Shown here in pieces: positions 1 to 34,909 of a DNA stretch of 34,909 nt (position 1 is its first letter; every line of letters begins with the position of its first letter). Position numbers and translations under genes: made by a program. A model generated the notes under the pieces. It did no database searches, was not told the DNA's origin, and saw nothing but the letters and a program-made list of their open reading frames with translations. Source of the stretch: an uncultured Saprospiraceae bacterium (GTDB lineage Bacteria > Bacteroidota > Bacteroidia > Chitinophagales > Saprospiraceae); NCBI GenBank assembly GCA_938002705.1, contig CALLAG010000359.1, positions 1 through 34,909 of the forward strand, in the 5' to 3' direction.

Positions 1-164
1 TGGCGGATAAGATCGCTCATATAATTTATTTCAGATTAAGACAGAAAACCTACCTACTGGCAGGCAGGCGTAGACATAGCCTTAGCTATGGCGAGGCTTT
101 CTAACGCAGATATGGAATAAATTATAATGCGAATTACCGCAATTTTGTAGGTTAATTTGTATTA
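1..164. repeat. Dispersed 164-bp non-coding repeat, copy 1 (left boundary may lie outside the window)
   Basis: Near-identical to 22621-22784; differences read by eye at 84 (a/g) and 147 (g/a). Nested inverted repeats 20-33/113-126, 43-51/94-102 and 75-80/85-90. Confidence 0.95.
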
Positions 165-202
165 CATACTTATCATTAAGAAAATCAATTAGTACAAAGA
201 AA

Positions 203-231
203 AAAGTCTGGCGTATAACACACCAGACTTT
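203..231 (-). terminator. Intrinsic terminator of the 296-667 minus-strand gene
   Basis: Perfect 9-bp stem aaagtctgg/ccagacttt with 11-nt loop; U-tract on the minus strand. Confidence 0.8.
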
Positions 232-295
232 CAGTAAACACCCTTAATTTTTAAATATATTCTATCGGACTATATCATCTAATTGATCAATGATA

Positions 296-667
296 TTAGT
301 TCAAATTGACATTAGCATAATGTAGCTGGCTATCACCTTCTACTTTGAACCCTAACTTGTAGTCACCTTTGTCAAAAAGATTTTTATTAATTCTTACTTT
401 GTTAGATCCTACAGTAAGTTGGAATGATATTCTTCCATCTTCACCATATATCTGAACAAATTTTATTTTTTTGCTTGTTTCGAATTCGAAGTTGTTCTGA
501 TCTTCTGTCATCTCAGCAGATACAAAAGTAGATACTTCAGTATCTTCGATTGATACCGTCATTGATTCTGCACTTAGTAATGTTACTGGATTACCAGAAT
601 CATTATTAGCTAATGCAAGAGTTAAGAAAGAGAAAAGGAACATTGGAATTAAGATTAAGTTTTTCAT
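296..667 (-). CDS. Small secreted protein, signal peptide plus beta-sandwich/T9SS CTD-like module
   Basis: ORF 123 aa, N-terminal signal peptide (MKNLILIPMFLFSFLTLALA); C-terminal part IKFVQIYGEDGRISFQL...INKNLFDKGDYKLGFKVEG resembles the T9SS sorting-domain pattern. Confidence 0.75.
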   Translation of the reverse strand: MKNLILIPMFLFSFLTLALANNDSGNPVTLLSAESMTVSIEDTEVSTFVSAEMTEDQNNFEFETSKKIKFVQIYGEDGRISFQLTVGSNKVRINKNLFDKGDYKLGFKVEGDSQLHYANVNLN

Positions 668-734
668 AGTTTTTTTTGCTTTAACACGTTACATAAGGAA
701 GACAGGATATAAGCATGCTACCCTATGTCTCTAA

Positions 735-775
735 GCACTACAGAAAGCACTACATAGTAATACAAAGGCACTACA
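735..775. promoter_or_regulatory. Three direct repeats of GCACTACA (735-742, 747-754, 768-775)
   Basis: Exact 8-bp repeats with start-to-start spacing of 12 and 21 bp in the divergent intergenic region 668-880. Confidence 0.6.
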
Positions 776-880
776 TGACGTATTTTTAGCTCGATAAGTG
801 TAAAACATTTGTCAGTTTTTCACACGACAAGAAATATGTACTAACTTCGATATGAGTTTTTTTATTCTATAAATATATCG

Positions 881-1285
881 ATGGCAGATATCCAATCCTA
901 TGTTAAAGAATGTACTGATCTCATACAATCTGGGTATACCCGAGATGATATAGATCAATATCTCAAAGATAAATCTTGCGATGCAAAGACAGCTGCAGCT
1001 GTTCATCTTGAATTACAACACCTATTCGTAGAAAAAGAAAGGGCCTCACAAAGAAAAGAAGATGCATGGTCTAATATCGTAGCAGGTAGCTTTGCGATGG
1101 TCATCAATACCCTATTTACTATATACACTATAGTTACTGGTGGTTATATCAGTCTTCTACTGTCGATAATTATGTTTTACTTTGGCTGGAAGTATATACG
1201 TCAAGGATGGAGAATCCTTCAAAACCTGGATGACACGAGATCCATATTTGACAAAGGAGCTAATAAGTACATACCTAAGAGGTAG
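881..1285 (+). CDS. Hypothetical membrane protein with two predicted TM segments
   Basis: ORF 134 aa; hydrophobic stretches IVAGSFAMVINTLFTIYTIV and ISLLLSIIMFYFGW. Confidence 0.7.
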   Translation: MADIQSYVKECTDLIQSGYTRDDIDQYLKDKSCDAKTAAAVHLELQHLFVEKERASQRKEDAWSNIVAGSFAMVINTLFTIYTIVTGGYISLLLSIIMFYFGWKYIRQGWRILQNLDDTRSIFDKGANKYIPKR

Positions 1286-1883
1286 CTTGCTTACTTGAGA
1301 ATGTACTCCAATATTCTCTTATACACTCGATCTTTTCTTCTTCGGAGCTATCAGACATTATTATCTGAGGTATAGTCCTACCAGCATAAGCTTTGATATG
1401 ATTACTGAATCTATCATATAGTATCGTGCCCGCATCAGCTTCTATTTCTAAAGGAGCTTTGTCATGACCATATCTGGCATACTGATAGATGAAGATGATA
1501 AGGTATAATATAATGGATCCAAACCTTCTAGCATGAGCAACATGAGACACTTCATGAGAAGCCAGCCGAAGCCAGGCACTTGGGTTATCAGCAAATGCAT
1601 ACCCATTATAATATTTCTGATCTTCCGAAAAATAATTCTCAGTAAAATAAATTCTACTCCATCGTCCATTCCCTAATGTGATGGCGCCACCTCCTTTAGT
1701 TGCATAGTACCATGGGATATATTGAGGATAAGATCTCCGGAACACCCTACATGTCTGTATATCGTCAAGATCAGCATCCGTCACTAAGGAGAACAGATAA
1801 CTAACAGCTGGATTAAATAGGTAGTATGATCCACCTTCTGCTGGTTCTAAAATTAATGAGGGATAAGTTTCAGTATTACTCAA
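1275..1883 (-). CDS. Putative HExxH zinc metallopeptidase-like protein (DUF4157-like motif arrangement)
   Basis: ORF 202 aa; HEVSHVAHARRFG followed by a PLEIEADAG glutamate motif; no obvious signal peptide. Confidence 0.6.
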   Translation of the reverse strand: MSNTETYPSLILEPAEGGSYYLFNPAVSYLFSLVTDADLDDIQTCRVFRRSYPQYIPWYYATKGGGAITLGNGRWSRIYFTENYFSEDQKYYNGYAFADNPSAWLRLASHEVSHVAHARRFGSIILYLIIFIYQYARYGHDKAPLEIEADAGTILYDRFSNHIKAYAGRTIPQIIMSDSSEEEKIECIREYWSTFSSKQATS

Positions 1884-1898
1884 CGGAAGTATAGTTTC

Positions 1899-2582
1899 TT
1901 AGCGAGCATCAGAGGTCAGCTTATCAATGATCTTACTCATCTTATCACTCGTACTGTAACCTTGAGTTACAATATATTGCTCATCTCCGATCTGTAATAA
2001 GACTGTCGGGAATGATGTAACACCCAGTAGCTTAGCGTTATCAAATTCTGCTTTGGTAGCTTCTTTGATTTCCTTAGTATAGAACATATTATCAAAAGCA
2101 TCAGTCGCTATACCCATAGTATTAAGAATGCCATGATAAGATTCACTTTGATTCATATCCTTATTCTGTACGTAGAATAGTTTTTGGATTTCTACAAAAA
2201 AGTCACCTACTGCATCGGGCTTTAGCTCCTTAATGACGACAACAGCTCGTGATGGTGGCTCTGTATCATAATTAAGATCACTTCTATCTAATATCCCATA
2301 ACTGAACTCTTGTCCACTGGCTTCATGGACATGCTTCCAGTGATCAGCGAGAAAGTCTTTCATCTCTGAGATAGGCTTATCAAAATATGGGCGGAGGCCA
2401 CCCATAACATAATCTATTTGTACTTTATCTTTATAATCTGCTTTGAGCTTTTGCCATTCTGGTGCTATACCATAACACCATGAGCACATAGGATCTCCGA
2501 CGTATATTAACTTCATGTTATCCTGTGATTGTATACTTAGATTAGACATAAATAAAATTGTGATAGCAATTATTAATCTCAT
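1899..2582 (-). CDS. DsbA-family thioredoxin-fold protein (FrnE-like), probably exported
   Basis: ORF 227 aa; N-terminal signal peptide, CSWCYG (CxxC) motif, C-terminal VTSFPTVLLQ cis-Pro segment. Confidence 0.8.
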   Translation of the reverse strand: MRLIIAITILFMSNLSIQSQDNMKLIYVGDPMCSWCYGIAPEWQKLKADYKDKVQIDYVMGGLRPYFDKPISEMKDFLADHWKHVHEASGQEFSYGILDRSDLNYDTEPPSRAVVVIKELKPDAVGDFFVEIQKLFYVQNKDMNQSESYHGILNTMGIATDAFDNMFYTKEIKEATKAEFDNAKLLGVTSFPTVLLQIGDEQYIVTQGYSTSDKMSKIIDKLTSDAR

Positions 2583-2624
2583 GATATATTAACTGTGAAG
2601 TATGGTAATAGATTCATTAATCTT

Positions 2625-5585
2625 CTATTTTACTAATAATACTTTTTGACTAATTCTTTGATTCTTATTTTGTATTTCTATTGTATACATTCCTTTTGAG
2701 TAACTGCTTAATAGTTCTGCCACAACACTGGATGCCTGCGCTCCTAATTGTGTAAGGGACTTAATCACTTCTCCTTCTGAATTTTTAATATCAATACTTA
2801 AAATTATCTCATCATAGTCAGAAAACAAGGCTTCCAATGCATTATCAGTATTAATAGATCTAGCATCTGAAGAATTATCATCTTGTATCGGCATAGGTGT
2901 ACACGGCTCTATTCGTGCTTCGAATGTCGTACCCAATATTACTTCGAATGGGTATACCAAATCAATGTCAGTACCTGCTGTAAACAAAACTGATTGTCCA
3001 CTCTCATCGATAACTGCATCCGAAGTCACATTTATCTCAGCTCTATAAGTATAATTAGTTATTGTGTTAATGACAATATAATCTCCATCACAATCTGGTG
3101 GAGGACCACAGCCCTCATCGATTATACCATCACAATTATTATCTATACCATCACACACTTCAGTATTACCGGGATAGTTATCTGCCTCTGTATCATCACA
3201 ATCTGTATTATTAGTGACATATCCTGAGGGCGGGCTACAATCTGTAACAGAACTGGTAGCGTCTCCAAATCCATCGCCATCTGTATCAGCATAATAAGTA
3301 GTCAATAACTCCTCATCTATCATGCCGTCACAATCGTTATCTATCCCATCACATACTTCTGTGTTACCAGGATAATTATCTGCTTCCATATCATCACAAT
3401 CATCACCTCCTATGACTGCACTTACACCATCCCATCCTCCTGCGTCAAATGTACATTCTACATAACCATCAGCATCATTATCTATTTCGGTATCTGGCAA
3501 TGTAGAATTACTACAGTTATTAATCTGACCATCGCATAATTCTGGTGCTCCTGGATATACAGTACTGTCACTATCATTACAATCTGTATTATCAGAAGTA
3601 TAACCAGAAGGTAATGTGCAAGCGACCAAAGTAGTATTAACATCTCCAAACCCATCAGAATCAGAATCAGCGTAGTAGGTGTTCGTTAGATTTTCATCTA
3701 TCATACCATCACAATTATTATCTACTCCATCACATACTTCTGTAGCGGCAGGGTTGATTGCTGGATTAGTGTCATCACAGTCAGTGCTGTCTATTACATA
3801 ACCTGTCGGTAGTGAGCATCCTGTAATCGAGGCTCCGATATCACCAAAAGTATCGCCGTCAGCATCTAGATAGTATATGTTACTTCCATTTTCATCTACA
3901 AGGTTATCACAATCATTGTCTATCCCATCACATACTTCTGTAGCTTCAGGATTGACAGCAGGGTTAATATCATCACAGTCATCACCTCCTACGACGCCAG
4001 CTGCACCTTTCCATCCTCCCATGTCTATAGTACATATTACAAATCCATCACTATCATCATCAAACTCAACTAAGGGTAGCGAGGTGGTATTACAATCATT
4101 AATTAATCCATCACACAACTCGGGGGCACCGGGATATATGGTAGCATCACCGTCATTACAATCCGTATTATCAAGCACAAATCCAGTCGGAGGGCTACAC
4201 GCTACCTCAGATACAGTCGAGATACCAAATCCATCTCCATCATCATCTAGATAATAAGTTGTACCAGGAGTAATAGTTACATTCTGAGTAAGGGTAATCC
4301 CATCATTGCCACCTGCATTAGTTACAAGTAATTGCGTAACTATGGTACCCGATGTACCACTCGTAGGACAGACAACAGGATTCTGATCTGTAGAACTGGT
4401 TATATTCAATACAAGATTACCACTTGTGACTGTAAACGCCCAAGTCCATGAAGTAGGTGTATTAGTAGATAGATCAGTGAACTGTATACATTCATTAGAA
4501 CAGATCGGCACACTACCTGATGGAGTAAAATCTGCAACAGGTGGAGCAATAGTACACTTACTAGATGTTGTTGTATATCCTTCTGCTACTGCTGTAGCAT
4601 ACATCACATCACTTTGATCAGAGGTAAACATATACATACAGGCGTCACCAGCATAAGACATAAAATTCATATACATATCTTCTGAACCACAAGTTTGTGG
4701 CAGGTCAGCGCAAGTGTTATCATTACAGTTAGTAAGCCCGCTATAATTAGTCGACATATTAGGCGTATCAGGAATCTGATCTTGCGATCCTCCACATCCA
4801 CTGTTATCTCCCCATATATGAAAAAGACCAAAATAATGCCCGAGTTCATGTGCTAAAGTCTCTCCTTCGTCATAGGCAGCGAAACAGCCTGCTGATCCTG
4901 TAGTCTGGACTCCTGTACAATTTATATTACCAGTACCGAAGACACAATTATCTACTAATACTCCGTCACCATTAAATTGTCCCGGGATACCATTAGATAC
5001 ACCCAGTAGTCCGCCGGCTAAGTTGTCCACATAAATATTGACATAGCCAGCCCAATCAGAATTAACAGGTGTGAAATTACCGCTCGGGACACTGAAGTTG
5101 AGTTGTCCGAAAGTAATCGCCAGATCACCATTTACTAATCCATAACCAGCAGGATGATTCTGTGTAGCTATACAGAATTCCATACATGCATCTCCTAATA
5201 TGTTAGCCCCAAAGCAGGAAGCAAAATTAGCAATCAATCCAGCATCTGAATCTAAACCCATAATCTCAAGATTCATCTCATCTATCTGATCTTGTACTAT
5301 AGTAATAACACATGCCTCCTCAGAGGGCATTACCAGTCCTGAATCAAAGTGTACGGCTACTGGTATCATCAATGGCCCAGAAGTACATGTGGGATTCTTA
5401 TCTTCTCTTCTTTGTTTTATTATAGGAGCTGTTTTACTAATCCACTCTTTTATATGATTCTTATATTCTGGATCTTCTTCCATTCTTTTCTCGTGATTCT
5501 GAATGGTACTGAGACATCTCTCCCCTTCCTGACCTGACACGTGGAGACAGATCAACATCAATAAAATCGAAAAAGTAATACGCAT
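2625..5585 (-). CDS. Secreted M43 (pappalysin-like) metallopeptidase with PKD-like region, MopE-like metal-binding repeats and T9SS C-terminal segment
   Basis: ORF 986 aa; HELGHYFGLFH zinc motif; repeated D-rich TEVCDGIDNDCDGxIDE units; C-terminal GMYTIEIQNKNQRISQKVLLVK sorting-like tail. Confidence 0.85.
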   Translation of the reverse strand: MRITFSILLMLICLHVSGQEGERCLSTIQNHEKRMEEDPEYKNHIKEWISKTAPIIKQRREDKNPTCTSGPLMIPVAVHFDSGLVMPSEEACVITIVQDQIDEMNLEIMGLDSDAGLIANFASCFGANILGDACMEFCIATQNHPAGYGLVNGDLAITFGQLNFSVPSGNFTPVNSDWAGYVNIYVDNLAGGLLGVSNGIPGQFNGDGVLVDNCVFGTGNINCTGVQTTGSAGCFAAYDEGETLAHELGHYFGLFHIWGDNSGCGGSQDQIPDTPNMSTNYSGLTNCNDNTCADLPQTCGSEDMYMNFMSYAGDACMYMFTSDQSDVMYATAVAEGYTTTSSKCTIAPPVADFTPSGSVPICSNECIQFTDLSTNTPTSWTWAFTVTSGNLVLNITSSTDQNPVVCPTSGTSGTIVTQLLVTNAGGNDGITLTQNVTITPGTTYYLDDDGDGFGISTVSEVACSPPTGFVLDNTDCNDGDATIYPGAPELCDGLINDCNTTSLPLVEFDDDSDGFVICTIDMGGWKGAAGVVGGDDCDDINPAVNPEATEVCDGIDNDCDNLVDENGSNIYYLDADGDTFGDIGASITGCSLPTGYVIDSTDCDDTNPAINPAATEVCDGVDNNCDGMIDENLTNTYYADSDSDGFGDVNTTLVACTLPSGYTSDNTDCNDSDSTVYPGAPELCDGQINNCSNSTLPDTEIDNDADGYVECTFDAGGWDGVSAVIGGDDCDDMEADNYPGNTEVCDGIDNDCDGMIDEELLTTYYADTDGDGFGDATSSVTDCSPPSGYVTNNTDCDDTEADNYPGNTEVCDGIDNNCDGIIDEGCGPPPDCDGDYIVINTITNYTYRAEINVTSDAVIDESGQSVLFTAGTDIDLVYPFEVILGTTFEARIEPCTPMPIQDDNSSDARSINTDNALEALFSDYDEIILSIDIKNSEGEVIKSLTQLGAQASSVVAELLSSYSKGMYTIEIQNKNQRISQKVLLVK
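3104..4259 (-). repeat. Intragenic MopE-like repeat array, order A-B-C-A-B-C
   Basis: Six cysteine/aspartate-rich units; about 193-aa supra-repeat present twice, boundary near 3680. Confidence 0.75.
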
Positions 5586-5805
5586 ATAATCCTATAGTTA
5601 GAAGTGACTAATTAAAAAAAAGGGGTTGGAGTTGACACATTAATTCTGTGTATAGCTGCTAAGATAAATAAAACCAATAATCAGCGCAGTACTAATACAA
5701 CAAATAATATCTTATGTCGCATGGGGTATTGCTTATATCTTAGACATCAATTAACCACAGAATCCTTCGCTGGATCACTAATTTTATAATTACAACATGT
5801 ACTTA

Positions 5806-6930
5806 TTACGAATAGAACAACTGTGATATGATAGCATCTGCAATAACCAGAGACTTACTATTCAGAATATAATTTCCTTCTGAGGACATTATATCGCCGT
5901 TATCAACGAATATTTGGACTTCTTTTATAAAGTGTAGCTTATATTTTAATCCTATATTGCTAATATAATCGACCTCACATCCCCACTTCGTTCTCAGTCC
6001 AGTCATGACGTACTCATTATAATTGTCTTTGTGACTCAAGATTTCGTGAGAGTTAGGTAGGAGATTTTCTTTGATCTGTGTCATATACTTGACATTATGA
6101 GCGACATTCCACGACCGCTCTACACCATTATAAGAATGGGCAGAAGGCCCTATACCTAGGTAAGGCACACGCTTCCAGTAGTTGGTATTATGCTGAGAGA
6201 TATATCCAGGTAGTGCATAGTTAGATATCTCGTAGTGGTCATAACCGTATGACTTAAGTGCATCTATAGTCAGCTGAAACTGATGTGATAAGGACGTATC
6301 GCTGAGAGGTTTGATTTTTTTAGTTTTTATAAAATGATGGAGGGCCGTATCTTCTTCTACTGTCAGCCCATAGCAGGATAGATGCTTTATCCCAAATCCA
6401 TGAGCCAAACTCAGATTATTAAGCCATTGCTCATCAGAGGTCGTCGGACTACCAAATATCAAGTCAATAGAAAAATTATCTATCCCTGCATTATAGCTAT
6501 ACTCTATAGATCGGAATGACTGATCAGCATTATGGGATCTATTCATCCATCGTATATCATTCTCATGAAAAGATTGAACACCTATGCTCAATCTATTGAC
6601 TCCTAGTGAATGGAGTTCCTTGGTTTTCTCTGCAGTAAGATCATCAGGATTAGCCTCGAGAGTCATTTCTACATCATCTGACACTCTAAAGTGCTGATAA
6701 CATGCAGCAATTATGGCCTCTAATTCTCGACCCGAAAGAACAGAAGGTGTACCACCACCAAAGTAGATTGTATGTACATCAGCATCCTCGAGATAAGATT
6801 TTCTCATCTCTATCTCCCTAATAATAGCTGTCACCATATCTCCAGTATTTTTCATAGATGTAGAAAAATGAAAGTTACAATAGTGACAAGCCTGCTTGCA
6901 GAATGGAATATGTATGTAAATACCCGCCAT
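5806..6930 (-). CDS. hemW: HemW-like radical SAM protein (oxygen-independent coproporphyrinogen III oxidase-like)
   Basis: ORF 374 aa; MAGIYIHIPFCKQACHYCNFHFS (CxxxCxxC), YFGGGTPSVL, GPSAHSYNG motifs. Confidence 0.9.
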   Translation of the reverse strand: MAGIYIHIPFCKQACHYCNFHFSTSMKNTGDMVTAIIREIEMRKSYLEDADVHTIYFGGGTPSVLSGRELEAIIAACYQHFRVSDDVEMTLEANPDDLTAEKTKELHSLGVNRLSIGVQSFHENDIRWMNRSHNADQSFRSIEYSYNAGIDNFSIDLIFGSPTTSDEQWLNNLSLAHGFGIKHLSCYGLTVEEDTALHHFIKTKKIKPLSDTSLSHQFQLTIDALKSYGYDHYEISNYALPGYISQHNTNYWKRVPYLGIGPSAHSYNGVERSWNVAHNVKYMTQIKENLLPNSHEILSHKDNYNEYVMTGLRTKWGCEVDYISNIGLKYKLHFIKEVQIFVDNGDIMSSEGNYILNSKSLVIADAIISQLFYS

Positions 6931-6967
6931 ATACGTTAAGAATAAGGTATAAATGGTAAAACAGTTC

Positions 6968-6975
6968 TACTTTTG
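6968..6975 (+). promoter_or_regulatory. Possible Bacteroidota -7 element TACTTTTG upstream of the BamA/TamA-like gene
   Basis: Matches TAnnTTTG; no good -33 TTTG seen. Confidence 0.35.
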
Positions 6976-7078
6976 ATCATATGATACAAATGTATATTTA
7001 GTCATCAGATATCTCCTATTCATATGTGCTTTTCTTCTTGCAGAATTACTTTCTGCTCAGAGCTTCCCTATCAGAATA

Positions 7079-8755
7079 TTGAGTGATAGCAATATCAGTG
7101 ATATTATAGATGACACTATTCTGACGCTCAAGAAGAATACGCCTCCAGAAGTCCTTCTCCTACCTGTAGTAGAAAAACTAATCAATCAGAATTACTTAGA
7201 GGCTTCTATAGATTCCATGAAGATAGATTCTACCGAAGGCTACAACTTAGCATACTTACATCTGGGACCACAATATGATATCGATAGCTTATCATTAGAT
7301 TCTTTAAGCACAGACTATATCAGCAGACTTAAGCTTAATCAGCCCCAGACAATAGAAGAGTTTCTTCTACTTAGAAAAAATATCCAAACTTACTATGGCA
7401 ATGAAGGCTACCCATTCTGCAAAATAAATCTTAAAAATCTCAGTTATAAAGAAAACAGCATCTATGGTCAACTCCAGATAAATACAGGGCCAGAGATCCT
7501 CGTAGACACTATACAACTTAATGGTGACGTACGTATAAGGCAAGGATATATAGAAAACTACTTGAACTTCAAGAAAGGAGAACCTTATAATCACGAAAAG
7601 CTACTCAAGATCAACTCTCAACTCAATAAGCTCACTTTCCTAAAACAAGAGAAAACACCAGATCTAAGTTTCTATTATAATAATGCAGCTATAAATCTCT
7701 ATATCCAGCCCAAAAATGCGAGTCGATTTGACCTACTCTTTGGTGTAATACCTACCAGTAACATTGAGGGTCAGCAGTTATTCTTATCTCTTGATTTTAC
7801 CGCTGAGATGCGTAATAAGCTCAACTTTGGAGAATATATCTATATCAATTTCGAAAGATTAAGACCGGAGCAACAGAATCTGGAACTACAATTTAATTAT
7901 CCCTATCTCCTCGACCTGCCATTCGCCATAGATACCCGACTAAATATATTTCGGAATGCACTTAACTTCTCTACCCTACAGTCAGATCTCGGTATTCAGT
8001 ACCTCATTAATACAACAGACTATCTTAAGGTCTCATGGAATTTTGAATCCTCTAATATCATAGAAGTCGATACAGCAGATATAATAGCAACAAGACAATT
8101 ACCTATAGATTTAGACTTTAGTCAGACGGGATTTGGCGTAGAGTTTTTCATGGATAGATTAGACTATAGATTTAATCCAAGATCTGGATATCGTATCAAA
8201 GCAAGAGGAATTATAGGACAAAAAACCATAAAGATTAATCCTCAAATTATACAGCTGGAATCAGCTTCTGACACATTTGATTATGCCACATTATATGATG
8301 ACCTTACATTAGAGTCCCCACGATATGAGATCATCACGGACATGTCATACTTCAAGCCACTCGCAGCCAGAAGTGCCTTAGGAATACACCTAAAGGGAGC
8401 ATGGCGTTATGCAGAGCAAGGGCTTCTGCGCAATGAAAAATATCAGATAGGCGGCAACAAAATATTAAGAGGATTTGACGAAGCGGCCTTCTTTACAAGT
8501 TACTATGCAGTATCGACCATAGAATATAGATTACTATTATCGGACAACTCCTACTTTAGTGTTCCCTTCGTAGATTTTGGTTATTTCGAATTAGAAAACG
8601 GTGACCCGACTTACGGAATAGGTATAGGAGGAAGCTTAGGATTTGAGACCAAGGTAGGCCTGTTTAACTTTACAGTCGCTGTGGGCCGAACAAGCGACGT
8701 CGATTTTGATCTAAGTAGACCTAAAGCACATTTCGGGTTTATTTCATTATTTTAA
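7079..8755 (+). CDS. BamA/TamA-family outer-membrane surface antigen (true N-terminus probably upstream)
   Basis: ORF 558 aa from TTG; POTRA-like N-terminus, ILRGFDE motif and barrel C-terminus. Frame stays open upstream to 6977 and encodes RYLLFICAFLLAELLSAQS, a signal peptide. Confidence 0.85.
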   Translation: MSDSNISDIIDDTILTLKKNTPPEVLLLPVVEKLINQNYLEASIDSMKIDSTEGYNLAYLHLGPQYDIDSLSLDSLSTDYISRLKLNQPQTIEEFLLLRKNIQTYYGNEGYPFCKINLKNLSYKENSIYGQLQINTGPEILVDTIQLNGDVRIRQGYIENYLNFKKGEPYNHEKLLKINSQLNKLTFLKQEKTPDLSFYYNNAAINLYIQPKNASRFDLLFGVIPTSNIEGQQLFLSLDFTAEMRNKLNFGEYIYINFERLRPEQQNLELQFNYPYLLDLPFAIDTRLNIFRNALNFSTLQSDLGIQYLINTTDYLKVSWNFESSNIIEVDTADIIATRQLPIDLDFSQTGFGVEFFMDRLDYRFNPRSGYRIKARGIIGQKTIKINPQIIQLESASDTFDYATLYDDLTLESPRYEIITDMSYFKPLAARSALGIHLKGAWRYAEQGLLRNEKYQIGGNKILRGFDEAAFFTSYYAVSTIEYRLLLSDNSYFSVPFVDFGYFELENGDPTYGIGIGGSLGFETKVGLFNFTVAVGRTSDVDFDLSRPKAHFGFISLF

Positions 8756-8772
8756 ATTATATGACTATCGGC

Positions 8773-8864
8773 TATTTGGTACTAAGCATAATTGTGGATC
8801 ATAAATAATAGCAAATACTTAACATCTCGATATGAGTAATATTTTATTTAACAAGTACCGAATA
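8773..8864. other. Inverted repeat tatttggtact (8773-8783) / agtaccgaata (8854-8864)
   Basis: 11-bp pairing with one G-U wobble. Confidence 0.45.
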
Positions 8865-8931
8865 AAGTATAAAATCTTGTAATGTTGACTCTGAGTCTTT
8901 TTAATCGTGAATGTTATTGAAGCAGAGCCAT

Positions 8932-8984
8932 GTCAAATCATGGTGGGTGGCGGGAGCGGCACAGAGTTGAGCCTTTGATTTGAC
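8932..8984. other. Inverted repeat gtcaaatca / tgatttgac
   Basis: Perfect 9-bp arms at 8932-8940 and 8976-8984. Confidence 0.5.
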
Positions 8985-9016
8985 TTGATTTTCAGCCTAT
9001 TGGCAGACAGGTTTGT

Positions 9017-9040
9017 CTCTTTTTTATCAAGAAAAAAGAG
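9017..9040. other. Hairpin ctctttttt-atcaag-aaaaaagag
   Basis: Perfect 9-bp stem, 6-nt loop. Confidence 0.5.
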
Positions 9041-9122
9041 AATTGTGTTAAGTAATATCATTTAATATTTTTGGGTACTTAAAAACCGATTGTCACATTA
9101 AATTATTATTCTCTGTATACGA

Positions 9123-9950
9123 GTGTCTATGAATATAATCAAGTGTCCTAACTGCTCACAACCACTCGTCCATGATAAGCAATCTATGAGATGTGAAAAC
9201 GGGCATAGCTTTGACATCGCCAAAGAAGGCTATACTAATCTTATATTGCCTAACCAAAAGAAAAAACTTAATTCTGGTGATAACAAACTGATGATAAGTG
9301 CCCGAGAAGAATTTCTATCTATGGGTTACTATGATTTTCTCATAGGCTCTATAGAAAAAGAAATAATAGCATTATCACAAAAAGATAAAGGACTACATAA
9401 GCAACTATTAGATCTCGGATGTGGCAATGGATACTATACGCGTAAGCTGCTTAATGATCAAGCCACTATCCACAAATTCGGAATTGATATATCCAAAATT
9501 GCAGTAACTACCGCTGCCAAAAAAGACAAGAATTCTATCTACATAGTAGGTTCTAACTTTGATATACCTATAATGGATGATAGTGTAGATATCATAGTTA
9601 ATGTCTTCGCCCCTTGTGATCTTATAGAAGTATTGCGTGTTCTTAAGCCCAAGGGCCTATTCGTCAAAGTTATTCCGATAGATAATCACATGACCGAGGT
9701 CGCAAAGTTAGTCTACGAAACGTTTATACCACATGAATCAGATATCACCAAGGAGATAGAAGCCACAGAAAGGCTGACTGTAGTCTCGACAAAAAATGTA
9801 ATCAAAGAAATCGAAGTCCAGAAAGTAGACATTCATAATCTAATTAAAATGACACCATATTATTACAAGTTTTCTGAACAGCAAATACAACAATTAGAAA
9901 TGATGTCGGTGACGCTTTCTTTTCAAATAATAATAGCCAAACTCAAATAG
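9123..9950 (+). CDS. Putative 23S rRNA (guanine-N1)-methyltransferase, RlmA-like
   Basis: ORF 275 aa; N-terminal zinc-binding CPNCSQPL...CENGHSFD, then LDLGCGNGYYTRKL SAM motif. Start GTG 9123 or ATG 9129. Confidence 0.85.
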   Translation: MSMNIIKCPNCSQPLVHDKQSMRCENGHSFDIAKEGYTNLILPNQKKKLNSGDNKLMISAREEFLSMGYYDFLIGSIEKEIIALSQKDKGLHKQLLDLGCGNGYYTRKLLNDQATIHKFGIDISKIAVTTAAKKDKNSIYIVGSNFDIPIMDDSVDIIVNVFAPCDLIEVLRVLKPKGLFVKVIPIDNHMTEVAKLVYETFIPHESDITKEIEATERLTVVSTKNVIKEIEVQKVDIHNLIKMTPYYYKFSEQQIQQLEMMSVTLSFQIIIAKLK

Positions 9951-9962
9951 GAAGTTTATTAT

Positions 9963-10712
9963 ATGAGCTCACAAAGATTAAAATACCTCAATCTCACCGA
10001 ATTAAGTGATGTGCAAGTACAACAATATCGCGATGCGGTAAGTGTTGCATTCCCCAAAATAATACAGAGCTCAAAAGTAATAAAGAATAATTGGGGCTAT
10101 ATAGAAGACCATTTCCCTAAGCACCAACTGTACTTAATAGGCGCTGATGATAATCTTATCGGATTCATGAATACAGTTCCTATACATTATGATCAATCAC
10201 TGGACCAACTTCCTAACGAGGGGTGGGACTGGCTAGTACATAAGAGCATCAGCGATCACAAGCTCAATAAAGCACCTAACACATTAGGAGGGCTTCAGGT
10301 GATTATAACTAAAAAGAACCAACGTAAAGGCTATAGCAAGTTCCTTATCGCTGAGGCTAAAAATATGATGCAAAAAAATGGCTACGAAAAATTCGTCATT
10401 CCGATAAGGCCTACCCTAAAGCAGAATTATCCTGACATGAGCATGGTAGATTACCTACACCTCAAAAATGAGAATAAAATATATGACCCGTGGATCAGAA
10501 CTCACGTGGATAGCAATGCCAAAGTAATAAGCATATGCCATAAGTCGATGAATATCAAAGGAGATATTAAATTCTGGGAAAACCTCATGAATCAAAAAAT
10601 AAAACACTCAGGATATCATCAAGTAAGTGGTGCACTTAATCCCGTCTACATTCACTTAGATTCTAATAAGGGAGAATATTATGAAGAAAACATATGGATA
10701 GCATATGAGTAA
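9963..10712 (+). CDS. GNAT-like N-acetyltransferase
   Basis: ORF 249 aa; KKNQRKGYSKFLIAEAKNMMQKNGYEKFVIP resembles the GNAT acetyl-CoA loop. Confidence 0.5.
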   Translation: MSSQRLKYLNLTELSDVQVQQYRDAVSVAFPKIIQSSKVIKNNWGYIEDHFPKHQLYLIGADDNLIGFMNTVPIHYDQSLDQLPNEGWDWLVHKSISDHKLNKAPNTLGGLQVIITKKNQRKGYSKFLIAEAKNMMQKNGYEKFVIPIRPTLKQNYPDMSMVDYLHLKNENKIYDPWIRTHVDSNAKVISICHKSMNIKGDIKFWENLMNQKIKHSGYHQVSGALNPVYIHLDSNKGEYYEENIWIAYE

Positions 10713-10723
10713 GCACATAAAAA

Positions 10724-10764
10724 AATCCTGTAGAAATTGATTCAATGAATCTTCCTACAGGATT
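10724..10764. terminator. Bidirectional intrinsic terminator between convergent genes
   Basis: Perfect 10-bp stem aatcctgtag/ctacaggatt with inner gattc/gaatc hairpin; A-tract on the left side gives minus-strand U-tract. Confidence 0.75.
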
Positions 10765-10792
10765 ATATTTATACCAATTATTCAGAAAGTGC

Positions 10793-11398
10793 TTACCTTC
10801 TGAAAAAACTACCAAGAGCTTTCATCCCCATCTGCATAACCTCGCCTTTGATACTACCATCACCATCTCTATCTAACATCTTCTCGATAAATGAAGTCTC
10901 TGGTTTTTGTTGTCTTTCTTGCTGTACTGTATTCTGCAATAAAGCTCTAAGATCATTACCTTGATAATTGTTTTGTTGTTTTACTTTACCTAGCATGCTT
11001 AATGCTACAGGTGCTAGCTTCATAAGCAGATTCATAGAATTGTTTCTATCTATTCCACTTCCTTTTGATATCATTTCTACAACGTCAAATATTTTACCTC
11101 CGAAAAGGTGAGATAATATACCCATACCGTCAGTAGTTCTATTGTTGGCCATTTTGCCACCTAAGAAATCACCAAGATTATCCATTAGTCCACCATTGTG
11201 ATCTTTATTTAATGCGCCTACTAGTCCATTTAATCCTTGCTCTGATTGAGCATTTCTGGCTAATGCACTCATTAATGTAGACATCACTAAGTTGGCTCCT
11301 GTCTGAGTGTTTTGTTGTGGAACTTGTGGCATTTGGTTGTTAAGCTTTCCTACAACCTCGCTAGACAATACCTGCTGTGCTAGTTCTAATAAATTCAT
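10793..11398 (-). CDS. DUF937-family-like protein with DxDGDG motif
   Basis: ORF 201 aa; glycine-rich GLMDNLGDFLGGKMANN..GILSHLFGGK; C-terminal DRDGDGSIKGE. Confidence 0.6.
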   Translation of the reverse strand: MNLLELAQQVLSSEVVGKLNNQMPQVPQQNTQTGANLVMSTLMSALARNAQSEQGLNGLVGALNKDHNGGLMDNLGDFLGGKMANNRTTDGMGILSHLFGGKIFDVVEMISKGSGIDRNNSMNLLMKLAPVALSMLGKVKQQNNYQGNDLRALLQNTVQQERQQKPETSFIEKMLDRDGDGSIKGEVMQMGMKALGSFFRR

Positions 11399-11512
11399 AT
11401 TCTATTTATAGTTTTTAATAATAAATGTTACTCCTTACTAAGGATTTCTTACTAAGAAAAATTCCTTTACTTAGATATTTATACAATTTTAGGTCCTAAA
11501 CCTCAATATTAT

Positions 11513-12046
11513 ATGTCATATATCATACAAACCGAACGCTTAGGTCTCCGACTGTGGCGGGACTCTGACCTCCGAGAGTTCTCCGAAATTAATGCTGACC
11601 CTGTAGTCATGGAGTACTTCCCTGATGTGATGAAGGTAGAAGAGACTGCAGCTATGATGGACAGAATCTATAAGCACCACGCAGACCACGGCTACGGCCT
11701 ATATGCAACTGAGATTCTTTCTTCTAAGGAATTTATAGGGTTTATAGGTTTTGCTCATCCCCGATTTGAAGCATCATTTACACCATGTATAGAGATTGGT
11801 TGGCGGCTTAAGGCAAGCAGTTGGAACCAAGGATACTGTACAGAAGGTGCTACCGCATGTCTAGATTATTGTAGAGACATTCTCCATAAAAACGAAATCT
11901 ACTCATGGACGTCAGTTCTCAATAAACCATCTGAACGTATCATGCAAAAAATAGGCATGGTAAAAACGGGGGAGTTCTCACACCCATTACTAGATAAGGG
12001 TTCTCGATTAGCCCAGCATGTTATTTATAAAAAAAACTTAGTGTAG
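11513..12046 (+). CDS. GNAT acetyltransferase (RimJ/RimL-type)
   Basis: ORF 177 aa; IQTERLGLRLWRDSDLREFSEI N-terminus, IGWRLKASSWNQGYCTEG, NKPSERIMQKIGMVKTGEF. Confidence 0.9.
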   Translation: MSYIIQTERLGLRLWRDSDLREFSEINADPVVMEYFPDVMKVEETAAMMDRIYKHHADHGYGLYATEILSSKEFIGFIGFAHPRFEASFTPCIEIGWRLKASSWNQGYCTEGATACLDYCRDILHKNEIYSWTSVLNKPSERIMQKIGMVKTGEFSHPLLDKGSRLAQHVIYKKNLV

Positions 12047-12051
12047 TCAAC

Positions 12052-12085
12052 AAAAAAAGCCAACCCAAAATAAATCGGATTGACT
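12052..12085 (-). terminator. Intrinsic terminator of the 12112-12867 gene
   Basis: agccaaccc (12058-12066)/ggattgact (12077-12085); pairs fully only in minus-strand RNA (two G-U wobbles), followed by U7. Confidence 0.7.
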
Positions 12086-12111
12086 CTTATTCGTCAAATA
12101 AAGTTTGCTGA

Positions 12112-12867
12112 TCAAATTCCTTTATCTAACAATACATCGATTCCTTTCCTACGTTTAACAAAGTGATCGATGCTTGCATCTTTAAGTCTACGAGAGACTT
12201 GTTCTATTTCCTCTATAGAGGCATACCTGCCTACATTTATGATGAATAGTTTTCGTTCTTTATCTTCTATGATTCTTATGGGTTGTGATATTTTATTGTC
12301 TATTAATGCTTTTTGTTTTACTGCATTATCCCATGACGAGAAAGCTCCCGCTTGTAATGTGTAATATTCTGTCGGTGCACTTGGTGCTTTATTGGTCATG
12401 GTAGCAGCAACTGATATCGGTCTGTTCTCTATGATCGGTTCATAGGGAATAGCTATTTTTTTGAGGGCATATTTAGATATCTCATCATAGAATTGACTTG
12501 CGGTCAGTGTCCCTGACATCTCATTGATCACTTCACCTTCCTTATCGAGTATATGTAGTGTAGGCATACAAGCGATTGCAAAATCCTCAAACATAGATGA
12601 TGATCCATTATCATCATAATCAGCTGTGATCATAACAAAATCTGTTGCTAATAAATTAGAAACTTGAGAATCAGATAGGACTTGTTCTTTGAATATTTGA
12701 CATGGTAGGCACCAGTCTGCGGTATAGTTGACGAAGATGTTTTTTCCAGATTCTTGAGCACTGTTTTTAGCGTCTATTAATACATCTGTACTTGCATTCG
12801 CATTTATATAAGCATTTGAAATGCAAAGGATTCCAAATACCGCCATCAAAGTTTTGTACTTCAACAT
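12112..12867 (-). CDS. Exported thioredoxin-fold protein with C-terminal SPOR domain
   Basis: ORF 251 aa; signal peptide, VNYTADWCLPCQIFKEQV (CxxC), C-terminal YYTLQAGAFSSWDNAVKQK..LFIINVGRYAS SPOR pattern. Confidence 0.8.
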   Translation of the reverse strand: MLKYKTLMAVFGILCISNAYINANASTDVLIDAKNSAQESGKNIFVNYTADWCLPCQIFKEQVLSDSQVSNLLATDFVMITADYDDNGSSSMFEDFAIACMPTLHILDKEGEVINEMSGTLTASQFYDEISKYALKKIAIPYEPIIENRPISVAATMTNKAPSAPTEYYTLQAGAFSSWDNAVKQKALIDNKISQPIRIIEDKERKLFIINVGRYASIEEIEQVSRRLKDASIDHFVKRRKGIDVLLDKGI

Positions 12868-12975
12868 TGGTTAAAAAGGTTGGTTATTTAGATTGTTAAG
12901 TCTAATATAGCCACAATAAAAAAATTACCAATAAATATTTCGTTTAAATATCTAAACATAATATAATAGGTGACA

Positions 12976-13015
12976 AAAACCAACACATGAGATATAAAAA
13001 TCATGCGTTGGTTTT
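12976..13015 (-). terminator. Intrinsic terminator of the ASST-like operon
   Basis: 15-bp stem aaaaccaacacatga/tcatgcgttggtttt; the one mismatch becomes G-U in minus-strand RNA. Confidence 0.8.
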
Positions 13016-13030
13016 CATATATATTTTGGT

Positions 13031-14716
13031 TTAGTTAGCGATAAGGAATCTACCAGCTTCTTTTTTATTGACTCTAAGGATATACAGTCCTGTTGTCCAA
13101 TCGGAAGTATTAAAATATTTTCTACCTCCACTTAATTGCACATCATTGATCATAGGTCTACCCATAAAGTCAAAGATTTCAATATTGACATACTTACCTA
13201 CCTCCCATTCGACTGTAATCATATCAGTTGCTGGATTAGGATATATCTTAAGACCATAGTTAATCTGTAGATCTCTGATATCTGTAAGTTCAGCACAATA
13301 ATCTAAGTCTGGCTCCGTCTCTATATATCCCTTACTTGTCAAGTCTCTTCCGTCAAATGCTGAATAATCCGTAGGATATCTGAACATCCTAAATGTCAGA
13401 TTATTATTAAGGGCTAATGTGGTGTCACCTTGCATTAATGGGACACCTGCCTTGATAGGTGTGATATATTCCCATACGACTTCATTATCAGGAGTGATCT
13501 CTACAGTATATCCTGTACGTCCAGAAGTAATGAGATAATTACCATTACGTAGATATTGAAAACTTGATAATCCTGTAGAGTATATTAAAGTAGAATCTAC
13601 AGGATGTGTTATTGTCAGTTCTGGCAGCTCTGGCAAAAACTTACCATTATCTGAAGTATACTCCCATGTATACATCTCAAACTCTGGAGCGACTATATTA
13701 GCAGTACTAAAATCATCGCCTGCTCTATTATTAAACAAGGACACCTTACCATAGTTAGGGTCAAAGAAATCTACAAAATCATCTATAAAAGCTACATCAT
13801 GCTGAAAAAATAATGTCTGATCATCCGCTGTACCTTGATCATAATTAGCAGGATTACCCCACCTGAACATGAGATCTCCACCTTTATTACTTCTACCTCC
13901 TGAAGCTGACGCTGCTTGTTCTGTTGTTGTTGTATGATCGATAATATATGCCTCACTGAAGTAAGGAACACTAAGAATGACATTATCATTGACAGGATCA
14001 TAATCTAAAGCATTAGAATGCATCCAATCTGCCCTTCCAGCTCCATCAAGATCAAGATTAATATCTATTTTTCCTGGGTTATCAGCTATTACTCCAAAAT
14101 TGTTTTTAGTAGAATCAAAGTCTTGAATTAAATGATCCCAAGCATGCCACTCCCATACTATCTCATCAGTAGCTGGATCTATTTCAAGTAAGTAATCTGG
14201 CCACATCTCGTCACTTGCAAGGACACTTGTATCTCTACCTGCTGCTATTACTTCATCCAGATTTTTGAGCTCCCATGCTATCATCATTATTGTTAGTCTA
14301 TTGTTCTTATTGAGTATAGCTATATCGTGATGTAATCTTGCGAGAGAGTCATTAAGTGTATAACTCCACTCTATATTATTGTCCCAATCTACAATCTCTA
14401 CAGTGGCGCCTCCTCCTCCAGCCCATATACGATCACCCGCTATAGATGCAGGTCTATGTGTTCTGACAAGCCTACCATCGTCTAGTAAGTATGCAGTATT
14501 CCCAGGACGTGTCATAGGAGCACCTTCCCAAGAATGGACTATTTCCCCGCAGTTATTAAGTAGGTATACGTTAGATTGATTATGAGGATATAATAAATTA
14601 TAGCCGTCATAAGCTTTATTAATATTGTAGGATATAAGGCCTACCGTATTCTGAGCACTTAAGCCAGCGATACCTATTATTATAAATAAAAATGTTGTTT
14701 GTATTTGTCTTATCAT
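13031..14716 (-). CDS. Secreted arylsulfotransferase-like (ASST superfamily) beta-propeller, T9SS C-terminal domain
   Basis: ORF 561 aa; HHDIAIL, DWMHSNALDYD, RWGNPANYDQG, FFQHD motifs; C-terminal YPNPATDMITVEW...GLYILRV. Confidence 0.8.
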   Translation of the reverse strand: MIRQIQTTFLFIIIGIAGLSAQNTVGLISYNINKAYDGYNLLYPHNQSNVYLLNNCGEIVHSWEGAPMTRPGNTAYLLDDGRLVRTHRPASIAGDRIWAGGGGATVEIVDWDNNIEWSYTLNDSLARLHHDIAILNKNNRLTIMMIAWELKNLDEVIAAGRDTSVLASDEMWPDYLLEIDPATDEIVWEWHAWDHLIQDFDSTKNNFGVIADNPGKIDINLDLDGAGRADWMHSNALDYDPVNDNVILSVPYFSEAYIIDHTTTTEQAASASGGRSNKGGDLMFRWGNPANYDQGTADDQTLFFQHDVAFIDDFVDFFDPNYGKVSLFNNRAGDDFSTANIVAPEFEMYTWEYTSDNGKFLPELPELTITHPVDSTLIYSTGLSSFQYLRNGNYLITSGRTGYTVEITPDNEVVWEYITPIKAGVPLMQGDTTLALNNNLTFRMFRYPTDYSAFDGRDLTSKGYIETEPDLDYCAELTDIRDLQINYGLKIYPNPATDMITVEWEVGKYVNIEIFDFMGRPMINDVQLSGGRKYFNTSDWTTGLYILRVNKKEAGRFLIAN

Positions 14717-16353
14717 AACTTGATTACTTTATATAAATTCTGGTTGTCTCTATTTATTATTTTTATAAAATGAATACCTGCATTGAGAGAACTTACGTCT
14801 ATCGATGTATTTCGGATTTTATTGCCAGATGCGACAACAGACCCCGTTCCATCATAGATTTCATAAGATATGTCACCACCTTCTATACCGCCTATATTAA
14901 GTAGTTCTCCTACAGGATTAGGATATACAAAAATATCATAATCCAATAATTCTTCGGAGCTCACACTCAGCGAACTACATCCATCTTCTGTAGCGTCTAG
15001 TACAAGTACTTCTCCAGGGCTAAGGTCTCTACCTGCAAATCCTATAAAGTCAGGCTGATACTTATGAGCTCTGAATATATCCCTACCGCCTCTTGTCTCA
15101 CCTTGGGGTATAGGCCCGAAGTTACTCACCGGGTTCTCGTATATCCATGCAACATCTCCTGTAGGAGTCACTTCAAATAACCGGTAACCATTGCCAGAAC
15201 ATATTAATGTATTCTTATTCTCAAGGTATTGTGCTCCAGAAATACGTGGTGAGCTGAATTCCATATCTACATCCTCTATGGTCCAAGATAGCTCTGTAGG
15301 ACCATAGGCCTCCTCCTCAGGTATCGTATAGAGTCCATTATCATGACCAGTATCTATAACATCTACCGAAGAGAAATAAGGAACACGACCACCGCCATTA
15401 TTATATATCATAATAAAATTATCGTCCTCGTTATGAGTATCTAACCAGTGTGGATCATGCTGACCGAATAATTTCTTATCTGTTAATTTCCCTCTTTTGT
15501 ATACTTCAGGGTTGCCCCATCTATATAATATATCTCCACCCTTGCCATATCGTCCGCCGGTATGAGATGCCGCTTCTGCTGTTGTAGTGCTATGGTCTAT
15601 AATGTATATTTCATTAAGATTCCGAGAGCCTAATAATATCTGATCGAGTTCGGCATTATAGTCGATAGAATTAAAGTGCAACCAGTCTGCACTGGTAATT
15701 CTTGTGTAAGGATAATTAATATCCCATAGTTCTGGGTGGTCTTCTACTACACCATAATTATTCTTAGTACTATCTACATCTTGTATATAATGATCATGAG
15801 AATACCACTCCCACACAATCTCTACATCATCAGTCCCTATAGGTTTTAATTCTACGACATGCTCTGACCAGAATCCTCTATTCTCATCATAATACTCTTT
15901 TTCTCTTCCAGTATCTATGATTTCATTTTGATCTAATTTTACCCAAGCTATCAATAGTATATTGCCATTAGGCAATACCTCCATGTCATGATGATGCTGA
16001 TGCCTACTACTTGAGTAAGCATATGACCACTCCAGCTCGCCATCCCAAGAGAATATTTCCATGATTCCACCTACTCCTCCTGCACCGAAATCAGCAATGG
16101 ATTTTCCAGCTCTTAGCAGCCTTCCATCTGGCAGCAGATAGGCCATCAGACCAGCAGTGTACTCTGACTCCCATTCATTGATGATACGGCCACAATTGTC
16201 TATAAGATATGTCGATGTATAGCTACTCGGGATGATTAAGGTATACCCTTCTTGCACAGCATCATTATACTCTAGTACTCCTACAGTTCTTTGAGAAACA
16301 AGAAAAGATGAACTTATAATTGATAAAACAGATATTATAATAGATACTCTCAT
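14713..16353 (-). CDS. Secreted arylsulfotransferase-like paralogue, T9SS C-terminal domain
   Basis: ORF 546 aa; HHDMEVLPNGNILLIAW, DWLHFNSIDYN, RWGNPEVYKRG, GQHDPHW; C-terminal YPNPVGELLNI. ATGA overlap with the next gene. Confidence 0.8.
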   Translation of the reverse strand: MRVSIIISVLSIISSSFLVSQRTVGVLEYNDAVQEGYTLIIPSSYTSTYLIDNCGRIINEWESEYTAGLMAYLLPDGRLLRAGKSIADFGAGGVGGIMEIFSWDGELEWSYAYSSSRHQHHHDMEVLPNGNILLIAWVKLDQNEIIDTGREKEYYDENRGFWSEHVVELKPIGTDDVEIVWEWYSHDHYIQDVDSTKNNYGVVEDHPELWDINYPYTRITSADWLHFNSIDYNAELDQILLGSRNLNEIYIIDHSTTTAEAASHTGGRYGKGGDILYRWGNPEVYKRGKLTDKKLFGQHDPHWLDTHNEDDNFIMIYNNGGGRVPYFSSVDVIDTGHDNGLYTIPEEEAYGPTELSWTIEDVDMEFSSPRISGAQYLENKNTLICSGNGYRLFEVTPTGDVAWIYENPVSNFGPIPQGETRGGRDIFRAHKYQPDFIGFAGRDLSPGEVLVLDATEDGCSSLSVSSEELLDYDIFVYPNPVGELLNIGGIEGGDISYEIYDGTGSVVASGNKIRNTSIDVSSLNAGIHFIKIINRDNQNLYKVIKL

Positions 16354-16409
16354 AATAGGTTAAAAATAAGGACATCTTAGCGAAGAATAGACCTCTGTGA
16401 TGACATATA

Positions 16410-17060
16410 TCATATCTTTCTTATCAGGTGCAACCCATCATCTATAGGTAAGAGTACGTTCTCGACCTCCGCATGCGCATTGACATACCTATTAAATGCG
16501 TCAAGACCTTGGCCCAATTTATCATTATCATCAGAAGCTACTTTACCCTTCCACAGTACATTATCTGCTATTATGATACCTCCAGACTTCATTTTGGGTA
16601 AGACAAGATCAAAGTACTTAATGTATTGCCGCTTAGCTGCATCTATAAATACTAAGTCAAATGTCTCTTCTATCGTGGGGATTATCTCCGCTGCATCGCC
16701 TATATGCTGGACGATCTGATCATCTATCCCCGCTTTACCGAATACCTCATTAGCATAACCTTCTAATTCAGAATTCTTTTCTATGGTATAAATGAGTCCA
16801 TTGTCTTGTAGTCCTTCTGCGAGACACAATGTACCATATCCTGTAAAAGTGCCTAATTCTAGTATTGTAAGAGGCCGTAGCATCTTACTCAACATACTCA
16901 GTAAACTGCCTAGATATGCCCCTGATATCATCTGAGGTTTGTCAGTAGTCTGAGACATCATATCAAGCTCTTGTAAGATAGGACTAGGCATAGAACTCAG
17001 CGCCTTACAATAATCATTAATTTCAGGAGAAGTGATATTAGGAAATAACTTTTCTGGCAT
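16410..17060 (-). CDS. Class I SAM O-methyltransferase (caffeoyl-CoA/catechol OMT-like)
   Basis: ORF 216 aa; ILELGTFTGYGTLCLAEGL, FDLVFIDAAKRQYIKYFD, GGIIIADNVLWKGKV. Confidence 0.9.
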   Translation of the reverse strand: MPEKLFPNITSPEINDYCKALSSMPSPILQELDMMSQTTDKPQMISGAYLGSLLSMLSKMLRPLTILELGTFTGYGTLCLAEGLQDNGLIYTIEKNSELEGYANEVFGKAGIDDQIVQHIGDAAEIIPTIEETFDLVFIDAAKRQYIKYFDLVLPKMKSGGIIIADNVLWKGKVASDDNDKLGQGLDAFNRYVNAHAEVENVLLPIDDGLHLIRKI

Positions 17061-17931
17061 TTAATTTTTTTGCGAGTATGGGGTGAGAAAAAACGATTAA
17101 CATCAATAATATACCACCCATGTAGAAAAGGGGTCTAAGTTGCTCATGTTCTTTTAATACAATAACCGCCAATCCGATGCCATAGATAGGCTCAAGGTTA
17201 ATGACAAGATTAGAATCAAAAGCCGACACATGCTTAAGTGCCATCATCGAAAGAACAAATGCCAAAGTCGTACACAGTAAGGCCAGTATAATCAGATATA
17301 TCCAATCCGTAGAAGTAGGCATAATAGCCTGTATATCATTGATAACAAAAGGAAGGCATATACTTATAAATAAGAAAGCTCCAAACATCTCTAAGAAACT
17401 TATAACATATGGCGTGGCATCCTCTACATATTTCTTATTAAGACTAGCAAATAGTGATGCTAAAAAAGCCGACAACAATCCTACCATAAACCCCTCAATA
17501 AGACTAATATCTATATTGCGTACAATCAGTATCATACATGGTATTATCATCAGGCCTATGATAATCTCAAGGCTATTAAATCTTCTTCTGAATAGTAGCG
17601 GCTCTATAATCGCTGTAAATAATGAGGTCGTAGCCATAGTAATCAATGCTATAGAGGCATTGGCCATCTTAACTGAGCTATAAAAGCATATCCAGTGCAT
17701 ACCTACGATGACGCCTATACCCATATATATAAGTATCTTTTTCTTATCGATAGCGAGTAATCGCCTACCTAAACCAATAAAGAAAATAAGGCTGAAGCTA
17801 GTAATCATTACCCTCCACCAGACAAGGCTTATAGCAGATATACTAATCAATCCACCAAGAACAGCCGTCCACCCATAGAGTATGACAGCGATATGTAGTT
17901 GTATATAAGCGATTAGTCTGTTACTCATCAC
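17038..17931 (-). CDS. EamA/DMT-family transporter
   Basis: ORF 297 aa with about 10 hydrophobic segments; LEPIYGIGLAVIVLKEHEQL typical of the C-terminal EamA repeat. Confidence 0.85.
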   Translation of the reverse strand: MMSNRLIAYIQLHIAVILYGWTAVLGGLISISAISLVWWRVMITSFSLIFFIGLGRRLLAIDKKKILIYMGIGVIVGMHWICFYSSVKMANASIALITMATTSLFTAIIEPLLFRRRFNSLEIIIGLMIIPCMILIVRNIDISLIEGFMVGLLSAFLASLFASLNKKYVEDATPYVISFLEMFGAFLFISICLPFVINDIQAIMPTSTDWIYLIILALLCTTLAFVLSMMALKHVSAFDSNLVINLEPIYGIGLAVIVLKEHEQLRPLFYMGGILLMLIVFSHPILAKKLNARKVIS

Positions 17932-18015
17932 CGCTAATTAATGCAAAATGAATGTCATAAAAGCAATATTAAGCCCTATTTACAAGATACCCTTACAATT
18001 ATGATAAGAATATTC

Positions 18016-18023
18016 TATTTTTG
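18016..18023 (+). promoter_or_regulatory. Possible -7 element TATTTTTG upstream of the peroxiredoxin gene
   Basis: Matches TAnnTTTG; ATG at 18050 is the more plausible start given this position. Confidence 0.35.
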
Positions 18024-18034
18024 AAAAACCTTTA

Positions 18035-18520
18035 ATGATTCAAATTACTATGACCTTAAAAACAGGAGAACTAGCGCCTTCATTTACACTTAAAGATTCT
18101 GATTGCAAAGACGTAAGTCTATCAGATTATAAAGGAAAAACAGTAACAATTTTGTTTTTTCCTTTAGCTTTTACAGGTGTTTGTACAGAAGAATTATGTC
18201 ACATGAGAGATAATTACAGCAAGTACGAAAAATTAAACTCTGAGATAATCGCTATTTCAGTAGATTCTCCGTTTACATTGGCAAAATTCAAAGCCGACAA
18301 CAATTTAAACTTTACGGTACTATCAGACTTTAACAAAGACGTAAGTCAAGCTTTCGGGGCTTACTATGAAGACTTTGTCTTAGGATTGAAAGGCGTATCC
18401 AAAAGAGCAACTTTTATCATTGATGGAGATGGGAAAGTCCAATACCAAGAAGTATTGGATAATGCTGGAAATTTACCCAACTTTACGGCACTTGAAGAAG
18501 CGCTAGCGAAATTAAACTAA
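18035..18520 (+). CDS. Peroxiredoxin (AhpC/TSA family); start may be ATG 18050
   Basis: ORF 161 aa; FFPLAFTGVCTEELCHMRD peroxidatic motif. Confidence 0.9.
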   Translation: MIQITMTLKTGELAPSFTLKDSDCKDVSLSDYKGKTVTILFFPLAFTGVCTEELCHMRDNYSKYEKLNSEIIAISVDSPFTLAKFKADNNLNFTVLSDFNKDVSQAFGAYYEDFVLGLKGVSKRATFIIDGDGKVQYQEVLDNAGNLPNFTALEEALAKLN

Positions 18521-18543
18521 CACCCTTTAACACTTATTTAGAA

Positions 18544-18861
18544 ATGACGAAAGATCTCAACGAGTTACTCACAAGCGAACTGAATGATATACTTACGGAA
18601 GAAACAACATCTACTGTTGGTCTTAATCAAGCACAACTGTTAGTATATAATGATGACTTCAATACATTCGATTGGGTTATACAATGCTTCATGGAAGTAT
18701 GTAACCACACATTCGAACAATCAGAACAACTATCACTATTCGTACATTATAAAGGCAAAGCCATCGTCAAGACTGGTGATGTCGAGAAACTTAAACCTAT
18801 GAAGGAAGCTCTCGTCGAGAGAGGCTTGTCTGCTGTAATAGAAGTTACAGTCCAAGATTAG
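18544..18861 (+). CDS. clpS: ATP-dependent Clp protease adaptor ClpS
   Basis: ORF 105 aa; LVYNDDFNTFDWVIQCFMEVCNHTFEQSEQLSLFVHYKGKAIVKTG. Confidence 0.9.
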   Translation: MTKDLNELLTSELNDILTEETTSTVGLNQAQLLVYNDDFNTFDWVIQCFMEVCNHTFEQSEQLSLFVHYKGKAIVKTGDVEKLKPMKEALVERGLSAVIEVTVQD

Positions 18862-19542
18862 GTGGCATTCTTTCTGCCCAGCGAGGTAGATTTTTTTCCT
18901 CATCCATTATCCTGTGATCCTGATGGTCTACTTGCCTTCGGGGCTGAAGTAACGCCAAGTAGGCTGCTTCTATCTTATCAGTTCGGTATATTCCCATGGA
19001 ATGGTCCCGATGACCCTATATTATGGTGGTATACTCACCCAAGGCTTATTCTCAGACCTTCTGAGGTTAAAGTCTCCAAAAGCATGAGAAAATATTTTTC
19101 TCAAGAAATTCTGAGCTGTACTTTTGATCAAGCATTCGATAAAGTAATAAGACGCTGTCGTGACAAATTCCGAGAAGGTCAGGAATCTACCTGGATAACA
19201 GATGACATCGAGGAGACATTTATAGAATTGCACAAGCAAGGTTATGCCCATTCTGTAGAAGTATGGCAAGGTGATGAGCTCGTAGGAGGACTATATGGAA
19301 TGGCTCTCGGCAAAATCTTCTGCGGAGAATCGATGTTTGCTGACGTAAGTAATGCTTCTAAGTTTGCACTTATTAATCTTTGCAGATACCTTGAGAAGAA
19401 AGATTTTTGGTTGATAGATTGTCAGCAAGCCACTGCACATCTACAAAGTATGGGCGGAAAATTGATGTCAAAAACTGATTTTTTTACTTATTTGAAAAAA
19501 AATGCATTAATCACTACCGATAATAAGAAGTGGATAGATTAA
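18862..19542 (+). CDS. aat: Leucyl/phenylalanyl-tRNA--protein transferase
   Basis: ORF 226 aa; GTG start directly after the clpS TAG; DGLLAFGAEVTPSRLLLSYQFGIFPW, LVGGLYGMALGKIFCGESMF. Confidence 0.93.
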   Translation: MAFFLPSEVDFFPHPLSCDPDGLLAFGAEVTPSRLLLSYQFGIFPWNGPDDPILWWYTHPRLILRPSEVKVSKSMRKYFSQEILSCTFDQAFDKVIRRCRDKFREGQESTWITDDIEETFIELHKQGYAHSVEVWQGDELVGGLYGMALGKIFCGESMFADVSNASKFALINLCRYLEKKDFWLIDCQQATAHLQSMGGKLMSKTDFFTYLKKNALITTDNKKWID

Positions 19543-19557
19543 TAAATGAAGTGATAT

Positions 19558-20793
19558 ATGATAGACTATCAACGACATATCCTCCCTAATGGACTTACAG
19601 TCATTCTGCATCAAGATAATAGTACTCCACTCGTAGCTGTTAACATTCTCTATAAGGTAGGTGCTAAAAACGAACAAGAAGATAAAACAGGATTCGCTCA
19701 CCTATTCGAGCATCTAATGTTTGGTGGTTCTGAGAATGTTCCAGATTTTGACTCTATCGTACAGAACGCTGGTGGAGAAAATAATGCATTTACTAATAGT
19801 GACATAACTAACTACTATGACATTATGCCATCTGAGAATCTTGAGACGGCACTGTGGATAGAATCTGATAGAATGCGTAGTCTCGATATCAATCAGAATA
19901 GTCTCGACATTCAGAAAAAAGTAGTCGTAGAAGAATTTAAAGAAACCAGTCTTAATAAACCTTACGGTGACTTATGGCACCACTTATCCGACTTAGCATA
20001 TAAAGAACATCCATACAGATGGCCGACCATAGGTCTTATACCAGAACACATAGAAGAAGCAGAACTTCATGATGTACAATCATTCTTTGACCAACACTAT
20101 GCGCCTAATAATGCGGTAATAGTATTAGCTGGCAAGTTCGAATATGATGCAGCATTACAACTCATAGAGAAGTGGTTCGGTGATCTTAAGCCTTCCACAA
20201 AATCCAAGCATTTCATCAAGATAGAACCAAACCAAAAATCATTCAGACAAAAAACAGTCAAAGGAGCAGTGCCTACTTCAGCATTGTACATGGCTTTCCA
20301 TATGCCTGAGAGACTGCATCCTGACTTTAGTACGTACGATATTATATCAGATATATTTAGTGGAGGACGGTCATCAAGATTTCATCAGAACCTTCTTAAG
20401 GGAACAGAATTATTCTCTAATGTTGATGCCTATATTACGGGGTCTATAGATCCTGGATTATTTATGATAGAAGCTAAGCTCATGGGTACTGAAGATATCG
20501 AGCAAGCAGGATATCTCATATGGAGCGAATTACAAAAGCTAAAAGAAGAACTCGTAGATATAAAGGAGCTTCAAAAAATAAAAAACAGTCTTATCAGTTC
20601 TGTTTGCTTTTCTGAAGTAAGTATTATTCATAAGGCAATGAACATCGCCTATTATGAGATGCTGGGCAATGTCAGCCTTATCAACGACCAAGAAAAAGAC
20701 TTCATGAAAGTCACTCCAGAAGATATCCAAAGAGTTGCTATAAGCACTTTCACTAAAGAAAATTGTTCCGAGATACATTATTACAAAGAATAA
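19558..20793 (+). CDS. M16-family zinc metallopeptidase (pitrilysin-like)
   Basis: ORF 411 aa; HLFEHLMFGGSENVP (HxxEH) and downstream VVVEEFKE. Confidence 0.92.
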   Translation: MIDYQRHILPNGLTVILHQDNSTPLVAVNILYKVGAKNEQEDKTGFAHLFEHLMFGGSENVPDFDSIVQNAGGENNAFTNSDITNYYDIMPSENLETALWIESDRMRSLDINQNSLDIQKKVVVEEFKETSLNKPYGDLWHHLSDLAYKEHPYRWPTIGLIPEHIEEAELHDVQSFFDQHYAPNNAVIVLAGKFEYDAALQLIEKWFGDLKPSTKSKHFIKIEPNQKSFRQKTVKGAVPTSALYMAFHMPERLHPDFSTYDIISDIFSGGRSSRFHQNLLKGTELFSNVDAYITGSIDPGLFMIEAKLMGTEDIEQAGYLIWSELQKLKEELVDIKELQKIKNSLISSVCFSEVSIIHKAMNIAYYEMLGNVSLINDQEKDFMKVTPEDIQRVAISTFTKENCSEIHYYKE

Positions 20794-20992
20794 GTAACAA
20801 CTGGAGATCAACCCTAACTATATATCGAGATCACAAATAATATAATAAACAGTAAATCAATATTATGAAGGAACGTTACAATAACAGCTGACGTTTTAAT
20901 CACTGATTACGCTTCCCGTTCTATAACGACATGGCTTCGGACTTTCATTTCCTTTTCTTGCTACACCTTTTTTTTATTACAACTATAATATT

Positions 20993-22561
20993 ATGACTAA
21001 GTATCTACTTGTAATTATAAGTACTCTTACACTGAGTAACAGTGTTATCGCTCAAGAATACTATGGTAAGATGCCTGGCCAGAAATTGGATTGGATATTC
21101 TATTATTTAGGTCAGAATTATGTCGATAGCATAGACAATAATGCACTTGCAGACATAGCGATACAACGTATCGTAGAAGAATTAGATCCCTTCTCGTCAT
21201 ACCAAACTAAGGAACAAGCCGAAGCTCAACTCAATAAAGACAATGGAGTCTCTCCTGTAGGTCCTGGACTTCTTTTCTATATGATAGACGAGAAGTTTCC
21301 TGTCATTACCTACATTAATAGAGGCGGCCCTGCTGAAACAGCAGGACTTAAAAAAGGGTATATCATCGATAGTATCAATAAAAACTCTACGTCTGGAAAA
21401 ACGCATGACCAGATAACAGCTATGCTCAATGATACGCTATATAAGGAATTGTCCATAGAATATACGGACCATAATAAATCATCATATACAACGACTATTA
21501 TCAAAGAGTACGTGCCCTGGTTTAGCGTAACGTCTGATTATATGATAGATGAGAAGACAGGATACATCAAGCTCCAGAGTTTCACGAAAAATACTGTCCA
21601 AGAATGTGGAGCCGCAATAGATAAACTAAAAGGCATGGGCATGCAGAACCTGATCTTGGACCTACGTAATAATGCAGGTGGTGTCAAAGATCAATCCATA
21701 GCGCTCGCAGATGAGTTCTTAAGTGGCAACAAATTAATCAATAGCTCAGATGGACATAATATGGAAGAAGAACTGCATCATGCAAGTGACAAGGGACGAT
21801 TCTTAGAGGGCAAGCTCGTATGTCTCACTGATAATTATACTGCATCAGCAAGTGAGATATTCGTATCAGCAATACAAGAATGGGATCGTGGATTACTCAT
21901 AGGGTTCCCGACATTCGGCAAGGGCTTAATACAACAATCTTACAAACTCGGTGACGGATCTACAATACGACTAACGATAGGAAGATACTATACGCCTATG
22001 CATAGAAATATTCAGAAACCAGTCGGTGACGAATGGTTTAGAAACTTAGGCATAACAATACCTAACGGTACTCCTATGCATACGCTTAATCTCGCAGATT
22101 CTAAATTCTCGCAGACTAAAAGTCGCAGAAAAATCATGACAGGAACAGGCGGTGTATATCCAGACATCTACTTTGTAGCCCAATCGGAAAATAAAGTTGC
22201 ACTAAATAAATACAACTCTAAAGGCTACATCTACGACTTTACAACTCACTTCATCCATCAGAACAGACAAAGTATACTACAAAAATATCCAACTGCCGAT
22301 CTATTCAGAGCTGACGAAAGGTATATGGTAGAGTTGTCTAAATATTTTACAACATACCTTATAGAGAAAGAAGTAGAAGAGGCCAAGGATCCTGACTTCG
22401 GAGTACCTCGCAATATATTAGATCTTATACGTAGCTGGATAGCAAGTCAATTATGGGATGATAGTGCATACCATCAACTTGTCAATGTAACAGACCCTAC
22501 AATACTAAAAGCAATAGAAGTACTAACTGATGGTACTTATGATCGTATAATAAGACCGTAA
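20993..22561 (+). CDS. S41-family C-terminal processing peptidase with PDZ-like region, exported
   Basis: ORF 522 aa; signal peptide, DLRNNAGGV, NYTASASEIF catalytic Ser, FGKGLIQ catalytic Lys. Confidence 0.9.
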   Translation: MTKYLLVIISTLTLSNSVIAQEYYGKMPGQKLDWIFYYLGQNYVDSIDNNALADIAIQRIVEELDPFSSYQTKEQAEAQLNKDNGVSPVGPGLLFYMIDEKFPVITYINRGGPAETAGLKKGYIIDSINKNSTSGKTHDQITAMLNDTLYKELSIEYTDHNKSSYTTTIIKEYVPWFSVTSDYMIDEKTGYIKLQSFTKNTVQECGAAIDKLKGMGMQNLILDLRNNAGGVKDQSIALADEFLSGNKLINSSDGHNMEEELHHASDKGRFLEGKLVCLTDNYTASASEIFVSAIQEWDRGLLIGFPTFGKGLIQQSYKLGDGSTIRLTIGRYYTPMHRNIQKPVGDEWFRNLGITIPNGTPMHTLNLADSKFSQTKSRRKIMTGTGGVYPDIYFVAQSENKVALNKYNSKGYIYDFTTHFIHQNRQSILQKYPTADLFRADERYMVELSKYFTTYLIEKEVEEAKDPDFGVPRNILDLIRSWIASQLWDDSAYHQLVNVTDPTILKAIEVLTDGTYDRIIRP

Positions 22562-22620
22562 GGGTAGAGAAGAAGAGATAGATCTTCTTATCTCCGATTT
22601 ATACAATTTGACTTATAGAA

Positions 22621-22784
22621 TGGCGGATAAGATCGCTCATATAATTTATTTCAGATTAAGACAGAAAACCTACCTACTGGCAGGCAGGCGTAGACATAGC
22701 CTTGGCTATGGCGAGGCTTTCTAACGCAGATATGGAATAAATTATAATGCGAATTACCGCAATTTTATAGGTTAATTTGTATTA
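22621..22784. repeat. Dispersed 164-bp non-coding repeat, copy 2
   Basis: Aligned by eye to 1-164 with two substitutions; flanks differ beyond the right boundary. Confidence 0.95.
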
Positions 22785-22814
22785 AAGATAAGTCCATATG
22801 TAAGCCCTAAAAAA

Positions 22815-22843
22815 AAGGACTACTGAATGACGCAGTAGCCCTT
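22815..22843 (-). terminator. Intrinsic terminator of the LytTR gene
   Basis: aaggactactg/cagtagccctt, fully paired in minus-strand RNA (one G-U), followed by U8. Confidence 0.75.
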
Positions 22844-22945
22844 GACTAACAAAATCTCTATTACTAATATAATAAGAAAAAATGGAGACGATCGTTCTAT
22901 ATTAGGATTGGCTAATTCATTCTATATGCTATTCTATATCCATAA

Positions 22946-23647
22946 TTATATTGTATCAAGTATGTCAAGAACCTTGTCCCTTTTTTTTCTTGCAAGTGGT
23001 ACGGAAAATCCATTACTAAGAACAATGCTCCCATTCTTATAGCTTTTATATTCTGCCACTTTACTTAGATTAACTACATATTGATTATGTACCCGCATAA
23101 ATGGCCTCTGACCTAATAGCTCATCTATTTTCTTTAGATTGTAACTACAATGAAATCGCTCAGAATCTGTATTAAAAATCCATGTATAATTACCATCAGA
23201 TTTTATATATAAAATCTCTGAAGCATTTATATATCTAATGCCTTTAGCGTTCGGGAATTTTATTTTTATATCTTTTCTGCAGTGACAAGAGCTGGCAACT
23301 TTTACTTTCTCAATAGCATCATTCAGAAGCTCTACTTTAATGGGTTTTAATAAGTAATCAGACACTTCTGCCTTGATAGCATCGTGGGCATACTCCTTGG
23401 TATGGGATAGATAAACCACTTTCACATCTCTATCTCGTAGTGATTTTACATAAGAATATCTATTAATAGAAGGTTTGTCTACTTCCAGAAATACGACATC
23501 AAGCACATTAGACTCTGTACAGCCTATCGCATCATAGATCCCTGCATAACTACCTATTATATCAACATCATACATTGACTCATTGAGACAAGATATTATA
23601 CGAGCTATAATATTAGGATCTCTATCTATGATTAAAGCCTTAAGCAA
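22946..23647 (-). CDS. LytTR-family response regulator with a receiver lacking the canonical phospho-Asp
   Basis: ORF 233 aa; receiver-like N-terminus with FLEVDKPS, SDYLLKP; C-terminal LytTR segment ILYIKSDGNYTWIF...FMRVHNQYVVNL. Confidence 0.88.
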   Translation of the reverse strand: MLKALIIDRDPNIIARIISCLNESMYDVDIIGSYAGIYDAIGCTESNVLDVVFLEVDKPSINRYSYVKSLRDRDVKVVYLSHTKEYAHDAIKAEVSDYLLKPIKVELLNDAIEKVKVASSCHCRKDIKIKFPNAKGIRYINASEILYIKSDGNYTWIFNTDSERFHCSYNLKKIDELLGQRPFMRVHNQYVVNLSKVAEYKSYKNGSIVLSNGFSVPLARKKRDKVLDILDTI

Positions 23648-23813
23648 TTGATTAACTTATGAAGTAGTTGATGTTCTGCTAGCAATACATTGATTAATAA
23701 AACCTTTTAATCGATCCATTGATAATGATGGTTGATAGCATTAAAATTTTAAATAGCACTCTTAAATTAGAGCTACTCCCTTAGTTTGGGTCAATTTAAA
23801 ATGTTAAAACTTG

Positions 23814-23843
23814 ATGAACTGCAGCTCTGAACGGGTGAACTGC
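23814..23843 (-). promoter_or_regulatory. Candidate LytTR binding site: minus-strand GCAGTTCAC-N12-GCAGTTCAT
   Basis: Two 9-bp direct repeats (23835-23843 and 23814-23822) separated by exactly 12 bp; each fits [TA][AC][CA]GTTN[AG][TC] at 8 of 9 positions. Confidence 0.6.
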
Positions 23844-23881
23844 ATCTGAGACAGGAATTTTATAGAGAAAAAGAGACTATA

Positions 23882-24397
23882 TCACCCTATAAGTGGTCTT
23901 TCTCGACGCATTATCATAGATACGATAACACCGAATATTGATATTATAAATACACTAAACATAGAAGAAGCTATAGTTGTAGCATTGATCTCGAACATGC
24001 CCTTCATCTGGACTCTAAGCTGATCCTCTAATTCTAACTCATCTATCTCCAAGTTTTCTATCATAGCTAATTGATTCTCAACAATGATATCCATCATCCT
24101 ATCCTGCTCTTGTTCATCTATGTTTGTCAAGTATATTCCATTAGCTATTAGCGAGGAGAACATACCAGTTATTATTATCACAAGACACATTAAGAAAGCA
24201 TCTCTAAATGATACAAATCCTGAGTCTTTTCTTCTTATATAATAGATTCCCAATACACAAAAAGGGATCGCCACTACATAAACTAATATTGTTGCCTTCC
24301 ACATACCTATCGTTCCATTCAACATGGCATATCCTAAATAAAAAGACAAGGCAGCGTATAATAAGCCTATTAGAATACCCATTTTCCAATGCTTCAT
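23882..24397 (-). CDS. DUF4199-like membrane protein
   Basis: ORF 171 aa; hydrophobic segments with IYYIRRKDSGFVSFRDAFLMCLVIIITG typical of this family. Confidence 0.7.
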   Translation of the reverse strand: MKHWKMGILIGLLYAALSFYLGYAMLNGTIGMWKATILVYVVAIPFCVLGIYYIRRKDSGFVSFRDAFLMCLVIIITGMFSSLIANGIYLTNIDEQEQDRMMDIIVENQLAMIENLEIDELELEDQLRVQMKGMFEINATTIASSMFSVFIISIFGVIVSMIMRRERPLIG

Positions 24398-24399
24398 GA

Positions 24400-25992
24400 T
24401 TAATTTACTTTTAGTATTGGTAGAATATACTTACTAGTCACAAGACTATCTTTTTCTTTTATATAATTCCTTACGAGATCTATCTCGATATTATGCTCTC
24501 CTACAGCGAGATTAGACACTGGGATATTATAGATGAGCCCTTCATGACCCTGTAGATGATGCACACTGAAGTAACAAGTCAGGCTGTCATCATAGTTAAC
24601 ATTATCTACCCTTATAGACACCTGCTCCTTCATTAGATCGAGAATACGCTTCTCCTTTTTAAGCTCATATTCCGATAGTGCCTTCTTTCTTTTACTAGTA
24701 AGTTTCTTTCTCAGACCTTTGAGAGAATCCCTTTTTAGCTCTAATTCTCCTTTGAGAATCTCATCATCTTTGACAGTCTTAGCTGAATCTCTGAACATTT
24801 TGTATTCCTCGTATACGATTCTTTCATTAATCTTGAAGCTGTCCTTTAATGCAAAAAGAATAGAATCTCTCTCCTTGCCGATATCTGAAAACAAAGTAAA
24901 CTTCCATCCTGACTTATAGATGGGCATAACACCATACCTGTCCTCCATCACATTCTCATATCGTCTATTATACTTTACGAACAATTGTACGTAGGGCTCT
25001 GAGACTTTATATTGAGAAAGGCGCAAGTGACCTAAGGTCTTGTTATCACTACGCTCATCATCTTCGTAAGCATCTAATTGGATAGAGTATAGATCATCAT
25101 AGAAGTACGGATTAACAATCAGGCCTTGCTCTCTGAGGGATGAATAATCTGGTATAAATGGGGTCTTCTCATTAGAGTATATTTTAGTGAAATTAGCTAT
25201 CACAATAATGTACGGAAATGAGAAGAAGAAAAGTCTACGGGTATACTTGTCATCTATAAAATTATAGATCAATGGTCGATATAAGAATGAAAGTGTAATG
25301 TGACTATAGAACCAATATAGTGGCATATACATCTTGGAGACTGTCCTGTCCTTGATCCTCTTAATCCCACCTAATGTTACAAAATCAATGAATACAATAG
25401 CCCCTCCAAAAACATATGGGACAAACCATATAAGAAAATAGATAACACCTTCTTCAACATCAAAACCTAAAGACTTAAGAATAATGATAGGCAAAAGACT
25501 AAATACCCCGAATGCCAAAGCTGATACAAAGAAAAGAAAAAGCAAAAAGGTATAGGAGAATAATACACTACAGATCTTCTCTAATTTCTCTATGAAATCA
25601 TCATAGTCCCCTACTCGTCTTCTCAGGTACTTAGTGAAGTACTCAGAATAATTAAACTCATCGTAATCAATCTCTCCCGATACATATCGCAAGCCTATCG
25701 CTCCTATCCACAGAGATCTCAGAATTACGTGTAATAATAAATTAATAAAGAATATTCGCCACCCAATAGTCACTAACGTCTCAAGTGCAGATAGAAATAT
25801 ATTACTAGCACCCTCCAAATTATAGTTGTGGAGATCTGTTATTATACCTTTAGAATTGTATATTCCATACAATACAAAACCTGATATGATCAGCTCTAGT
25901 TGCCAGCTTTCTTGTTGTAGTTTCTCCAGCCATTCCCTAAAGATAGCCCGATCTAATCCACCAGAATATCGATTGTCTTTATTGTCAGTCAT
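24400..25992 (-). CDS. Conserved-type membrane protein, unknown function
   Basis: ORF 530 aa; several TM segments in the N-terminal half, charged C-terminal half; stop 2 nt before the next start. Confidence 0.7.
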   Translation of the reverse strand: MTDNKDNRYSGGLDRAIFREWLEKLQQESWQLELIISGFVLYGIYNSKGIITDLHNYNLEGASNIFLSALETLVTIGWRIFFINLLLHVILRSLWIGAIGLRYVSGEIDYDEFNYSEYFTKYLRRRVGDYDDFIEKLEKICSVLFSYTFLLFLFFVSALAFGVFSLLPIIILKSLGFDVEEGVIYFLIWFVPYVFGGAIVFIDFVTLGGIKRIKDRTVSKMYMPLYWFYSHITLSFLYRPLIYNFIDDKYTRRLFFFSFPYIIVIANFTKIYSNEKTPFIPDYSSLREQGLIVNPYFYDDLYSIQLDAYEDDERSDNKTLGHLRLSQYKVSEPYVQLFVKYNRRYENVMEDRYGVMPIYKSGWKFTLFSDIGKERDSILFALKDSFKINERIVYEEYKMFRDSAKTVKDDEILKGELELKRDSLKGLRKKLTSKRKKALSEYELKKEKRILDLMKEQVSIRVDNVNYDDSLTCYFSVHHLQGHEGLIYNIPVSNLAVGEHNIEIDLVRNYIKEKDSLVTSKYILPILKVN

Positions 25993-26110
25993 TAATTAGA
26001 AAGATAATTCTTCTAAACTAATACTAATATTATAAAATAATTAATAATTAGATCAAAGTCACTATGCAGATTTTGGTCTATGAACGTAAATTTGAGCCTA
26101 ATACATAGTA

Positions 26111-26593
26111 ATGGTAGACCTAAAAGAATTATGGATAGGAGATATGGTAAAAATCATCTCCTCAGGAAGAACAGGGAAATATGAAGGCCTACATGCTAAT
26201 GGCAAAGCAAGGATTAATGCTGCCGGAAAAATATATCTTGCTTCTGCCAAAAACCTCATGCCATATGAAGTAAAAGAACAAGAAGAGGAATTAGTATTCG
26301 AAGAGGAAGCCAACACCCCTATATCAATACATGATACCATAGATCTACATATAGAAAAACTTAGACCAGATCTTACGACGAGCCTACCTGAGCGTATATT
26401 TGATTATCAGATGAAAGCATTCTTAGAATTTCTAGAAGCGGCTAAGTCTTCTCACAAGAATCAGTTCACCATAATACACGGTAAGGGAACAGGCGTCCTG
26501 AGACAGAACGTCATGATATATATAAAATCAGATAAATCAATAAGATTCTACGAAGTTATAAATGATGGAGGTGCCGTAAGAATACATTTATAA
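26111..26593 (+). CDS. Smr-domain protein with N-terminal SH3/KOW-like segment
   Basis: ORF 160 aa; DLHIEKL...FLEFLEAAKSSHKNQFTIIHGKGTGVLRQNVMIYI (Smr pattern). TAAATTTG at 26087-26094 is a possible -7 element. Confidence 0.8.
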   Translation: MVDLKELWIGDMVKIISSGRTGKYEGLHANGKARINAAGKIYLASAKNLMPYEVKEQEEELVFEEEANTPISIHDTIDLHIEKLRPDLTTSLPERIFDYQMKAFLEFLEAAKSSHKNQFTIIHGKGTGVLRQNVMIYIKSDKSIRFYEVINDGGAVRIHL

Positions 26594-26599
26594 CAACAA

Positions 26600-28150
26600 C
26601 TATTCTATCCGCAATTCTGCGAGTATTAAGTCTCTTCTATCATAGCCTCCGAGTACTATACGGGCAGTATCGTAGATCATTAAGTCAGGCGAAAAAAGAA
26701 AGTTGTCATCTCTCTCAGATATCAATGTAGTAACTAACTGGACATTACCTGATTTATTAAGGGCCATCATATCTGAAAAGACTCTTCCATTCAGTCCCAA
26801 TGCCTTTGCTTCTTTTCTAGACTTCGTCGTATTATATAGTATGTAATAACTATTATCAGATTCTGCTAATGCATAATTAGAAAACGAATCCTCAGTAGTC
26901 TCAAATCTTCTCTGGATAATATTAGTCTTAATTAGATTTCCATAATTATCAAAGTACGGTATCAAGATATCTCCACTCTCATAACTATATGTTACACCTC
27001 CGATAGGTGCAAATGAATTAAACCCACCTCGATTAAAATTATTATTATCTACAATAACTCTATACTCTTCTGATACAAATCCAACACCTCCATTATTCAT
27101 TCTGAGTACGTCATTAACCTCGAAGTTATAGCTCATCCCTTTTGCTATTTTTTTATCAAGCGGGTGCATCTTATACTCCCTTATCTCTAGTTCTGGATTC
27201 CCTTTACACCAAAAAAGACCCGTAACTCTATTGTTCTTATCGCCATTACTATAGAATCCCGTTATTACATAATCATCAGAATTAATATCTGGGAATATCA
27301 TATTAGCATCTACAATTCCTATCTGTCTATCGATTTTCACTTCTTGGCTCAATATGCCTGACTGGTCTACACGATAGATAAAGTATTTATTTCGTGGTAA
27401 ATTCTTAACTCTCAGTGGGACAATTCCTTTACCATATTCTAAGTCTGATTCTAATTCTGCTAGCATGTAAGGAATCCCATTGTTAGCAAGTCTTATTGCC
27501 TTGATCTCTATACTCCTATCAGAAAAATCATAATCATATGAAGCTCTCCATTTTTCATTCATAGCACTATCGAATACTATAATAGAAACAACTTCTGACT
27601 GTCTTGATTCTGTTGTACCTATGATATTAACAAACGCAAGATGACTGCTATCGGGACTCATCACTATGCCTCCTTGATTACCAGAATAGATTTCATAGTT
27701 CTGATAAGATTGTCTTAATCGCTTATTAGATATATCGTCATACTTCTCAAAGTAGATCTCCTTGGGTTCTGTAAATCGTCCATTTTTATAATCACATTTA
27801 TACATAATCCACTCCTTATACTTCTGTGATAATTCGTGTATATATAAGAAGGTATCACGGGGGGTCGTCACTATATTTTGGACTGCATAATCTCTGTTTT
27901 GACCAAAGACGTTAAAGTCCTCTTTATTAAGAAGTTTGTGGTCTAGTGAGAAAGTATATAATATATTATTCCTATTCCTCTCGCTGATTGCATAGTATTT
28001 ATCACCTACTATGCCTAAGATTTTATAGTTAGCATTATTATCAAATTTTTGCTCAGAAGGATCTGACCAGTTAAGATAATTTTGGCTATAAATGGCTGTA
28101 CTGTCGACTAATACAATCAATAGAACTAAAAATATAATATTACGATACAT
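26600..28150 (-). CDS. Secreted/periplasmic protein of unknown function, possible beta-propeller
   Basis: ORF 516 aa with N-terminal signal peptide (MYRNIIFLVLLIVLVDSTAIYSQ). Confidence 0.65.
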   Translation of the reverse strand: MYRNIIFLVLLIVLVDSTAIYSQNYLNWSDPSEQKFDNNANYKILGIVGDKYYAISERNRNNILYTFSLDHKLLNKEDFNVFGQNRDYAVQNIVTTPRDTFLYIHELSQKYKEWIMYKCDYKNGRFTEPKEIYFEKYDDISNKRLRQSYQNYEIYSGNQGGIVMSPDSSHLAFVNIIGTTESRQSEVVSIIVFDSAMNEKWRASYDYDFSDRSIEIKAIRLANNGIPYMLAELESDLEYGKGIVPLRVKNLPRNKYFIYRVDQSGILSQEVKIDRQIGIVDANMIFPDINSDDYVITGFYSNGDKNNRVTGLFWCKGNPELEIREYKMHPLDKKIAKGMSYNFEVNDVLRMNNGGVGFVSEEYRVIVDNNNFNRGGFNSFAPIGGVTYSYESGDILIPYFDNYGNLIKTNIIQRRFETTEDSFSNYALAESDNSYYILYNTTKSRKEAKALGLNGRVFSDMMALNKSGNVQLVTTLISERDDNFLFSPDLMIYDTARIVLGGYDRRDLILAELRIE

Positions 28151-28300
28151 ATCTAAATTTTGTGATTACACTATACTAAGCCATCAATGATGGTGGTATA
28201 TAGAACTTATAGTAAGAACAAGAGATAATTATGTAAAGTTCTGTAAGCCTTGTCTATCACAATAATTTATAAAATAAGCTTCGGGTATGCTAAGTACGTA

Positions 28301-28942
28301 TTATGTATGAAAAGTAAATGAAATCTGGACCCCCTTATTCTTAAGGTTAATATTCTCTCGGAATCCCCCCATAGTATTGAATCTTGAGAACTGGAAGAAT
28401 TCATTAAGCCCATAGTTATACTCTACATTAATACTTACATTTCGCGTTAAGATAATTCTTAGATTGGCTATAGAAGCTAATAGATGTCTGCTTGATACTT
28501 GCGAAGTTAAGTTATAGGCCTCAAGGTCAGAACTTTCTCCTAAGGAAATAAGATAGCTATATTCTACGCCTGCCCCTAATGCAACATAATCTATTAACTG
28601 AACTTCTACGTAAGATGGGAGGACAAAATAGACCCCTTCATAATCGACTTGCTCGGCATTAAGTCGAGCGCCTTTCCAACCAAATCCTGGAGATAGGTTT
28701 ACGCTCAACCTATCACTTAATCTATACTGATTCCATATCTCAAATGATGACTTAAATAATGGCTCGAAAGTGTACCTATCGCTACCATTGACGGATTGCT
28801 GATTTTCTACAAAATCAGACAATACTAATCCCACGCTAAATCCATGACTCCATTTACTCTGAGAAATAGAATTATAAGGACTCATAAATGAGATACATAA
28901 TATTATAAATACTAACCTGAGGAATAAGCTAATTAAGTACAC
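28301..28942 (-). CDS. Outer-membrane beta-barrel protein
   Basis: ORF 213 aa; signal peptide, alternating aromatic/hydrophobic strands, terminal GVQISFTFHT. Confidence 0.65.
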   Translation of the reverse strand: MYLISLFLRLVFIILCISFMSPYNSISQSKWSHGFSVGLVLSDFVENQQSVNGSDRYTFEPLFKSSFEIWNQYRLSDRLSVNLSPGFGWKGARLNAEQVDYEGVYFVLPSYVEVQLIDYVALGAGVEYSYLISLGESSDLEAYNLTSQVSSRHLLASIANLRIILTRNVSINVEYNYGLNEFFQFSRFNTMGGFRENINLKNKGVQISFTFHT

Positions 28943-29079
28943 ATAGATATAACATCAGAACAGCGACTTTATTTTGCCTGATACAGAATAGTACTAAGGA
29001 AGTTATACATCAGACAATTCTATAAGTAAAATACAATACTGATCAGTGTAATATCCTTATCACTTTATTGCAATTAATC

Positions 29080-29087
29080 TATCTTTG
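29080..29087 (+). promoter_or_regulatory. Possible -7 element TATCTTTG
   Basis: Matches TAnnTTTG; lies inside the tracked ORF start (29068), favouring TTG 29110 as the start. Confidence 0.4.
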
Positions 29088-29109
29088 GGATATAAATAAA
29101 CGTAAAAAC

Positions 29110-29694
29110 TTGAAACGAAATACAATCTTACTCACAAGCATTATACTCCTTATAGGTCTTGCCTCAGTTCACTTATCTTCTCAAGCTGGCTTGGATCTAT
29201 ACGGCGGCATATCAAGTGCCACTAATAGAAATATAACGATTACGCCTGAGGGCAGCTCTCATAGTGGATGGCACGTAGGTGCAGATGCCAGATTAAATAG
29301 AGGTAAGATGTATTTTCTCGTGGGACTACAATATCACAAAATAGATCTACTGCCTAAGTCAGATAATATTCTCACATCTGAAACGTATAAATATGCTTGG
29401 ACAAAAGTAAGAGTCGGACTAGGATATAAAGTTATCGACTTTAGCGATCACATATTCTTAAGGGGGCATACGCTTGCGAGTTTTAATCTAACAAGTGGTG
29501 TGACCAATGATGCTGGACCAGGAATATATACTGACTACAATGCTGGCACTGCAGGTGCTAATCTTGGTCTTGGTCTAGACATATATAATTTTACTGTGAC
29601 TGCAGCATATGAGATCGGATTCTTTAATCTGGGTAATATGCTCGAAGGTTCGGAAATGGACTTCCTTACATTGAGTATAGGTTATAAGATCTAA
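29110..29694 (+). CDS. Outer-membrane beta-barrel protein (track start 29068)
   Basis: LKRNTILLTSIILLIGLASVHLSSQA signal peptide from TTG 29110; barrel-like C-terminus LTLSIGYKI. Confidence 0.65.
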   Translation: MKRNTILLTSIILLIGLASVHLSSQAGLDLYGGISSATNRNITITPEGSSHSGWHVGADARLNRGKMYFLVGLQYHKIDLLPKSDNILTSETYKYAWTKVRVGLGYKVIDFSDHIFLRGHTLASFNLTSGVTNDAGPGIYTDYNAGTAGANLGLGLDIYNFTVTAAYEIGFFNLGNMLEGSEMDFLTLSIGYKI

Positions 29695-31244
29695 GGAATC
29701 ATTACAGAATGAACGCTACTGCTATCGTCTCTTGCTGATCGGATATAGTACATACCAGAAGTTAAGTTTAACTTATTGACGTCATATCTACTCTGATTAT
29801 TTCCTGTACTTAATATTTGCCCTTGCAGATTATACAGTACATAATCAAATAATTTACTCTCCTTAGAATTGATCTCTATTTTACCATCATGTTGAGCTAT
29901 GATTATATCTTCTAATGATATATCTATATCCTGAGTACTTGTAGTAAATAACTCGCAGGGATACGTACTCGGATAATTCTCTACAGTACCGCTCGCCGAA
30001 AGGTCTCTTCCTTCAAATCCAGAAAAGTTTTTCGAGTACTTTTCGGATCTATAGATATAACCTGCACCTTCGATATAATAATCCCATACGATGTCACCCT
30101 GAGGATTCATCTCGAATATCCTCGCCTCTTGTCCCACTGTTACGTAGATATTCCCATTAGGCATAACCTTAGCTCCTGAGGTATATCCAGATCTGAAAAA
30201 AGGACCAAAAGTAGTTGTGTTGATACTAATAGGTTCTTCTTCTAATAAGAAACTACTATTAGTAGGTAAGATAAAGAAGCCTTGATTATCTACAGTCGGA
30301 TCTATGATCTCAACGGAAGAATAGCTACGTTCACTTAGTCCATTGTTGAACATTATAATCTTGCCTTTATGTTCGCCATACTCTATCCAGTTAGGGTTAT
30401 GTTGGAAGTATAGTTCTCTATCGCTTTCATCTCCTTGGCCGTAGTTTTGAGGGTTACCCCATCTAAAAAGTGCAGCTCCACCATGACCATGTCTACCTCC
30501 ACTATCCGTCATAGCTTCTTCCGTGGTTGTAGAGTGATCTATTATAATCACTTCACTTAACTTTCTTACACTTAAGGCTATGAGGTCCAATTCTTCATTA
30601 TAATCAAATCCATTAATCATGAACGATTCTCCTTGCTCCCAATCGAATGTTGCTATTGCATCCATATCTAACTTTCTGGGATTATCTCTGATCAAGCCAT
30701 AATTAGGAAGGTTAGGGTCTCTTTGTTGTATTACATGATTCTTAATATTCCATTGCCATACGATGGTATCCGTATTAGGATCTATTTCTACCACCATATC
30801 CACCCTTCCGGGATCAAAACCTGGAGCTATATTATATCCTAAACTTTCAAATTCTAAATCACTTATATTCTCCCTTGCGAGACACAGATAATTACCGTTA
30901 TCCATAACGATAACTTCATATACGAGCACTATATTATTGCCATTATAACTCGTAGAACTTATCAGGTTATCATCCCAATCTCTAACATTAATTCTATTGT
31001 CTTTTATATAGATGACATTACCATCATCCATAAGTTTAGCATGTAGAGCTGTACGTCTTACCGAGGGCCATATATTAACGACTTCTCCGCAATTATCGAT
31101 CAGATAACTCTCTCTGGATGTTTCAAAAAAAGCATAGCCTTCAGTTGATTGGTTAGAGTTTAACTGTATACCTGTCTGGGCAAAAGCATTATCACTTATA
31201 GCCAACACTATTAAAACATAGAAGAAGCAACACACTGATTTCAT
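29691..31244 (-). CDS. Secreted arylsulfotransferase-like third paralogue (divergent)
   Basis: ORF 517 aa; IIDHSTTTEEAM..GGRHGHGGAALFRWGNPQNYGQG, YFQHNPNW; degenerate T9SS-like tail SGMYYIRS. Confidence 0.75.
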   Translation of the reverse strand: MKSVCCFFYVLIVLAISDNAFAQTGIQLNSNQSTEGYAFFETSRESYLIDNCGEVVNIWPSVRRTALHAKLMDDGNVIYIKDNRINVRDWDDNLISSTSYNGNNIVLVYEVIVMDNGNYLCLARENISDLEFESLGYNIAPGFDPGRVDMVVEIDPNTDTIVWQWNIKNHVIQQRDPNLPNYGLIRDNPRKLDMDAIATFDWEQGESFMINGFDYNEELDLIALSVRKLSEVIIIDHSTTTEEAMTDSGGRHGHGGAALFRWGNPQNYGQGDESDRELYFQHNPNWIEYGEHKGKIIMFNNGLSERSYSSVEIIDPTVDNQGFFILPTNSSFLLEEEPISINTTTFGPFFRSGYTSGAKVMPNGNIYVTVGQEARIFEMNPQGDIVWDYYIEGAGYIYRSEKYSKNFSGFEGRDLSASGTVENYPSTYPCELFTTSTQDIDISLEDIIIAQHDGKIEINSKESKLFDYVLYNLQGQILSTGNNQSRYDVNKLNLTSGMYYIRSARDDSSSVHSVMIP

Positions 31245-31482
31245 GTCTCGATTTAGATATTAATACTCAATGAAAATATAATTTAAGTTAAATATATACT
31301 ATGAAGTGCAACGAATTGGAGTTTTAGTCCATCATTTACTATATATGAAGACATTTAACACATTAATTCGGTTCGGTGATCTTTATTATTGAGTGTTACA
31401 AGACTTATACTAAGTCAATATAGTCTTACATTAGAGTACATTAGGTTATTTAATTTATATTAGTATTCACACCTTTTTAATT

Positions 31483-33315
31483 ATGAAGTTAATTTATATT
31501 CTTTCTTTTCTTTTGGTAAGCAGTATATGCTTATCACAAGTGGAGAATGGATGTATAGCTATTGATTTCGAATCACTTCCAGGTCAGCAACCTCAAGAAG
31601 GTCTCACAATTAGAGATCAGTATAAGGCAAGTTTTGGCCTTAGTTTTTCTTTAGAAGGTGGAGGCTTTCCTGTACTTGCAGAAGTCGGAGGAGCAACGAC
31701 AGCTTTTGGCAGCTCTGCTGGTAGTGACACCCCTCTGCCTGGTAATAATATGGGCAGGTTCTTTCTTACTGATGATGGCCGACTTTCTGGACTTACAGCA
31801 CCTCCTATCATTTTAGAATTTGAGACGCCTATAGATAGTTTTTCTGGATGTATCGTAGATATAGATCTAAGCGAACAATTCATCATACATGCTCTTGATT
31901 CTTCTAATCAAATAATATTAGCAGATACGATATCGGATGGTGATCCTGGCACTGGAGACGGTATACTGACCTGTTGGGGATTTAATCTTCCTGGATGTGA
32001 AGGCCGGATACATTCTATACGATTTGCTGGTACAAGAACACAGTCAGGTTCATTTGGTCTCGGTATCGATAGTCTGAGTTTTTGTTATTCTGGGTTAAAT
32101 ATCAAGCCCGACCTTAAGGACGCCACATGTACAGAACTCGGACAGATACAGATTACATCTACCACTAATGAGGTATACGGCTATTCGCTCGATGGCATAA
32201 CTTATGATGAAGATGGTTTCTTTGATAACTTAGATCCAGGCATTTATACAATCTTTGTGATAGATAGTGACGGATGTGAGACGTCTGTTGATATTATAAT
32301 AGATCCACCCCCTGAGAGAGATCTCATATCCGAGTCGATTCCGACAAGTTGTGCAGAGGATAATGGACAGTTGTCTTTTTTCTTAGACCCTGATATCACA
32401 GCAATGTACTCCCTTGATGGTGGACTCACATACCAATCCGAAAATGTATACGATAATATGCCTCCTGGTACATACAATATAACTGTCAGGGATAGCTTAG
32501 ATTGTTTCTATACTGAAGACAATATCGTCATAGAGCCAAGTGTAATTCCATCTATACAAGATGCTACCACCTCTATAGACTCATGCAATGATGCCAGAGG
32601 TAGTATCCTGATCGAAGGTACTAATGGGATGGGTGTAACTGATCCATTACAATATTCTATCAACAACTCAGACTATGATAGCGACAACTTATTCTTAGAC
32701 CTGAGTACAGGAGTATATACTATCTATGTAAGAGATAGCCAGGGATGTACGGTTGATGATACAGTCTTCATAGATAGCACTCCAGAAGTCACTGTGAGAT
32801 CTATAGAAGTAACTAGCCCAGACTGCTTTGCTGACAATGCGGTAATAGAAATCGAAGCTCAAGGGGGCAGTGGAATACTTCAATATGAAATCAATGGATC
32901 ACCACAGATAGATTCTATAATAAACAACTTACCATATGGAATCTATGAACTCATCATCACTGACGAGTTAGGATGTACATATACAGAAACTGTCATCATA
33001 GAAGCTCCCACTTGTCCTATCTATATACCTAATGTGATAACTCCCAATGGTGACAACAGTGAGGATATTTTTCAAGTTTTTACTAATAGTGATTACGAGG
33101 TTGGAATTATACGCTATCTGATATATGACAGGTGGGGAGAATTGGTTTTTGTCTCTGAGGCATACTCTATACATACTGAAGAAATAACTTACTGGTGGGA
33201 CGGATACTTCAATGGCAAGCCAGCTGAGCCTGGTGTATACGTATATCTGATAGAAGTTAGGCATCCTAATGACTCTACCGAACTATACTCAGGAGATGTA
33301 ACCTTATTAAGATAG
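31483..33315 (+). CDS. Secreted protein with about four SprB-like repeats and type-B (gliding motility-associated) C-terminal domain
   Basis: ORF 610 aa; repeated YSLDGxxY...PGIYTIxVxDSxGC units (32101-33015); C-terminus IPNVITPNGDNSEDIFQV...YDRWGELVF..WDGYFNGKPAEPGVYVYLIEV. Confidence 0.85.
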   Translation: MKLIYILSFLLVSSICLSQVENGCIAIDFESLPGQQPQEGLTIRDQYKASFGLSFSLEGGGFPVLAEVGGATTAFGSSAGSDTPLPGNNMGRFFLTDDGRLSGLTAPPIILEFETPIDSFSGCIVDIDLSEQFIIHALDSSNQIILADTISDGDPGTGDGILTCWGFNLPGCEGRIHSIRFAGTRTQSGSFGLGIDSLSFCYSGLNIKPDLKDATCTELGQIQITSTTNEVYGYSLDGITYDEDGFFDNLDPGIYTIFVIDSDGCETSVDIIIDPPPERDLISESIPTSCAEDNGQLSFFLDPDITAMYSLDGGLTYQSENVYDNMPPGTYNITVRDSLDCFYTEDNIVIEPSVIPSIQDATTSIDSCNDARGSILIEGTNGMGVTDPLQYSINNSDYDSDNLFLDLSTGVYTIYVRDSQGCTVDDTVFIDSTPEVTVRSIEVTSPDCFADNAVIEIEAQGGSGILQYEINGSPQIDSIINNLPYGIYELIITDELGCTYTETVIIEAPTCPIYIPNVITPNGDNSEDIFQVFTNSDYEVGIIRYLIYDRWGELVFVSEAYSIHTEEITYWWDGYFNGKPAEPGVYVYLIEVRHPNDSTELYSGDVTLLR

Positions 33316-33319
33316 ATAA

Positions 33320-34663
33320 CTACACATCTACACCTACAGGCATTGCTCTCATAATCATCTTATCAGATATACCCTGCATATTACAATCTACTATTTGATT
33401 CTCTGACATAGAGTTATCATCTACTTCAATTTTGATATAGTTATCAGTGAAGCCCGTTAAGATACCATCTTGAGATCTTGACTCTAATAGTGCAGGCCTT
33501 ACGGTGCCTATCTGCGTATTATAAAATGCTCTACGTTTCTTTTCTGATAGTATTCTTAATTTTTTGTTACGTTCTTTTCTTATGCCCATAGGCACCATAT
33601 CTTCCATAACAGCGGCGTGAGTATTGGCTCTCTCAGAATAGGTAAACACATGCAGATACGAAATATCTAAACCCAATAAGAAATCATAGGTTTCTTGAAA
33701 GTGACTTTCGGTCTCTCCAGGAAAACCTACAATAACATCTACACCTATGCAGCAATGCGGCATTACTGACTTGATATAAGCAACACGTTCAGTGTACAGC
33801 TCTCTTTTATATCGACGACGCATGTTCTTAAGAATCTCGTTGCTACCACTCTGTAGTGGCATGTGAAAGTGAGGCATAAATCTGTTAGAGTGAGCCACGA
33901 AGTCTATAATCTCTTCGTTGCACAGATTTGGCTCTATAGAAGATATTCTAAATCTATTGATGCCTTCTACTTTATCTAACTCTCTGATAAGATCGATGAA
34001 TAGAGCTTCCTTTTTTGGCTTGAGTCCCTCTATCACCTCCGTACCGTTACCGAAATCTCCAATATTAACTCCTGTAAGTACTATTTCTTGTACACCTTGT
34101 TGTGCTATTTCTCTTGCATTAGCGATAACATTCTCTATCGTATCACTTCTACTCTTACCCCTTGCCATAGGTATAGTGCAGAAAGAGCACTTATAGTTAC
34201 AGCCATCTTGGACCTTTAAGAATGAACGTGTTCTATCTCCTACTGAGAAAGCATCTATAAATGAATTAACATGATGTATATCGCCAGCTCTGACCTTACT
34301 CTGACCAGATATGTCATGTAATGTATCTATGTGTTGTAGAATATTAAATTTCTCAGCGGCACCTAATACCAGATCTACACCTTCTATCTCCGCAATCTCA
34401 TCCGGCTTGAGTTGTGCATAACAACCTACGACAATGACCTTAGCCGTTGGGTTATGTTTCTGTGCACGCCTTACTTCATATCGGCATTTACGATCTGCAA
34501 AATCTGTAACAGAACATGTATTGAGCACATAGTAATCTGCACCGTCCTCAAAATCGAGTACACCAAAACCCGCCTCCTCGAATTGTCTTCGAATGGTAGA
34601 CGTCTCAGAAAAATTTAGCTTGCAACCTAATGTATGGAATGCAACTGTACGCGGAGTAGCCAT
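33320..34663 (-). CDS. mtaB: tRNA (t6A37) methylthiotransferase MtaB
   Basis: ORF 447 aa; TLGCKLNFSET, CNYKCSFCTIPMARGKSRS radical SAM motif, MiaB/RimO/MtaB layout. Confidence 0.92.
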   Translation of the reverse strand: MATPRTVAFHTLGCKLNFSETSTIRRQFEEAGFGVLDFEDGADYYVLNTCSVTDFADRKCRYEVRRAQKHNPTAKVIVVGCYAQLKPDEIAEIEGVDLVLGAAEKFNILQHIDTLHDISGQSKVRAGDIHHVNSFIDAFSVGDRTRSFLKVQDGCNYKCSFCTIPMARGKSRSDTIENVIANAREIAQQGVQEIVLTGVNIGDFGNGTEVIEGLKPKKEALFIDLIRELDKVEGINRFRISSIEPNLCNEEIIDFVAHSNRFMPHFHMPLQSGSNEILKNMRRRYKRELYTERVAYIKSVMPHCCIGVDVIVGFPGETESHFQETYDFLLGLDISYLHVFTYSERANTHAAVMEDMVPMGIRKERNKKLRILSEKKRRAFYNTQIGTVRPALLESRSQDGILTGFTDNYIKIEVDDNSMSENQIVDCNMQGISDKMIMRAMPVGVDV

Positions 34664-34695
34664 GTTGCAAATTTATATAAATTAAGCCTTACGAA

Positions 34696-34909
34696 TCACA
34701 ATTGATAGATAGGATTAAGTTCTTGGAATAATTGCTTGGCAGTAGAAATATAACTTGTCTCCTGAGCAACTAATCCGTGCTCTATTTCTAATCCAGAAAT
34801 AGTGGGACATAGACCCCAATTCTTGAATGCTCTATCGTATCCTTTACCTTCCCAGATAATATGAAAATTACCATGCTTAGTAGGATCATCGATATTATCA
34901 ATAATATTA
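34696..34909 (-). CDS. Partial CDS (C-terminus only), unknown protein, runs off the right edge
   Basis: Open minus-strand frame ...IIDNIDDPTKHGNFHIIWEGKGYDRAFKNWGLCPTISGLEIEHGLVAQETSYISTAKQLFQELNPIYQL-stop; absent from the track because no start lies in the window. Confidence 0.6.
   Translation of the reverse strand, partial: NIIDNIDDPTKHGNFHIIWEGKGYDRAFKNWGLCPTISGLEIEHGLVAQETSYISTAKQLFQELNPIYQL

Follow-up and report, generated by a model that had tools for sequence, protein, structure and literature searches.

LytTR-type regulators acting on direct repeats have been described in several bacteria. In E. coli, YpdB (now PyrR), a kinase-controlled LytTR-type activator that acts on a promoter other than its own, has its sites in the yhjX promoter, GGCATTTCAT-N11-GGCATTTCAT, and is constitutively active as the D53E variant; the same work states that LytTR sites share no common consensus (PMC4847170). 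In the LytTR Regulatory System (LRS) operons of S. mutans and the LRS-like operons of Bacteroides, direct repeats with 12-bp (11-13) gaps lie upstream of the promoter of the regulator's own operon, and positive autoregulation has been shown for S. mutans (PMC6193735). The LytTR protein AgrA of S. aureus, also kinase-controlled, acts at P2/P3 through direct repeats that precede poor promoters, the proximal repeats being centred near -60 (PMC4227749). Bacterial pseudo-receivers have a receiver fold that lacks the phospho-acceptor Asp; a common replacement is Glu, which has been proposed to be phosphomimetic (PMC12632262). For such sites in Bacteroidota, our literature search found only the Bacteroides LRS-like ones.

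The window studied here is a stretch of 34,909 nucleotides from an uncultured Saprospiraceae bacterium. An initial annotation had placed a near-consensus LytTR operator in front of the LytTR gene and predicted autoregulation by a pseudo-receiver regulator. The features of the locus are the following.

22946-23647, minus strand: gene of the regulator, 233 aa, TTG start, degenerate receiver plus LytTR DNA-binding domain (Pfam PF00072, PF04397)
23657-23741, minus strand: two mini-ORFs of 14 and 20 codons, read from the sequence of the predicted leader
23762-23769, minus strand: predicted -7 element TAATTTAA of the Bacteroidota type, aligned with TAACCTTG of a sister promoter in the same genome; the operator lies 44 bp upstream of it
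23792-23794, minus strand: possible but weak -33 TTG, with 22 bp between it and the -7 element, seen in the sequence and absent from the sister promoter
23814-23851, minus strand: predicted bipartite operator of 38 bp built on a direct repeat, TCTCAGATGCAGTTCACCCGTTCAGAGCTGCAGTTCAT; another intergenic site of the same genome (the sister site) agrees with it at 30/38 positions, and period-21 repeats are enriched at LytTR loci
23815-23830, minus strand: proximal half-site TCAGAGCTGCAGTTCA, agreeing at 13/16 positions with the distal one (offset 21); its unit length was inferred by comparing the site with the sister site
23836-23851, minus strand: distal half-site TCTCAGATGCAGTTCA, with the same identity and offset and its unit length inferred in the same way
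23882-24397, minus strand: gene of a DUF4199 small membrane protein, ending 30 bp before the operator (Pfam PF13858)

The window site shares with the YpdB sites the direct repeat, the 21-bp period and the half-site core GCA[T/G]TTCAT. Its half-site GCAGTTCAT is one base off the proven YpdB half-site core GCATTTCAT (PMC4847170), and the window half-site extends further 5' (TCnnAGnTGCAkTTCA). Both proteins can be compared at the phospho-acceptor, where the natural Glu55 of the window regulator is the same substitution as YpdB-D53E, whereas identity over the LytTR domain is only ~21% (22/103). The spacer letters CCGTTC common to the window site and yhjX are one base out of register and were taken as a coincidence.

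The position of the window repeats, upstream of the promoter of the regulator gene, is like that of the LRS repeats. However, the locus has neither of the two LRS hallmarks: the DUF4199 membrane protein gene lies upstream of the repeats rather than behind them in the regulator's operon as the LRS inhibitor gene does, and the regulator carries a PF00072 domain, although degenerate, while LRS regulators have no receiver. In addition, LRS repeats are ~10 bp from the -35 element, compared with 19 bp from a poor TTG in the window. The arrangement also recalls AgrA at P2/P3, with a poor promoter and a proximal half-site at a comparable distance (44 bp before the -7 element), but the half-site sequence is different. 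As for the receiver, the window regulator resembles the bacterial pseudo-receivers and differs in being coupled to a LytTR domain, a case that the text of PMC12632262 does not mention.

The synteny of the DUF4199, 530-aa protein and regulator genes was not conserved in relatives, nor was a LytTR gene seen beside DUF4199 homologues there. The 530-aa membrane protein (24400-25992, minus strand) had no match in Pfam or NCBIfam and had relatives, with up to 46% identity, in 21/60 related genomes. Elsewhere in the window, near-identical repeats TACCATCACAATTATTATCTA occur at 3123-3153 and 3706-3734 within a 986-aa coding frame, and are probably repeats of the encoded protein.

The direct repeat and its sister site

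Two 9-mers 12 bp apart are indeed present on the minus strand at 23843-23814 (GCAGTTCAC-CCGTTCAGAGCT-GCAGTTCAT), each agreeing with the LytTR consensus [TA][AC][CA]GTTN[AG][TC] at 8/9 positions, as had been annotated. The closeness to the consensus, in contrast, does not count as evidence when taken by itself. When both 9-mers were scored against this consensus over the whole window (score of at least 16/18, spacing of 12-13 bp), 15 pairs were found versus 14.8 +/- 4.2 in randomised sequence, so that window-wide it carries no weight. For the 234-bp intergenic region alone, the P value was 0.0135 for a pair of consensus matches that both have the GTT core, and 0.002 for a 9-mer recurring exactly at offset 21/22; the latter rose to 0.11 when any offset from 9 to 59 was allowed. 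What stands out in the site is that the same 9-mer returns two turns of the helix further on. The geometry agrees with that of LytTR-family operators, in which two repeats of ~9-11 bp, direct or inverse, are separated by 11-13 bp.

When the genus was searched for TGCAGTTCA-N12-TGCAGTTCA, allowing 3 mismatches at most, 44 matches were obtained. One of them, in the same genome (G000:C134:4792), agreed with the window at 15 of the 20 positions that the search pattern left free (P ~1.7e-5 per match by the binomial; P < 0.001 even after multiplication by 44). Comparison of the two sites showed that the true repeat unit exceeds the 9 bp noted earlier, with copies of ~16 bp, 13/16 identical, at a period of 21. 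The sister site is intergenic, ~55-80 bp upstream of the gene for a 95-aa GerE-domain orphan regulator (operator-promoter module at L114:1480-1864), and the similarity continues beyond it: downstream of the operators the two promoters have 37/74 identities in one register (shift 1; P = 0.0007), compared with 17-26 in 20 other registers. The chance rate of the consensus matches and the any-offset value given above are what a functionless chance repeat would lead one to expect, but a sister module in the same genome with a common promoter register argues against it, and we regard chance as the least likely of the explanations considered.

The promoter proposed in the initial annotation was upheld in part. 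Its -7 element, TAATTTAA, is present at 23769-23762 and is matched in the sister promoter by TAACCTTG, near the published Bacteroides -7 element TATCTTTG (PMC6193735). The TTG lies at 23794-23792, 19 bp from the repeat and so close to the ~20 bp described, but it is weak and its 22 bp to the -7 element compare with 19 in published Bacteroides examples (PMC6193735). In the predicted leader, the second mini-ORF is in the frame of the regulator and its stop is 9 bases ahead of the TTG start; as judged from this layout, the two could be translationally coupled.

The genome scan suggested by the initial annotation yielded one sister site, but no broad regulon in the genome itself or in the genus. 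The exact bipartite sequence occurs once in the genome, and matches with up to 2 mismatches were fewer than in a reversed-pattern control (17 versus 35). Among 14 genus genomes the strong motif was intergenic only at the window and sister sites (control, 0). In the other genus genomes a further mismatch scan gave an excess over control, which may reflect coding sequence; a match in G004:C48 sharing CGTTC was discarded because it falls within a CorA-like coding frame. Viral contigs, plasmids and phages gave no match.

A scan of 395 family genomes for the repeat plus CGTTC rendered seven matches besides the two own sites, six of which overlap open coding frames. The seventh, in G022:C23, is the only intergenic one outside the own genome. 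It consists of two perfect period-21 pairs, GCATTTCACC-N11-GCATTTCACC and GCATTTCGCC-N11-GCATTTCGCC, located ~220-300 bp upstream of a gene whose product is a TPR protein of 674 aa ending in a LytTR domain. After this gene comes a third pair, near-perfect, and a second TPR-LytTR gene lies past one intervening gene. Since the scan was blind to gene content, this single locus constitutes independent support. In the region as a whole (L150:5350-7760), the three pairs are of GCATTTC[AG]CC.

The copies in G022 also bear on two other readings of the site. The CTGCAG and ATGCAT cores are palindromic, and a TGCA core can be read as a dyad bound by another class of regulator, such as a GerE-type protein; that the sister site precedes a GerE gene is in line with this. 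Nevertheless, the conserved feature is a 21-bp direct repeat specifically enriched at LytTR loci (see below), and the G022 copies adjoin LytTR genes and are not palindromic across the whole site, which makes a regulator of this kind improbable. The palindromic core of the direct repeat also accounts for the pairing behind a reading at the RNA level, as a hairpin or 3'-end element in the DUF4199 transcript (TGCAGTTC-9 nt-GAGCTGCA), with a predicted 8-bp stem, one G-U pair included, on the transcribed strand, mostly formable in the sister site as well. A hairpin or terminator was rejected given its ordinary fold energy (z = -1.27) and the lack of a terminator or an Rfam match; on inspection of the sequences the G022 copies do not preserve the pairing either, and we consider this reading very unlikely.

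Period-21 repeats at LytTR loci

In the non-coding DNA of ~120 LytTR loci, 55 kb in all, we counted non-tandem direct repeats (at least 10/11 identical, offsets 13-40). Offset 21 rendered 14 repeats, versus 35 over the 27 other offsets (~1.3 each). In the control loci (24.5 kb) a single repeat at offset 21 was observed, which is the sister site itself, its locus (L114) being in the control set. The 14 repeats come from 12 loci, G022 being counted three times; this locus had been brought into the count by the motif scan, and 11 repeats remain without it. Half-site sequences vary from one LytTR locus to another.

Taken together with the sister site and the YpdB-like half-site, this enrichment, rather than the consensus match, supports the reading of the window site as a LytTR-type operator. 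On these sequence comparisons we consider that reading probable, with good confidence.

The location of the repeats relative to the genes was asymmetric. In the 250 bp that follow the LytTR stop codon, 7/115 genes had a period-21 repeat, versus 1/116 upstream, and no enrichment was found upstream of the LytTR genes of relatives. Self-regulation is therefore not the norm of the family: its LytTR genes tend to carry the repeat before the next gene, whereas the window repeat precedes the regulator itself. At L073, L076, L083, L095, L167, L193 and L211, period-21 repeats occur no more than 60 bp past the stop of LytTR response-regulator genes. Repeats placed just after such genes, before the next one, probably act as operators of that neighbour, the target gene.

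The pseudo-receiver regulator and the proposed circuit

The description of the regulator as a pseudo-receiver protein proved correct. At the phospho-acceptor position it has Glu55, and at the second acidic site Arg9, both Asp in 58/58 aligned relatives; Ser81 replaces a Thr found in 56/58 and His82 an Ala found in 54/58, while Lys101 is kept. In the LytTR motif FhRhHRS, the base-contacting Ser (55/58 relatives) is Gln, the recognition residues being HRS in YpdB, HRQ in BtsR and HNQ in the window regulator. Given this Gln and the variation of the recognition residues, the DNA specificity of the protein is not predictable. No histidine kinase gene was recognised among the scanned genes neighbouring the regulator. 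The protein had no orthologue in 396 family genomes (best identities, ~36%), no match at E <= 1e-33 across 399 order genomes, and no orthologue in a search of a wider genome-contig collection.

Which LytTR protein would occupy the operator is a separate matter. The site adjoins the regulator gene, which favours binding by the gene's own product, and we give this about an even chance on the basis of the arrangement. The operator could instead be bound in trans by another LytTR protein, the pseudo-receiver gene being then a cascade target and not an autoregulator. The assembly contains at least six other LytTR genes, operators in the family usually adjoin a LytTR gene but not upstream of it, and the natural Gln at the recognition Ser points the same way; on the other hand, the gene that directly follows the site is itself a LytTR gene, and the motif was absent from all six paralogue LytTR loci of the genome that were examined. 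We regard binding in trans as possible but rather less likely. The autoregulation predicted in the initial annotation is a plausible hypothesis.

In the mechanism that we favour, two LytTR domains would bind one face of the DNA at half-sites exactly 21 bp, or two turns, apart. The operator would serve a weak Bacteroidota-type promoter, and the -7 element lies ~44 bp downstream of the proximal half-site, which would put the latter at an activator position, in agreement with the location of activator sites among LytTR-family operators. The poor -33 element is what an activator-dependent promoter would be expected to show, and from both we infer activation rather than repression. Most likely the operator would serve the regulator encoded just downstream, in an autoregulatory manner, and the 95-aa GerE-domain regulator elsewhere in the genome would be controlled by its own operator of this type; as far as the two modules indicate, sites of this type probably control both regulator genes. 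With Glu at the phospho-acceptor, a histidine kinase probably cannot switch the receiver, which may be competent constitutively; therefore, protein level or a partner would set the output. In its most complete form, the proposal is that a pseudo-receiver locked by its natural Asp-to-Glu change, next to which no kinase gene was recognised, would sustain its own autoregulatory loop and control the GerE regulator via the duplicated operator-promoter module, as a kinase-independent two-step switch; we advance it as speculative and hold it to be rather doubtful.

Operators of such geometry for LytTR proteins, autoregulation by LytTR regulators and pseudo-receivers with Glu are already known separately; the combination of these features and the two-regulator module are new instances. 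The activation and inactivation of bacterial pseudo-receivers have been described as a mystery (PMC12632262), and a promoter pair with defined operators offers a compact way to ask whether a LytTR regulator with a natural Glu in place of Asp is active constitutively. Beyond this locus, the 21-bp repeat signature beside LytTR genes provides a route to predicting operators and targets in Saprospiraceae.
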